Origin: Colwellia sp. Arc7-635
Lineage (GTDB): Bacteria; Pseudomonadota; Gammaproteobacteria; Enterobacterales; Alteromonadaceae
NCBI RefSeq assembly: GCF_003971255.1
Contig: NZ_CP034660.1
Location: forward strand, 3,100,001-3,164,000
Direction of reading: 5' to 3'
Length of the DNA stretch: 64,000 bases
The position numbers were made by a program, and so were the translations under genes. This document shows, piece by piece, positions 1 to 64,000 of the stretch. Within the stretch, counting starts at the first letter, position 1, and each line of letters starts with the position of its first letter. The notes beneath the pieces are model-generated. The model did no database searches. It saw nothing but the letters and a program-made list of their open reading frames with translations, and had not been told where the DNA came from.

Positions 1-1
1 C

Positions 2-1159
2 AAAGGCCAACCTGAAGACTTATTACCTAGGTTAGAAAAACTACGTGCCGAATACGAAAAATTGGTAAGCGATGACCTATCTAATAAAGTGATTGGCGAA
101 CCAGCAGACTACTTTCAATGTTTTACTCGAACCGACATCGACCTTTTGGTCGGTATGCCTATTCCAAAAACTGCACAATGCGCAACAGACTGGCTAATAG
201 CTTTTGCCAATCATACTAATTTAGACGCTATTAAATTTCCCATCGTGCTGGTACAAGAATATGGTATGTCTGCTTTTCGTTTAGCTGCGATAGCAACATT
301 AGCCATTGAGCGCCTTGCCAATTGTCATTTGCAAACGAATCGTAAGGTGGTTGCGATATCAGCACACAACGACCATGTTGGCTGGCATATAACCACTGAA
401 GATGACAATAGCGAGCAGCATCATCAACAATTTGACTATGTAGTTAATGCCTGTGGTTTTAAAAGCGGTGAAATTGATGACATGCTCAAAACCAAGCGCA
501 AACGTATGGTCGAGTTTAAAGCGGCCTATGTTGCTCACTGGCCACAATACCAAGGCGCATGGCCAGAAATCGTGTTTCATGGTGAACGTGGAACACCGCA
601 AGGCATGGCACAATTGACGCCCTACCCTAACGGTTATTTCCAACTACACGGCATGACACAAGATATTACCTTGTTCGAAAAAGGTTTAGTGAGCAGTTCG
701 GCCAACAGCGCCCAGCCTCAATTGGCAGCTAAGTTTATCGAAAAAATTGACAATCAATGGCCAGCCCATCTAGTAAACCACCGGACTTTAGGCTCGATTG
801 ACCATATCGCGCAATATATGCCGAGCTTTAGCACCGCAACAGTTGCAGCCAAGCCCATGTTTGGCGCACAACAAATTCCGGGACAAGATCCAGACTTGCG
901 CGCAGCAGACGTGTCATTCGACAATAAACACTATGCCCGTGCCGAAATAGTCAAAGCATCATCGGCATTAGAAGCCGCTGATGCAATTTTAGCCGACCTA
1001 GTTTGTTGTGGGCTGGTTGAGGAGTCTGCACTGACCGCTGCTTATAAGCATCACTATTTCCCGGTCAGTCAGCAAAGCAGCGACGCTGACGTCACAAAAC
1101 GGGCGATAGAGCTCGCCCAACAGCGTGAATACCCAAGCGCCCTGGCACTAAATTTTTAG
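2..1159 (+). CDS. FAD-dependent oxidoreductase (DAO-like), 5' end missing
   Basis: The frame is open from the window edge, so the N-terminal FAD-binding dinucleotide fold lies outside; a TTG at 62 is only the first start-like codon inside. The visible part looks like the substrate and C-terminal half of a DAO-type flavoprotein, including a VVNACGFKSG segment typical of the second FAD-contacting strand. Substrate unknown. The gene converges on gph and overlaps its 3' end by 12 bases. The family call is from general resemblance only. Confidence 0.6.
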   Translation, partial: KGQPEDLLPRLEKLRAEYEKLVSDDLSNKVIGEPADYFQCFTRTDIDLLVGMPIPKTAQCATDWLIAFANHTNLDAIKFPIVLVQEYGMSAFRLAAIATLAIERLANCHLQTNRKVVAISAHNDHVGWHITTEDDNSEQHHQQFDYVVNACGFKSGEIDDMLKTKRKRMVEFKAAYVAHWPQYQGAWPEIVFHGERGTPQGMAQLTPYPNGYFQLHGMTQDITLFEKGLVSSSANSAQPQLAAKFIEKIDNQWPAHLVNHRTLGSIDHIAQYMPSFSTATVAAKPMFGAQQIPGQDPDLRAADVSFDNKHYARAEIVKASSALEAADAILADLVCCGLVEESALTAAYKHHYFPVSQQSSDADVTKRAIELAQQREYPSALALNF

Positions 1160-1837
1160 GAGTTTAAAGGCTGCAACAAATTGATTAAAGTTATCAAAGC
1201 ACCAGCTTGGTTGGTACTGGCTGATATCTTCACCATAATTGTAACCATAGGTTAATCCAACGCTTGCCATACCGGCTGCCTGGGCCGCTAAAATATCATT
1301 TTTAGAATCACCAATCATGACACATTGCTCAACCGTCACATCCAATTTTGTCAACGCGCCAAATAGAGGATCCGGATGTGGTTTTTGTACTGGGAACGTA
1401 TCGCCGCCGATCTGTATTTCAAACAGACTACCTATTGCTAAACCATCTAAAATAGGTTGAATAAATTGCTCTGGTTTATTAGTAATAATGGCCAGTCGAT
1501 AGCCCGCTTGCTTTAAACTAATTAAGCCATCACGTACTCCGTCATACAAAACAGAGTTGACACAAACACATTCTTTATAATGGGCTAAAAACTTAGTTAG
1601 CGCGTCTGCAGCATAAGCATTATCGAGTGTTTCATCAATTTCTGCAGAGCCTGACAATGCCCGTTCTGTCAATATTTTAGCGCCATTACCCACCCAACTA
1701 CGGATCATATCTTCATCAAATTCAGGTTTATTTAAATCGGCTAACATTCGATTTATCGCTAATGCGAGATCCGGAGCGCTGTCGACTAAGGTGCCATCTA
1801 AGTCAAATAACAATACGTTTTTATCTTTTAATTCCAC
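1148..1837 (-). CDS. gph: Phosphoglycolate phosphatase (HAD family)
   Basis: HAD-superfamily phosphatase of 229 residues, the usual Gph length. Motif I FDLDGTLVDS is at residues 11-20, with nucleophile Asp12 and acid Asp14. Motif II is in IITNKPE, the motif III Lys in QKPHPDP and motif IV acidic residues in GDSKND. Gph dephosphorylates 2-phosphoglycolate, for example from DNA repair. A close HAD relative with another sugar-phosphate substrate cannot be excluded. It is convergent with the upstream flavoprotein gene, overlapping its stop. Confidence 0.88.
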   Translation of the reverse strand: MELKDKNVLLFDLDGTLVDSAPDLALAINRMLADLNKPEFDEDMIRSWVGNGAKILTERALSGSAEIDETLDNAYAADALTKFLAHYKECVCVNSVLYDGVRDGLISLKQAGYRLAIITNKPEQFIQPILDGLAIGSLFEIQIGGDTFPVQKPHPDPLFGALTKLDVTVEQCVMIGDSKNDILAAQAAGMASVGLTYGYNYGEDISQYQPSWCFDNFNQFVAAFKLLKI

Positions 1838-2250
1838 TGTGTTCCCTGCTTCTTACGTTATGTGAGGAATGTTACCTGAACTCAAAGCATTAGTGCAGTA
1901 GTTCATGCATTTCGTAAAAAAATAAAAGCAGATGATTGCGAGTTACTCGGCGGTGTAACTAGGACACCCATTCTACATTGCTACGTTTTTTGTTAACCGA
2001 CACATAAGTCACTAACAACCATCAATAACAATAAAGTGACTGTATTGTTATTTGTTAAGCCTATGGTGTTGGACCAAATATAAACATTTTATTATGGGTG
2101 GCCTGATCAATATCGCCTGATAAGTATCTCTGTAAAAATAGTGTATTGAAAGCTAGCAGAGCATACAATTAAGCTAATGATTAATTTAACTTTTATACAC
2201 ATAAGTTATTCACTTACTGTTTGAATTCAAGAAAAAAAAACAAACAAAAA
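1838..2250. other. Intergenic region, no gene recognised
   Basis: About 410 AT-rich bases upstream of gph. It should hold the gph promoter. I see no convincing ORF, RNA gene or repeat in it. Confidence 0.5.
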
Positions 2251-2280
2251 AGCCGATTAACTTAGCGCTAATCGGCTTTT
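2251..2280. terminator. Rho-independent terminator after the desaturase gene
   Basis: A hairpin with stem AGCCGATTA/TAATCGGCT is flanked by A-rich and T-rich tracts, so it can work in both directions. It lies about 40 bases downstream of the desB stop on the minus strand. Confidence 0.85.
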
Positions 2281-2322
2281 AAATATTTAGCTTATCCAGC
2301 TATCAAATATACTTAACTTTGA

Positions 2323-3384
2323 CTAGGCGGCGTTTGGTAAAGAGTATTTAAATATACGTTTTAATACCCCTGAGTACTGCGTCGAAAAACTACCCGTATT
2401 ATACTGCAGTTGATATTTTTTAAAGACGGCCTGTACCTGTGGTGCAACTTCTTGGTAACGAGAAGATGGTAAGTCAGGGAATAAATGATGCTCTATTTGA
2501 AAGCTCAAATGTCCTGTCATTAAATGGAAACCTTTGCCGCCCTGAATATTTGAAGATCCCAGTGCTTGACGGTAATACCATTGTCCACGAGTCTCATTTT
2601 CAATAGACGCTTCTGTAAACGTATGCACGTGTTCCGTAAAGTGACCACAAAATATGATGGTTGACGTCCATAAATTACGTAACAAGTTGGCAATTAAATT
2701 ACCAACTAACACCCACAAAAATAATGGGCCAGCAATCAATGGGAAAAACACATAATCTTTAATTATTTGGCGTGAGGCTTTACTAAAAAAGCGATGCTTT
2801 AATTCAGAGTGAGGAACACTCTGGTCTCGCCCGTCTTTTTTCTTACCAAAAAAAACACGTTCAGCAGCTAGTTCGTGATAAGCAATACCCCACTGAAATA
2901 ACAAACTTAAATTAATGTAAGTTATAAACTGCCAAAGGTTTTTAACTTTCCATTTAAAGTCACTTGATAAACGTAAAAGTCCGTAACCAAAATCACGATC
3001 TTTACCTATGACATTGGTGTATGTGTGATGTTCAAAGTTATGCACTCGGTTCCAGCTTTTACCATCACAGGCAATATCCCATTCATAACTTTGCGAGTTA
3101 ATGTGTTTATCATTCATCCAATCATATTGACCATGCATAACATTATGACCAATTTCCATATTGTCTAAAATTTTTGATGTCGCCAGTAATAAAACACCTA
3201 CAACCCATAGTGCAGGATGAATTAACCCCGTTAATAACATTAAGCGGCCTGTCCAACCACAGTAACGTTGCCAGCGAATAACGCGGCGAATATAGTCAGC
3301 GTCTTTTTTACCTACTTTTGCCATAGTATTTTGCTTTATAGAATCAAGCTCTTGAGCAAATTGTTCGTAATTCATTTGTGTCAT
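2323..3384 (-). CDS. desB: Acyl-CoA/fatty acid desaturase (DesB-like)
   Basis: Membrane di-iron fatty acid desaturase that introduces a double bond into acyl chains to keep membranes fluid. Three histidine boxes are visible: HNVMH (about 80-84), HNFEHH (115-120) and QIEHH (296-300), with hydrophobic segments between them. I chose the ATG at 3384: it overlaps the stop of the preceding reductase gene as ATGA and has GGAGAT about 7 bases upstream. An upstream ATG at 3423 would add 13 residues inside the reductase frame. Paired with the reductase gene it matches the desC-desB operon of Pseudomonas; the symbol rests on that order and family. Double-bond position is not visible. Confidence 0.85.
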   Translation of the reverse strand: MTQMNYEQFAQELDSIKQNTMAKVGKKDADYIRRVIRWQRYCGWTGRLMLLTGLIHPALWVVGVLLLATSKILDNMEIGHNVMHGQYDWMNDKHINSQSYEWDIACDGKSWNRVHNFEHHTYTNVIGKDRDFGYGLLRLSSDFKWKVKNLWQFITYINLSLLFQWGIAYHELAAERVFFGKKKDGRDQSVPHSELKHRFFSKASRQIIKDYVFFPLIAGPLFLWVLVGNLIANLLRNLWTSTIIFCGHFTEHVHTFTEASIENETRGQWYYRQALGSSNIQGGKGFHLMTGHLSFQIEHHLFPDLPSSRYQEVAPQVQAVFKKYQLQYNTGSFSTQYSGVLKRIFKYSLPNAA

Positions 3385-4439
3385 ATTGACATCTCCAAGT
3401 CGCTTAATGGCTTTGAAATACACAGCTGTATAATTTGTTCACCACTGTCTGACACATCACCAGTAAGCAAGTTTTTTACAAGTCCACTCTTTTTAGTACA
3501 GTGACATTGGTGACACACACCAATGCCACAACCACGTATTACTGGCGCGTTTTGGCTTTCTAATTGTATTAACAAATTTTGTTGATTAGATGCAGTAAAC
3601 GCATTGCCATTTAATGTAACGGTGATGTCTATTTTCGTCGCTGAATCATCATTAACAATAGGAGCTAATGAGAAATGCTCTTGATAGAAATTAGCACCCG
3701 TATCTTTACTTAACGCTTCAATATCAAACATTAAGCCTTGAGGCCCACAGCAATAAACATCTGACTTAGCCAGTAAGGTTAATGGTTGTGATTCATGCTC
3801 ACTGCGGGTCATAAGATCAAATGTGAAATACGGATATTCTTTCGCTAGTAACGCTAACGGCTCTACAAATTGATGCTCATTTAATGGCGCAATATAACGT
3901 AAATACATTGGGTTGTTAGCTGTAGATAAATGCTCTGACAACATTGACATCATTGGAGTTATACCAGAACCACCTGCAATCATAACAGTCGGAGTTTCTA
4001 ACGGTTTATTTGCCGGCTGAAATACAAACTCACCTTGTGCTGCTGAAATATTTACCCAACTATTAATTGTAAGTTCATCGGCTAACTGTGGTGTAAAACG
4101 GCCTAATTCATTAGTCTTAATCACTAAAGTAATCGTTTTATCTTTAGCATATTGCTGCGGACTAGAGGCAATTGTAAAAATTCGAGTCAGCAAACGGCCA
4201 TTTAATTCGGCAGTCAATTCAATATGTTGACCCGCTTTATGAGCCTTCCACTGGTGCTGAGGTTGCAATGTAATATGAACAAAGTCACCAATAGCTTTAG
4301 TAACATTAAGAACTTGAGCGCGATATAAACCCTGACGCCATGCAGGTTTTACTCGCTGTATTACTGGTTCAAAATAACCAGAAAAAGCACTATGGTGTGA
4401 AAACCATAAACTTAGTTTGTTTAAAGTCGTAGATAACAT
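3381..4439 (-). CDS. desC: Ferredoxin-NAD(P)H oxidoreductase partner of desaturase (DesC-like)
   Basis: Flavin reductase with a C-terminal plant-type 2Fe-2S domain, expected to carry electrons from NAD(P)H to the downstream desaturase. A FAD-binding barrel comes first (FTIASSP near residues 90-96), then an NAD-binding Rossmann part (MIAGGSGITPMMS), then the cluster motif CGIGVCHQC near the end. I start at the ATG at 4439. The longer frame opens with a GTG at 4478 that falls inside the operator and at the predicted transcription start. The gene is first in a two-gene operon with desB, stop and start overlapping. Confidence 0.85.
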   Translation of the reverse strand: MLSTTLNKLSLWFSHHSAFSGYFEPVIQRVKPAWRQGLYRAQVLNVTKAIGDFVHITLQPQHQWKAHKAGQHIELTAELNGRLLTRIFTIASSPQQYAKDKTITLVIKTNELGRFTPQLADELTINSWVNISAAQGEFVFQPANKPLETPTVMIAGGSGITPMMSMLSEHLSTANNPMYLRYIAPLNEHQFVEPLALLAKEYPYFTFDLMTRSEHESQPLTLLAKSDVYCCGPQGLMFDIEALSKDTGANFYQEHFSLAPIVNDDSATKIDITVTLNGNAFTASNQQNLLIQLESQNAPVIRGCGIGVCHQCHCTKKSGLVKNLLTGDVSDSGEQIIQLCISKPLSDLEMSI

Positions 4440-4445
4440 AATTTG

Positions 4446-4507
4446 AGAGTACACTTGTACGCTGAAGTTTGAGCGCACGATTGTACGCTCAAATAATAAA
4501 AAATCAA
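4446..4507 (-). promoter_or_regulatory. desCB promoter with two tandem FabR/DesT-like operators
   Basis: Reading the minus strand, -35 TTGATT (4507-4502) and -10 TACAAT (4485-4480) are separated by 16 bases. Two 18-base palindromes lie here: AGCGTACAATCGTGCGCT (4489-4472), covering the -10, and AGCGTACAAGTGTACTCT (4463-4446), just downstream. They resemble the palindromes bound by TetR-type unsaturated fatty acid regulators FabR and DesT. Occupation would block RNA polymerase. The regulator gene is not in this window. Confidence 0.75.
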
Positions 4508-4562
4508 ATGTTATTAAAACAGACCTAATTAGCTGAATATAAAAATAAGCTAAAAGTTAACG

Positions 4563-4846
4563 GTTAACAGGACACTCACTCTATGAGTTAACAGCGAGTT
4601 AAAGTTAACAGGATACTCATCCTAAATACAATTTACGGTGAGTGTCCTCTTAATTTCATTTCAAACCACGTAGTTCCAAAGCTTACGTTGAAGATGAACT
4701 TGTCTAAAAACACGTATTTAGACACCACTGAATGAAATGCTAGAGTAATATCGTTAGTTTTAGTTAACAATATTACCGCTTTCAGTGAAGTTAACGTTTT
4801 CGCTTTAATGTTGTGATATTTTATTTGAATGAGTGTCCTGTTAATT
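4563..4846. repeat. REP/MITE-like inverted-repeat cluster at the left side of the defence island
   Basis: The motif TTAACAGGACACTCA occurs as two direct copies (near 4563-4581 and 4604-4622) and two inverted copies (near 4637-4654 and 4831-4845), with small changes. The outer pair brackets about 280 bases of AT-rich non-coding DNA. It looks like a short non-autonomous element or clustered REP sequences. No transposase is present. Confidence 0.6.
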
Positions 4847-5099
4847 TCTTATGTTCAAAATAAAGCGGTGTTTTGATCTTAAATTTAACAATGCAACGCT
4901 TATTAAAATCCACTGTAAATATGTGTTAAATCAAAGGAATTCTTATATTCCCTTTATTGATTAGTTAATTCATGACAAACTCATTAGCATTATTAGGCAG
5001 TTATGGAACAACGGTTACTAATGATTATTTATTTATCTAATTTTTAGTTCTATAACGCTGTACATAAAACAACTTAACCATTTGTCGGCTCAGAGTATT

Positions 5100-6227
5100 A
5101 TGAAAATTAAAATGAATAAAGCGGGAAATGGTGACTGTTTCCTAATCCAAACAAATCATTCAACAGTATTGATCGATGGCGGTACATCTTCTTCATACAA
5201 TGGTTGGTCAAGATCATTACAAAGTACGGATATCATTGATGCTCTATTTATTACACATATAGATAACGATCATGTAAACGGAATAATCAAGTTACTTGAT
5301 AGTAATTTAATGGATAACCTAACCATTAAAAATATCTTTTTTAATGGTTCTCGGCAAATAACAGAGTTCGATGTTAAAAACGACTCTGAATATGACTCTG
5401 AATATGATTCCATTGCAAGTAATTTTAGTGCAAAGCATAAACTTGAAGTTGATATTGGTTTTTCTGAAGGAACGTCTTTATCTTACCTTATTGAGTCAAA
5501 AGGTTTAATGATCAATGCACTCAACGACGGTAAAGCTATTCATCAAAATACATACCAATCACCAATAGTGATAGGTGATATCTCCTGTCAATTTTTGGGC
5601 CCAACCTTAAAGTCCATAAAAAAACTTAGACTAAATTGGTTAGATGTATTGGAAGAAAGAGGAATCAAACGCAAAATATTGACTAAAAAACATGCTATTG
5701 CATTAGAGTCATATGTGAAGTCACTCTCTATAGCAACTGAATCAGAGTTCAATATTTCATCAAATACCTGTACTGATATTGACTCACTTGCAAACAGCTC
5801 ATACATCCCTGATAAATCTCTAGCAAATGAAACAAGCTTTTCGTTTATCCTCCGATGTGGGAAAAAGTCTATCTTAATGCTTGGTGATGCCCATGTTGAG
5901 ACGATTCTAGAATGGATGGATGAACATACACTTAAAACCCTAGCTGTGGATGCTATAAAAATATCTCATCATGGTAGCAAACATAATATTAACAAAGAAT
6001 TTATTAAAAGAGTTGATTGTAATCGATACTTAATAAGTACAAATGGTAAGAAATCACATCCAGATCTTGAAACATTGGCAATCATCGCTACATATTCATC
6101 CAAACCACATACACAAATATCGATAAATTATGAAATAGATAAGATATCAAACGATTTTATTGATAATTTGTCAAAATTACCCAATCCCGCAAAAATTTAT
6201 TTCAACCAAGAAGAAATATCGTTATGA
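5100..6227 (+). CDS. MBL-fold (ComEC-type) metallohydrolase of a defence island
   Basis: Metallo-beta-lactamase fold protein of about 375 residues. Zinc ligands are visible as HIDNDH at 53-58 (HxHxDH-like with the second His replaced by Asn/Asp), LGDAH near 261 and SHHGS near 290, the arrangement of ComEC C-terminal-like hydrolases. I prefer the ATG at 5100; a TTG at 5082 would add six residues and neither has a strong ribosome site. Its stop overlaps the protease start as ATGA, so it is translationally coupled. MBL plus trypsin-like protease is the accessory pair known from Avs1 defence systems. Its true substrate is unknown. Confidence 0.8.
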   Translation: MKIKMNKAGNGDCFLIQTNHSTVLIDGGTSSSYNGWSRSLQSTDIIDALFITHIDNDHVNGIIKLLDSNLMDNLTIKNIFFNGSRQITEFDVKNDSEYDSEYDSIASNFSAKHKLEVDIGFSEGTSLSYLIESKGLMINALNDGKAIHQNTYQSPIVIGDISCQFLGPTLKSIKKLRLNWLDVLEERGIKRKILTKKHAIALESYVKSLSIATESEFNISSNTCTDIDSLANSSYIPDKSLANETSFSFILRCGKKSILMLGDAHVETILEWMDEHTLKTLAVDAIKISHHGSKHNINKEFIKRVDCNRYLISTNGKKSHPDLETLAIIATYSSKPHTQISINYEIDKISNDFIDNLSKLPNPAKIYFNQEEISL

Positions 6228-6895
6228 GCTTAGAAGAGATTAGTCATAAGTTTCAGATAAACTCGACTTTTATCATAGAAAGTTTAGATGAAAGTGGCGA
6301 AAATATTGCTAGAGGTACATGTTTTGCTATAACACCTTTTTTGGTCTTAACTGCTAAACATGTAATTACACATCGTAATAAATTTCGATGTTACTTAAAA
6401 AGTGATGATTTTAAGAATAATATTTTTTATACATTAGAAGTTATTGAGCATGATAGTGATTGGGATTTCGCCATATTAAGGTTAGCAAGTGACTCTTTCT
6501 CAAAGTTTATCCCTTTAGGTGATGTAGAAATACCACTTTCAACTAAAGTCCAAATTTGTGGCTACCCTATTGAAGCTGTCTACATTAATTCTCTTGTTGA
6601 CGTATCTGTTACTAATATATATTCAGATATATTGACACATGACTATAGTTTTGAAGTATCTCAGTCATCGACGGTAAAAGATTATCAAGGTATGTCTGGT
6701 TCTCCTGTTTTATATAAAGGTTATGCTATTGGTGTTTTAGTGGTTCAAAGAGCGAGTACCATTCTAAAGGTACTCTCAATTAGCGATATAATTAGTAGGA
6801 TTCCAGACTTATCAGAAGAGTTGAGATTTGAAACAATATTACAAGATGAAATTGATTATAGCCCTCCACTACTCCCCCTTCTCCATTTTCGGTAA
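6224..6895 (+). CDS. Trypsin-like serine protease domain (probable N-terminal part of a protease-HamA fusion)
   Basis: The trypsin fold is recognisable and the catalytic triad is intact: His46 in LTAKH, Asp81 in DFAIL, Ser158 in GMSGSP. There is no signal peptide, so it should act in the cytoplasm, as expected for a defence effector. The frame ends with a proline-rich tail directly after a run of five C (6874-6878). The next frame is open from 6862 and continues into HamA-like sequence without a start codon. One added C would join the two into a protein of about 483 residues. The gene starts inside the MBL stop codon. Confidence 0.82.
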   Translation: MSLEEISHKFQINSTFIIESLDESGENIARGTCFAITPFLVLTAKHVITHRNKFRCYLKSDDFKNNIFYTLEVIEHDSDWDFAILRLASDSFSKFIPLGDVEIPLSTKVQICGYPIEAVYINSLVDVSVTNIYSDILTHDYSFEVSQSSTVKDYQGMSGSPVLYKGYAIGVLVVQRASTILKVLSISDIISRIPDLSEELRFETILQDEIDYSPPLLPLLHFR

Positions 6896-7674
6896 AAATA
6901 GATTGTTATAATGAAGTCCCTAATGTTAAGGGACTAGATATTGGTTTCGATCTTTCCATTTGGAGAGTAAATGCTCTAGTTGATTGCGCTAGAGAGTGGC
7001 TAATCGATTATGCACTTTCTGCTTCAGTTAAGAAAAGCTTAGAAAACAAATCACATTCACAGATGGCTATTGCTTTCAAAGCATTTCAAACAACTGAAAT
7101 AGATGTAATGAATGATTTATTTCTACATATGGCCATCAGACAGAATTACAAGACGATCCCTATAGTAAATAAGGTCATTAATACTCAACTAGGATCTGCT
7201 TTATCATGCTCTCACATAGTATTAGAAAAAGGAAAAATTGAAATATGGTTAGGAGCTTCTTCAATTCAAGAAAATTTGAAAGATGCGACCACTCAAGCTA
7301 TTAAAAATATTGAAGTTCTATTATCAGTCGAAACTATCCAAGAAAGATTAATATTAATTACCGAAAAAATGGATGATTCTTGGCCATTTAAGGATAAATT
7401 AGAAAAATTATCTGACAATACTATTCCTATGGCTCAACGGTTTGACAAAATAGTAGTTCCTATATTTATTACTCATGATAGCGATACCATTACTAAGTAT
7501 GACGAGGGGACTTATATTGATGAATTACAAAAGGAAATAGATGAATGTCGTCTTATAATAACAAGTAATTTTTCTAGTGATATTATTCAACTAGTAAATT
7601 TAAAAGTCTTTATATTTCCAGTAAAGAGTATATCAGACTTACATTCTAGGTTTAAGGAAGGGATATCTTTATGA
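6862..7674 (+). CDS. hamA: HamA-like protein (DUF1837), apparently nuclease-dead
   Basis: Hachiman HamA family. The frame is open from 6862, and the stretch before the first ATG (7063) is protein-like (VKIDCYNEVPNV, REWLIDYAL), so the ATG start would remove about a quarter of the domain. No ATG, GTG or TTG lies in frame between 6862 and 7062. The C-terminal FIFPVKSISDLHSRFKEG is typical of the family. Where active HamA nucleases carry a GExK motif, this protein reads WLGASSIQ, so the Glu and Lys are missing. The stop overlaps the hamB start as ATGA. The family call rests mainly on this neighbour and these blocks. Confidence 0.72.
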   Translation, partial: PSTTPPSPFSVKIDCYNEVPNVKGLDIGFDLSIWRVNALVDCAREWLIDYALSASVKKSLENKSHSQMAIAFKAFQTTEIDVMNDLFLHMAIRQNYKTIPIVNKVINTQLGSALSCSHIVLEKGKIEIWLGASSIQENLKDATTQAIKNIEVLLSVETIQERLILITEKMDDSWPFKDKLEKLSDNTIPMAQRFDKIVVPIFITHDSDTITKYDEGTYIDELQKEIDECRLIITSNFSSDIIQLVNLKVFIFPVKSISDLHSRFKEGISL

Positions 7675-9848
7675 TAAATGAAATTTTATCCAACTTTAAA
7701 ATGAATATCACAGACCCTGAGTTTAAAAATTGGGAAGCTTTAGTTTTTGACCTCATAAACCTTTATAATACTCACACAATCGATGATGATATTCGTGATA
7801 TCGTTTTAAGGTTATTAGAACGTCGAGATGATTTAGGTAAAACAGTTTTTTTATTGGATCAATTAGTAGGTGAACTTGGCCTTTATCCATACCTTAATCG
7901 AGAATCATTAGATTTTAGAGATAAAATTAGACAAGGGTTATTTTCAGCCCCTGAATCAGTTAATAAGACATTCCACATAAAACAAGCAGAAATTTTCCAT
8001 AAATTAATGTCTGGTCAAAGTGTTGTTCTAAGTGCACCAACTAGTTTTGGGAAAAGTTTAATTATTGAAGCGGTAATAGCAACCTTAGCACATACTAATA
8101 TTGTAATCGTTGTCCCCACAATTGCTTTGATAGATGAATTAAAGAAAAAATTCCACAAGTATAGTGAACATTACAAGATCATCACTCAATCTAATCAAAA
8201 AACGTCATCTAAAAATTTGTTTATCTATACTCAAGAAAGAGTTATCGAGTCAAAAAGTATAATAAATGTAGATTTCTTTGTTATAGATGAATTTTACAAA
8301 TTGGCCCCAAGTAATCATAACGACTATAGGTGTGACCGACTTAATTTAGCATTTCACAAATTATTAAAACTTTGCAAGAAATTTTATATGTTAGGGCCTA
8401 ATATTGAAGGTCTATCAGATGGAATTGAGCACAACTTAGACTGTAACTTTATCAAGTATGATTATTTTAAAACTGTATCAACTAACGAATTCTACTTTGA
8501 AATAGGCAGTAAAGGAGCCGACTTAGAGAAAGACTTAGAAAGAGATAAACATTTATTCTTTATATTAAGTGATATCGGCACTACACAACAAACTGTCATA
8601 TTTTGTAAGTCTCCTAATAGAGCAAGTAAATTAGTGAGCAAGATAATAAGTCTAGGTACTATACAAAAGAAAGAAGATAACACTAACCTTTCAAACTGGT
8701 TAAGAGATACGTACCATAAAGACTGGAATTTAGCTTCAGCAATAGAATATGGAGTTGCTTGCCATCACGCCAAGCTTCCTCGATCCCTTGGTTCACTAAT
8801 TGTCGAGATGTTTAATGATTCAAAGATAAATATTTTGGTTTGTACTTCAACTCTCATTGAAGGAGTAAATACTAACGCTAGAAATATCATAATCTACGAT
8901 GATTGCTTAACTCGAAACTCGAAATTAGACTCTTTCACCTTCAATAACATATCAGGTAGAAGCGGTAGAATGTTCGAACATTATGTCGGTAATGTTTATA
9001 TTTTAGGCGAAAAACCGCAGCAAGATCTTCCTTTAATTGATATTCCAATTATTACACAAAGCGAAAAAGCCTCAGAATCAATGTTACTTCAAATAAGTGA
9101 TGAACTTGATGATGTAGGTAAGAAGAAAATCTCTCGTTATACCGATCAAAAAATATTACCTATTTCTCTTCTAAATAAGCACCAAGGCATTCCTCCCGAC
9201 AGGTTGCTCGCTTTTGCTGAAGTATTCACAGATAAATGCGGAAAATGGCATCGTTTAATGAATTGGTCTAGTGCATACCCCAAAAAAATTCAGCTTAATC
9301 ACTTATCTCTATTAATGAAGGATTACTTTAATGTCATGTCAATGGGATCTGGCTGTGTATATAGTGCTAAACATCTAAATAATAGACTACGAGACATCAT
9401 GAATCAAAAGTCGGATAAGGATATGATTCAAAGTGAATACGACTTTAGGGTATCTGATAATGCTAACTATACTGTTGATGAAGCTATACAAGTAATCTTT
9501 GACTTTAAACGAAATTTAGTTAGTTACAACCTTCCAAAAATTATCTTCGCTATAAATGATATACAAAAACTAATTTTTGAAAGGTTTTCCTATAGCCCTG
9601 GAGATTTCACTTCTTTCGCAGTACAACTAGAATCATTCTTTGAGCCTCCAGCTTTAACTTTTTTAGAAGAGTTTGGTATTCCTTTTCAAGTATCTAAAAA
9701 AATATTAAAAAATATTAACCTAAATGAACAAGACGATGTTGATGAAGTAATCAGAAAAATTAAAGCTAATATAATTTCAATAAAGACAGACAGTTCTGTT
9801 TCAAGTTTTGAGTATGAAATAGTACAAAAAGCGATGCTGTATATGTAA
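7671..9848 (+). CDS. hamB: HamB-like DEAD/DEAH helicase (Hachiman)
   Basis: Superfamily 2 helicase of 725 residues. Walker A APTSFGKS is at 122-129, motif Ia VVPTIALI follows, the Walker B/DExx box is IDEFY near 206, motif V is STLIEGVN near 392 and motif VI SGRSGRM near 428. The long C-terminal part has no recognised motif. In Hachiman, HamB is a DNA sensor helicase that holds the HamA nuclease inactive until damage or phage DNA is met. The ATGA overlap with hamA supports a co-translated complex. The ATPase motifs look complete. Confidence 0.85.
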   Translation: MINEILSNFKMNITDPEFKNWEALVFDLINLYNTHTIDDDIRDIVLRLLERRDDLGKTVFLLDQLVGELGLYPYLNRESLDFRDKIRQGLFSAPESVNKTFHIKQAEIFHKLMSGQSVVLSAPTSFGKSLIIEAVIATLAHTNIVIVVPTIALIDELKKKFHKYSEHYKIITQSNQKTSSKNLFIYTQERVIESKSIINVDFFVIDEFYKLAPSNHNDYRCDRLNLAFHKLLKLCKKFYMLGPNIEGLSDGIEHNLDCNFIKYDYFKTVSTNEFYFEIGSKGADLEKDLERDKHLFFILSDIGTTQQTVIFCKSPNRASKLVSKIISLGTIQKKEDNTNLSNWLRDTYHKDWNLASAIEYGVACHHAKLPRSLGSLIVEMFNDSKINILVCTSTLIEGVNTNARNIIIYDDCLTRNSKLDSFTFNNISGRSGRMFEHYVGNVYILGEKPQQDLPLIDIPIITQSEKASESMLLQISDELDDVGKKKISRYTDQKILPISLLNKHQGIPPDRLLAFAEVFTDKCGKWHRLMNWSSAYPKKIQLNHLSLLMKDYFNVMSMGSGCVYSAKHLNNRLRDIMNQKSDKDMIQSEYDFRVSDNANYTVDEAIQVIFDFKRNLVSYNLPKIIFAINDIQKLIFERFSYSPGDFTSFAVQLESFFEPPALTFLEEFGIPFQVSKKILKNINLNEQDDVDEVIRKIKANIISIKTDSSVSSFEYEIVQKAMLYM

Positions 9849-9892
9849 ATAATAAACCTATTAGATATCAATAAAATTAAGGATGAAATTGA

Positions 9893-10864
9893 ATGAGTCA
9901 GTGGTTATTAACTAGGCTACAAGAATCTAAAGAACAAGTGAACCCTCAATTCGCATTCAAAGGTGCAATAAATTGGATGAGAGCTTTATCTTTAATCATA
10001 GAAAAGGGAGCAACCCATCAGACCGTTTTACAAGAGTTATATACGGATGTACAACCTCGCCTTATAAATACAAAATTAGATACGGAAGTGTTTGAAAGTA
10101 TATACTTCGCATATAGTAATATAGCTTCATTAAATGCATTAACATTCGATGTTGAAACTAAATATGATGTTTGTTTAGCCGCTATTATTTCATGGCATGA
10201 TGCTATTACATTTGCGTCAAGAGCAATGATTTATGCATTTAAAGATAGTGACTTCAGCATGGAAAGTAATTGCTGTATTGAAAAAATATGGCAGGAAAGT
10301 ATTGTTATAAATAAGTTGATCCCTTATCCCTTTAATATGTATCTATCGACCTTGGTAAAAAAAGATGCTGAGGCCGAGCTGAAAGAATATAGAGGTTTAA
10401 ATGCATTTAATTTGGACAGTTTCATTTCTAATGAAACTGTCGCTCATGGTGGACTAGTCTCGTACTTAAAAGGGACACACGCATATGAACAATGGAAATC
10501 AGAAGTGATAATTAAGAAGTCTGATGAATTCAAAGCACTCAATGTAGAAAATTTCAAAAAAAATATTGCAAAAAACCTTAGAGATCCTATTTTATCCGAA
10601 GGTTGTGTTAACTTTCTTATTCAAGCAGAACGTTATAGAGGGAAAGCAAATCATAGAGATTCGTTATTCTTGTCATATGGGGAAAGTAACATAGAAAGTA
10701 TCAAGACCTTTATTGAAGATCTTTTAAATGTATCAACAGCATTTTTAAAAGCTGCATCTTATTATTGCTCCAAACGGGTTGAAGAAGGAACATGGGAACT
10801 ATTCGTTGAAGATATAGAGGAAAATACGTGTTTGTCTGTTGATATAGACATTATCAAAGTTTAG
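9893..10864 (+). CDS. Uncharacterised defence-island protein with HEPN-like motif
   Basis: 323 residues, mostly predicted helical, family not recognised. Near the C terminus RYRGKANH (247-254) fits the R-x4-6-H signature of HEPN ribonucleases, and helix-like sequence follows. The gene has AAGGATG upstream of its ATG, lies 44 bases after hamB and is followed by a strong terminator, so it ends the island operon. It may be an RNase effector, a partner of HamB, or unrelated to either. Base composition is as AT-rich as the other island genes. Confidence 0.55.
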   Translation: MSQWLLTRLQESKEQVNPQFAFKGAINWMRALSLIIEKGATHQTVLQELYTDVQPRLINTKLDTEVFESIYFAYSNIASLNALTFDVETKYDVCLAAIISWHDAITFASRAMIYAFKDSDFSMESNCCIEKIWQESIVINKLIPYPFNMYLSTLVKKDAEAELKEYRGLNAFNLDSFISNETVAHGGLVSYLKGTHAYEQWKSEVIIKKSDEFKALNVENFKKNIAKNLRDPILSEGCVNFLIQAERYRGKANHRDSLFLSYGESNIESIKTFIEDLLNVSTAFLKAASYYCSKRVEEGTWELFVEDIEENTCLSVDIDIIKV

Positions 10865-10880
10865 TTCTAAAGCAGATTTA

Positions 10881-10913
10881 AAAAAGGCGAATCATATCCG
10901 ATTCGCCTTTTTT
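10881..10913. terminator. Bidirectional terminator between the island and gcvP
   Basis: Stem GGCGAAT/ATTCGCC with an 8-base loop, flanked by five A and six or more T. It closes the defence operon and could also serve gcvP from the other side. Just beyond, TTAACCAACTTA occurs twice (near 10928 and 10969). Confidence 0.88.
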
Positions 10914-11003
10914 CATTTTATTGAGGTATTAACCAACTTATCTAAGTTAACCATCTTAATTAAATCGTTAACCAACTTAATTACTTACCCCCATTTGAAA
11001 AAA

Positions 11004-13910
11004 CTAATCTTCATAACTAGAAACAGGAGGACATGAACAAATCAAATTACGATCCCCGTACACATCATCGATACGGTTAACCGTTGGCCAGAATTTATTT
11101 GATGCCGCTGCAGGCACTGGGAATACGGCTTCTTGAATCGAGTAAGCACGATCCCAAGGAGAGGTAATATCAAGCAGTGTATGCGGTGCATTATGCAGTG
11201 GATTGTCTTCGCTTGACCACTCACCTGAAGTTACTTTACGTACTTCGCCACGAATTGATACCATCGCTTCGATAAAACGGTCTAGTTCAACTTTTGATTC
11301 AGATTCCGTTGGCTCAATCATGAACGTACCCGCTACTGGGAACGACATAGTTGGTGCATGGAAACCATAATCCATTAAGCGCTTAGCGATATCTACTTCA
11401 GTAACACCTGATTCCGCTTTAAGTGGGCGTAAATCGATAATACATTCGTGAGCAACACGGCCATTTTTTCCTGCGTATAACAGCGGGAAATGTTGGCTAA
11501 GTTTTGTTGCTAAGTAGTTAGCGTTTGTAATTGCGTATTTAGTCGCGTCAGTTACCCCTTTACGACCTAATAAGGCAATGTATAGGTAAGTGATACATAA
11601 AATACCAGCACTACCGTAAGGTGCTGCTGAAACGGCGCCATTACCTTTTGTGCTTTCGTCTACGTTGATCAATGAATGATCAGGTAAGAACGGTGCTAAA
11701 TGCGATTTAACGCCGATAGGACCCATACCTGGACCACCGCCGCCATGAGGAATAGCGAAGGTTTTGTGTAAGTTCAAGTGTGATACATCAGCACCAATAA
11801 AGCCTGGAGATGTAACGCCTACTTGAGCATTCATGTTCGCGCCGTCAAGGTAAACTTGGCCGCCGTGCTCATGAACGATATTACAAATTTCAGCAATTGT
11901 TGTTTCGTACACACCATGTGTTGATGGGTATGTGATCATGATACAAGAAAGGTTGTCAGCCAACTCGCTCGCTTTAGCGCGCAAGTCGTCCATGTCAACG
12001 TTACCTTCTTTATCACAGGCAACAACAACAACTTTCATGCCTACCATCATTGCTGATGCAGGGTTAGTACCGTGAGCTGAAGCTGGAATTAAACAAATAT
12101 TACGATGCGCATCGCCGCGGCTTTCGTGGTATTTGTGAATAGTGATAAGACCTGCGTACTCACCTTGTGCACCTGAATTAGGTTGCATTGAGATGTTGTC
12201 GTAACCGGTAAGCTCAATTAGCGCTTCACCGAGTTCGTCAATCATTTGCTTGTAACCTTGTGCTTGGTCAACAGGAGCAAACGGATGCATGTTAGCAAAT
12301 TCAGGCCATGATACTGGGATCATTTGCGCTGTTGCATTGAGTTTCATGGTACAAGAGCCCAATGAAATCATTGAATGGTTCAATGCTAAATCTTTGTTTT
12401 CTAACTTCTTGATGTAACGTAGCATCTCAGTTTCACTGTGATACGAGTTAAATACTGGGTGCGATAAAATCGCTGATTCACGTTTTAGTGCCGCAGGAAT
12501 TGAGTCACTGCCTAGTACGCGTAGTTCAGCATCAAGTAGTTCGATGTTTAGATCGTGATCGTCACCAAATAGAATATCTAAGATGGCAGCAAACTTAACG
12601 CGGTTTGTTGTTTCATCAAATGAAATACTAATTTGATTTTCAACGTCAGTACGGAAGTTAACGCCTCTTGCTATTGCTCTAGCAACGAATTCAGCTTTTT
12701 TAGCTTCTGATACATTAAACGTTACCGTATCGAAAAACTGACCGTGTAATGGTGTTAGGTCTTTAAGTCTTGCAGCATGTGCTAAAAGATCAGCAAAACG
12801 ATGAATACGTTCAGCAATAACTTTTAAGCCTTTTGGACCATGGTAAACAGCGTAAAATGCTGCCATGTTGGCAAGTAATACCTGCGCTGTACAAATATTT
12901 GAGTTCGCTTTATCACGACGAATATGTTGCTCGCGTGTTTGCATTGCCATACGAAGTGCTTGCTTATCACGCGTATCTTTTGATACACCAATAATACGAC
13001 CCGGTAGCGAACGTTTGTATTTTTCAGAGGTAGTGAAGAATGCAGCGTGTGGTCCGCCGTAGCCCATTGGCACACCAAAACGTTGGCTTGAACCAATAAC
13101 AGCATCAGCACCTAACTCGCCTGGTGCTTTTAATAGCACTAAGCTCATGATGTCAGCCGCTACTGCTACGATACCTTTTTTGTCATGTACTTTAGCGATA
13201 AGTTCGCTAATGTCAGTCACTTCACCCGTTGCACTTGGGTATTGTAATAAAGCACCAAATACATCGTGGTTAACAACGTCTGCTGCTGGAGCAATAACGA
13301 TGTCAAAATCAAACATTTCTGCACGTTGCTTAACAACGTCAATAGTTTGTGGGTAAACGTCACTTGAAATAAAGAATAAGTTTGATTGTTTGTTTTTAGA
13401 AACACGCTTAGCTAATGCCATAGCTTCTGCTGCTGCCGTACCTTCATCAAGTAATGAAGCCGACGCTAGTTCTAAACCGGTAAGGTCTATACACATTTGC
13501 TGGTAGTTTAATAATGATTCTAAACGACCTTGAGCGATTTCTGGTTGGTAAGGCGTGTATGCCGTGTACCAGCCTGGATTTTCTAAAACGTTACGTAAAA
13601 TAACGTTAGGCGTTAGTGTGCCATAGTAACCTAAACCAATATATGTCTCGTTTACTTTGTTTAAGCTTGCAACCGCTTTTAAGTCGGTTAACGCTTGCAC
13701 TTCGGTTTTGCTTTCTTCGATAGCAGGTAAATCAGCTAAACGAATGTCGCTTGGCACGATTTCATTGATAAGGGCGTCAACAGATTCAGCACCAATGTCG
13801 CTTAACATGGCTTTAGTTTGCTCGTCATTTGGACCAATGTGACGACGAATAAAATCTTGTCTTTGCTCTAATTCAGCTAAAGATAAAGAGTCATTATATT
13901 GAGTAGTCAT
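11004..13910 (-). CDS. gcvP: Glycine dehydrogenase (decarboxylating), P protein
   Basis: PLP-dependent glycine decarboxylase of the glycine cleavage system. It decarboxylates glycine and passes the aminomethyl group to the lipoyl arm of GcvH. About 968 residues, as for single-chain P proteins. The PLP lysine is in LNLHKTF near residue 716, followed by the glycine-rich [11 protein letters not shown] loop. I chose ATG 13910 over a GTG at 13922 because family members begin close to the [11 protein letters not shown] region. Last gene of the minus-strand gcvT-gcvH-gcvP set, about 210 bases after gcvH. Confidence 0.96.
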
Positions 13911-14121
13911 AAACAGCTTCACTTAGTATTTAAACGTAATATAAAAGAAAACCCCAAACTTATAGTCAGTCAGAGGCTTAAATATCATTTTCTATAACAG
14001 CAGCTTTTAGTAGAGGCTTATATTGCAAGGCGCGTAGCTCAGTAAACTAGGTAAACTCAAGCTAAGTATTCACACCAAATAACACTTACCTCTTCATATA
14101 AAAGCTAAATGTCATTAAAAA

Positions 14122-14511
14122 TTAATCTTCGTCGATCGAGTTTGCATAACCTTCAGCATCAAGCAAGCTTGCTAACTCGCCTTCGTCTTCAATTTTCAAT
14201 TTGAATAACCAACCGTCACCAAAGGCGTCAGAGTTAACTAGCTCTGGTGAATCTTCAAGGTCTTCATTAACTTCAACAACTTCACCTGTTAACGGTGCGT
14301 AGATGTCTGATGCTGCTTTTACAGATTCAGCTACAGCAACATCGTCGCCAGTACTCACGTTATCACCAACTTCAGGTAATTCAACAAACACCATGTCACC
14401 TAAAAGGCCTTGTGCGTGCTCAGTAATACCTACAGTAACGACGCCATTGCCTTCGTTACGTACCCATTCGTGTGATGTTGCATATTTTAATTCTGACGGG
14501 ATGTTGCTCAT
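14122..14511 (-). CDS. gcvH: Glycine cleavage system H protein
   Basis: Lipoyl carrier protein of the glycine cleavage system, 129 residues, normal length. The lipoylated lysine is Lys65 in [12 protein letters not shown]. It shuttles the aminomethyl intermediate between GcvP, GcvT and the L protein. It lies between gcvT and gcvP with roughly 200-base gaps on each side, larger than in tight operons, so extra promoters or processing are possible; I could not identify them. Confidence 0.96.
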
Positions 14512-14721
14512 TGTTTAGTTCCTAATCTTTATTTTTAAATTGAATTACTAACCGGGCCAATTAATTTTTAACTGACGAAAACTGTTCAGTCCGATTAGCA
14601 TTAAATTACTATAATACTAAGTTTGACTTGCGCCACTCACTCATACTATAGCTTAAATTTTTAGCGTTTTTAATGCTAGTTTTACTACCAATTAATGAAA
14701 ACTGGCTGAAGACAAATTTGC

Positions 14722-15810
14722 TTAAAAAGCTTTTTTGCCGTTACGTACAAAGCTTGGCTTAATAACTTGAACTGTCACTAGCTTTTTACGCATTTCAACT
14801 TCAACAGTTGAACCTAATTTTACGCTGCGAGGCACACGTGCCATTGCAATGCTGTAACCTAATGTTGGAGAGAACGTACCTGATGTAATAACACCTTCGC
14901 CGTCTGCTGTGACTACTTTAAGACCTGAGCGTAATACGCCTTTTTCTTCAAGCACTAAGCCAACAAGTTTAGGTTGGTCACCCGCAGCACGTTGTGCAGC
15001 TAATGCTTCACGGCCGTTAAAGTTACGGTCTTCAGGTTCCCAGCTAATCGTCCACGCCATGTTAGCGGCTAATGGCGAAACACTTTCGTCCATGTCTAAA
15101 CCGTAAAGGTTCATGCCTGCTTCTAAACGTAATGTATCGCGAGCACCTAAACCACAAGGTTTAACGCCAGCATCTAATAGTTGCTGCCATAAATCAGCGG
15201 CTTGTTCTTCTGGTAAAGCAATTTCGTAACCTTCTTCACCTGTGTAACCTGTTGTAGCGATAAATAGGTCACCAGCTTGAGCCGAGAAAAATGGCTTCAT
15301 GCCTTCAACAGCAGCATTTTGTTGCTCGTTTAATAATGTTGCTACTTTTGCTTTTGCTTGTGGACCTTGTACGGCGATCATAGCAAATTCAGGACGCTCT
15401 GTTACGGTTACGTCAAAACTTGCAGATTGCTCAGCAATCCATGCTAAATCTTTTTCACGCGTCGCTGAGTTAACCACTAAACGGTAATCGGTGTTAGTGA
15501 AGAAATAAACGATTAAGTCGTCGATTACGCCGCCGTCAAGATCACACATACCGGTATAAAGTGCTTTACCTGGAATGTCTAATTTTGCTACGTCATTAAT
15601 CACTAAACGACGTAAAAAAGCTTGTGCGTCTGTACCTTTAACATCAACGATGGTCATATGTGAAACATCGAACATACCGGCGTCTGTGCGCACTGCATGA
15701 TGTTCTTCAATTTGAGAGCCGTAGTTGATTGGCATTTCCCAACCGTAAAAGTCGACCATTTTAGCGCCAGCTTCTAAATGCTTAGCATGTAATACTGTTT
15801 TATTTGTCAT
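14722..15810 (-). CDS. gcvT: Aminomethyltransferase, glycine cleavage T protein
   Basis: Tetrahydrofolate-dependent T protein that releases ammonia and forms 5,10-methylene-THF from the aminomethyl-lipoyl arm. About 362 residues; N-terminal [17 protein letters not shown] and FDVSHM blocks match the family. I chose the ATG at 15810; a GTG at 15822 would add four residues. First gene of the gcvTHP set, 400 bases from ubiI on the same strand. Confidence 0.95.
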
Positions 15811-16227
15811 CGTACGTTCCACTCACGTTAGTTGTTATAGCTAAGTTTCATATCGTCTCAAGCAAGCATAGATACTAAACTCAGAATAAAGACGGTAGAT
15901 TTACAAAAAGTGATAAAGAGTATATCCCTGAGTAGCTGTTGATTCAACAGATAAGAGTACATTTTTAAAATTTAAAACCGACTTTTTTATCAAATCCAAA
16001 TTTTATTTTCAACAGGCCCGTTTTTAAAAATAAAATTTCCTGAGCATATAAAAAGTCAGCGATTGGCAAATTTAAATTTTATCTTAAGAGGAAGAATTTA
16101 AGCGATTATTTTCTCAACTAGCCTAATTGTAGCTAGTTGAGTGAGGTAAATGAGCAGTTTCTTGACTGAATGGTCAGTTATTATCCCCTCGATATAGCAT
16201 ATATATGCAGATCACATCAGCGCGATT
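15811..16227 (-). promoter_or_regulatory. gcvT upstream region with a perfect 10-bp inverted repeat
   Basis: About 415 bases without a gene, expected to contain the gcvT promoter. CTCAACTAGC at 16113-16122 and GCTAGTTGAG at 16132-16141 form a perfect stem with a 9-base loop. No T-run follows on either strand, so it is not a clear terminator and may be an operator or an RNA structure. No glycine-riboswitch core was seen. Confidence 0.4.
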
Positions 16228-17538
16228 TTATCGTTTTATGGCTGATGAAGTTGATGACTGAACTGTTTGCAAAGGCGCTTTAGCTAACTGTGGTAATTCG
16301 CCTTTAAAGCCGAGTGCTTGATTAATTATTAAAGATTTAGCTGGTTTAATGCGATTAAGTAATGACATACCCATACCGCGAAATAGCTTTATTGCACTTT
16401 GCTGAGGCGTAAAGGCTTGCTTGAGCGCTTCCATCGCGGCAATCATTTCGCTAGCTTCACTTTTACGCCAACGAGCAAACTGTTGTAACGATTTATCGCT
16501 GTACCAGTCGTTTTCGTTGTCGTTGTTTTGCGCTTGTTGTAATTGCTCGGTAATAGTTTGTGCTAGCGCGGCGGCATCAAGTAGCCCTAAGTTAACGCCC
16601 TGCCCAGCTAACGGGTGAATGGTGTGAGCAGCATCGCCAACCAGTACCATACGACTTTTAACAAATTCTTGAGCAAAACGCATTGTTAGTGGATAAGTAA
16701 ATCGCTCGCTTACCAGTGACACTTGACCCAGTTTGCCATCACTCGCCGCGGTGATTTCTTTGCCGAAATCTTCGGCTGATAACGCGGTTAGTCTAATGGC
16801 TTCTTCTGGGCTTGTTGACCAAACAATTGAGCATAAGTCTGCTTGGTATAAAGGTAACAATGCCAATGGCCCCGTTGCTAGAAACACTTGCCATGCGGTA
16901 TTTTGATGTCCTTGCTGACATTTAACGCTGGCCACAATCGCGTGGTGATCATAATCACGAAACGTCAGTGGCACGTTCATTTGTTGACGAACCCAAGAAT
17001 TAGCACCGTCAGCACCCACGACCAGTTTCGCTACAATCGGCATCGATTGTTGACCTGTATCGACATTGGTTTCAAAGGTGGCGAATACTTCGTTGTCGCT
17101 CGGGTTTAGTTGTTGAAGTTTGCTGTCAGTGAAAAAGGTGATACCACTGTCTTGCTCGGCTTTATGCCACAGCGCATTGCGGATCACTTTATTTTCAATA
17201 ATAAAGCCTAATTGCTCTGGTCTATTACCTGCATTTGCATAACTGACATCAGATAAAGCAAAGTCTAGTTGACCATAGCCAGCTTTATCCCAAATATGCA
17301 TGTCGTGATAAGGTTGTACGCGTTGGGCTGTAATGTCTTGCCAAACATTGAGATTATTAAACATTTGCTGACTTGCAGCATTAATAGCACTAACCCGAAC
17401 TTCAGGCTCACTGCCAAGTTCATCAACACCCATGTTGTCGACAATAGCAACACTCAATTGGCTTTGTTGACGAACAGCCAGTGCTAGCGTTAAGCCAACC
17501 ATGCCGCCACCAACAATTAATAGATCAAATTTTTGCAT
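16228..17538 (-). CDS. ubiI: UbiH/UbiF/VisC-family FAD monooxygenase, ubiquinone C5-hydroxylase UbiI
   Basis: Flavin hydroxylase of ubiquinone biosynthesis. The FAD Rossmann motif GGGMVG is at residues 10-15, and the second FAD motif GDAAHTIHPLAGQGVNLG is intact. 436 residues, a little longer than E. coli UbiI because of a Gln/Ser-rich C-terminal tail. The order gcvT-ubiI-ubiH-pepP-ygfB is that of E. coli, which decides between UbiI and its paralogues. It acts with the Ubi proteins at the inner membrane or in a cytosolic Ubi complex. Confidence 0.9.
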   Translation of the reverse strand: MQKFDLLIVGGGMVGLTLALAVRQQSQLSVAIVDNMGVDELGSEPEVRVSAINAASQQMFNNLNVWQDITAQRVQPYHDMHIWDKAGYGQLDFALSDVSYANAGNRPEQLGFIIENKVIRNALWHKAEQDSGITFFTDSKLQQLNPSDNEVFATFETNVDTGQQSMPIVAKLVVGADGANSWVRQQMNVPLTFRDYDHHAIVASVKCQQGHQNTAWQVFLATGPLALLPLYQADLCSIVWSTSPEEAIRLTALSAEDFGKEITAASDGKLGQVSLVSERFTYPLTMRFAQEFVKSRMVLVGDAAHTIHPLAGQGVNLGLLDAAALAQTITEQLQQAQNNDNENDWYSDKSLQQFARWRKSEASEMIAAMEALKQAFTPQQSAIKLFRGMGMSLLNRIKPAKSLIINQALGFKGELPQLAKAPLQTVQSSTSSAIKR

Positions 17539-17667
17539 TATTATTCACACTATTATTTACATTAATATTTAGATTAATACGTGTATTTATTTATAAGCCC
17601 ACAACTTATGCTGCTAGCTTACTACCAACGAACATCGTTAATCGCTCGTAGCCTTTCATATTCGGTG

Positions 17668-19090
17668 CTAATAGCCCATGGTTTTCTTAACAAGCGCATT
17701 CTTTATTGCTGGGATATAGTTCAGCACTTTTAAGGCGATATTACGCCCTGCCACCAACGGCGGTAACTGATTAGAAAACAACGTCACTAAAGAGTCGGTT
17801 AAGGTGATCACTTGCTGTTGGTCTTGTTGTCGAATCTTGGCGTATTGCATTAAATTGGCGAACGCGCCAATGTCTTGTTGGTTTGCTAATGCTTTTTTAA
17901 TCACTTGTGTCATATCGCTTACATCACGCAAGCCCAAATTAAAGCCTTGCCCGGCAATGGGATGAATGGTGTGAGAAGCATTACCAACTAATGCCATGCG
18001 GTGATAAACCTGCTCGTTTGCTTGCACGAGTTTAAGCGGGTAAATAGCTCGCTTACCCACTTGAGTAATATTACCCAACCAATGACCAAAAGACTGCGCA
18101 AGTTGCTGAGCAAATTCATCATCAGATAACTGTAGCATTTGCTCAGCCAATGCCGGTGTTAACGTCCATACGAGTGAGCAACGCCCTGCACTTTTTTGTT
18201 GTGTGGACGCGTTCTGTTGTGTGTCACGCGTATTTGGCGCTGCTGACAATGGCAACATGGCGATAGGGCCCTGTCTCAGTAAAGCGCTCGTATGCAACAT
18301 TGTTATGATGAATAGCCGTGCCTACATTAACGATTAACGCGCTTTGATTATAATCACTGCTGGTGCTTTTAATATTGGCAAACTCACGACAAGGAGAGTT
18401 AGCGCCATCACAGGCAAGCAATAAAGCTGCGGTTAATTTTGTACCAGAGTTAAGTTCAACATTAACCTGCGTTGCTTGCCATTGTATTTGTTCAATACTG
18501 TCGGGAGTAAACCAAGTGATGTTATTTTTAGTGGCTAACGCTTTTAAAAACGCCGCGCCAATAACTGACATTTCAGCAACATAACCGAGCGCGTCAACAT
18601 GGTGTTGCCCAGCATATAACCGAGCTTTACCGTAGTAACCCCGATCAGAAATATGAATATTGTTAATAGGTTCGGCATGTTCATGTAAATACTGCCATGC
18701 ACCGACACGGTCTAAATAGGCAGCACTACCGTGTGATAGTGCTAAAACGCGATCATCAAAACTACGTGACGGATCAGTTAATACTGGGTTTGCTTCAACA
18801 ATCGCTATTTTCAATGGCGCTTGTTGGTGATCAAGCAATGCTGATAAACTTAATGCCATTAAAGCACCTGATAAGCCACCGCCAGAAATGATAACGTCAA
18901 AACGATTATCGCTGTTGGTATTAGCTTCAGCATTACTCTGGTCAGTACTACCCTGGTCAGCAGTAATAGTTTGGTCAGTACTATTCTGGTTAGTACTAGT
19001 TCGGCCAGTATTAGTCTGCTTATCACTGTTTATTGTCGAGCTATGGGCTGCTTGACTTTTCGGTGCTGAGATATGCGCGCTTTTATCCAT
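17668..19090 (-). pseudogene. ubiH: 2-octaprenyl-6-methoxyphenol hydroxylase, one-base frameshift
   Basis: FAD monooxygenase of ubiquinone synthesis read in two frames. The first (from 19090) carries the FAD motif GGGLSGA and reads into ERFTETGP; the other continues with IAMLPLSAAP and the GNASHTIHPIAGQGFNLG motif to 17668. Removing one base in GGGCCC at 18266-18271 restores one protein. Because UbiH matters for aerobic respiration, a sequencing error is more likely than decay. The N terminus is unusual: about 60 Ser/Thr/Asn/Gln-rich residues precede the first FAD strand, where family members normally start just before it. Confidence 0.85.
18900..19030. repeat. Degenerate short tandem repeat in the ubiH N-terminal extension
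   Basis: On the + strand CTGGTCAGTACTA-like units recur four to five times with changes between about 18938 and 19012. They encode the low-complexity Thr/Asp/Gln-rich N terminus of UbiH, suggesting growth by slippage. Confidence 0.55.
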
Positions 19091-19340
19091 TGTTAACCTA
19101 TTAATTTAACGTTTTGGTCATTTAACCTGTTTGGTAATTTACCGAGCTTGGCCAATACTTACTATGCTGGGTGGCGTACTTTTAAAAGTAAAACGTTCTA
19201 ATTCGCTACCATTAAATTCAGTAGCGTTGGACCAGATTCAATTGATTTTTTTCACTTTGATTCTCTTTGACTTAACCTAATCAAATCCAATTAAGTCCAA
19301 CCAAATCCAATCCAATTAAGTCCAACCCAATAGCGCTAAG
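19091..19340. repeat. Intergenic region with short direct repeats between pepP and ubiH
   Basis: AT-rich spacer. AATCCAATTAAGTCCAACC occurs twice in close succession (about 19285-19330), plus partial copies such as AACCTAATCAAATCC. No gene is visible. Confidence 0.5.
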
Positions 19341-20681
19341 TTACTTAGCCATCACCGCTTCAATATCAACAATCGTTTTTGGTGCGTTGACGGTTAAGTT
19401 TTCAAAACCTGTTGCTGTAACGGCAATATTGTCTTCTATGCGAATGCCAATGCCACGCCATTTTTCGTCTACGCTACGATCTGACAATGGGATATAAATA
19501 CCCGGTTCAATGGTCAGTACCATACCTTGGGCAAAAGGACGTAATTGCTCTCTTTGCTCATTTGGCTGGTAATCACCAACATCATGCACATCAAGCCCTA
19601 ACCAATGACCAAGGCCGTGAATAAAGTATTTTTTACATGCTTTTTGCGCTAATAATACGCTTAAATCACCAGTCAGTATGCCTAAGTCATACAAACCTTT
19701 CGTGAGAAAATTACACACAATACGATTTAGCCCTGCAAATGTTTGTGTTGGCTTTATTGCGTTAATAGCAAGGTTTTGGCTATCAAGTACCAATTGATAA
19801 ATCGTTTTTTGAGCATCGTTGAAGCGCCCGTTAATCGGGAATGTGCGTGTAATGTCTGCCGCATAACCGGCAAGTTCACCACCGGCATCAATCAATAGTA
19901 AGTCGTTGTTATTTAACTTATCGTCATTGTCGGTGTAATGCAAAATGTTAGCATTATCGCCGCCCGCAACAATAGAACCATAAGCAGGATAACGAGCGCC
20001 ATTCGTGGCAAACTCGTGCAATAGCTCGGCTTCTATTTGATACTCGAATTTTCCAGCTTGCGCTTGTTGCATCGCTCTTTGGTGTGCTGCGCCGCTAATA
20101 AGATTAACTTGGCGCATAATATCGAGCTCAGCAGTCGACTTATGTAAGCGCATTTCAGCAATTATATCGCTACAATCAACTAATGATGATGGTGCTTTAA
20201 CGCCCATACGAGCAGATTTTCTAATTTGGCTTAACCAGGCAAGCACTTGCTGTTCGAATTCGTTTTTTTCTTGTAAACAAATTAAAACCGAGGTTTTACC
20301 GACCATTAAAGGTAATAATTGATCTTCAATTTCCACTAAGCTAAAGCATTGATCAACATGATAGTTTTCAATCGCTTTTACTTGTCCAACTCGTCGGCCA
20401 TGCCAAACTTCTTGTAATGAGTCTTTTTCTCGAGAAAATAAAATACTTTGCGCAGGTTTTGATGTGTCACCTTTGATCATGGCTAAAACAGCATCAGGCT
20501 CGTTAAATCCGGTCAGGTAATAAAAGTTTTTATTTTGGCAAAATGGATATTCGGTGTCATTACTGCGAGTCACTTCTTTTGAGGCAGTAATTAGCGCAAT
20601 ACTGTTTTCAGGCATTTGCGCAATGAAGTTATTTCTGCGCTGACAAAATTCAGCAACGGGTAATAGGGTATTTTTTATCAT
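19341..20681 (-). CDS. pepP: Xaa-Pro aminopeptidase (aminopeptidase P)
   Basis: Cytoplasmic dimanganese peptidase that removes N-terminal residues preceding proline; 446 residues. An N-terminal creatinase-like domain is followed by the pita-bread domain with metal ligands in LLIDAGGE and AADITRTFP (two Asp), HGLGHWLG (His), TIEPGIY (Glu) and IRIEDN (Glu). The position between ygfB and ubiH matches E. coli. Confidence 0.94.
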   Translation of the reverse strand: MIKNTLLPVAEFCQRRNNFIAQMPENSIALITASKEVTRSNDTEYPFCQNKNFYYLTGFNEPDAVLAMIKGDTSKPAQSILFSREKDSLQEVWHGRRVGQVKAIENYHVDQCFSLVEIEDQLLPLMVGKTSVLICLQEKNEFEQQVLAWLSQIRKSARMGVKAPSSLVDCSDIIAEMRLHKSTAELDIMRQVNLISGAAHQRAMQQAQAGKFEYQIEAELLHEFATNGARYPAYGSIVAGGDNANILHYTDNDDKLNNNDLLLIDAGGELAGYAADITRTFPINGRFNDAQKTIYQLVLDSQNLAINAIKPTQTFAGLNRIVCNFLTKGLYDLGILTGDLSVLLAQKACKKYFIHGLGHWLGLDVHDVGDYQPNEQREQLRPFAQGMVLTIEPGIYIPLSDRSVDEKWRGIGIRIEDNIAVTATGFENLTVNAPKTIVDIEAVMAK

Positions 20682-20730
20682 GGCTACCAGCTCACTGTTT
20701 TAGCATTAAGTATTCATTTAAAGAAGATGC

Positions 20731-20774
20731 TGTGGGCTAAGTTAAAGCTTAATCTAACCTTAATTTAGCCCACA
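20731..20774. other. Inverted repeat between ygfB and pepP
   Basis: TGTGGGCTAA (20731-20740) and TTAGCCCACA (20765-20774) form a perfect 10-bp stem with a 24-base loop. It lies 20 bases after the ygfB stop on the minus strand without a strong T-run, so it could be an mRNA 3'-end stabiliser or a weak terminator. Confidence 0.5.
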
Positions 20775-20793
20775 ATAATTATTGGCATTAAGC

Positions 20794-21363
20794 TTAATGT
20801 AGCGTTGCTTCTTTGTCCTGCGAGACTGGCGGCACACCTAACTCGGTAAAACAAAGTAGTGCTGAAATTCTCACGTACTCGGCAATTTCGAAATAGGCTT
20901 GTTCAGTGGCTTCGTTTTCTTCCATTTCGTCTGACAAGTTAGCAATTTCACCAAAATCTGTCAGTACTTCTTTAACATCGTCAGAAAAAGTCGTGTTTTT
21001 GGTTTGCTGTAAACCAAAACCTAAATTAAAACCTTGTACCCACTGACCTAATGCATGACCACGTTCAATAATTGAGTCGTCGTCATCAGGCAGCATTAAT
21101 TGGAAACTGTATGATTCATCGAGAATCTGTTGCCAAATATCACTGTAAAGGTCTTTTACTAAACTTTTAACGTTGCTAGGCAAGCCCTCAGCATTATTAA
21201 GCATGTCATTTACCATAGCGATATAGTCGCTACTTTCAAAGACAAAGCCTGCAGCGATCAAGCCTGTAAGCACACCATGAATTTCAGAAGCATGTGCCTC
21301 TACGCTTTCAGTGGTTAAAATTGCTTGTGCGGAGGAAAAGTCTAACGTGGTGCTATCAGCCAT
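20794..21363 (-). CDS. ygfB: YgfB/UPF0149 family protein
   Basis: 189-residue acidic protein of the UPF0149/YecA family, with the family-typical GVLTGL and LGQWVQGFNLGFGLQ segments. Biochemical role unsettled; in Pseudomonas a YgfB protein affects ampDh3 expression and beta-lactam tolerance. It is divergent from zapA across a 236-base gap, as in E. coli, and probably opens the ygfB-pepP-ubiH-ubiI group. Confidence 0.88.
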   Translation of the reverse strand: MADSTTLDFSSAQAILTTESVEAHASEIHGVLTGLIAAGFVFESSDYIAMVNDMLNNAEGLPSNVKSLVKDLYSDIWQQILDESYSFQLMLPDDDDSIIERGHALGQWVQGFNLGFGLQQTKNTTFSDDVKEVLTDFGEIANLSDEMEENEATEQAYFEIAEYVRISALLCFTELGVPPVSQDKEATLH

Positions 21364-21599
21364 AAAAATATCAGTTCAATCAGGGGTATATTGCTGGCTA
21401 TCTTAACATTGGCCTAGCATTGATTCCAGAAAAAAACCATAGAGATCACTTGCATAGTGTAACACTCACCGTTATAGTTCCACTTTATGGCATACTAAGT
21501 TTTAGTTATCCTTACTTTTCTTAGTATTAGAAGCCAGTAACGCAATATTTTGAACTGACCATTCAATAAACTAAATAATGCATTGAGAATAGTTAAGTA

Positions 21600-21905
21600 A
21601 TGAGCCAACACACTGTAACAATAAATGTTGCCAACAAACGATTAAAAATCGCTTGTCCTGCTGGCCATGAATCTGCTTTATTACAAGCAGCAAGTGAGAT
21701 AAACAGACGCTTGGACCATGACTCAAAGAAAAAGCACTCGGCAAAAACACCTGAACAAGCATTAGTGATGATGTCATTAAACCTTGCTGATGACTTGATT
21801 AAAGCACGTGCTGAATTAGAGCTTGAGCGCGAAAAAATGCAAAGCAAAATAGAATTGCTTCAAGACACCATAGAACTTGCCGTAAATCCTACTAAAACCG
21901 CTTAA
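21600..21905 (+). CDS. zapA: Cell division protein ZapA
   Basis: 101-residue FtsZ-ring stabiliser. The N-terminal part (VTINVANKRLKIACPAGHE) is the globular head; the C-terminal half from about residue 55 is a charged coiled coil. It bundles FtsZ filaments together with ZapB. It is divergent from ygfB and followed by 6S RNA, the conserved gammaproteobacterial order. Confidence 0.93.
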   Translation: MSQHTVTINVANKRLKIACPAGHESALLQAASEINRRLDHDSKKKHSAKTPEQALVMMSLNLADDLIKARAELELEREKMQSKIELLQDTIELAVNPTKTA

Positions 21906-22011
21906 TCTGTACTGACACTCCTCGTTAAATTTCATCGAATAGTATTTCTGTTTAAAGAAACTTCAATTTGTTCAAGCATTAAGCAGTCAGGTCTTACAAG
22001 TAATAAAAGAC

Positions 22012-22040
22012 TTAATTCGGCCGACATTATTCGCTATAAT
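22012..22040 (+). promoter_or_regulatory. Promoter of ssrS
   Basis: TTAATT (22012-22017) and a perfect TATAAT (22035-22040) are 17 bases apart, predicting a start near 22047, exactly where the 6S closing stem begins. Confidence 0.72.
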
Positions 22041-22046
22041 GATTTT

Positions 22047-22228
22047 GCTTTCTGGGGTGTTCGTTTGTGAACTATGTCCCTGAGCCGATAAGTTTTAACT
22101 AAGGATGTTGATTATTAACTATTGTGCAAGCCCGGCTCGTATCGGGAAGCCTACGGTTAGCATGATATTTCCGCCCTGAACACCCGGTGTTCAGGACTAT
22201 GTGAACGGCGGCACCTTGGAAGGCACTT
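22047..22228 (+). ncRNA. ssrS: 6S RNA
   Basis: About 182 bases, as in E. coli (184). It lies directly after zapA. GCTTTCTGGGGTG at the 5' end pairs with CACCTTGGAAGGC at the 3' end to form the closing stem. The conserved GTCCCTGAGCCGAT block, the AAGCCYACGGTT region and a 9-bp hairpin (CCTGAACAC/GTGTTCAGG) follow. 6S RNA binds sigma70 RNA polymerase as an open-promoter mimic and lowers transcription in stationary phase. The fau gene that usually follows is absent here. Confidence 0.92.
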
Positions 22229-22980
22229 AAATTTCCTCTTCAAATTATTCAACTTCAAATACCACATTAAATATATCAACCATATTTCCGCGCAGCTCTA
22301 GAAAAGCACCCGGTGTTCAGGACTATCTGAACGGCGGCACCTTGGAAGGCACTAAAATTTCCTCTTCAAATTATTCGACCTCAAATACCAAGTTAAATAT
22401 ATCAACCATATTTCCGCGCAACTCTAGAAAAGCACCCGGTATTCAAGACTATCTGAACGGCGGTACCTTGGAAGGCACTTAAATTCCCTCTTGATTAAAT
22501 ATATCAACCATATTTCCGCGCAACTCTAGGAAAGCACCCGGTGTTCAGGACTATGTGAACGGCGGCACCTTGGAAGGTACTTATTCTCTCCTGGTAATCC
22601 AAATACCACATTAAATATATCAACGATATTTCCACGCAGCTCAAGAAAAGCACCCGGTATTCAGGACTATGTGAACGGCGGCACCTTGGAAGGCACTTAA
22701 ATTTCCTCCCGTAATTTACTCAAATACCATATTCAACTAAGATACTTTCAATTAAATATATCAACCATATTTCCGCGCAACTCTAGAAAAGCACCCGGTG
22801 TTCAGGACTATGTGAACGGCGGCACCTTGGAAGGCACTTAATCTCCTCCTGTAATTTACTCAAATACCATATTCAACTAAGATACTTTCAATTAAATATA
22901 TCAACCATATTTCCGCGCAACTCTAGAAAAGCACCCAGTGTTCAGGACTATGTGAACGGCGGCACCTTGGAAGGCACTTA
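22229..22980 (+). repeat. Tandem array of six partial copies of the 6S RNA 3' part
   Basis: A 47-base core beginning CACCCGGTGTTCAGGAC and ending CCTTGGAAGGCACT is present in ssrS (22181-22227) and six more times, starting at 22307, 22433, 22535, 22651, 22792 and 22932. Spacing from one core to the next is 126, 126, 102, 116, 141 and 140 bases. The homology extends upstream to ATATTTCCGC, but CTCTAGAAAAG replaces the left arm of the 6S hairpin. The AT-rich linkers are also similar to one another. A decayed linker without the core follows at about 23037-23075. Function unknown. Confidence 0.9.
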
Positions 22981-23249
22981 AATTCCTCAAGTATTCAAAT
23001 CTATTTTTACTTCCATAGACTAATTTACATCAATTAAAAATATCAGCCATATTTTCGCGCACCTCTGGAAAACAGAACAATGCACGGCTCACTTTATTTA
23101 ACATTAGCGCATGTGTTTGTTTCTCTATCACTTTTCTATTTTTCTATTTTTCTATTTTTCTCTCCATATAATGCAGGACATCCAACAAACAGAGCTTTAA
23201 TTGACTCTTATCACTCATTTTTAAAATAATTAACGTTATACCTTGCAAT

Positions 23250-23274
23250 GCAAATACAAACCATTATCATTTGC
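23250..23274. promoter_or_regulatory. Putative Fur box
   Basis: GCAAAT and ATTTGC form an inverted repeat around ACAAACCATTATC; the reverse strand reads AAATGATAATGG, close to the Fur consensus half GATAATGATAATC. It lies 53 bases before the TonB receptor start, consistent with iron repression. Confidence 0.65.
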
Positions 23275-23326
23275 GTCAAATTTAAAGTCGTCATGTAATT
23301 ATTGTATTTTATAAGGATTTTGTTCA

Positions 23327-25465
23327 ATGAATGTTAAGAACTACTCAATCATCGCACTTGCTGTTTGTGCCACCTTCACCGTTAACGCAAAAGCAGATGA
23401 TCAATCAGCTGATTTTAAAGATATTGAAAGAGTTATTGTTACGGGAAGTCGCATTGAAGAAAGTCTTGATGAAGTACCCGCATCAGTATCAATTATCGAT
23501 AATAAAACCTTAATGCAAGATTTGCTGACATCAGCAGAAATACAAACGATGCTTGCACTTCATGTACCCGGCATGGGTGCTGCAAATACCGGCACTAATA
23601 CTAACTCAGGACAATCTCTGCGTGGCAGAAGTGCATTAGTAATGATTGATGGTGTGCCACAATCAACACCATTGCGTAACGGTAAACTTGGAATACGCTC
23701 ATTAGACCCAAGTGTTATCGAACGTATTGAAGTGATAAAAGGTGCCACCTCTATCTATGGCAATGGTGCTGCTGGCGGTATTATTAATTACATTACGAAA
23801 ACAGCGAGTAGTGAAAAAGCATTATCAGGACGAGTAGCTGTTAGTAGCAGTTTTTCAACCGTCAAGTTTGAAGATAGTGCTGGGCGACGTATTGAAACTG
23901 AAATAGACGGTACGCTAGGAAATTTTGATTACGTGGTTAGTGTTGTTAGCGATGAGTCTGGCGTTGTCCGTGATGCTGAAGGCGATGTACTAGGACTGAC
24001 TTATGGCTTATCAAATTTCAAATCTGATAATCTATTTACCAAATTCAATTATTACATTGATGACTTACGTTCACTGCAATTTAGTTATAATTACTTTGAA
24101 GGTCAGCAAGATAGCGACTACATTGCCGTTGAAGGTGATGTAAATTCAGGTATTAAAAGCCATGCAATTGAAAATGTAGACCACATTAAGGTACCTGGTG
24201 ATCCACAAGGTCCTCGTGGTAATCACAATGCAAGATTACAGTATCGTGATATGGAGGTCTTTGATAATACTGACTTTACCGTTGATGCTTATTGGCAGAA
24301 AATCGAAAATGTGTTCTTTTATCATGAAAAATTCAAAGATGACGGGCTAGGTTTTGTTGGTGGTCAGTCGATGATCACGTCAGATAAAACCGGTTTACGT
24401 TTAAACTTTAATACCATTTTTGACTTCGATAACATTGAAACCACACTTATTTATGGTGTTGATATTTTAAATGACACTACCACTCAACCGCTGGTAGATG
24501 GTCGTATGTGGACACCAGAAATGGACATGGATAATATTGCTGGTTATTTACAAGCTAAAGTAATATTCGATGAAAATTGGGTTGTAAAAGCAGGTGTACG
24601 TCAAGAATCAATAGAAATTGGCGTTGATGATTTTAGTACCCTGATGATCTGTAATCCCGGTAAAGATTGTACAGTACCAGTCGCAGTTTCAGGCGGAACA
24701 CTAAAATATGACGCCACGACTTATAATGTTGGCCTACGTTATAGTAATAGTGAGCTTTTCAGCCCATTTATTAGTTACTCAGAAGGTTTTGATATTGCCA
24801 ATGTCGGTAGCTTATTGCGTGATGCTAAATTCAATCAATTAAGCCAACTTGATACTGAAGCTTCTATTGTTAAAAATTCTGAAATCGGTTTCAGCAGCCA
24901 ATACGAAAATATTCACCTAGAAATGGCTGCATTTTATTCTACCAATAACTATGGCGGCAATATGGTGGAAGATCCTGTCACCGGCACCTATAGGCTAGAG
25001 CGTGCACCGCAAAAAATATGGGGCTACGAAGCAGCCGTTGACATGGCATTAACCGAAAGTATTGATGTTGGGTTTAGTTACAGTTGGTCTGAAGGTAAAA
25101 ACAAAGCTAACGATACTTATCTTGATGGCGGCTCTATTAACCCACCTAAAGTTACCGCTTATGCTAATTATCAAGCGAGTGAAAAGCTACGTTTAGCGAT
25201 TAATTATATTGGGGTTGGTAGTCGTGATCGCTTTGAATCTGTTGATGGTAAATATAGTGGTAGAACAGCACCAGTTTCGTCATATAATGTAATAAATGCA
25301 TCGGCTAGCTACAACATTAGTGAAGAGTTACGTGTATCTGCAGGTATCGAAAACCTGTTTAACAATGATTACTTTTCTCATATTGCTCAGTCACATACAT
25401 TTACTGGCTGGAATGTTAAAGGTAAAGGACGCACGATGAACTTAGGTTTGGCTTATAATTTTTAA
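23327..25465 (+). CDS. TonB-dependent outer membrane receptor, probably for an iron chelate
   Basis: 712 residues. A signal peptide ends near residue 23 (VNAKA). A TonB-box-like IERVIVTG is near residues 32-39, then a plug domain (SLRGRSALVMIDGVP, ERIEVIKGATSIYGNGAAGG) and a long beta-barrel ending in NLGLAYNF with the terminal Phe needed for barrel assembly. A Fur-like box precedes it and a PepSY membrane protein follows, so a siderophore or other iron complex is the likely cargo; the exact ligand cannot be read. The two genes probably form one operon. Confidence 0.9.
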   Translation: MNVKNYSIIALAVCATFTVNAKADDQSADFKDIERVIVTGSRIEESLDEVPASVSIIDNKTLMQDLLTSAEIQTMLALHVPGMGAANTGTNTNSGQSLRGRSALVMIDGVPQSTPLRNGKLGIRSLDPSVIERIEVIKGATSIYGNGAAGGIINYITKTASSEKALSGRVAVSSSFSTVKFEDSAGRRIETEIDGTLGNFDYVVSVVSDESGVVRDAEGDVLGLTYGLSNFKSDNLFTKFNYYIDDLRSLQFSYNYFEGQQDSDYIAVEGDVNSGIKSHAIENVDHIKVPGDPQGPRGNHNARLQYRDMEVFDNTDFTVDAYWQKIENVFFYHEKFKDDGLGFVGGQSMITSDKTGLRLNFNTIFDFDNIETTLIYGVDILNDTTTQPLVDGRMWTPEMDMDNIAGYLQAKVIFDENWVVKAGVRQESIEIGVDDFSTLMICNPGKDCTVPVAVSGGTLKYDATTYNVGLRYSNSELFSPFISYSEGFDIANVGSLLRDAKFNQLSQLDTEASIVKNSEIGFSSQYENIHLEMAAFYSTNNYGGNMVEDPVTGTYRLERAPQKIWGYEAAVDMALTESIDVGFSYSWSEGKNKANDTYLDGGSINPPKVTAYANYQASEKLRLAINYIGVGSRDRFESVDGKYSGRTAPVSSYNVINASASYNISEELRVSAGIENLFNNDYFSHIAQSHTFTGWNVKGKGRTMNLGLAYNF

Positions 25466-25525
25466 TGTTAAAAACTTTTTATAACAATAGCGCTTTTTTT
25501 GATGAATATCGTCGGATCATAACCT

Positions 25526-26611
25526 GTGTTTAAGCAATGGTTTAGGCGTGTTCATCTTATCCTAGCGATACTTATGGTTTTCTTTTTGATTAACCTAAGT
25601 ATTTCTGGGGCGCTATTAGTATTCGGTAAGGAAATACAAAATAACATCCAGCCGGAACAATGGCAGGTTAAACCTCAAGTCAATTTACTACCGCTTTCTC
25701 AGTTAATCTCGATAGCTGAAACTAGCCGTGGTCATTCAGTGAAACGCATTCAATTAGCCCCCGAAAAAGATAAAGCGTGGCAAATCCAATTCGATAGTGG
25801 TGAACAACTGAGTATTAATCCTTTTAATGGTGAAATTCTCCATCGTTATTTAGAAGAAGATAGTTTTTATGGTTTTGTAATGGCTTGGCATCGCTGGTTA
25901 TTGCTGCGCGATGATTCAAACGAAAAACCACTGAAAATATTAATATCGATCACCAGTTTGCTGTTGATTATAGAAATGATCATAGGTTTATCGCTGTGGC
26001 TTAAACCCAAAAAGAGACTTAAGCGCTTAAAAATAAATCTTAAAGCGAAGCCAAGAGTAAAGTATTACCAATTGCATACCGTCGTTGGCGTATTTGCCTT
26101 TATCCCTTTATTACTCATTGCTGTTTCTGGTATGGCGTTTAACTGGCAAAGCCAAATAAAGTGGGGGCTAGAAACGTTAGCTGCACAACCGGTTGAACAA
26201 ATCCAACACCCTACGATTGCTGATACAGAGCAAACGCTGAAATTAGATCTCGCATTTAGTCATGGTATAAAAAGCATGGGCGAAGGTGAGTTATACCGAA
26301 TTTATTTACCTGTTGGCGATCAAGCGCTAAAACTTAGAGTTAAAATGCCTGATGAGTTTTTTGCTTATAGTTGGGTATGGATAAATCCATATACTGGCGA
26401 AGTGATAAAAACCTACGATGCCAGCACTGCAAACTTAGCAACCCGAATTTGGAATTTTAAATATACCTTTCATATTGGTAACTTTTTTGGCACAGGCTTT
26501 AAGTTTGTCTGGCTATTAGTCGCGTTATTACCCGCTGCCTTTTCAATCACGGGTCTTTGGCTATTTTTTAAAAGAACTCGACGTAATAAGCCTTTGCCAG
26601 CGACGAGGTAA
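25526..26611 (+). CDS. PepSY-associated transmembrane protein (siderophore iron reductase-like)
   Basis: 361 residues with a GTG start (no in-frame ATG nearby). Four membrane segments are evident, near 11-32, 140-160, 190-208 and 330-352, with PepSY-type periplasmic parts between them. Conserved His residues next to the helices (RRVHLIL, AWHRWLL, QLHTVVGV, FHIGNFFG) suit haem binding in this family. Members such as FoxB/PiuB-type proteins reduce or release iron from siderophores in the periplasm. Sixty bases after the TonB receptor, likely co-transcribed. Confidence 0.82.
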   Translation: MFKQWFRRVHLILAILMVFFLINLSISGALLVFGKEIQNNIQPEQWQVKPQVNLLPLSQLISIAETSRGHSVKRIQLAPEKDKAWQIQFDSGEQLSINPFNGEILHRYLEEDSFYGFVMAWHRWLLLRDDSNEKPLKILISITSLLLIIEMIIGLSLWLKPKKRLKRLKINLKAKPRVKYYQLHTVVGVFAFIPLLLIAVSGMAFNWQSQIKWGLETLAAQPVEQIQHPTIADTEQTLKLDLAFSHGIKSMGEGELYRIYLPVGDQALKLRVKMPDEFFAYSWVWINPYTGEVIKTYDASTANLATRIWNFKYTFHIGNFFGTGFKFVWLLVALLPAAFSITGLWLFFKRTRRNKPLPATR

Positions 26612-26882
26612 ATGTGCGCGATGTAAGTTGGTTAGCATAGTAAAGTAAACTTGGTCATGGAGTGTTCCTGTTTATAGACGACAGTGTATAAAAAACATTG
26701 TGCTACTTCCGTGCGGCGCTATTGTGTAATGCATAGTGTGCTAATTTGTTGTAGAACATTACATTGGCAGGCTTTTCTTTGATGGGATGCTCTCTGCGAT
26801 AAAATATTTATAGATCTCATTTGCCGGTTAATAATATACTGACCATAACTAACTACACGATGATTTAAACTGTGCTTATTTA

Positions 26883-27737
26883 ATGCCCTCGCCAAAAAAA
26901 ATTGATGTAAAAGCACTTAACCCAATATTAAGCAATGAATCGCCTGCAACCAACACTGATGCCATTGGTATATTTGATTCTGGCGTCGGTGGATTATCGA
27001 TTGCACAGTGTATTGAACAACAGCTCCCCAATGAACACTTGCTCTATGTTGCTGACACCCTCAATGCGCCTTATGGTGAAAAGTCGACAATATTTATTCA
27101 ACAGCGAGTTAATAGCATTGCTCAATGGTTTATTGAACGTAAGGTTAAAGCGATTGTTGTTGCTTGCAATACTGCCACCGTTAGCGCCATTGACCAACTA
27201 CGTAAGAATATTTCGATTCCAGTTATTGGTGTCGAACCGGCGATAAAGCCTGCGGTTACGATAAGTAAAAGCAAAAAAGTCGCCATATTAGTCACGAAAG
27301 CTACCGCAGATAATCAGCGTTTTTTGGCTTTAGTGGCACAATATAGTCACCTTAGTGATGTAACAGTTCAACCTTGCCCTGGTCTTGTTGAACTAATTGA
27401 ACAAGATAAAAAAAGCTCTGTCGAATGCAAACTTTTACTTCGCACCTACTTACAGCCTTTACTTGATAAAGGGGTTGATACTATTGTGCTAGGTTGCACT
27501 CATTATCCATTAGTAAAAACATTGATCAGTGAAATATGCGGCGATAGCGTGGCTATTATGGAAACAGCACAACCCGTAACTCAGCAGTTGCAACGCCAAC
27601 TCGCCTCACATCTATTGATTAATCCCAATACGGCATTAGCGACAACTCAATTTTACAGCTCTAAAAGTGGCGCAGATCAAGAAGCGCTGTTTAGTCATAT
27701 TTTACAACGCCCGGTGATATTGAATCGTTATCCTTGA
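26883..27737 (+). CDS. murI: Glutamate racemase
   Basis: Makes D-glutamate for peptidoglycan. 284 residues. IFDSGVGGLS near 29-38 holds the catalytic-site Asp/Ser; the two catalytic cysteines are in VACNTATVSA and LGCTHYPLVK. The N-terminal 25 residues before the first strand are longer than in short homologues, so an internal start is possible, but none has a better ribosome site. No close partner gene; metK follows after 400 bases. Confidence 0.93.
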   Translation: MPSPKKIDVKALNPILSNESPATNTDAIGIFDSGVGGLSIAQCIEQQLPNEHLLYVADTLNAPYGEKSTIFIQQRVNSIAQWFIERKVKAIVVACNTATVSAIDQLRKNISIPVIGVEPAIKPAVTISKSKKVAILVTKATADNQRFLALVAQYSHLSDVTVQPCPGLVELIEQDKKSSVECKLLLRTYLQPLLDKGVDTIVLGCTHYPLVKTLISEICGDSVAIMETAQPVTQQLQRQLASHLLINPNTALATTQFYSSKSGADQEALFSHILQRPVILNRYP

Positions 27738-27763
27738 GTTCTTTTCTAGCCGCATAGTTAACT

Positions 27764-27919
27764 AACCTGAACTCTGGATAAGCAGCACTTGCTCAATCCT
27801 CCCTTTTAACCCATTTTCTGCGTTAAAACGTCGATAAATAGCTCGCTATTCATTTTACTTTGCCACCTAAGCTTTTGATTCACTTGAGTATCAAGCACTC
27901 ATTATCCAGAGTTCAGGTT
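27764..27919. mobile_element. MITE-like element with perfect 18-bp terminal inverted repeats
   Basis: AACCTGAACTCTGGATAA (27764-27781) and its exact complement TTATCCAGAGTTCAGGTT (27902-27919) bracket 120 non-coding bases. AACTA stands at each outer edge, a possible target duplication. No transposase. A related, much shorter pair lies at 47918-47961. The whole could also fold as one long hairpin downstream of murI. Confidence 0.65.
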
Positions 27920-28029
27920 AACTAAGTTTTTTAGCTCACTATTTGGTTAGCTTTTTGGTTAGCGAGAAAAAACTTTCAGTCTTTTAAACGTAAAAAAGTA
28001 AATACTTAGTGTTATTTTGTATTGCTCAG

Positions 28030-28053
28030 AGACGTTTAGCCATCTAGGCGTAA
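28030..28053 (+). promoter_or_regulatory. Putative MetJ boxes upstream of metK
   Basis: Three adjoining 8-base units AGACGTTT, AGCCATCT and AGGCGTAA match the AGACGTCT met-box consensus at about 7, 6 and 5 positions. Tandem half-spaced met boxes are how MetJ-SAM represses metK in gammaproteobacteria. They lie 86-109 bases before the metK start. Confidence 0.65.
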
Positions 28054-28138
28054 AAAATTCTAGAAAATAATTAATTAAACAGTTAGAATATCGCCATTAA
28101 AGCAATTTTTGTTTTTCAATTAATTTTTACGAGGGTTT

Positions 28139-29326
28139 ATGTCTACACACCTTTTTACTTCTGAGTCAGTATCAGAAGGACATCCGGATAAAATTGCCGA
28201 TCAAATTTCTGATGCGGTTTTAGATGCTATTATTGCCAAAGACAAACATGCACGTGTTGCCTGTGAAACCATGGTAAAAACTGGTGTTGCTATTATTTCA
28301 GGTGAAGTTACGACTTCAGCATGGGTAGATTTAGAAAGAATTACCCGTGATGTTATTTCAGATATCGGCTACACATCTTCGGATGTTGGTTTTGATGGCG
28401 AAACATGTGGCATCATGAATTTAATTGGCCAACAATCTCCAGAAATAGCGCAAGGCGTTGACCGCGTAAAACCTGAAGATCAAGGTGCTGGTGACCAAGG
28501 CTTAATGTTTGGTTATGCAACTAATGAAACTGAAACATTGATGCCTGCCCCGCTTTACTATTCGCATCGTTTAGTTGAGCGCCAAGCTGAAGCACGTAAA
28601 TCAGGTATTTTACCTTGGTTACGTCCTGATGCAAAAAGCCAAGTGACATTTATCTATAAAGATAACAAGCCAGTTGCTATTGATACTGTGGTACTTTCAA
28701 CGCAACACAACCCAGACATCAAGCAAGCTGATCTTCACAGTGCAGTAATGGAAAACATTATTAAGCATGTTTTACCTGAAGAGCTATTAACTAAAGACAC
28801 TAAATATCATATCAACCCAACGGGTCGTTTTGTTATTGGTGGTCCTGTTGGCGATTGTGGTTTAACCGGTCGTAAAATTATTGTTGATACTTACGGCGGT
28901 ATGGCACGTCACGGTGGTGGTGCTTTTTCTGGTAAAGATCCATCAAAAGTTGATCGCAGCGCTGCTTATGCAGGTCGTTATGTTGCTAAAAACATTGTCG
29001 CTGCAGGTTTAGCCGATCGTTGTGAAATTCAAATATCTTATGCGATTGGTGTTGCTGAGCCAACGTCAATCTCAATTGATACTTTTGGCACAGGTAAAGT
29101 ATCTGAAGAGCGCTTAGTTGAACTTGTTCGCGAACATTTTGACTTACGCCCATACGGCATTACTAAGATGTTAGATCTACTGCACCCTATGTATAAGCAA
29201 ACAGCTGCTTATGGTCACTTTGGTCGTGAACCATTTGAAATGACGGTTGGTGATGATACTTTCACAGCATTTAGTTGGGAAAAAACAGACCGAGCTGAAG
29301 CCTTACGTTTATCAGCTGGTATTTAA
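28139..29326 (+). CDS. metK: S-adenosylmethionine synthase
   Basis: Forms SAM from methionine and ATP. 395 residues, a few longer than E. coli MetK. N-terminal [16 protein letters not shown] contains the catalytic His; the [12 protein letters not shown] hexapeptide region and the phosphate-binding [16 protein letters not shown] loop are intact. The GAGGG-like ribosome site ACGAGGG lies before the ATG. Followed by a strong terminator, so monocistronic. Confidence 0.96.
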
Positions 29327-29351
29327 TACCTCCAGTATTTCAATGCTAATT

Positions 29352-29379
29352 AAAAAACCGCTTATTAAGCGGTTTTTTT
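29352..29379 (+). terminator. Rho-independent terminator of metK
   Basis: Stem AACCGCTTA/TAAGCGGTT (with short loop) followed by seven T, 26 bases after the metK stop. Confidence 0.88.
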
Positions 29380-29486
29380 GTATCTACCACTGCCATTAAG
29401 CCTGGCCTAAATATTCAATAGCTGCATTAAAAGCCCATCGTTATTACTCGGCAACATACTCCTGCATTGTACTATTGGCTTACATC

Positions 29487-29532
29487 TATACCCAAGCCAC
29501 TTGAAGATGCATATTCAAGTGGCTTGGGTATA
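29487..29532. repeat. REP-like palindrome, CCCAAGCCACTTGAA family
   Basis: TATACCCAAGCCACTTGAA (29487-29505) and its exact complement (29514-29532) form a 19-bp stem with an 8-base loop. A diverged member of the same family lies at 54485-54534, so this is a dispersed intergenic repeat of the genome. No T-run, so not a simple terminator. Confidence 0.78.
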
Positions 29533-29648
29533 TATAAGAATAAATCAAGCACGTTTCTCTTGAACGATTAAACTCATTTTTAATTCATTACTTACTGAAT
29601 ACAATGACTATAAGCCAATATTAATATAGGAAAATTTTGGTCATAAAA

Positions 29649-29670
29649 AAAGCGGCTTTTCAGCCGCTTT
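29649..29670 (-). terminator. Rho-independent terminator of the porin gene
   Basis: Minus strand reads AAAGCGGCTGAAAAGCCGCTTT followed by TTTT: a 9-bp stem with a U-tract, 85 bases after the porin stop. Confidence 0.82.
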
Positions 29671-29754
29671 CAATGCGCGAGCATTTTGTTCTTAACTTTC
29701 TTGACGAATACGATTAATTTCAGTAATTAGTCAATAAAACTAATCGGGTAATCG

Positions 29755-30846
29755 TTAAAACATGCCTTCGAAATCATAACGCATACCAATACTTAAACCT
29801 TCTTGCTTTTCGCCACCTTCAAAATCACGGCTTAACCATTCAACGAAAACACGAACTGAATCATTTAACTGATTTTCAAGTGTGAAGTTATAACCGTCAA
29901 ATGTACGGCCTTGACCATCGCCATCCCAATCAAAATAACTGGTTTTAAACGTGTAGTTTTTATTAATCGTATACGATGCCGCAATATCTAAAGATGATTG
30001 GTCGTATACTTCGCTACCTATAGAGCGCTCAATATCTTGATAGGTAACCGCGAGATAAAAGTCTTTACTTACTTTCCAGCTACCCGCAACTGCACGAAAA
30101 TCTCTTTCGTCATCAAGATCTAGTTGTTGGTCTAAATAAGAAGCCCCAAGATAGAAATCACCAAAACTGTAGCTAACACCGATAGAACCTGAATCAACTT
30201 GAGCCGTATTATTTGCTTCTGAGTTATCACCGCCCGCAGAGTTTTCTATATCACCATTAAACTGCAGACCAGCATCAAGTTTGAAACCGCCTTTAGTATA
30301 AGAGTAAGTTACCATTTGATTTGTTCTGAATGTGCCGGCTTCATCATAACCAAACGGACTAGAGCGGTTGTTAAATATATCCGTAGCTTCTGCAACGATG
30401 TTGTAATGAGGGCTCCACTGCTTACCAATCGCAACACGACCAAAGTCACCCTCTAGGCCAACAAAGCCTAAACGTGCGTCACCAAAATCAGCATCGGCTT
30501 CAACATCGATATCCCACTCACCACGATAAAAAGCGGTAATACTATCATTAACTTTGATATCACCTTTAAAGCCAATTCGAGAGAAGAAATCTGTTACATC
30601 AGTACTACTTTCACCATTACCAAAGTCACTATAGGTCAGTGCAGGTCTAAAACTACCATATACCGTTACACCGTAGTCTTCTTTTCTTGCCTGCTCTTTT
30701 TTAGTGCCATTTTCAAGTTCTGCTAAACGCTTTTGTAATGCTTCAATTTGGCTTTGCGTGTCTGCATCAGCTGCTTGAGCCAAAAATGTTGGACTTACTG
30801 CCAGTGCAATAGGAAGTAGTACATATTTTAGTTGTAGATTCTTCAT
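29755..30846 (-). CDS. Outer membrane porin
   Basis: 363 residues. The signal peptide ends near residue 26 (FLAQAADA). A short coiled coil (QSQIEALQKRLAELENG) follows, as in porins that contact peptidoglycan, then a 16-strand type barrel starting at DYGVTVYGSFRPAL and ending GMRYDFEGMF with terminal Phe. The family is the gram-negative general porin group; its solute is not visible. It is isolated between terminators and glyA. Confidence 0.87.
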   Translation of the reverse strand: MKNLQLKYVLLPIALAVSPTFLAQAADADTQSQIEALQKRLAELENGTKKEQARKEDYGVTVYGSFRPALTYSDFGNGESSTDVTDFFSRIGFKGDIKVNDSITAFYRGEWDIDVEADADFGDARLGFVGLEGDFGRVAIGKQWSPHYNIVAEATDIFNNRSSPFGYDEAGTFRTNQMVTYSYTKGGFKLDAGLQFNGDIENSAGGDNSEANNTAQVDSGSIGVSYSFGDFYLGASYLDQQLDLDDERDFRAVAGSWKVSKDFYLAVTYQDIERSIGSEVYDQSSLDIAASYTINKNYTFKTSYFDWDGDGQGRTFDGYNFTLENQLNDSVRVFVEWLSRDFEGGEKQEGLSIGMRYDFEGMF

Positions 30847-31086
30847 TCTCGTTTCCTCTTGTTGTTTTAATTACTACAATTTGAGTGCAAATACACTTCA
30901 TTGCTTTTTGGTATACAATTGGATTAATCCTCTTGCTATTTTCTTTACGTTTATCAGCATATAAATTAATCACTGCAGCTATTGATGCTTTAACAGCTAA
31001 AGCCGCAGCCTCAAGTTCACAGATGCTAATATTTTAAAAAATCATTAAAAAAAATCTTTATCAGGCACTTACAGCAATTAATCTAA

Positions 31087-32382
31087 TTAATTGTATAAAG
31101 GGAATTTTTCGCAAAGTTGTTTCACTTGCTGCTGTACGGCCTGTTCAACAAGGCTATTGTTTTCAGGATTCGCGGCTAAACCATCAAGTACATCACCAAT
31201 CCATTGCCCTATTAATTCAAATTCAGCATTACCGAATCCTCGACTAGTACCCGCTGGAGTACCTAAACGAATACCCGAGGTCACCATAGGTTTTTCAGAA
31301 TCAAACGGAATACCATTTTTGTTACAGGTAATACCTGCACGCTCTAAACTTTCTTCTGCAGCATTGCCTTTTAAGCCTTTTGGTCTCAAATCAACCAACA
31401 TTAAGTGTGTATCTGTACCGCCAGTGACAATGTCACAACCGCGTTTTTGCAATGTTTCGGCTAATACATTGGCGTTACTTAAAACATTTTTAATGTAAGC
31501 GGTAAATTCAGGCTCAAGCACTTCACCTAAAGCAACCGCTTTAGCTGCAATAACGTGCATAAGTGGACCACCTTGAAGGCCAGGGAATACAGCAGAGTTA
31601 ATTTTTTTTGCGATGGTTTCATCATTGGTTAAGATCAGTCCGCCACGAGGTCCACGTAGGGTTTTATGAGTCGTGGTTGTAACCACGTCAGCATAAGGAA
31701 GTGGATTTTGGTGATGCCCTGTCGCAACAAGACCGGCAATATGAGCCATATCGACCATCAACAAAGCCCCTACTTCATCTGCGATTGCTCTAAACTTTGA
31801 AAAATCAATTTTTCGTGGAATAGCAGAGCCTCCAGCGATAATCATTTTTGGCTGATGCTCTTTAGCTAATGCAAGCACTTCATCGTAGTCGATAAGCATA
31901 TCGTCTTTGCGTACGCCATATTGAATGGCATTAAACCATTTACCTGATTGTGCAGGTCGAGCGCCATGTGTAAGGTGTCCGCCAGCATCAAGTGACATAC
32001 CCAAGATAGTATCGCCGGGCTTTACTAAGGCTAGCATCACGGCACCGTTGGCTTGAGCACCAGAATGAGGTTGAACATTAACGTACTTGGCATTAAAGAT
32101 TTGCTTTGCGCGGTCAATCGCTAGCGTTTCAACCAAATCAACATGTTCACAGCCACCGTAATAACGACGTCCTGGATAACCTTCAGCATACTTATTAGTT
32201 AAAATACTACCTTGCGTATCCATGACCGCTTTAGACACAATGTTTTCTGAGGCTATTAACTCAATTTGTTGCTCTTGTCGTTTTATCTCTAAATCAATAG
32301 CGACTTGTATAGCGCCATCTGTTTCAGGTAATTTAGCCGAAAAGAAGTGTTCTAAGTCATGTGAAGTGTAAGTACTTTTCAT
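31087..32382 (-). CDS. glyA: Serine hydroxymethyltransferase
   Basis: PLP enzyme converting serine and THF to glycine and 5,10-methylene-THF. From the ATG at about 32382 it has 431 residues, preceded by AGGATA; a longer frame opening with TTG at 32466 would add 28 unrelated residues. [23 protein letters not shown] and the PLP-lysine motif [14 protein letters not shown] are present. The gene sits beside an XRE-cupin regulator and an alanine/glycine symporter, a glycine-related neighbourhood. Confidence 0.95.
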
Positions 32383-33028
32383 GTTTACTATCCTATATAT
32401 AACGATAAGCGTGGTGGCACTGACCGAGAGTGTCGTAAAATCGACATTAGTTTTGATTAACAGCAATAACGCTATCTATTCTATTAAGGGTAAATAGCTT
32501 TATTGCGCAGAAATTTTTAGTAAAAAATCGATTAAACTTAACGCTAGAATGCGTGTGTGGATTGAGGTTAGTGTCATTAAGAACATCAACACTTTTATCA
32601 AGACATTTATTGGCGACATTACTACGACACGACAATGGTAAGCTCATGGTTCTATTTGTATTTTTCAACAAACCGGCAGTTGTATCCATTTTTGTTAGAT
32701 CTGGTGTTTGAGGCAATGAAATGAGGGTACGACCGACAGCCGTTACATGATCTTTGCTGGCCAACACCGAGGTACTATAAAGTTTAACTTTAAAACTTAT
32801 TAGCGCTGATGTTACTGAGCTATTTACCAATAATTTAATAAGATGATTCACAATAATCATAGACACGACATGAGTTGAGAAGCCGGTAATAACTTACCAG
32901 CTATGTCAGCGCCGACCTTAGATAAGCCGAAATTATTGTCTGTCATGTCTTAACCTTATGCATTTAAAGTTACGAACATCTCGTAACGTTTTTAAAACAT
33001 AACAGCCTTGTTTTTCCATTTCAACAAA
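32383..33028. other. Long intergenic region between glyA and the XRE regulator
   Basis: About 650 bases expected to hold the glyA promoter. A minus-strand frame (32866-32447) is open but lacks protein-like composition or a family match, so I do not call it. No RNA structure recognised. Confidence 0.4.
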
Positions 33029-33050
33029 AAAGTTTCCTATAGGAAACTTT
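33029..33050. promoter_or_regulatory. Perfect 22-bp palindrome, probable operator of the XRE-cupin regulator
   Basis: AAAGTTTCCTATAGGAAACT plus TT reads identically on both strands. The core TTTCCTATAGGAAA recurs with one change before the alanine/glycine symporter gene (34331-34344). It lies 125 bases before the regulator start, fitting autoregulation. Confidence 0.65.
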
Positions 33051-33174
33051 ATTCCGCAAAATTCAGCTTACGTGTTGATTTTGTTAATTGTTTATTTTTT
33101 GATATTACGGGTTTTTTGCTTGCCAAGTATGTGTAACAATTACATCTATTAATATCTTTAGACCAGTGAACAAC

Positions 33175-33803
33175 ATGAAAGACCATAATAAGCTAGATAT
33201 TTACCCTTCAATGGTAGTGGCTGATAGTCAGGAAAACCCTCGTGCTGTTGAAAAGATCTCTATTGGTGCGCAACTAAAGACTATCCGTACAGACAACAAA
33301 CTCACCCTTGAAGAAGCAAGTAAACTCACTGGTTTAGCGCGTTCTACATTATCAAAAATCGAAAACGAACAAATATCGCCGACATTCTCTGCGATGCAAA
33401 AATTGGCTGCAGGCCTTAATATTGATATACCTCAACTATTTACCAAGCCGAAAGAAAGACAAACAACTGGCCGCAGAGATATTACATTGCGAAATACCGG
33501 TAAAGCCCATGTAACCTCGACTTACGAACATGAACTACTAGCTACGCAGTTTAGTAATAAAAAATGATGCCTTATAAGAGCCGTATATACGCTAGAAGCT
33601 TTGATGATTTCGGTGAATGGGTACGTCACGAAGGTGAAGAGTTTTTGTTGGTACTTGAAGGCGAAATTCAATTATTAACTGAATTTTATGAAGCTACGAC
33701 ACTAGGGAAAGGCGATAATGTTTACTACGATGCCAATATGGGTCACTTAGTTATTTCAGTAAGTGAACAAGATGCTGAAGTTTTATGGGTAACCGCGCAA
33801 TAA
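33175..33803 (+). pseudogene. XRE-family regulator with C-terminal cupin, one-base frameshift
   Basis: The helix-turn-helix domain spans about residues 28-85 (LKTIRTDNKLTLEEASKLTG, STLSKIENEQISPTFS) and the frame stops at 33567. The cupin domain (EEFLLVLEGEIQLLTE, GKGDNVYYDANMGHLV) continues in another frame from 33564 to 33803. One added A in the A6 run at 33559-33564 gives a continuous protein reading SNKKMMPY, the normal XRE-cupin length of about 210. As written, TGA and ATG overlap, so coupled translation of two halves is also possible. Cupins of this class sense small metabolites; the glyA and agcS neighbours suggest glycine, serine or alanine. Confidence 0.8.
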
Positions 33804-33960
33804 ATTTCCTGCACCACAGAAGTAATATGAACCTATCGTGTTTGGCGAATAGATAATTTCATTTACCGATTTAAAGTGTAAAGACTACCACCAATATTTT
33901 ACTATTGTACAAAAACAAAAATAACTACCCTTGCCTACAGGTCTAACCAGTAAAGGAGTT

Positions 33961-33993
33961 AGCGATAAAACTTAATTTTATCGCTGCTTATTT
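33961..33993 (+). terminator. Terminator after the XRE-cupin gene
   Basis: AGCGATAAAA (33961-33970) and TTTTATCGCT (33976-33985) form a 10-bp stem with a 5-base loop, followed by GCTTATTTTTT. Confidence 0.7.
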
Positions 33994-34330
33994 TTTATCA
34001 TATTTTGTCATTTATCAAATCCGATAATTAACGCTACTTTAAAACTGAACATTAATTTACTTCATTATAATTACTAACTAGCAATGCAATTCAAAGCTAA
34101 CATAATGATCATTTTTACAGCCACTATTCTGCTTTATTACAACTTCATCCTACAACTAGAATATCCAAATTAACGCATAATATTCGAATTACAAATAAAA
34201 ACCAAAATATATTACAGTATTTGATAAAAAAACAAGACATTGTTTTAATTGCTTTTTTTATTTTAATCTAAAAAAACTGCAACTAAGTTGTAATTAAAGG
34301 TTGCTAATCATTCTCTAAATATCTACTTTA

Positions 34331-34344
34331 TTTCCTATTGGAAA
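34331..34344. promoter_or_regulatory. TTTCCTATTGGAAA operator upstream of agcS
   Basis: Differs at a single central base from the core of the palindrome upstream of the XRE-cupin gene. Located 96-109 bases before the symporter start, it suggests the regulator controls the transporter. Confidence 0.6.
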
Positions 34345-34439
34345 CACAAAGCAATGTTTTCGATTAAAAAAAAAGTAACAGAATACCAACACTAAAAGTT
34401 GGTAAAAAATAAAATTACAACAAGGCAATGAGGTTTTTT

Positions 34440-35822
34440 ATGGAATTTTTAACGAGTTTAATTTCCAGTATCAATAGTATAGTTTGGGGCGTTCCCATGC
34501 TAATTCTAATACTTGGCGTTGGTTTATTTTTAACCATCGGTTTACGTTTAATGCCAGTACTTAAATTGGGCAAAGGGTTCAGACTACTTTGGAGTGGTCG
34601 CATCCCAGATAAAGACAAAAATGCTAAAGGCGAAATTAGCCCTTTTAACGCATTAATGACATCACTATCCGCAACAATAGGTACTGGTAATATCGCCGGT
34701 GTTGCTACGGCTATCTTCCTTGGTGGTCCAGGTGCTTTGTTTTGGATGTGGTGTACTGCGCTAGTGGGTATGGCGACAAAATTTGCCGAAGCGGTACTTG
34801 CTGTTCGTTATCGTGAAGTCGATGAGAACGGAAACCACAGCGGTGGTCCAATGTATTACATCAAAAATGGTCTATCGAGTAAGTGGAGCTGGTTAGGTGG
34901 TGCATTCGCATTATTTGGTTCTATTGCTGCTTTTGGTATCGGTAATACGGTACAAACAAACTCAGTTGCCAATGCGCTAGAAAGTAATTTTGGTATCGCA
35001 CCGGCTATTACAGGTATCGTTTTGATGGTACTTGTTGGTTTAGTGCTGATGGGTGGTATTAAGCGTATTGGTGATGTTGCTGGTAAACTTGTGCCGTTAA
35101 TGGCTATTTTCTACATCAGTTGTGGTCTTGTTGTCTTATTCGTTCATTCTGCTGAACTTCCTGCTGCCATCGCGTTAATATTTAAAAGTGCATTTACAAC
35201 AACAGCTGCTGAAGGCGGATTCGCTGGTGCTGCTGTTTGGGCTGCTATTCGTTTCGGTGTGGCTCGTGGTGTATTTTCAAATGAAGCTGGTCTTGGTAGT
35301 GCTCCTATCGCTCATGCAGCGGCTAAAACTAACAACCCTGTAGCACAAGGTCTTGTTGGTATGTTAGGTACCTTCATTGATACGTTAATTGTTTGTTCAA
35401 TTACAGGTTTAGCTATTATTGTTTCTGGCGAATGGACATCAGGTGCAACAGGCGCCGAATTAACATCAAATGCTTTCGGCACAGCAATACCTTACGGTAA
35501 CTATGTGGTAGCGATTGCCCTGACTATCTTTGCATTTACAACTATTTTAGGTTGGAGTGTTTACGGTGAGAAATGTGTGCAGTACTTCTTCGGTGTTAAA
35601 GCAATTATCCCATTCCGTGTACTTTGGATCTTAATTGTACCGGTTGGCGCTGTTGGTTCATTAGAGTTTATTTGGTTACTTGCAGATACGATGAACGCAT
35701 TAATGGCAATTCCAAACCTAATTGCAATCGTACTATTAAGCCCTGTGGTATTTAAATTGACACGTGAGTATTTCAAAAGTGGCGGTAAAGCCCCCGCTGA
35801 GATGACGAAACAAGTTGATTAG
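34440..35822 (+). CDS. agcS: Alanine/glycine:cation symporter (AGCS family)
   Basis: Sodium-coupled importer of alanine or glycine, 460 residues and about 10-11 membrane helices. Family blocks include SALMTSLSATIGTGNIAGVATA-like sequence near 65-85, GGPGALFWMW and FSNEAGLGSAPIAHAAAKT. I start at the ATG at 34440, with TGAGG six bases upstream; the ATG at 34428 has no such site. Its operator is shared with the upstream XRE-cupin gene. Physiologically it would feed glycine to GcvTHP and GlyA. Confidence 0.9.
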   Translation: MEFLTSLISSINSIVWGVPMLILILGVGLFLTIGLRLMPVLKLGKGFRLLWSGRIPDKDKNAKGEISPFNALMTSLSATIGTGNIAGVATAIFLGGPGALFWMWCTALVGMATKFAEAVLAVRYREVDENGNHSGGPMYYIKNGLSSKWSWLGGAFALFGSIAAFGIGNTVQTNSVANALESNFGIAPAITGIVLMVLVGLVLMGGIKRIGDVAGKLVPLMAIFYISCGLVVLFVHSAELPAAIALIFKSAFTTTAAEGGFAGAAVWAAIRFGVARGVFSNEAGLGSAPIAHAAAKTNNPVAQGLVGMLGTFIDTLIVCSITGLAIIVSGEWTSGATGAELTSNAFGTAIPYGNYVVAIALTIFAFTTILGWSVYGEKCVQYFFGVKAIIPFRVLWILIVPVGAVGSLEFIWLLADTMNALMAIPNLIAIVLLSPVVFKLTREYFKSGGKAPAEMTKQVD

Positions 35823-36396
35823 TATTTCGGTTAGCTGATAGTCATTATCCATAGGTCGTCTTTTCAAGGCACCTATGGATACTTATAAACCTCTTCTCCC
35901 AACAATGACTTCTCCCCTTTTATACTCTTCACGTTTTATCTTATAGCTTAAAATCAACGCTAAAATAACAACATGGTCTGATGATGAAATGCTGTTGAAA
36001 TATCTTACAGACAAAAAATATCAGCTTAATAAGTGAGGCGAGCAAAGTTTCATTTTTATCCATTGTTATAATAAACAGCACTATTTATCGGCGATTTAAC
36101 GCTGACAATGGGATAAAGCGTAAATTTGGCAAGAGCTACCGATGCTAAAACCTATCGATTTAACAAATTCCCTCTCATAAAGACATAGTATTAGATATCG
36201 CTTAGCAAAAAATAATATAATCTTTTTCCTATAAACAATTGAATTTACGGTGAGTTGCCCTTATTTACAGGCTATATTAGTAACAATAGTCAATGGCAAT
36301 TACTTTTAGCTATTACCCCTAATCGACGTTAGTAAGAATAACGTTACTTATTGTCAAAGTCTTAACCGCCTTAAATATTAAACATGGATAACTTTT
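35823..36396. other. Intergenic region with an inverted repeat
   Basis: ATCCATAGGT (35847-35856) and ACCTATGGAT (35871-35880) form a perfect stem with a 14-base loop 25 bases after agcS, possibly its transcript end. Near 36243, ATTTACGGTGAGT matches a segment of the repeat cluster at 4630. No gene seen in the rest. Confidence 0.5.
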
Positions 36397-37143
36397 ATGC
36401 GTAACCCTCGTATTTATCAAGCACAAACATTTGAAGTGGGCCAAATACAACCGTTGAGTGACGACGCTTTTGGTCATACTGTACGAGTATTACGCCTTAA
36501 AGATGGTGACGACATTACCTTATTTAGTGGCGTAGCTGAGGCTGAAGGTTATTTTGAGTATCAGGGGAAACTCTGTAATGTTGGCAAAAAACGTGCTGAC
36601 ATTGAAATTATTGCCAAAAAACTTGTCGAAAACGAATCACCACTGAATATTCATTTAGGGCAAGGCATTTCACGCGGAGAACGCATGGACTTTACGTTGC
36701 AGAAATCTGTTGAATTGGGGGTAAATACCATCACTCCAATTTTTACTGAACGTTGTGGTGTAAAGCTTAGCGGCGAACGTTTAGAAAAAAAACATGACCA
36801 ATGGCAAAAAATTGTCATCAGTGCCTGTGAACAAAGTGGTCGTTGCACGGTCCCTATTGTAGCGCAACCAATTTATTTAGAAGACTGGCTACAACAACAG
36901 AGCAGCGCATTAAAGCTAAACTTACATCCAAGAGCCCAGCATTCTATTATGAGTTTACCGATTGAAAACAATCGGGTTCGTTTACTCATAGGGCCTGAAG
37001 GTGGTTTAAACGATGATGAGATTTCCGCTGCTACAGCTGCTGGTTTTCACGATGTGTTACTCGGACCTCGAGTACTCAGAACTGAAACAGCCGCTTTGAC
37101 CGCAATTACTGCTTTGCAATGTCGCTATGGTGACTTAACGTAG
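36397..37143 (+). CDS. rsmE: 16S rRNA m3U1498 methyltransferase
   Basis: SPOUT-class methyltransferase of 248 residues that N3-methylates U1498 of 16S rRNA. The N-terminal PUA-like domain begins MRNPRIYQ; the C-terminal knotted SAM site shows LLIGPEGGLNDDEI and LLGPRVLRTETAALTA. First of rsmE-gshB-yqgE-yqgF, the same order as E. coli. Confidence 0.94.
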   Translation: MRNPRIYQAQTFEVGQIQPLSDDAFGHTVRVLRLKDGDDITLFSGVAEAEGYFEYQGKLCNVGKKRADIEIIAKKLVENESPLNIHLGQGISRGERMDFTLQKSVELGVNTITPIFTERCGVKLSGERLEKKHDQWQKIVISACEQSGRCTVPIVAQPIYLEDWLQQQSSALKLNLHPRAQHSIMSLPIENNRVRLLIGPEGGLNDDEISAATAAGFHDVLLGPRVLRTETAALTAITALQCRYGDLT

Positions 37144-37235
37144 CTTAACGAGCACTAGCTGAACTATAAGCATGAAAAAATCTAGCTTAATAAGATAAAA
37201 TACTGAGCAAAATACCAAACAAATTAGGAAAAAAT

Positions 37236-38188
37236 ATGAGCATTAAAATTGGCGTTGTAATGGACCCTATTTCAGAGGTCAACGTAAAAAAAGATTCTTC
37301 AATGGCGATGATGCTTGAAGCACAAGCCCGTGGCTATGAAATTTATTATATGGAGATGCAAGATCTCTATTTAGAACAAGGCGTTTGTCGAGCAACTGCA
37401 GCAAAAGTAAAAGTATTTGACGATACTGAACATTGGTATGAACTAGACGAACGTAATGACATTAATGTCGCAGACTTAGATGCAGTGTTAATGCGTAAAG
37501 ATCCACCGTTTGATACTGAATTTATTTACGCTACTTACATGTTAGAGCGTGCTGAAGTTGCTGGTACATTAATTGTTAACAAGCCACAAAGTTTACGTGA
37601 CTGTAATGAAAAATTATTTACCGCTTGGTTTCCTGAACTGACACCAAAAACACTAGTGACAAGAAATAATCCCAAAATTAGAGAATTTCTTAAAGCAAAC
37701 AAAGACATTATCATCAAACCTTTGGATGGTATGGGCGGTTCGTCAATTTTCCGCATCACAGAAAATGATCCAAACGTGGGGTTATTCTAGAGACATTAAC
37801 AGCGCATTCATCACAATATGCTATGGTTCAAGAGTACATGCCTGAAATCGTTGACGGTGATAAACGTATATTAATCGTCAACGGCGAACCAATGCCTTAT
37901 TGTTTAGCTCGTATTCCTGCACAAGGTGAAACTCGTGGTAATTTAGCCGCTGGTGGGCGTGGTGAAGCTCGTCCATTAAGTGCAAGTGATAAGCTTATTG
38001 CTGACACCATTGGGCCAGAACTGAAAAAACGCGGTTTGTTTTTTGTTGGTTTAGACGTTATCGGCGATAAAGTAACTGAAATCAATGTCACTAGCCCAAC
38101 CTGTATTCGCGAAATTGAAGCGGCATACCCAATAAATATTAGTGGAAAATTAATGGATGCTATCGAGCAGAACATTAAAAAGCGCTAA
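37236..38188 (+). pseudogene. gshB: Glutathione synthetase, one-base frameshift
   Basis: ATP-grasp enzyme joining gamma-glutamylcysteine and glycine. The first frame (37236-37790) covers the N-terminal domain and DGMGGSSIFRI, then stops after NVGLF. The other frame resumes with [20 protein letters not shown] and runs to 38188 with [13 protein letters not shown]. One extra G in the G4 run at 37778-37781 gives a 317-residue protein of normal length. Both parts are well conserved, which speaks for a sequencing error rather than real loss. Confidence 0.9.
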
Positions 38189-38247
38189 ATCAAATGCTAA
38201 AGGCCGTGACCTTTAGCATATTTCCCTTTACTCATTAAGGTATATTT

Positions 38248-38802
38248 ATGGATAGTTTTGAAAATCAACTTTTGATTGCTATGCCAAGTTTAGATGACTC
38301 TTACTTTAATAAAACAGTCACTTACATCTGTGAACATAATGCCGAAGGCGCAATGGGCTTAATTATTAATTTACCTATTAATGTCACGTTAAATGAATTG
38401 TTAGTACAAATTGACGAAGATAAAGAACACGCGCCTGAGTTATCTCAGCAAGTGCTGACCGGCGGCCCTGTATCTCAAGACCGAGGTTTTGTTTTACACA
38501 GCACGCAATTAGGTTGGAATAGTTCTTTAGCACTCAGCAAAGAAGTCATGATCACTACATCAAAAGATATTTTAATGGCCCTTGGCACTGATCAAGCTCC
38601 TGAAAAGTATATGGTCACCCTGGGTTACGCTGGGTGGGGCCCTGGTCAGCTAGAAGAAGAAATTAAAGCGAATTCCTGGTTATTAACGCCAGCAGATGAT
38701 GATATTGTTTTTGATACCCCTATTGAGCAACGTTGGAAAAAAGCGACTGAAAAATTGGGCTTCGATCTTGCTCATCTTTCAAATGAAATTGGACATGCAT
38801 AA
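38248..38802 (+). CDS. yqgE: YqgE/AlgH family protein (UPF0301)
   Basis: 184 residues. N-terminal [21 protein letters not shown] and the later [13 protein letters not shown] and [14 protein letters not shown] are hallmarks of the family. Function not established. The stop and the yqgF start overlap as TAATG, so the pair is translationally coupled. Confidence 0.92.
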
Positions 38803-39239
38803 TGGCAAGTAAAGCACCGGTTGGTGAACGCACAATTCTAGGTTTTGACTTTGGTAAAAAATATATTGGTGTTGCTATTGGCCAAGAGCTAACCGGCTCT
38901 GCCTCGCCTTTGGGTTCAGTAAAAGCGCGCGAAGGCATTCCTGATTGGGATAGCATGAGCAAGTTCATTAAAGAATGGCAGCCCGACTTTGTTGTTGTTG
39001 GCTTACCACTGAATATGGATGGCAGCGAACAGCAATTAACCCATGATGCCAAAAAATTTGGTAACCGTCTTGCCGGACGTTATGGGCTTAAAGTAGAGTT
39101 TCAAGATGAACGCCTAACCACAGCAACAGCAAAAGAAGCCTTATTCGCCCATGGTGGCTATCGTAATCTTAAAAAAGATAATATCGACGCAGAATCTGCA
39201 AAAATCATCATCGAAAGCTACTTTGAAAGTCAATATTAA
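38802..39239 (+). CDS. yqgF: Putative pre-16S rRNA nuclease YqgF/RuvX
   Basis: 145-residue RNase H-fold protein involved in pre-16S rRNA 5'-end processing. Active-site acidic residues are visible in [13 protein letters not shown] (N-terminal Asp), FQDERLTT and the C-terminal [14 protein letters not shown]. Coupled to yqgE by a one-base overlap. Confidence 0.93.
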
Positions 39240-39383
39240 GCGAATTAACCGTGTTATGCCGAATACTTTAAGCTCAGCTATAAAATTAAACTTCTCGTTA
39301 GATACAGCTTTAAGCAAGGCCTTAAAGCTAGTTAGACATTATTCATTAGACTTGTTGTCTTTAGCGCAAACGAAATACACTTA

Positions 39384-40316
39384 ATGGCTATTATTACCCT
39401 CATCAGCCCGCTGATTATTGTCGGTTTTATTGGCTTTGTATTGGCCAAAAAAACTTGGTTTAGTAAAGCACAAGTTGACGCTTTATCTAAATTCACTTTT
39501 AATATCGCCATTCCTGCTTTTTTATTTCAACAATTAGCGACCGCCGATTTAAGTACGATAGACTTAAGTATTTATGGTGCTTTCTATTTACCTGTTTTAA
39601 TCATTTATGGTCTTGCTTGTGGGATAAACTTCTATTTTCATCGACATTTAAAACATGACTTACCTGCCTCTGCTGTTTATGCCTTTGGCGCCAGTTATTC
39701 AAATAATGTTATTGTTGGTATGCCAGTCGCTTTGATGGTTTTGGGAGAACAAGTCTTGCCGACCATTTTCCTTGTAGTTAGTTTGCATAGCGCACTATTG
39801 TTTGGTCTCACGAGTGTTTTGTCGGTTAATATTGCCCAGTTTAATTGGCGAGTATTTCTTAAACAGACATTTTACAACCCACTATTAATCGCTATCACCA
39901 GTGGTTTTATCGTTAATTTAATGGCTATACAGCTGCCAACTGTGCTCAATAATAGCTTATTGTTATTAGGTAAACCGGCAATAACACTGGCACTTTTTTT
40001 ACTCGGCGCGTCATTAGCTTTCTATAAAATTCGCAGTGAAATTAAGTTTATAATATCGGCGAGTGTCTTAAAGTTAATACTTTTGCCTAGTTTGATTTTG
40101 CTAACAAGTCATCTGGTATTTCAGTTACCAACAATCGTCACCATGACACTGGTTATTTTAAGTGCAAGTCCTACGGGAGTGAATGCTTACTTAGTTGCTA
40201 AACAACAAGCCAAACATCAAGAAACTATTGCCGGTACAGTGGTGGTAACAACCTTGATTTCGATTGTTTCTCTACCACTGTGGCTTTGGGGTTTGTCGAC
40301 ATGGTTTACGCTATAA
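39384..40316 (+). CDS. AEC-family permease
   Basis: 310 residues, about ten hydrophobic helices in two halves, with LAKKTWFSKAQVDALSKFTF after the first helix typical of auxin efflux carrier/malonate transporter-like proteins. The substrate is unknown; bacterial members carry organic anions or amino acids. It begins about 145 bases after yqgF on the same strand. Confidence 0.85.
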   Translation: MAIITLISPLIIVGFIGFVLAKKTWFSKAQVDALSKFTFNIAIPAFLFQQLATADLSTIDLSIYGAFYLPVLIIYGLACGINFYFHRHLKHDLPASAVYAFGASYSNNVIVGMPVALMVLGEQVLPTIFLVVSLHSALLFGLTSVLSVNIAQFNWRVFLKQTFYNPLLIAITSGFIVNLMAIQLPTVLNNSLLLLGKPAITLALFLLGASLAFYKIRSEIKFIISASVLKLILLPSLILLTSHLVFQLPTIVTMTLVILSASPTGVNAYLVAKQQAKHQETIAGTVVVTTLISIVSLPLWLWGLSTWFTL

Positions 40317-40342
40317 TTTACGCTATAGTTTACTAATGTCGT

Positions 40343-40888
40343 TTAGAATGGATTAAGGCTGTAGCCTTTATTTTGTAGTACGGCATGAGCCGTCATTGCA
40401 GATAATGCCATATGAACGCCTGGCGCTAACATGTCGTTCGTTATATCGTAATATGCTGCCGATTGGCCACAAAGATAAACCGTGACTTGGTTTTTAATTA
40501 AGTCTTGCAAGAGCGCGTTGTTAGCATTTTTTTTCTGGAACTGCTCTTGATACAAAGATTCTTTCAATAAATCAAAGCCAGCTTTACCATGTACAACTAA
40601 CGCTAACTTTATATTCTCTGGCGCAATACCATGAGCAGCATGCATATTAATAAAACGCGCCAGCGACTCAATTTTTCGATTAACCTCGCCCACTTTGCTT
40701 TGGGCACTAATATCAAAAGCAACTTTAAATACACTGTTTTTATCAAGTACAAGGTCTTGGTCAACCTTGGCATATTTTCCGTAGTGCTTAATAACAGATC
40801 CAGGAATAAAATCATCACTTCCCGCCATTGCGTTGTGACTAATACTAAGGGCTAAAGCAAGGAATAACCATGGTATGACTGGCAACAT
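40343..40888 (-). CDS. Periplasmic DsrE-family protein
   Basis: 181 residues with a signal peptide ending near residue 22 (HNAMA). The mature part has the DsrE/DsrF fold pattern (VFKVAFDISA, IKLALVVHG, QVTVYLCGQSAAYYDI) with a single Cys at the usual position. DsrE proteins take part in sulfur transfer; exported forms like this one are common in marine bacteria with unknown role. Convergent with the AEC permease and 45 bases from the GGDEF-EAL gene. Confidence 0.75.
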   Translation of the reverse strand: MLPVIPWLFLALALSISHNAMAGSDDFIPGSVIKHYGKYAKVDQDLVLDKNSVFKVAFDISAQSKVGEVNRKIESLARFINMHAAHGIAPENIKLALVVHGKAGFDLLKESLYQEQFQKKNANNALLQDLIKNQVTVYLCGQSAAYYDITNDMLAPGVHMALSAMTAHAVLQNKGYSLNPF

Positions 40889-40932
40889 TAAACGGTCCTT
40901 TTTAATTTTTGATTATTTATTTTATTTGATTT

Positions 40933-42873
40933 TTATAATGACGACTTATGTTCAAGATAATCTTCCACACTGCTCTGCTCTAAAGGCTTAGCAAAGTAAT
41001 AACCTTGCAGCATTTCAATACCCAAAGCAGATAGTTGATCGGCTTGCTCTTTAGTTTCGACCCCTTCAGCAATCACCGCATAATCTAATTTCACCGCCAT
41101 CTGTTTGACCGCCTCAATGATAGCCATACCGCTTGTATCAAGCATACTGACAAAAGAGCGGTCAATTTTAATCGTATTAGCCGCTAAATCTTGAATAACT
41201 GACAACGATGAATATTCAGTACCAAAATCATCAATAGAGACTTTAATTCCCATCATTTGTAATGATTTTATACATTTAAGAATTTTTTCTTTTTCATTAG
41301 AGAAAATTGATTCCGTTATTTCAATGGTCAGCCTTTTAGCATCAAGTTTTGCTGTCGCTAATGCCGATCCGACAATGTCAATAAAGTCATCGTCATGTAA
41401 CTGTAATACGGATACGTTAACACTTACTGATGGTTGATAATCAGTATTAAACTGCAACCATTTTGCCGCAGCGATACAAGATTGTTGTAACACCCAAGTA
41501 CCAATGTCATTGATTAAGCCAAACTGTTCCGCCAGAGGAATAAATTCATCTGGCGGTATATTTTCACCATTAAAATTCCATCTGAGTAAGGCTTCAAAAG
41601 CGATCACTTGATGCGATGATGAATCGACTATCGGTTGATAAACCATACGAAGTTGCTGTGCTTCTATGGCTTGGGCTAAGCCGACTTTGAGTTGGTTTTC
41701 ACGAAAAATACGTTGTCCTATTTCGGTATTAAATAAACCAACAGAGTTAGGGCTATTTTTCTTTTGAAAATACATAGCGGTATCCGCTAATTGGATAAGC
41801 TCATGACTTTTTGTGGTATGCAGAGGAGCAATAGCGATGCCGACAGTAGCACCTAAGATCAGCTTGTTGTTTTCAAACTCATAACTTTTTGATATTTCAT
41901 TTATAACGCTAGTTGCATAAGTAATAGCTGAAGCTTGCTCTGCTCCCATAAAGGCAATCAGAAATTCATCTCCTCCCCAACGACATAGGAGATGTTGATC
42001 GTCAGAAAGCTTTTCGAGACGCTGAGCACTTATTTTTAATACTTTATCGCCGGTCTCATGACCTAAGCTATCATTCACTTTTTTAAAACCGTCCAAATCG
42101 ATAAATAACAATGCGATCGAGGTATTATTTTCTACGCTCAGTGCCAGTTGTTGTTCTAAGTGATGCATAAAAGCGGAACGATTAAACAAACCGGTCAGAG
42201 GATCAAGGTTGGATAATTGATAAATTTTTTCAGTGCGTCGAGCGACTTCTTGCTCCATTTTATTAACAAGCTGAGCATTTTCATTTTTTAGCAAAATAGC
42301 ATTAGAGGTAAAGTCAGCCGATTTTTTAGCGGTTATCATCATGACGAAACTAAAGGCCAAGCCTAACAATCCTAAAATGAGCTTATATTGCTCTCCAGAA
42401 AAAACTAACAATAATGAGAAAGGACCTAACATCATGAAGGCGTAACAGATAGCGGTTACTTTGCTAGCCGTCAAAACCGTTGCAGCGCCACCGGCGAAAG
42501 CCGATACGATAATGATCATACTTGCCAACTCTACACTTGTCGCGTATTGAGCGACATAAAGACAATATATACACCACATAAAACTTGTCACTAATGTACC
42601 TGTAACAAAACGGCTAATGGCTTTTTTGCCATCGTAGTATTCATCTTTTTCTTCGTTATACCAGTAATACACGTCAACTATTCGGATCAGTATTAATACC
42701 GCCATAACAATCCACCAAATAAATTTTTGTGTTTGTATTTCTGGGGTATTAAAACCGAAAACTAGCAAGCTAGAGGCTAATAATGTCACTAAAATCCCGG
42801 ATTTTGCATTTCCATACAATAGTTCAGCTGCATCTTCATGGAATACATTTTTAACTGGGGACGTTCTTAACAT
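40933..42873 (-). CDS. Membrane GGDEF-EAL cyclic di-GMP protein
   Basis: 646 residues. About six membrane helices fill residues 25-190, then a short coiled region, then a GGDEF domain with intact WGGDEFL, then an EAL domain with intact AFEALLRW, EITES, DDFGTEYSS, IAEGVET and the QGYYFAKPL end. Both diguanylate cyclase and phosphodiesterase activities are therefore possible. The membrane part resembles a sensory module, ligand unknown. It lies upstream of the type IV pilus retraction genes, a process often tuned by cyclic di-GMP, though the link is only positional. Confidence 0.93.
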   Translation of the reverse strand: MLRTSPVKNVFHEDAAELLYGNAKSGILVTLLASSLLVFGFNTPEIQTQKFIWWIVMAVLILIRIVDVYYWYNEEKDEYYDGKKAISRFVTGTLVTSFMWCIYCLYVAQYATSVELASMIIIVSAFAGGAATVLTASKVTAICYAFMMLGPFSLLLVFSGEQYKLILGLLGLAFSFVMMITAKKSADFTSNAILLKNENAQLVNKMEQEVARRTEKIYQLSNLDPLTGLFNRSAFMHHLEQQLALSVENNTSIALLFIDLDGFKKVNDSLGHETGDKVLKISAQRLEKLSDDQHLLCRWGGDEFLIAFMGAEQASAITYATSVINEISKSYEFENNKLILGATVGIAIAPLHTTKSHELIQLADTAMYFQKKNSPNSVGLFNTEIGQRIFRENQLKVGLAQAIEAQQLRMVYQPIVDSSSHQVIAFEALLRWNFNGENIPPDEFIPLAEQFGLINDIGTWVLQQSCIAAAKWLQFNTDYQPSVSVNVSVLQLHDDDFIDIVGSALATAKLDAKRLTIEITESIFSNEKEKILKCIKSLQMMGIKVSIDDFGTEYSSLSVIQDLAANTIKIDRSFVSMLDTSGMAIIEAVKQMAVKLDYAVIAEGVETKEQADQLSALGIEMLQGYYFAKPLEQSSVEDYLEHKSSL

Positions 42874-43140
42874 CTAGTAAACCTCTTAATAATAACCGGC
42901 GTTGACCTAAGATTTACTGGCTAGGCATCTTAGGTAAAACATTAAGTACTACGAATTGTTCTTTGTTCTATAGCTTTTTTTATCAATCGATCTAGGGCTT
43001 TTATTTATACAGGGTAAACTCAGTTCTAATTGACGTTAAAAGCTGAGTTAAACCTGAGTTAAGTCAAAGTTAAAGTATAATTTTAATCTAGTCCTCATTT
43101 TAGAGCATATTTTCAATTTTGCGCTCTAGTAAGTTCAAAT

Positions 43141-44268
43141 TTATGAGTTTTTAGATTCTAAACCATCAATGGTAACGCCAGATAATGAACCTGTTCCACC
43201 TTGATCATTGTTGCGTAATTTAATCATTAAGCGTAAATCATTCGGTGAATCGGCATGATGTAAAGCATCAGCGTAAGTAATAAGCCCTTGTTGATACAAA
43301 TGAAACAAGGCCTGATCGAAGGTTTGCATCCCTTGGTCAGTTGATTTTTCCATCACTTCTTTGATACTACCAATATCACCTTTTTTAATTAATTCGGCAA
43401 CGTAAGGCGAGTTCAGCAGTACTTCAATAGCCGCTACACGGCCGTTACCATCGCAGGTAGGAATCAATTGCTGTGCGATAATACCGCGTAAGTTTAGTGC
43501 TAGATCAAAAAGTAACTTGTCATGTTGCTCTGCGGGCACTAAATGCATAATACGATCGATAGCTTGGTTAGCATTGTTAGCATGCAAGGTCGCAATACAT
43601 AAATGGCCTGTTTCTGCGAAACTTAACGCGTGCTCCATGGTTTCTTGGTTACGTATTTCACCAATAAGTATGACATCAGGTGCTTGACGTAATGAACTTT
43701 TTAGCGCGGCATCAAAACTTTCAGTATCTAGCCCTACTTCACGTTGTGTCACCATACATTTGGCATGTTCATGAACAAATTCAACCGGATCTTCGATAGT
43801 CAAAATATGGCCACGAGAGTTTTGATTACGATAGCCAATCAATGCAGCCATCGACGTTGATTTACCCGTACCTGTGCCGCCCACAAACAAGACCAAACCA
43901 CGCTTGGACATCACCACATCTTTTAATATCGAAGGTAGGCCTAGATCATCCGCTTGTGGAATTTCAGTAACAATTCGACGAACCACCATGCCAGCCATGT
44001 CTCGTTGCCAAAAGGCAGAAACACGAAACCGGCCAATACCATCAATTGAAATAGCAAAGTTACATTCTTTGTCTTTCTCAAACTCGAGTTTTTGTTTTTC
44101 AGACATCGCATCATGCACCAAACCTAATGCTTCATCTGCTGATAAAACCTTTTCATCAATAGCGGTAAGCTCGCCATTAATTTTTGCACTGACCGCTAGT
44201 TTAGCGGTGACAAACATATCTGATGCTTCATGCTGCACCATTACTTTTAATAAACTATGAAAATTCAT
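43141..44268 (-). CDS. pilU: Type IV pilus retraction ATPase PilU
   Basis: 375-residue hexameric motor ATPase. Walker A is FVGGTGTGKST, Asp box LTIEDPVEFVHEH, Walker B VILIGEIRNQETM and His box LCIATLHANN. The AIRNLIRE motif of PilT is replaced by SPYVAELIKKG, which identifies PilU. The ATG is 25 bases after pilT, so they share an operon. PilU assists PilT-driven pilus retraction. Confidence 0.94.
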   Translation of the reverse strand: MNFHSLLKVMVQHEASDMFVTAKLAVSAKINGELTAIDEKVLSADEALGLVHDAMSEKQKLEFEKDKECNFAISIDGIGRFRVSAFWQRDMAGMVVRRIVTEIPQADDLGLPSILKDVVMSKRGLVLFVGGTGTGKSTSMAALIGYRNQNSRGHILTIEDPVEFVHEHAKCMVTQREVGLDTESFDAALKSSLRQAPDVILIGEIRNQETMEHALSFAETGHLCIATLHANNANQAIDRIMHLVPAEQHDKLLFDLALNLRGIIAQQLIPTCDGNGRVAAIEVLLNSPYVAELIKKGDIGSIKEVMEKSTDQGMQTFDQALFHLYQQGLITYADALHHADSPNDLRLMIKLRNNDQGGTGSLSGVTIDGLESKNS

Positions 44269-44293
44269 CTAATTACCCTTTGTGCTCGCTAGA

Positions 44294-45337
44294 CTAATAG
44301 CCCTTAAATTGGTTTTTATCTTGCGCTTTTTCCATAGCATCTTGCTTAGTGATTAAACCTCGGTTAACAAGATTTTGTAAACATTGATCCATGGTTTGCA
44401 TACCATGAGACATACCGGTTTGAATGGCAGAATACATTTGAGCAATTTTATCTTCTCGAATGAGGTTACGAATTGCTGGCACACCCATCATAATTTCATG
44501 GGCAGCAACACGACCACCGCCAACCTTTTTAACCAATGTTTGCGAAATTACCGCTCGTAAGGATTCTGACAACATCGAACGTACCATCGCCTTTTCTTCC
44601 CCTGGGAAAACATCAATAATACGGTCAATTGTTTTGGGTGCTGAAGTGGTATGCAAAGTGCCAAAGACCAAATGCCCGGTTTCAGCCGCGGTCATAGCTA
44701 AACGTATCGTTTCTAAATCACGCATTTCACCAACAAGAATAACATCGGGGTCTTCACGTAAAGCTGAGCGTAATGCCGCGCTAAAGCTTAAAGTGTCGCG
44801 GTGAACTTCACGTTGGTTAATCAAACAAGAATGGTTTTCATGAACAAATTCAATGGGGTCTTCAATCGTTAATATATGGTCATGCTTATGTTTATTAATA
44901 TGATCAACCATGGCCGCTAACGTAGTAGATTTACCCGAACCTGTTGGCCCAGTCACTAAAACAAGTCCGCGTGGTAATGCCGATATATCTCTAAAAATAT
45001 CAGGGCAACCTAAGTCATCTAATGACAATATTTTACTTGGAATGGTACGAAATACGGCAGCAGGACCGCGGTTTTGATTGAAAGCATTGACCCTGAAACG
45101 GGCTAAGTTTGGTACTTCAAAAGAAAAATCGACCTCTAATTTCTCTTCATACTCTTTGCGTTGGCGGTCATTCATAATATCATAGACCAAAGCGTTCACA
45201 TCTTTTTCGTCAAATGCTGGTATATTTAATTTTCGTACATCACCATCGACGCGGATAGATGGGGGAGTTCCGGCTGATAAATGTAAATCTGAAGCATTAT
45301 TTTCCACACTAAATGCTAGTAATTCGGTAATATCCAT
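44294..45337 (-). CDS. pilT: Type IV pilus retraction ATPase PilT
   Basis: 347-residue retraction motor. N-terminal DLHLSAG, Walker A VTGPTGSGKST, LTIEDPIEFVHEN, Walker B VILVGEMRDLETI, His box VFGTLHTTSA and the PilT-specific AIRNLIRE are all intact. Drives twitching and DNA uptake by pilus disassembly. Divergent from yggS across 70 bases, as in many gammaproteobacteria. Confidence 0.96.
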   Translation of the reverse strand: MDITELLAFSVENNASDLHLSAGTPPSIRVDGDVRKLNIPAFDEKDVNALVYDIMNDRQRKEYEEKLEVDFSFEVPNLARFRVNAFNQNRGPAAVFRTIPSKILSLDDLGCPDIFRDISALPRGLVLVTGPTGSGKSTTLAAMVDHINKHKHDHILTIEDPIEFVHENHSCLINQREVHRDTLSFSAALRSALREDPDVILVGEMRDLETIRLAMTAAETGHLVFGTLHTTSAPKTIDRIIDVFPGEEKAMVRSMLSESLRAVISQTLVKKVGGGRVAAHEIMMGVPAIRNLIREDKIAQMYSAIQTGMSHGMQTMDQCLQNLVNRGLITKQDAMEKAQDKNQFKGY

Positions 45338-45407
45338 AAAAACCTCTTAGTCGAATTAATCATTGAATTAACAACTGAATAAGTTATTGAGAACTAAAAT
45401 AAACAAT

Positions 45408-46082
45408 ATGATTGCTATTAAAGACAATATTGCTGAAGTTGAACTGCAGATTGCTGCTGCTTGTCAACATGCTCACCGCAAACCCGATGAAGTAACTTTG
45501 CTTGCGGTTAGTAAAACTAAACCTATTGAAATGCTCGAGCAAGCTTATAATGCTGGACAACGAAATTTTGGCGAAAGCTATGTACAAGAAGCAGTAGAAA
45601 AAATCACCGCGTTGCAAAGTAAGTCGGATATATTTTGGCATTTTATTGGTCCTATTCAAACGAATAAAACCAAGTTAATTGCGAGCCATTTTTCGTGGGT
45701 ACATAGCATAGACAGAATTAAAGTTGCAAAACGCCTTAATGAGCATAGGTCAAATCAAGATACTCCGCTAAACATTTGTTTACAAGTGAATATTAGTGGT
45801 GAAGAAACTAAATCAGGCGTTTTACCTCAAGACCTTCCGGCACTACTTAGTGTGGTCGAAACATGCGATAATTTATGCTTGCGAGGTTTAATGGCTATCC
45901 CAGAGAAAAACGCCTCACAAGCCAGTTTTATTGAGATGCAAACCTTGTTCGCAACACTTAAAAAGCAGTACCCTACGATGGACACTTTATCTATGGGGAT
46001 GTCTGGTGATTTGCAGCTTGCGATTAACGCTGGTTCGACGCTAGTACGTGTTGGTTCGGCAATATTCGGCTCTCGAAACTAA
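45408..46082 (+). CDS. yggS: PLP homeostasis protein (YggS/PLPBP)
   Basis: About 224 residues. PLP-binding lysine in LLAVSKTKP near the N terminus; NFGESYVQEAVEK, WHFIGPIQTNK and LSMGMSGDLQLAI are diagnostic. Maintains vitamin B6 and amino acid balance. I use the ATG at 45408; the upstream TTG at 45387 lacks conservation-like sequence. Precedes proC as in E. coli-like orders. Confidence 0.94.
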   Translation: MIAIKDNIAEVELQIAAACQHAHRKPDEVTLLAVSKTKPIEMLEQAYNAGQRNFGESYVQEAVEKITALQSKSDIFWHFIGPIQTNKTKLIASHFSWVHSIDRIKVAKRLNEHRSNQDTPLNICLQVNISGEETKSGVLPQDLPALLSVVETCDNLCLRGLMAIPEKNASQASFIEMQTLFATLKKQYPTMDTLSMGMSGDLQLAINAGSTLVRVGSAIFGSRN

Positions 46083-46317
46083 AGAGTGAAGACAAATTAG
46101 CACCTAATAATCCCGATGAAATAAATAAAGTAATAACTCTAATACAAAAGTCGCCTATCACAAGCCATGGTGGCGGTTTACAATTTGTAGCAATCAAACA
46201 GACAAAATAATTCGATACTGAGCGATGATGAAACGCTTAGTATCACGCAATACAGCGTCGATATTTATTTCACAGTTAAATGTCGGCACCGTAATACATG
46301 AACACGATAGGAAAATT

Positions 46318-47133
46318 ATGAAAAAAATAGCATTTATCGGCGCAGGTAACATGAACGGCGCAATTATTTCTGGTTTAGTACAAGGCGGTTTTGCCCCTGA
46401 AAACATCATGGTATCTAACCCATCTCCTGAAAAACGCTTGGCGCTAGAAGCAAAGCATGGCATTAGACAAACCGAGAGTAATATTGAAGCGAGCACTTTT
46501 GCAGATGTTATCGTACTCGGTGTAAAACCTTATTTAATTGCCGATGTTTGTCAGCAATTAAGTGAAAACCTCAATGTTAGCGATAAATGTTTTATCTCTG
46601 TCGCCGCGGGATGCACGATAGCGCAGATAGAACAAGCTTTGAACCAACCGTGTACCGTTATTAGAACAATGCCAAATACCCCTTCACAAATAGGCTTTGG
46701 TGTTACTGGGATTTATGCTAACGCTCACATATCTGATGAAGAAAGAGCATTTACAACTTCAATGATGGAATCAGTTGGTATTGTAAAATGGTTAGAGTCA
46801 GAGCAACAAATTGATCACATTATTGCCGTTTCAGGCTCTGCGCCGGCCTATTTCTTCTTATTTATGGAAGCAATAGAAAAGCAAGCAAAAGCTTATGGCT
46901 TTAGTGATGAAGATAGCCGAGCACTTGTTCAACAAACGGCATTGGGTGCAGCTAAAATGGTGACAGAAAACAGTCAATTACCGATCAGTAAATTACGAGA
47001 AAATGTCACCTCTAAAGGCGGTACAACGCAAGCAGCCATTAGTTCATTTAGCGAAGGTGGTTTAGAGCAGCTTGTTACAAAAGCAATGACTTGTGCCTTA
47101 GATCGCGCTAAAGAAATGGCGAAAAAAGCTTAA
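46318..47133 (+). CDS. proC: Pyrroline-5-carboxylate reductase
   Basis: Last step of proline synthesis, 271 residues. NAD(P)H motif FIGAGNMNGAI at the N terminus; VSGSAPAYFF and LRENVTSKGGTTQAA mark the substrate site. The ATG at 46318 has AGGA seven bases upstream; the longer frame starting at 46225 is not needed. Follows yggS after 235 bases and precedes yggT. Confidence 0.95.
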   Translation: MKKIAFIGAGNMNGAIISGLVQGGFAPENIMVSNPSPEKRLALEAKHGIRQTESNIEASTFADVIVLGVKPYLIADVCQQLSENLNVSDKCFISVAAGCTIAQIEQALNQPCTVIRTMPNTPSQIGFGVTGIYANAHISDEERAFTTSMMESVGIVKWLESEQQIDHIIAVSGSAPAYFFLFMEAIEKQAKAYGFSDEDSRALVQQTALGAAKMVTENSQLPISKLRENVTSKGGTTQAAISSFSEGGLEQLVTKAMTCALDRAKEMAKKA

Positions 47134-47317
47134 TCGTATTATTATCGAGCTGTGTAATATCACAAGTGATAAAATTGAAATGATGCATCTGTATCATAAT
47201 TTTTTAATGCTAGTTTAGTGAGAAAAACGTTAATTAAATTGGCTTGAAACAACACTTGTGATGCAATATTTTTATATTTCATGATGAAATCGTTCATCAT
47301 TAATTTGGAGTTTTTAG

Positions 47318-47866
47318 ATGGAAGCAATTAATTACTTGCTTAAATTTGCCATTGACGCAGTACTGATGATTTTAGTATTACGTGTTTGGTTACAACTGGT
47401 ACGTGCTGATTTTTATAATCCTTTTAGTCAATTCATTGTCAAAGTCAGTAATCCATTGGTGATACCGTTACGCCGTATTATTCCAGGTTTAGGTGGTGTT
47501 GATCTCGCGACCATAGTACTTGCCTACATTTTCGCTACCCTGACTTTTATTATCATTCCACTGCTTAATGGCGGACCTATTGATATTATTACAGCCTTGT
47601 ATTTAGGTTTAATATATCTTATTAAACAAGCCGGTGTTTTGTTATTCATTATCATGCTGGTCATGGCATTAATGAGCTGGGTTGTGCAAGGTTACAACCC
47701 AACACAAATGATCTTCCATCAACTAACTGCGCCAGTATTAGCTCCAGTTAGACGCATAATTCCAAGCATTGGTGGCCTAGATTTATCGGTATTAATTGTC
47801 TTTTTATTATTAAATGTCGTTAATATTTTATTAGCTGGCTGGATACCATATTGGTCGATTCTTTAA
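47318..47866 (+). CDS. yggT: YggT family membrane protein
   Basis: 182 residues forming two similar halves, each with hydrophobic helices and a motif of the type NPLVIPLRRIIPGLGGVDL / APVLAPVRRIIPSIGGLDL. The internal duplication is visible by eye. Function is poorly known; homologues are linked to osmotic tolerance or protein placement at the membrane. Preceded by TTGGAG. Confidence 0.92.
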   Translation: MEAINYLLKFAIDAVLMILVLRVWLQLVRADFYNPFSQFIVKVSNPLVIPLRRIIPGLGGVDLATIVLAYIFATLTFIIIPLLNGGPIDIITALYLGLIYLIKQAGVLLFIIMLVMALMSWVVQGYNPTQMIFHQLTAPVLAPVRRIIPSIGGLDLSVLIVFLLLNVVNILLAGWIPYWSIL

Positions 47867-47917
47867 TAACTCTAAACAAGACTAAGCTATAGCAAATTTT
47901 AAATTAACCTTAAAATG

Positions 47918-47961
47918 ACCTGAACTCTAGAGAAAATATTTTCATTTTCCAGAGTTTAGGT
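47918..47961. repeat. Short relative of the murI-downstream MITE ends
   Basis: ACCTGAACTCT (47918-47928) faces AGAGTTTAGGT (47951-47961) across a short A/T-rich centre. The ends match those of the element at 27764-27919, but with little between them, like a collapsed copy. Confidence 0.55.
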
Positions 47962-48033
47962 TGGCTACTATTTTATGCTAATTAAAATCATCGTGTATAC
48001 TTAGCGTACGACTTAAATATCAAGGTCATAATA

Positions 48034-48474
48034 ATGAAAAACTTTCTCAATAAACTGCTATCAATTGGCTTGCTTACCTTAGCATTTGTTACTGTAAGTC
48101 ATGCTGAAAACATGAAAAAAATGGACGATATTAATGTTCATTACATTGCATTAGGTTCAACGTTTTTAACCCCTGAAATTGCTAAAGCTTACGGTATTGA
48201 ACGAAGCCGTTACAAAGGTTTAGTGAACATTTCAGTACTAGACAACACGCAAGACGGTAACCCGTCAAAAACAGTGTTTATCAATGGCAAAGCGCGTAAT
48301 GATGTTGGGCAAATAAATTCGTTAGACTTTACGGAAGTAAAAGAAGGCGATGCGGTTTATTACCTTGCACAAGTTAATTACACCAATGAAGAAACAATTT
48401 ATTTTGATATAACAATCACGGATAAAGGTAAGCAGCATAAACTTAAGTTTTCTCAAAAGTTTTATGTTGATTAA
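48034..48474 (+). CDS. DUF4426 domain protein, exported
   Basis: 146 residues with a signal peptide ending near residue 24 (VSHA). The rest is a beta-rich domain (VHYIALGSTFLTPEIAKAYG, YKGLVNISVL, AVYYLAQVNYTNEETIYFDI) of the DUF4426 family, usually found in the yggT-rdgB neighbourhood in marine gammaproteobacteria. No activity is known. Followed by a strong terminator. Confidence 0.82.
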   Translation: MKNFLNKLLSIGLLTLAFVTVSHAENMKKMDDINVHYIALGSTFLTPEIAKAYGIERSRYKGLVNISVLDNTQDGNPSKTVFINGKARNDVGQINSLDFTEVKEGDAVYYLAQVNYTNEETIYFDITITDKGKQHKLKFSQKFYVD

Positions 48475-48527
48475 ATGTCACTATCTTAATTAAGTGGTGA
48501 GGTTTGATCTGCAAGTAATTGATCAAT

Positions 48528-48556
48528 AAAAAACGGCAATTAATTTGCCGTTTTTT
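48528..48556 (+). terminator. Rho-independent terminator after the DUF4426 gene
   Basis: AAAAAACGGCAA and TTGCCGTTTTTT pair as a 12-bp stem with a 5-base loop. It also faces the oppositely oriented EamA gene and can act in both directions. Confidence 0.88.
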
Positions 48557-48629
48557 ATTGTCTTTAATTCACGCTAATTTAAGTTGTGTGAATTAAAGTT
48601 GGCGAGAATTAAAGTTAGGAATATTTACA

Positions 48630-49526
48630 TCAGGCAACCTTCGGCTTGATTGCTCGATAAGCTCTTGCACCAAAAACATTCACTAGCAAGCCAAACATCA
48701 CAATGCAGATACCAATTACCTGCTGAGTTGTCATCGTTTCATCAAGCAAGAACCCGGCAGAAACCATACCTACAATAGGCACCGCTAATGTTAATGGCGC
48801 AACCTGCCCGGCAGGGTAATGTGTTAGTAAGTAACTCCAGAGGCTATAACCTATTATTGAAGCGCCAATAGCCAAGTAAAATAACACTACAGCACTTAAC
48901 CAATTTAAGTTATTCAAACTTTGCGTAATTGCTTGCTCTCCCTCAACCCAATAACTGGTTAAGAAAAATGGCACCATTGCGACCCAAGATGACCACACCA
49001 CTAACCCTATATTAGCGCGATAACCTCGCTGATTTATCACTCGATTAACCACGTTACCTAAGCCCCAAGCGATTGCGGCAGCAATAGTTAACGTAAAGCC
49101 TATCAAGGTCATGCTACCCGTTTGCCCAGAGCTACCGATAATATATAAACCCACGCCAGCGATTAGCATAGCTACCACTTGGTTTGTTTTGATTTGCTCT
49201 TTCAAGATAAATACCGAAAAAAGCAAAGTAAAAACGGCTTGCGACTGTAAAACAAGTGACGCAAGTCCTGCAGGCATACCGAGCGCTAAGGCTGAAAATA
49301 GCAGCGAGAATTGGCAAAAGCATAGCGTAAAAGCATAAAGTGCCATCCAACGCCAAGGTATGTCTGGTTTACGAATAAATAAAGAGCCTAACAGTGCCAC
49401 GAGTAAAAATCGCAAGCCGCCCATTAATAGTGGTGGCATAGACTCAATACCCCAGGCGATAATGACAAAATTAAAGCCCCAGATAAAAATAATAATTAAA
49501 CCGATAAAGGCATCTTTCAACGACAT
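48630..49526 (-). CDS. EamA-family (DMT) transporter
   Basis: 298 residues, ten hydrophobic helices in two EamA repeats (FIWGFNFVIIAWGI at the start; GLGNVVNRVINQRG opening the second repeat). Resembles the YedA/RhaT-like group that exports amino acids or related metabolites; substrate unknown. Convergent with the DUF4426 gene and divergent from rdgB. Confidence 0.88.
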   Translation of the reverse strand: MSLKDAFIGLIIIFIWGFNFVIIAWGIESMPPLLMGGLRFLLVALLGSLFIRKPDIPWRWMALYAFTLCFCQFSLLFSALALGMPAGLASLVLQSQAVFTLLFSVFILKEQIKTNQVVAMLIAGVGLYIIGSSGQTGSMTLIGFTLTIAAAIAWGLGNVVNRVINQRGYRANIGLVVWSSWVAMVPFFLTSYWVEGEQAITQSLNNLNWLSAVVLFYLAIGASIIGYSLWSYLLTHYPAGQVAPLTLAVPIVGMVSAGFLLDETMTTQQVIGICIVMFGLLVNVFGARAYRAIKPKVA

Positions 49527-49749
49527 ATTAACCCTAAGCTCTTGGCAATTTGATGTTTCACGCTCCCTCTTTGTTGTAGATTAAGGTATTATGCGCGCCA
49601 TTGTTATAATTAATTTATCTCGTGATTTACTTTTCAGTATTGCGACTTTGTCGACGGTTAATTTTAACTAAAATCTTAGCCGTAACTTAATCGTAAACTA
49701 ACCGTAAGTTAGCTAGAACTGTAACCAGAAATTTAAAGGTACTACCTCC

Positions 49750-50349
49750 ATGACCACGATCGTATTAGCAACAGGCAACCAAGGTAAAGTGAACGAACTT
49801 GCAAGTTTGTTAGCAGAGCAACACATTGAAATTAAGCCACAAAGTGAATTCAATGTCAGTGAAGTTGCAGAAACAGGCACCACCTTTGTTGAAAACGCGA
49901 TAATTAAAGCCCGTCATGCAGCAAAAATTACCGGTTTACCTGCCATCGCTGATGATTCAGGCCTTGAAGTTGACGCATTAAATGGCGCACCTGGTGTTTA
50001 CTCCGCGCGTTACGCAGGTGAAAATGCCAGTGACGACGACAACACCAATAAATTATTATCCGCCCTTGAACATGTTACTGATGAACATCGCAGTGCGCGC
50101 TTTCATTGTGTGCTGGTTTATATGCGCCATGAAAATGATCCCACACCACTTATTTGTCATGGTGTTTGGCAAGGTAGTATTGGTAGAGAAAAGCTCGGAG
50201 CAGAAGGCTTTGGTTATGATCCGGTATTTTGGCAAGAAGATCACCAAATGACCTCAGCACAATTACCAAGAGCACTAAAGAACCAACTTAGCCATCGCGG
50301 TCAAGCCTTACAAAAACTCGTACCATTACTTGTAAAAGAACTCGCTTAA
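49750..50349 (+). CDS. rdgB: XTP/dITP pyrophosphatase
   Basis: 199-residue house-cleaning enzyme that removes non-canonical purine nucleoside triphosphates. N-terminal [33 protein letters not shown] and GFGYDPVFW are the family blocks. One base separates it from hemW, as in the E. coli rdgB-hemW pair. Confidence 0.96.
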
Positions 50350-50350
50350 T

Positions 50351-51496
50351 ATGTTAATTGCACCACCACTTTCGTTATATATTCACATACCTTGGTGTGT
50401 TGAGAAATGTCCGTATTGCGACTTTAATTCGCATGCCTTAAAGCATGCTATTCCTGAGCAAGACTACATTGCGCAGCTATTGCTTGATTTAGACAGCGAT
50501 ATTGCCCGTTTTGATTTAGCCGATAGACCTTTGCATTCAATTTTTATTGGCGGCGGCACACCAAGTTTATTTTCAGCGCCAGCTATCGATCAGCTATTAA
50601 CACAAGTATTGCAACGCTTTGAGCATAAAGCCGAGATAGAAATCACTTTAGAAGCGAATCCTGGTACCGTAGAAGCAGAGAAATTTATCGGCTTCTTTAA
50701 TGGCGGTGTTTCAAGATTATCTATTGGCGTGCAAAGCTTTGCCTCGGATAAATTAATTAAACTCGGTCGAATTCATGATAGCGAACAGGCTAAAGTTGCA
50801 GCGAATTTAGCTAGCGAATGTGGCGTTAAAAGCTTCAACCTTGATTTAATGCACGGTCTACCAGAGCAAACCGTCGCTCATGCACTTGATGATTTAAAAA
50901 CGGCGATTAGTTTAAATCCAACACACATTTCATGGTATCAACTGACCATTGAGCCCAATACCGCTTTTCATTCTCGACCACCAAAATTACCGCAAGACGA
51001 AGTTCTGTGGAACATTCAAGACCAAGGTATTGCGCTATTAAATCAAGCCGGTTATCAACAATATGAGATCTCAGCTTACAGCAAGCCAGAGTTTCAATGT
51101 CAGCATAATAATAATTATTGGAAATTTGGTGACTACTTAGGCATCGGTTGCGGTGCGCATGGAAAAATCACCGATATCAATCAGCAAAAAATCTTTCGAA
51201 CGGTGAAAATTAAGCACCCGAAAGGTTATTTAGATACCAGCAGAAAAGCACTTGATAAGCTGCACACGGTAACCGCTGAAGAATTACCTTTTGAATACAT
51301 GATGAATCGTTTACGTTTGTTTTCTGGTTTCTCACTGGATGAATATCAAGCCTTTACTGGTTTAAATATCGATACCGTTTTGCCAACCTTGCTAAAAGCG
51401 CAAGATAAAGGTCTGATGGAATTTGATGGCACACTCTGGTCAGTCAGCAAATTAGGTCATCGTTACCTTAATGACTTATTAGAAATGTTTTTATAG
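50351..51496 (+). CDS. hemW: Radical SAM haem chaperone HemW
   Basis: 381 residues. The radical SAM cluster motif is in PWCVEKCPYCDFNS, which includes the fourth Cys position typical of HemW but is followed by NSHA rather than a CDC-like HemN pattern. FIGGGTPSLF and SIGVQSF follow. It binds and delivers haem rather than oxidising coproporphyrinogen. Immediately after rdgB; its TAG overlaps the possible GTG of tadA. Confidence 0.94.
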   Translation: MLIAPPLSLYIHIPWCVEKCPYCDFNSHALKHAIPEQDYIAQLLLDLDSDIARFDLADRPLHSIFIGGGTPSLFSAPAIDQLLTQVLQRFEHKAEIEITLEANPGTVEAEKFIGFFNGGVSRLSIGVQSFASDKLIKLGRIHDSEQAKVAANLASECGVKSFNLDLMHGLPEQTVAHALDDLKTAISLNPTHISWYQLTIEPNTAFHSRPPKLPQDEVLWNIQDQGIALLNQAGYQQYEISAYSKPEFQCQHNNNYWKFGDYLGIGCGAHGKITDINQQKIFRTVKIKHPKGYLDTSRKALDKLHTVTAEELPFEYMMNRLRLFSGFSLDEYQAFTGLNIDTVLPTLLKAQDKGLMEFDGTLWSVSKLGHRYLNDLLEMFL

Positions 51497-51498
51497 TG

Positions 51499-52065
51499 AT
51501 GATGAAAGATAATTCAACGGATAAGCCCACCGAGCAGTCAATGGATGTAGCCAGCATTGCCAGTTTTTCTGAGCAGGATTTTCGCTTTATGCGTCGTGCA
51601 ATTGAATTGGCACATGTCGCTGATAGCCATGATGAAATTCCAGTGGGTGCTGTCGTTGTTTGTGATGGAAAAATTGTTGGTGAAGGTTTTAATCAGTCGA
51701 TCATGAATAACGACCCCTCTGCACATGCAGAAATGATGGCGATTCGTGATGCAGGCAAAAATTTACAAAACTATCGCCTGCTCGATTGCACGCTCTACGT
51801 TACACTCGAACCTTGCCCAATGTGTGCTGGGTTGTTAGTGCACAGTCGTATCGATCGCTTAGTATTTGCCAGTAAAGACTTAAAAACAGGTGCTGCTGGC
51901 AGTGCTTTTTCATTATTAAATCATGAAAAGCATAATCACCAAGTTGATGCAGAAGGCGGGCTTTTAGCTGACGAATGCAGCATGATGCTGTCTGCTTTTT
52001 TTAAACGTCGCAGAGCGGAAAAGAAAGCTAAGAAAAAAAGCTTACTTAAACCAACCCCCTCTTAA
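51499..52065 (+). CDS. tadA: tRNA-specific adenosine deaminase
   Basis: Zinc deaminase making inosine at the wobble position of tRNA-Arg. Catalytic AHAEMMAI (His, Glu) and zinc-binding PCPMCAG are intact. The true start is uncertain: GTG 51496, ATG 51499, ATG 51502 or ATG 51541; the first 25 residues are not conserved-looking. Basic Lys/Arg-rich C terminus. Translationally close to hemW. Confidence 0.93.
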   Translation: MMKDNSTDKPTEQSMDVASIASFSEQDFRFMRRAIELAHVADSHDEIPVGAVVVCDGKIVGEGFNQSIMNNDPSAHAEMMAIRDAGKNLQNYRLLDCTLYVTLEPCPMCAGLLVHSRIDRLVFASKDLKTGAAGSAFSLLNHEKHNHQVDAEGGLLADECSMMLSAFFKRRRAEKKAKKKSLLKPTPS

Positions 52066-52702
52066 CTTAAAACTCAAATCACTTTAAATAAATCATTTTA
52101 TATAAGCCGTTTTACATTAACGCTCTGTAAACATTTGCATTACCAACAGTCGAATTCCAATTTCATCATAAGACAATAATATCAATAACTTACTACAATT
52201 CATGTAAAGTAAAGCCTGCCTCAATACTTTATATTATGGTGAGTGGTTTCACGTTTTATCATAAATAGCTGACTCGTTATCGATAATATTTTATCACTTG
52301 TTATGAGGTTATCTACATCTGAGCCTTTAAAGTGTTATTTGAAAAACTAAAATCAGTCAGTCTTAACTTCGCCATAAAAAATTGTCTCCGTAAATCTGTT
52401 ATTTCTTTTAAATTTGTTCAAATAGTCGTCACATGACTAAAAATTGTCGGGAATTTACTAGCTGCTAATTTTAAAAAAACTATCGTCAATGTAGCTCGAA
52501 AATAACAATCGAATACGAGCGAAGGGATCATCAGTCAGTATCAGTGCACGAGCTAAAAACCTCTATTTAATGCTATATTATCAAGTAGATAAAAATAACA
52601 TTCAGCTAGAGCCTAAATAGTATGGTAATGATATGGTGAAAATTAGACTCTATATTCTCCACAATAATATATGTAAGAATATGGTTGAAAAGGAAGAGAT
52701 AA
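52066..52702. other. Long intergenic region before the metalloprotease gene
   Basis: About 640 AT-rich bases with no convincing ORF, RNA or repeat. It ends with GGAAGAG before the protease ATG and must hold that gene's promoter. Confidence 0.45.
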
Positions 52703-54220
52703 ATGAAAAATTTTAAACTTGGTTTAGTCGCAGCAGCAATGTTTACTATCGGTTTTCAAGCCCAAGCAGAAAACAATTTATTTTCGCATATCCAAGAAAA
52801 AAGTAATCAATCAGCACAGATATTAAAAGCTGATGTAGCTAAACGTAGTGTGTTCTCTATTAATAAGGGTGCACTTAAAGAAGAAACTAAAAGTATTGAT
52901 ATTCTACTGGAGGAAAATCTCAGTATCGAATTTAATAAAACGAAAGCCAAAAGTAAAAAATCGGGAGCACTGGTTTGGCAAGGCGTGGTTTCATCAGAGT
53001 TTTTAAGTCTAAATACTAACTTCGATCCTGTTAGCGCTCAAAAAAATTCAGCCATATTAATTGAACGTGATAATACGGTTACTGGCACCATTCGTTATCA
53101 AGGTAGATTATATCGTATTCGCCCTACCAGCAACGGCTCTCATACCGTAGAAATGATTAACGAAGAGAAGATGATAGATCATGCTCATGACTACATTGAA
53201 CCTGAAAGTAATCCAATACAGCCATCAATACAGCCTTTTGCTTTAGCAGCAAGTCCGGTTATCGATGTTTTAGTGGTTTATACGTCTGCTGCAGCCAGCA
53301 GCGCCGGTAATATAGCCTCTCTTATCGATTTAGCTGAAACAGAAACCAACAATGGCTACGCCAGCAGCGGTGTTAATTTAAGTGTAAATGTCGTGCATAG
53401 CGCACAAGTAAGCTATAACGAAAATAGCAGTTCGGAACGCGACTTAACACGCCTAGCAGCCACCAATGATGGTTACATGGATAATGTACATGCCTTACGT
53501 GATACTTACGGTGCCGATATGGTTGTGCTGGTTAGTGATGTTAATGGTTACTGTGGACAGGCTGATGCAATTTATGCCAATTCATCAAGTGCATTCGCCA
53601 TTGTTGATTATGACTGTGCAACTGGCTATTACTCTTTTGGCCACGAGTTAGGTCACCTGCAAGGCGCACGACATAACCCAGAAAATGACCCAACTTCGTC
53701 GCCATTTTCATACGGACATGGTTATCAAGATCCACAACAAAACTGGCGTACGGTAATGGCTTACAATTGTAGTTCTAATTGTACTCGCCAATTATTCTGG
53801 TCTAACCCAAATAAAACTTATGGTGGCACTGCAACAGGTACAAGCTCGCTAAGTGACAATGCTCGCGTATTAAATGCCACAGCAGCAACGATGGCAGCAT
53901 TTAAATCGGCGGGTTCATCGACATGGACAACCGGTGGAAGCAATAATTTATCAGCAAATCAAAACAACTGGCAAAGAGATACCGTTGCTATTCCATCAGG
54001 TACGACACAGTTGGTTGTTGATATTTCAGGTGGCAGTGGTGATGCAGATTTATACCTGCACAGTAGCGCGCCAACAACAAGTTCATATACCTGCCGCCCT
54101 TGGTTAAATGGTAATACTGAAACATGTACAATCAATAACCCAGCGTCTGGTACTTGGCATATTGGTATTAATGCATATTCAACATATAGTAATGTTAATA
54201 TGACTTGGAAGTATCAGTAA
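52703..54220 (+). CDS. Secreted zinc metalloprotease (reprolysin-like) with C-terminal PPC domain
   Basis: 505 residues: signal peptide to about residue 22 (FQAQA), a propeptide-like region, then a zincin domain whose HELGHLQGARHN (from 314) is the complete HExxHxxGxxH zinc motif, with a Met-turn VMAYNC after it. From about residue 405 a PPC-type beta-sandwich (SGGSGDADLYLHS, TCTINNPASGTWHIGI) follows, commonly removed or used for secretion in marine proteases. An extracellular protein-degrading role is likely. Located between tadA and mltF, which are neighbours in E. coli, so inserted in this lineage. Confidence 0.88.
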   Translation: MKNFKLGLVAAAMFTIGFQAQAENNLFSHIQEKSNQSAQILKADVAKRSVFSINKGALKEETKSIDILLEENLSIEFNKTKAKSKKSGALVWQGVVSSEFLSLNTNFDPVSAQKNSAILIERDNTVTGTIRYQGRLYRIRPTSNGSHTVEMINEEKMIDHAHDYIEPESNPIQPSIQPFALAASPVIDVLVVYTSAAASSAGNIASLIDLAETETNNGYASSGVNLSVNVVHSAQVSYNENSSSERDLTRLAATNDGYMDNVHALRDTYGADMVVLVSDVNGYCGQADAIYANSSSAFAIVDYDCATGYYSFGHELGHLQGARHNPENDPTSSPFSYGHGYQDPQQNWRTVMAYNCSSNCTRQLFWSNPNKTYGGTATGTSSLSDNARVLNATAATMAAFKSAGSSTWTTGGSNNLSANQNNWQRDTVAIPSGTTQLVVDISGGSGDADLYLHSSAPTTSSYTCRPWLNGNTETCTINNPASGTWHIGINAYSTYSNVNMTWKYQ

Positions 54221-54484
54221 GCAATCTGCTATTTTTTAAGATTGTACTTTAAGACTTTATTTTAAGGTGTTTCTTTAAGTTATTGGTTTAACAAATTATT
54301 TTTAATGATTTGCTGAGTTTACTTAATAACAGCACATGCCTCTTATAACCGCTGCACTTTAGCGTACTATTTTTAGTCAGCTAAGGTAAGGCAGCTATAA
54401 GAGGTATATTTTATCAACTAATTACAAACTGATAATCTGCACAAGCAAACGGAAATTAGCATTACAGTTTATTGCTAATTCTTA

Positions 54485-54534
54485 TATACCCAAGCCGCTT
54501 GAAGATGCAGGATTCAGCAAGTGGTTTGGGTATA
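54485..54534. repeat. Second REP-like palindrome, overlapping the VOC gene end
   Basis: TATACCCAAGCCGCTTGAA faces AAGTGGTTTGGGTATA, the same family as 29487-29532 with several changes. The 3' end of the VOC gene, including its stop, lies inside it. Confidence 0.72.
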
Positions 54535-54945
54535 ATCATTACGAACACTAATTTCTTCACTCGTATATTCTACAAACTCAATTTCATAACCGTCCAGATC
54601 AACAAAATAAGTATTACTGCGCACACCTGAGCTGCCATCGCCCTCTTCGCCAATAAAGCCAGCTATTTTTAGCCGCTGAGTTAATTGCGCTAACTCATCA
54701 GTAACAAATGCAATATGACTTAAGCCGACTTGAAAACCACTATTATCGCGAATATTTTGCTCGCCATGATCACTGAACGCGATATAAAGCTGATCATCGC
54801 CAAAATGTAACCACCGTCTAGGCTTACCAGACCAAGTAGATTTACCTTCACCACGAATACGCCAATGCGGAAACGCCGCTTTATAAAAGATCAGCGCACG
54901 TGAAATATCTTTCACAACCAAATTTACATGTTCTAAATACAGCAT
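54514..54945 (-). CDS. VOC/glyoxalase-family protein, SoxR-controlled
   Basis: 143 residues of the vicinal-oxygen-chelate fold: LEHVNLVVKDISRALIFYKAAFP at the start, LSHIAFVTDELAQL mid-protein and YFVDLDGYEIEFVEY near the end, giving His/His/Glu-type metal ligands. Specific activity unknown; lyase, dioxygenase or quinone/antibiotic-binding roles occur. AGAGGAG precedes the ATG. It follows a small ORF behind a SoxR-type promoter, so redox-cycling compounds are the likely inducer. Its last residues (YTQTTC) come from a REP palindrome. Confidence 0.82.
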   Translation of the reverse strand: MLYLEHVNLVVKDISRALIFYKAAFPHWRIRGEGKSTWSGKPRRWLHFGDDQLYIAFSDHGEQNIRDNSGFQVGLSHIAFVTDELAQLTQRLKIAGFIGEEGDGSSGVRSNTYFVDLDGYEIEFVEYTSEEISVRNDYTQTTC

Positions 54946-54985
54946 AATAATCTCCTCTTGTTTACTCGCTTACCCAATATCAATC

Positions 54986-55108
54986 TCACGGTTTGTTCCG
55001 AAATGTTGCGTTATAAATTCGCAATGTTCGGTGTATTAGCTTCGATGAAAAAACATTGCTGAGAGTTTTATCGTTGCTATTTTCAATATTTAGTTTTAAA
55101 CGTTTCAT
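54986..55108 (-). CDS. Small ORF (40 aa) in the SoxR-controlled transcript
   Basis: Begins MKRLKLNIENSND and ends TFRNKP. AGAGGAG stands eight bases before the ATG, as strong as that of the VOC gene downstream. It is the first reading frame after the soxbox promoter. No family recognised; no membrane segment. It may be a real small protein, a leader, or the remnant of a lost gene. Confidence 0.5.
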   Translation of the reverse strand: MKRLKLNIENSNDKTLSNVFSSKLIHRTLRIYNATFRNKP

Positions 55109-55148
55109 TTTTATTCTCCTCTGCGTTATTGTTGAAGCAACTATAAAA

Positions 55149-55166
55149 CCTCAAGTAAACTTGAGG
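55149..55166. promoter_or_regulatory. SoxR box inside a 19-bp-spaced promoter
   Basis: CCTCAAGTAAACTTGAGG differs from the E. coli soxbox at one central base. On the minus strand -35 TTTACC (55170-55165) and -10 TATAGT (55045+100-55140, i.e. 55145-55140) are 19 bases apart, the over-long spacing that MerR/SoxR activators correct. It drives the small ORF and VOC gene; soxR lies on the other side. Confidence 0.9.
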
Positions 55167-55207
55167 TAAAGGAGTGTTTTATTAAATAATAAAAAAGGAG
55201 GTATACA

Positions 55208-55663
55208 ATGTTAGAAGAAGCTAATTTAAGTGTGGGAAAAGTGGCTAAGCGTTGTGGCGTAAACGTATCAAGTTTACATTTTTATGAAAGTATTGGCTTA
55301 ATTAAGAGCCTACGAAATCAAGGTAATCAACGACGATACAAGCGTGACGTTTTACGAAGAATTTCAGTGATAAAGGCTGCGCAAAAGGTCGGAGTTTCTT
55401 TAGATGAAATTAAAAGTGCATTTGCTACCTTACCTGACAATAGAACGCCAACTAAAGATGACTGGCAACAATTATCAAGTATATGGCGACAAGGGTTAAC
55501 GCAAAAGATAGCCTATTTAGAAAAACTAAGAGACTCTCTTGATAGCTGTATTGGTTGTGGATGTCTTTCGATGAAAAGCTGCCCAATCTATAATCCCGAA
55601 GATAATTTAGGCGATAAACATAGTGGGCCTGTATTACTCAATGCCAATAAAGCAATTATTTAA
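55208..55663 (+). CDS. soxR: Redox-sensitive transcriptional activator SoxR
   Basis: MerR-family regulator of 151 residues. The N-terminal helix-turn-helix is LSVGKVAKRCGVNVSSLHFY, a dimer helix follows, and the 2Fe-2S site is CIGCGCLSMKSC with all four cysteines spaced as in E. coli SoxR. Ribosome site GGAGG precedes the ATG. Oxidised by redox-active drugs, it activates the promoter on the opposite strand and may regulate itself. Confidence 0.95.
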   Translation: MLEEANLSVGKVAKRCGVNVSSLHFYESIGLIKSLRNQGNQRRYKRDVLRRISVIKAAQKVGVSLDEIKSAFATLPDNRTPTKDDWQQLSSIWRQGLTQKIAYLEKLRDSLDSCIGCGCLSMKSCPIYNPEDNLGDKHSGPVLLNANKAII

Positions 55664-56040
55664 AAGAGGCTTACTAGCCAGCCTTTCGCGGCTTGCATAT
55701 TAAAAAACTCTTTGCGCTTTTTCGATTTAGATAAAGCAGGCTGTTGGCTTTTTGCAATATTAAAATAAAAATTTTGCTTATAAACGATAGCGCTAGCAAC
55801 ACAATTTTGTTGCTTTAACCAGAGGGCATGCTGGTTAGATATATCATGCGCTTCAGGAGTACTCCCCTGATAATCAATACAGTTGAGTAAAATAAAAAAT
55901 CGTTGACCATTTAAGCTTTCAATTTGTGCTTCTATTAACTGACAAAGCGAATTCGTTGCAAGATCATTGAACATGCCTGATAGGTTAATATTTAATAATT
56001 CTCCCTCAAGTAAAACAGAGTAAGTACCATGTTCCCCCAT
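55660..56040 (-). CDS. Uncharacterised small protein, STAS-like pattern
   Basis: About 126 residues from the ATG at 56040 (a further ATG at 56058 adds six). The alternation GTYSVLLEGELLNINLSGMFN, RFFILLNCIDYQG and later helix resembles SpoIIAA/STAS-fold proteins, but I cannot assign a family. Its end overlaps the soxR stop by four bases, tail to tail. It is 50 bases downstream of the MarR gene on the same strand, possibly one operon. Confidence 0.65.
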   Translation of the reverse strand: MGEHGTYSVLLEGELLNINLSGMFNDLATNSLCQLIEAQIESLNGQRFFILLNCIDYQGSTPEAHDISNQHALWLKQQNCVASAIVYKQNFYFNIAKSQQPALSKSKKRKEFFNMQAAKGWLVSLF

Positions 56041-56089
56041 AGTTTCTCCCTTTAGCACTATGTTAGTTTCCCTCTAGTTATAGTCAGCT

Positions 56090-56641
56090 TTACTCACTGG
56101 TTTGACTTTTTTTATACCAACGTAGTAGTTCTTTTTGATCAGCAGGAATCTCTAGGCCTTGATTTACAAATGACAAAGCTTGCTGTGCTAATAATTGCTC
56201 AGCTTTCGTTTCTATCTTGGCTAAAATTTGATAAAAACTCTGTAGTTCAGCATCGTCCAAAACACTTTCAAGCGCCTGGGCTCGAGGCGTAAGCTCATCG
56301 GTTAATTGTTTATATAAACTCAGACCATGCGCAGTAAGGCTCAAGTTTTTAATGTTTTTACTTGCTGAATCGGGTTCTGAAACGATTAATTTTTCTCTCA
56401 AAAGCACCTTTACCGCACGACTTACATTAGAAGAGTCAATTCGGGATTGATACGCTATATCAGCAGCTTTAATCGGCATATATGAACCAATATTAAGTAA
56501 GACACGTATCTCTCGGGGCTCTAAATCAGAAACACTGCGAATACTTAAGTCACGGTTCAGAGCTAATAAATTACTCACTACCGCAATACGAAAGGGTAAA
56601 TGCTCAGATAAATTTAATGGCTCGTCGACTAATGTAGTCAA
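56090..56641 (-). CDS. MarR-family transcriptional regulator
   Basis: 183 residues. The winged helix-turn-helix region reads LEPREIRVLLNIG, IKAADIAYQSRIDSSNVSRAVKVL, LIVSEPDSASKNIKNLSLTAHG, typical MarR helices and wing; flanking helices form the dimer. The ligand and targets are unknown; the gene next to it on the same strand and its own promoter are the usual candidates. Confidence 0.87.
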   Translation of the reverse strand: MTTLVDEPLNLSEHLPFRIAVVSNLLALNRDLSIRSVSDLEPREIRVLLNIGSYMPIKAADIAYQSRIDSSNVSRAVKVLLREKLIVSEPDSASKNIKNLSLTAHGLSLYKQLTDELTPRAQALESVLDDAELQSFYQILAKIETKAEQLLAQQALSFVNQGLEIPADQKELLRWYKKSQTSE

Positions 56642-57156
56642 CTTTAATGCTTGTTCTTTCGTTGAAGAAGAAATAATAACACCTTAAACTTTGAGTAGAA
56701 TCATCGAAAAACACTTTAGCGCGCTGTAATAGTTGAAATAAGTCATGTCCTAAAAATTTTACAGGCAATCAAGGTTTTAACGCTAGAACTAATTAAATCT
56801 TAATAAGCAAAGTAGCATATTGCATTTTCAATATCCAATTATATAACCATGACTATTTAGCTATTTGAATGCCCTGTCGAGGCTATTGTAAAGAATTATC
56901 ATCGAGGATAATAAAGAATAGCAGTGCTTACGATTACAAGCGTTTAAAAAGGTTAAATCTTGAAATTGAGTTCTACATTATGCTTTTTAATACTTTGGTT
57001 ACTTTTCATGTGCTTTGTCGAATTCATGAGAGAATTGTTATGGTAATTATTTTTAAGTATTTGTGCATTATTTCAGAGGGAATATCGTCAGATACTCATT
57101 TAGAGACAATCGTTTAGATGTGATAATTTAGATTGGTAGTTATAAATAAAAATTGA
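56642..57156. other. Intergenic region, no convincing gene
   Basis: About 515 AT-rich bases between the MarR gene and a small ORF. A plus-strand open frame (56869-57117) has low-complexity, non-family composition and no ribosome site, so I do not call it. Confidence 0.4.
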
Positions 57157-57179
57157 AGAGCTAGCTGTTGTCTAGCTCT
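57145..57179 (-). terminator. Terminator overlapping the small basic ORF
   Basis: AGAGCTAG (57157-57164) and CTAGCTCT (57172-57179) form an 8-bp stem with a 7-base loop. On the minus strand TTCAATTTTTATTTATA follows. Confidence 0.65.
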
Positions 57180-57319
57180 ATATGTGTATTATTTGACGAT
57201 GATTCAAGGTGAAGTTGATCAGTTGCAAACTGCGTATGACGTCGGTTAGCTAATCGCACTCTGTTACGGTGCAAGGTACGTTTTCTTTGATTACTTGCTA
57301 AACATTTTTTTATTTTCAT
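57161..57319 (-). CDS. Small basic ORF (52 aa)
   Basis: Begins MKIKKCLASNQRKRTLHRNR and ends IELDNS; the first 30 residues are strongly basic, the rest neutral to acidic. AAAGAGAG lies before the ATG, and the stop is within a terminator-like hairpin. A TATAAT-like box occurs upstream near 57385. No family recognised; the basic start suggests RNA or DNA contact, but this is a guess. Confidence 0.5.
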   Translation of the reverse strand: MKIKKCLASNQRKRTLHRNRVRLANRRHTQFATDQLHLESSSNNTHIELDNS

Positions 57320-57558
57320 ATTGCTCTCTTTACGATGTTAAATAAGTTTCAATATTATAAATATAAGTTTTACTACACTTTTTTATAATATACCACCCTA
57401 GTATCGCCAGCATATATGACAGTTTAATGACATCCTGATTAATTATTTACCAACGCCTTAGCTGCCCTGATTAACAGCTATTGATACTTTACAAACATTT
57501 TATTTAGCGTTTAATAACATTCGTAAATTCATAAAACAAATCTACATTGTTCGTGACG

Positions 57559-59010
57559 CTACTCCGGCGTTATTTTTTCAGCTAAAGCGCTTTCAGCGAT
57601 AGCATCTTCAATAGCATGCTGTTTGGCCTGATTATCCATCCAAGTTAACGTATCATAATATCGACGAATATTTTCAACATAATGAACAGGTTCATCACCC
57701 CGCGCGTAGCCATAGCGCGTTTTTTTATAATATTTTTTTTGTTTTAACAGCGGTAATCGCTCTTTTACTTCAACCCAACGATCGGGATCTCCACCCTGTT
57801 GCTCGGTAATTTTACGTGCATCATTTAAATGCCCTAAACCTATATTATAAGAAGCTAATGCAAACCAAAGCTTGTCTGGTTCAGGCACTCGCGCCGGCAT
57901 ACGACCAATAAGGCGTTTAAAATATTTTGCTCCGCCGCGAATACTTTGTTCAGCGTCTAAACGACTTTTTATGCCCATTTGCTTAGCTGTTGGTAACGTT
58001 AGCATCATCATGCCACGCACGCCGGTGTAAGAACGAGCATGAGGTTCCCAGTGCGATTCTTGATAACTTATCGCCGCTAATAAGCGCCAATCAACCTCTT
58101 GACCATATTTTTCAAAAAGTGGCTTATATTCTGGTAATTTACTTTCAATTGCCTTAATAAACATACGCGTATCAACATAATTAAACTCCTCGATATGGCC
58201 ATAATATTTATCATCTAAAGCGAGTAAAACACCGTTATGGTGCACTTGACCAAAGAACTCAATCAAGCTGGCAAAAATTGAATCATCATTATGCTTATTT
58301 ACCATCCACGCTAATGGCTCTTCTTCGCGAATAGTAAAGCCAATACTAATTTCAGGATAATAACGGCGATTAATCGCTAGGGTATTACTATCGGCAATGG
58401 TGTAATCAATCTCGCCAGAGAGTACCCGTAACAGTAATTCTTCGCTGTCTAATTCGCTCGTTGTTATCCACGATAAATCAGCATGAGTTAATTTGAGTTT
58501 TTCTAGGTTTTCCACATGGCTAGATTGCTCAACCACTTCTAATGTACCGGTTAAATCGGCTAATTTTCGAGGTCTAATATTACCTTGTTTAAAAACCAGT
58601 TTTTGACTAACATCATTGTAACTTGGTGCAAAGTGATATTGTTCGCGTCGATGATCAGTTACCGCCAGGCCAGCCGCAATCAAATCAACGCCACCGTTAT
58701 CAAGCTGTTGAAATAATTCGTTTAAGTTATAACTAGGCATCATTTTTAATTCGACACCTAAATATTCGGCATAGCGTTGTGCGAGTTCGTATTCAAACCC
58801 TGCAGGGCCTTCGGCATCGAGATAATAACTGGTATTACCGTAAAGTGTGCCAACAGTGACGTAACCACGATCAATAATACGTTGTAAATTCGCCGGTGTG
58901 TCTTGCGTTTTACAAGCGGAAAAAACCAGTATTATTGGCAGTAAAAACAAGGCCAGTAGGCGATGCGAGCTAAGCTTGTTAGCAAATGATTTTATTTGTT
59001 TTTTTCTCAT
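57559..59010 (-). CDS. mltF: Membrane-bound lytic murein transglycosylase F
   Basis: 483 residues from ATG 59010. Lipoprotein signal with lipobox FSAC near residue 33; a solute-binding protein type 3 domain (about 45-265) as regulatory part; then an SLT transglycosylase domain with catalytic Glu in [12 protein letters not shown] and structural blocks GVRGMMMLT and [10 protein letters not shown]. Cleaves glycan strands to anhydromuropeptides at the outer membrane. Divergent from purL, as in E. coli. Confidence 0.94.
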
Positions 59011-59089
59011 AACACCTATTGTCACGTGAATTGAAATATTAAAAAAGCTATTTTTTACGAATTGACAATTTTAAGCCCAATAAAATTAG

Positions 59090-59118
59090 TTACAAATGAG
59101 ACAAATCGTTTCTATAAT
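59090..59118 (+). promoter_or_regulatory. Probable purL promoter
   Basis: TTACAA (59090-59095) and TATAAT (59113-59118) with a 17-base spacer, 67 bases before the purL start. A second TATAAT lies at about 59134. No clear PurR box was seen. Confidence 0.55.
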
Positions 59119-59184
59119 TAGCCCATTTATTCTATAATACGCGCGTTTTTTATCCTTAATTAATCTAACCCGGTGAAATAGACT

Positions 59185-62100
59185 ATGTCGATGTTGATGA
59201 AAACCTTTCGCGGTGCACCAGCACTTTCTGATTTTAGAGTAAATAAGCTACTCAATCAGTGTTCTGAGCTGCAACTGCCCGTCACGGATATCTATGCTGA
59301 ATTTACCCACTTCGCTCATATTTCAGATGCGCTAAACGCTGAAGAATCTCAAATTTTACAGCAGCTTCTTAAGTATGGACCAACAATTGAAGAACATGAG
59401 CCTGTTGGGCAATTTTTATTAGTTACACCGCGCCCAGGAACAATCTCTCCTTGGTCATCAAAATCTACTGACATAGCAAACAACTGTGGTTTAACTAAAG
59501 TTATCCGCTTAGAACGTGGTTTAGCTTATTATGTTAGCACTGAAAATTCAGCGCCATTAACGTCAGCGCAACAGTCCACATTAAATGATTTGATTCATGA
59601 TCGCATGATGGAAACTATCTTCAGTGACATGAACCAAGCAACCGCCCTTTTTGCTAGCGCAGAGCCAGGTGAATTAACCAGTATTGATATTGAGCACGGC
59701 GGTAAAAATGCCTTAGTACAAGCCAATATCGATCTCGGTCTTGCCTTAGCTGATGATGAAGTTAATTACTTATTTGAAAACTTCAGCAAACTTGGCCGCA
59801 ATCCGCACGACATCGAACTTTATATGTTCGCTCAAGCTAACTCAGAGCATTGTCGTCATAAAATATTCAACGCAGACTGGACTATCGATGGTGTAAAACA
59901 GCCTAAATCATTGTTCAAAATGATCCGTAACACCCATGAAGTAAACCCTGACTTTGTCTTAAGTGCTTATAAAGATAACGCGGCGGTTATGGTGGGTAAT
60001 AAAGGCGGTCGTTTCTTCCCAAATCCTGCAACCAACGTTTATGGCTATCACCATGAAGACATTCAGATATTAATGAAGGTTGAAACCCATAACCACCCTA
60101 CTGCCATTTCTCCTTATCCGGGTGCAGCAACAGGTTCAGGTGGTGAAATTCGTGATGAAGGCGCTACCGGTATTGGTTCAAAACCGAAAGCAGGTTTAGT
60201 CGGATTTTCAGTTTCAAACTTACGTATTCCTGGTTTTGAACAACCGTGGGAAACTGACTTTGGTAAACCAAACCGTATCGTTTCTGCTTTAGATATTATG
60301 ACCGAAGGTCCTTTGGGCGGTGCGGCATTTAATAACGAATTTGGTCGTCCGGCTATTTTAGGTTATTTCCGTACTTACGAAGAGCAAGTTAACTCGTTTA
60401 ACGGCAGCGAAGTACGCGGTTACCACAAGCCAATTATGTTGGCCGGTGGTTTAGGTAATATTCGTGACGAGCACGTACAAAAGCGTGAAATTGTTGTTGG
60501 CGCTAACTTAATTGCGCTTGGCGGCCCAGCCATGAACATAGGTTTAGGTGGCGGCGCAGCTTCTTCAATGGCTTCAGGCCAATCAGCTGAAAGCTTAGAT
60601 TTTGCTTCTGTACAACGTGAAAATCCTGAAATGGAACGTCGTTGCCAAGAAGTTATTGATAAGTGTTGGCAACTAGGTGAAGAAAACCCGATTGCTTTCA
60701 TCCATGATGTTGGCGCAGGCGGTTTATCAAATGCTTTCCCTGAATTAGTTTCTGATGGCGGCCGTGGTGGTGTTTTTGAATTACGTAACGTGCCAAACGA
60801 TGAACGCAGCATGGCACCACATGAAATTTGGTGTAACGAATCTCAAGAACGTTATGTTATTGCGGTATCAGACAAAAACTTAGCAACCTTTGAGCAAATA
60901 TGTCTTCGTGAACGCGCACCATTTTCGGTGGTTGGCCGTGCAACTGAAGAAGAACATTTAACGGTGAATGATTCACATTTTGCCGATAATGAAAAACTTG
61001 CTACGCCAATTGATTTACCGCTTGAAGTATTACTAGGTAAAACACCAAAAATATTTAAAGACGTTGAAACAAAAATAGCGACTGGCGATAACTTTAACGT
61101 TGCTGACATCACCTTAGCTGATGCGGCAGAGCGTATTTTATCACTACCTACCGTGGCAGAAAAAACCTTCTTAATTACTATTGGCGATCGCTCGGTAACC
61201 GGTATGGTTAATCGCGACCAAATGGTTGGCCCTTGGCAAGTACCTGTAGCCGATTGCGGTGTAACGGCTTCAGCACTGGACTCTTACCACGGCGAAGCTA
61301 TGTCATTGGGTGAACGCACTCCCGTTGCATTGCTAAACTTTGGCGCTTCTGCACGTTTAGCGGTCGCTGAGTCATTAACCAATATTGCCGGTACTGATAT
61401 TGGCGATTTGAACCGCATTAAACTTTCAGCTAACTGGATGTCACCTGCGGGTCACCCAGGTGAAGATGCTGGTTTATACGAAGCGGTAAAAGCTATCGGT
61501 GAAGAACTTTGTCCTGCGCTTGGCTTAACCATTCCGGTTGGTAAAGACTCAATGTCGATGAAAACGACATGGCAAGAAGCGGGAGAAAATGGAGAAGACA
61601 GCGGCGAGCAAAAATCTGTTACTTCTCCAATGTCATTAATCATCACCGCTTTTGGTGTTGTTGAAGACATTCGTAAAACCGTAACACCTGAATTGAGAAT
61701 TGATCAAGGCGATACCCGTATCATTGCCATTGATTTATCAAAAGGTAAACAGCGTTTAGGCGGTTCATGTTTAGCACAAGTTTACAAACAGCTTGGCAAC
61801 GAAACACCTGATGTTGATTGCCCAGAAACCTTAAAAGGTTTCTTCAACGCCATGCAAACACTCGTACGCGATGAAAAACTGATTGCTTACCATGACATTT
61901 CAGATGGTGGTTTATTTACCACAGTTGTTGAAATGGCATTTGCGGGCCATACCGGTGTTGATATTGATTTAAGTAAGCTGACATCAGCGTCTGGTAATGA
62001 CGTAGATGTATTGTTTAGCGAAGAACTTGGCGCAGTTATTCAAATTCGCGAAAGCGATGTGGATGCTATTAATACAGTATTTGCTAAATTTGGCATTGAA

Positions 62101-63159
62101 GATTGTTGTACTGATATCGGTCGTATTAATAACGAAGATACCCTGCGCTTTAGCCGTGACGGCGAAGTCGTGCTAGAAAATTCTCGTACTTACTACCGAA
62201 CAACTTGGGCACAAACCACGTTTAGAATGCAATCATTACGTGATAACCCAGAATGTGCACAACAAGAACATGACGTTAAATTCGATACTGAAGATCCAGG
62301 TCTAAACGCTGACTTAAGTTTTGATATTAATGAAGATATTGTTGCTGACCTTATTATCAAAGATGCACAAAGCGCCAACGTCAGTAACCCTCGCATTGCT
62401 ATTTTACGTGAGCAAGGTGTTAACTCGCACGTAGAAATGGCTGCTGCTTTTGACCGTGCTGGTTTCATTGCTATTGATGTACATATGTCAGACATTTTAT
62501 CTGGCCGCACTGACTTAGCTGACTTTAACGGTTTAGTGGCTTGTGGTGGTTTCTCATACGGTGATGTACTTGGCGCTGGTGAAGGTTGGGCGAAATCTAT
62601 CTTGTTCAACAAAGATGCTAAAGCTATGTTTAAAGCCTTTTTTGAGCGCGAAGATACATTCTCATTAGGTGTTTGTAATGGCTGTCAAATGCTGTCAAAC
62701 CTGAAAGAAATTATTCCTGGTGCTGAGGCATGGCCTCGTTTTGTGCAAAACAAATCAGAACGATTTGAAGCGCGCTTTAGCTTGGTAGAAATACAAGAAA
62801 CACCCTCTATCTTCTTTGATGGCATGGCTGGCTCTCGTATGCCAATCGCGGTTTCTCACGGTGAAGGCCGTGCCGAGTTTAGCTCTGATGATGCTATTGA
62901 TGACGCTAATGAGTCTGGCACTGTTGCCCTGCGTTATGTTGATAACTATGGTCATATCACTGAAACCTACCCGGCTAACCCGAACGGTTCACCCGATGGT
63001 ATTACAGCGTTAACGACAACCGATGGCCGAGTAACCATTATGATGCCGCATCCTGAACGTGTGTTCCGCACTGTGGCGAACTCATGGCACCCTGATGAAT
63101 GGCAAGAAGATTCACCTTGGGTACGTATGTTCCGCAACGCCCGTAAGTTTATTGGCTAA
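59185..63159 (+). CDS. purL: Phosphoribosylformylglycinamidine synthase
   Basis: Large single-chain FGAM synthase, 1324 residues. Linker/PurS-like N terminus, two PurM-like ATP domains ([39 protein letters not shown]-type block, later [13 protein letters not shown]), and a C-terminal glutamine amidotransferase with nucleophile Cys in [10 protein letters not shown] and His/Glu in MMPHPERVF. Fourth step of purine synthesis. ATGs also occur at residues 3 and 5. GGTGA lies 8-9 bases before the chosen start. Confidence 0.97.
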
Positions 63160-63209
63160 GCAGCGACGACATTAGTAACTTATCACTCATCTGGTAAGTT
63201 TTGGTTATG

Positions 63210-63236
63210 AAAAAAGCGCCTTTGGGCGCTTTTTTA
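63210..63236 (+). terminator. Rho-independent terminator of purL
   Basis: AAAAAAGCGCC and GGCGCTTTTTT form an 11-bp stem with a short TTTG loop, 50 bases after the stop. Confidence 0.9.
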
Positions 63237-63541
63237 TTGCCTTAATACCAGTTGAATTAAGGCAATGTGTGACTGCGCATAATGATTGATACTAGTCTCA
63301 TTTACGATTGATGGTTTTTAAAGGGGATGCAGCTAAGGTGGCTTTTCAATCATAATACTTGAGACTCAATCGGTAATATTTAGAATCACTTTGTGCGCTT
63401 AGTTGACATAACAAGTTGAAAAACTTAATGTCTTCTTAGAGCGAACAGAAGACATTGGGGATTTTTGGTTTTGGATTGTTCTGAGTTCTATAGCGGTCAT
63501 TTTTATGGCTTTGTAATGTATATCGAGTCAATTTTCATCGC
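63237..63541. other. Intergenic region after purL
   Basis: About 305 AT-rich bases with no recognised gene, RNA or repeat. Confidence 0.4.
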
Positions 63542-64000
63542 TCATTTTTCGTTCGCATTTTCAAGCGGCGATAAATCAACTTTTTTTCTAATTGATTCTA
63601 TATCTAAATTTGCTGTAGTTCCTAAACCAACAAGATGAGTTATAAAATTTTTCTCAAATGCAAAGGGGCTATCTACTTCTTCCGGAACGGAATTAGGGCC
63701 AAAAAAATGCTTCTGTACCAATTCGTTGGACTTTTCGACGTGTTTTCCAAATAAATATTTAATAATCGTATGTTCAGCGAACGCGAGTCTTGAGAATTTT
63801 GAAACGCCATTCCTTCCTAAAATTTCGTCTACTTGAACCATATCCGCAGTAACCGTATAGAATTCCCAGCCAAATGCGAAAGATGTTGAGCGTTGTAGAG
63901 GGGTTCCGTGATGATCCTTATTATTTACATCATTATCCCCAAAGTCCGAATACAACGCTATCCCGATATCTCTTAAATTCTTTTTCCCTTCATAATGTAC
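63542..64000 (-). CDS. Unrecognised protein, N terminus beyond the window
   Basis: At least 152 residues; the frame is open to the window edge (reading VHYEGKKNLRDIGIALYSD before the TTG at 63955), so the start lies outside. No signal peptide or membrane segment in the visible part, and no family recognised. It lies after the conserved purL end and has a different feel from the housekeeping genes, which could mark another accessory segment. Confidence 0.55.
   Translation of the reverse strand, partial: VHYEGKKNLRDIGIALYSDFGDNDVNNKDHHGTPLQRSTSFAFGWEFYTVTADMVQVDEILGRNGVSKFSRLAFAEHTIIKYLFGKHVEKSNELVQKHFFGPNSVPEEVDSPFAFEKNFITHLVGLGTTANLDIESIRKKVDLSPLENANEK

Follow-up and report, generated by a model that had tools for sequence, protein, structure and literature searches.

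Tandem copies of the 6S RNA 3' end behind ssrS in Colwellia sp. Arc7-635 resemble a stack of transcription stop signals more than they do additional regulatory RNAs

The 6S RNA gene (ssrS) of the marine bacterium Colwellia sp. Arc7-635 is followed by a tandem array built from its own 3' end. The stretch of DNA analysed here, referred to as the window, comprises 64,000 nucleotides of a genome that consists of one contig (4,741,350 bases, completeness 100). An Rfam search of the window returns a single 6S gene (RF00013; gathering score 46.4), and no downstream copy in the window reaches the gathering score; the copies are without the 5' half of the RNA. Six further copies of the last quarter of ssrS (46 nt, the core) lie downstream of the intact gene (Table 1). 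Their 3'-terminal blocks are spaced 126, 126, 102, 116, 141 and 140 nt apart, counted from the gene, and are 86–98% identical over 58 nt. The linker between them, 43 nt long, is present in seven copies with 84–100% identity to a reference copy, and Tandem Repeats Finder scores at the array reach 959. An earlier note made from the letters of this DNA had described six extra copies at 102–141-nt intervals plus a seventh linker, and all of these were found. An assembly artefact is unlikely because two congeners that are also listed with one contig (G003 and G005) carry arrays of 7 and 4 copies; the ssrS 3'-end array is confirmed as real.

Of the flanking open reading frames (ORFs), the upstream one is presumably zapA and the downstream one presumably TonB-dependent-receptor-like. 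Tandem TTTTCTAT octamers (3.8 copies, 23132–23161) lie between the array and the latter gene. The array had been said to occupy the usual place of fau. A motif scan of the next ORFs places fau immediately after ssrS elsewhere in the family and the order but in no genome of the window's genus, where ssrS is followed by murI, other genes or a reverse-strand gene. Among the relatives compared, genes after array loci have either orientation.

Table 1. Features of the ssrS locus (positions in the window)
Feature	Position	Strand	Remark
Upstream ORF, presumably zapA	21600..21905	+	named by sequence
ssrS, intact 6S RNA gene	22046..22226	+	RF00013, 96.7 bits
Segment A of ssrS	22162..22174	+	ATGATATTTCCGC; resembled by left part of D
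Core	22181..22226	+	3'-terminal 46 nt of ssrS, the copied part
Linker/D 1	22263..22305	+	
Core copy 1	22307..22352	+	
Linker/D 2	22389..22431	+	
Core copy 2	22433..22478	+	
Linker/D 3	22491..22533	+	
Core copy 3	22535..22580	+	
Linker/D 4	22607..22649	+	
Core copy 4	22651..22696	+	
Linker/D 5	22748..22790	+	
Core copy 5	22792..22837	+	
Linker/D 6	22888..22930	+	
Core copy 6	22932..22977	+	
Terminal linker/D	23030..23072	+	no core behind
Downstream ORF, presumably TonB-dependent-receptor-like	23327..25465	+	

The gene runs from segment A through the 5' arm of a hairpin into the core, and each unit runs from a spacer through an element D into the core, with D made up of a look-alike of A and a segment x (GCRCANCTCTAGAAAAG in most species). 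Of the closing stem, the copies retain the 3' arm and not the 5' arm, and one half of the GTTCA hairpin is also missing from them, an anatomy that the earlier note had read correctly. The last linker, described there as decayed, is 88% identical and not specially decayed; the array order is gene-spacer-D-(core-spacer-D)n, so that a D without a core is expected at its end. The accompanying claim that cores are conserved above linkers needs correction for the right part of the linker, D, which is itself conserved between species; the remaining spacer is not. Across 29 genomes, the 28 nt preceding the first core have a mean pairwise identity of 0.605 (0.376 when shuffled), and neither the next 28 nt upstream (0.427 versus 0.419) nor the trailer start (0.445 versus 0.434) shows between-species conservation. 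Short, split or contig-end units were excluded from this comparison, from the segment-x and 6S-pairing analyses and from the selection of units for folding. The left arm of D matches the 6S arm of its own genome in 6.50 of 9 letters (34 genomes), compared to 6.11 when permuted over all genomes (0 of 2000 permutations as high) and 6.28 when permuted within genera (p 0.0015), which is modest tracking. When segment x is compared with the closing strand as a possible remnant of it with less G, p < 0.05 is reached in 6 of 30 related genomes (median p 0.18). Short inserts occur within the closing-stem strand of copies in G242, G371, G416, G049 and G452 (loci L176, L187, L192, L052 and L201), some with complementary ends. 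By eye, MITE-like repeats lie between or behind units, in or adjoining the array, at L035 (G002) and L038 (G005), with complementary ends around GTAGGGGCGACTTCAGTCGCC and GTAGGTCGGGCTTCAGCCCGTC, respectively.

Tandem copies of a gene end could indicate a selfish repeat, as the earlier note had proposed, or a mobile or site-specifically integrated small element with the ssrS 3' end as its attachment site. Integrative elements in RNA genes restore the 3' end of the gene, and the unit likewise restores that of ssrS. However, all seven matches to the unit in its own genome lie at ssrS, the additional matches detected in relatives are either at ssrS or at the end of a contig, 21500–24000 contains no inverted repeat pair, and no integrase was recognised by eye among the ORFs of 18500–26500. 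These results give no support to a dispersed selfish repeat of the REP or MITE kind and make an integrated element extremely unlikely.

Unit DNA matches 23 of 147 genomes, including its own and all 16 congeners searched, some of them only through the gene. In a gapped search with each gene's own core, at least one downstream copy was found at 44 of 139 ssrS loci, after removal of G258, which has nothing downstream. Copies occur at 18 of the 101 loci sampled regardless of match and at 26 of the 38 chosen via BLAST; the 101 match-blind loci are those of 100 relatives and the window, out of 141 genomes with a 6S match, the remainder all being from other families. Arrays are found mainly in four genera of one family, the window's genus and g25, g34 and g38. 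Within the window's genus, clear copies (up to 7) are present in 10 of 17 genomes, decayed ones only in three (G007, G011 and G012) and none in four (G004, G008, G009 and G014). Outside the main genera, copies occur in G096 (g60), and ssrS of G067 (g52) is followed by two weak copies of its 3' part (L101), possibly another independent array. The g60 lineage, which belongs to another family, has copies in six of seven genomes, with five at 82-nt spacing in G120, and its units repeat the anatomy of upstream-segment look-alike, altered 5' hairpin arm and 3' core. A search by exact pattern, which misses further carriers, located the identical D-core junction in Cognaticolwellia mytili KCTC 52417, an uncultured Colwellia MAG and Colwellia piezophila ATCC BAA-637, in which the contig starts inside the array. 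A match assigned to 'Opitutae' (L136) was discarded; its 8-kb stretch shows no 6S and the match looks like chance.

The presence of 0 to 7 copies within one genus, together with decayed remnants, is consistent with neutral tandem-repeat turnover, in which a slippage-prone 3' flank would grow and shrink, gene conversion would keep the copies similar to the gene and only harmlessness to 6S would be selected. This is the main rival to a role in termination, and we consider it possible though on balance doubtful. Conservation of D across genera, when the other spacer sequence is not conserved, argues against it. D-like stretches also exist behind ssrS in some genomes without an intact core copy, and their evidence divides. 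The single stretches of G011 and G012 fail to track the 6S of their genomes (7 of 13 letters), in line with neutral turnover, whereas those of G053 and G063, each the best match chosen within 200 nt, do track it, with 11 and 12 of the 13 letters, respectively, a level reached by 0 of 100 shuffles in either genome. The core-less stretches of the latter two loci (L053 and L097) lie just behind ssrS and could be either what is left of an array since lost or an element under constraint.

The copies are nearest to the 6S of their own species in 31 of 33 genomes, ties included (75 copies), with a mean identity of 0.922 to their own 6S versus 0.801 to that of other species. G007, G011, G096 and copies aligned over <40 nt were left out of this test, and ties were accepted as best match in G205, G332, G361 and G431, each of which ties with a genome of identical core. 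Neutral turnover would also produce such tracking. Compared to their own gene, the copies lose G on the RNA strand: 86 G were lost and 11 gained, and 27 C were lost and 34 gained (39 genomes, counted once per genome, position and base); the decayed or other-lineage arrays of G007, G011, G012, G067 and G096 were left out here and in the spacer and downstream-composition array counts. G loss exceeds C loss in 25 genomes, falls below it in one and ties in 13, to which we attach no probability because the genomes are related. Losses are most frequent at core positions 5, 6, 8, 13, 14 and 20, all of which are G in 39 of 39 genes. In the g60 copies, 26 G and 12 C were lost, and the spacers contain 30.4% C and 8.3% G. 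Strand-specific G loss, which the earlier note did not foresee, points to a termination or trailer function. Neutral turnover does not easily give a loss that is specific to G and to one strand and recurs in a second lineage; moreover, the first core positions, which are nearest to the non-homologous segment, are barely changed and the neighbouring G positions are changed, unlike a conversion gradient.

Strand-biased mutation tied to heavy transcription could remove G from an array that has no termination role, and the bias becomes weaker farther from the array, in the way expected of transcription. Transcription-linked deamination, however, is expected to yield C to T on the RNA-like strand, and the opposite was found, with 63 G to A and 13 C to T substitutions in the 39 genomes. 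G is also mostly kept in the copied closing strand. We therefore regard this mutational origin as quite improbable.

The spacers are poor in G, rich in YC and scarcely foldable. The 92 spacers contain 24.0% C and 9.1% G, compared to 14.5% C and 18.0% G in the 60 nt that follow each of 33 long ORFs in the window, and C minus G of the array exceeds that of all 2460 overlapping stretches of the same length on both strands. Behind the last core, G climbs from 7.0% to 18.5% within 360 nt. Trailers of array-free ssrS genes show the same but weaker trend (11.3% to 20.8%) and are also C-over-G, so that spacers may simply inherit their composition, as neutral turnover would have it. The six spacers longer than 65 nt fold with an average of −1.5 kcal/mol, compared to a mean of −13.0 in 80-nt controls (0.1% as weak), and the first two spacers have no fold at all. 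YC dimers number 15.2 per 100 in spacers versus 8.5 in controls, and chains of six YC at 9–13 nt number 0.83 versus 0.10 per 100. When cores are included, 120-nt stretches of the array fold moderately weakly, with 15% of controls weaker. No intrinsic terminator was found in 21900–23400, where 1.4 are expected by chance. C>G bubbles rank 129 (mid-array) and 5 (array end) among 3050, and single bubbles are ordinary in size. Among loci with at least 600 nt downstream, the bubbles have a median length of 202 nt behind the 32 ssrS genes with an array and 188.5 nt behind the 98 without one, their area does not differ significantly (p 0.078), and no correlation of area with copy number is seen (rho 0.24, p 0.18). 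A gene for a Rho RNA-binding domain is present in the genome. Rho utilization (rut) sites have been characterized as C-rich, G-poor and unstructured, with YC repeats and a termination zone that follows (PMC9160355). The array shows these properties of composition, being C-rich, G-poor, unstructured in its spacers and supplied with YC dimers.

The possibility that the array yields short RNAs that compete with 6S was raised in the earlier note. In silico, units pair with the 6S 5' half at a mean of −41.4 kcal/mol, compared to −46.1 for the gene's own 3' half and −29.6 for shuffled units, and in 11 of 35 genomes unit pairing is at least as strong as that of the own half. Processed unit RNAs or read-through RNA might act as decoys in 6S folding or polymerase binding, and units do not have the 5' arm of the 3' hairpin. 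Yet this pairing follows from units being copies, and closing-strand inserts interrupt the copies of several species. Promoter-like sites in the array are not in excess (6 versus 4.9 ± 2.3 by chance); none lies in a core copy and one (23024–23053) overlaps the terminal linker. A conserved local fold of the unit was sought and rejected (−0.42 kcal/mol and four pairs in 24 of 30 units, with no pair changed on both sides). Decoy RNAs are thus quite unlikely. A 3' stem-loop of 6S is described as forming upon its release (PMC10406553). Units might represent alternative 6S 3' halves without the release hairpin, which would generate or capture a form of 6S that is hard for polymerase to release, through pairing with the 6S 5' half in the read-through RNA or in trans as processed pieces. 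If so, the strength of the hold of 6S on polymerase would be adjusted through the number of copies; we judge this more speculative model to be decidedly unlikely.

The earlier note knew no described case of such an array, but tandem 3'-end copies exist at E. coli rnpB and tyrT/tyrV, which are described repeats whose sequences were read here. To our knowledge, tandem 3'-end copies behind stable-RNA genes have been known only from these two E. coli loci, and no report of ssrS 3'-end arrays was found in open-access PMC by title or abstract start. Like ssrS in the window, E. coli rnpB (M1 RNA) is directly followed by tandem copies of the gene's 3' part, three in number, in which the upstream block is unchanged and the core is present, but the short internal segment that separates them in the gene is replaced by a longer, A-rich segment. 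Each rnpB unit, in contrast, has an intrinsic-terminator-like hairpin followed by T's, the last being degenerate, whereas ssrS units belong to a different gene and have a G-poor trailer that is rut-like in composition and no intrinsic terminator. At tyrT/tyrV (RttR, tpr), copies of the tRNA 3' end, three behind tyrV and one between tyrT and tyrV, also combine an upstream-part look-alike with an inserted stretch before the 3' end; the insert differs in being far longer, G- and C-rich, and annotated with an sRNA and a small protein gene. The ssrS array belongs with these stable-RNA 3'-end repeats in having tandem partial copies and, by eye, an altered internal segment. All three loci (E. coli K-12 L138 and L139, and ssrS) combine an upstream look-alike, a replaced or inserted segment and a 3' core, and a common mode of origin is possible. 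In the genome of Colwellia sp. Arc7-635, rnpB is followed by an inverted repeat and then T's, with no gene-end repeat in the stretch read downstream, and a crude script flags tail matches 516–620 nt away at 10 of 30 tRNA loci examined (of 90). E. coli ssrS itself, the same gene, reportedly undergoes Rho-dependent termination and 3' processing, to judge from the title of a 2011 paper by Chae.

Taken with that title, the characteristics of rut sites make the unit look like a repeated 6S trailer plus Rho-type terminator, with the 6S 3' end as its boundary. We tentatively favour the view, which falls somewhat short of an even chance, that the array is a reiterated module of 6S 3' end and Rho-type terminator or trailer, with the layout that the rnpB and tyrT repeats have in E. 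coli. Each unit would supply a G-poor, C-containing and nearly unfoldable trailer, the conserved D and a copy of the 6S 3' end, and RNA that reads through ssrS would offer Rho and trimming exonucleases successive landing stretches. Transcription would stop stepwise behind ssrS, and the trailer would be trimmed back to the folded 6S end, which its lack of structure may also ease. Units would have arisen when the 3' part of 6S and its trailer were duplicated in tandem; their number would shift by recombination between units, which would also keep them like their own gene, and selection, rather than mutation, may remove G from the freely changeable part of the copy. The copied closing strand could, speculatively, serve as a pause or release zone. 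Several observations sit poorly with this termination module. The kept closing-strand G and the conserved D are not explained by composition alone, single bubbles are ordinary, and folding with cores included is only moderately weak. The count of zero intrinsic terminators is not far below the chance expectation, arrays precede genes of either orientation, and the four congeners without copies manage copy-free.

The ssrS array is new among stable-RNA 3'-end repeats in its gene, its breadth and its G loss. The repeats resemble a stack of stop signals for transcription more than they do additional regulatory RNAs. A layout known from two E. coli loci is also found at this third RNA gene, where dozens of species from two lineages have it and share the loss of G. 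Its recurrence suggests that a stable-RNA gene can have its 3' end duplicated together with the terminator, as one unit on which selection for termination or trimming acts. The species, whose copy numbers range from 0 to 7, provide a natural series in which such selection could be tested.
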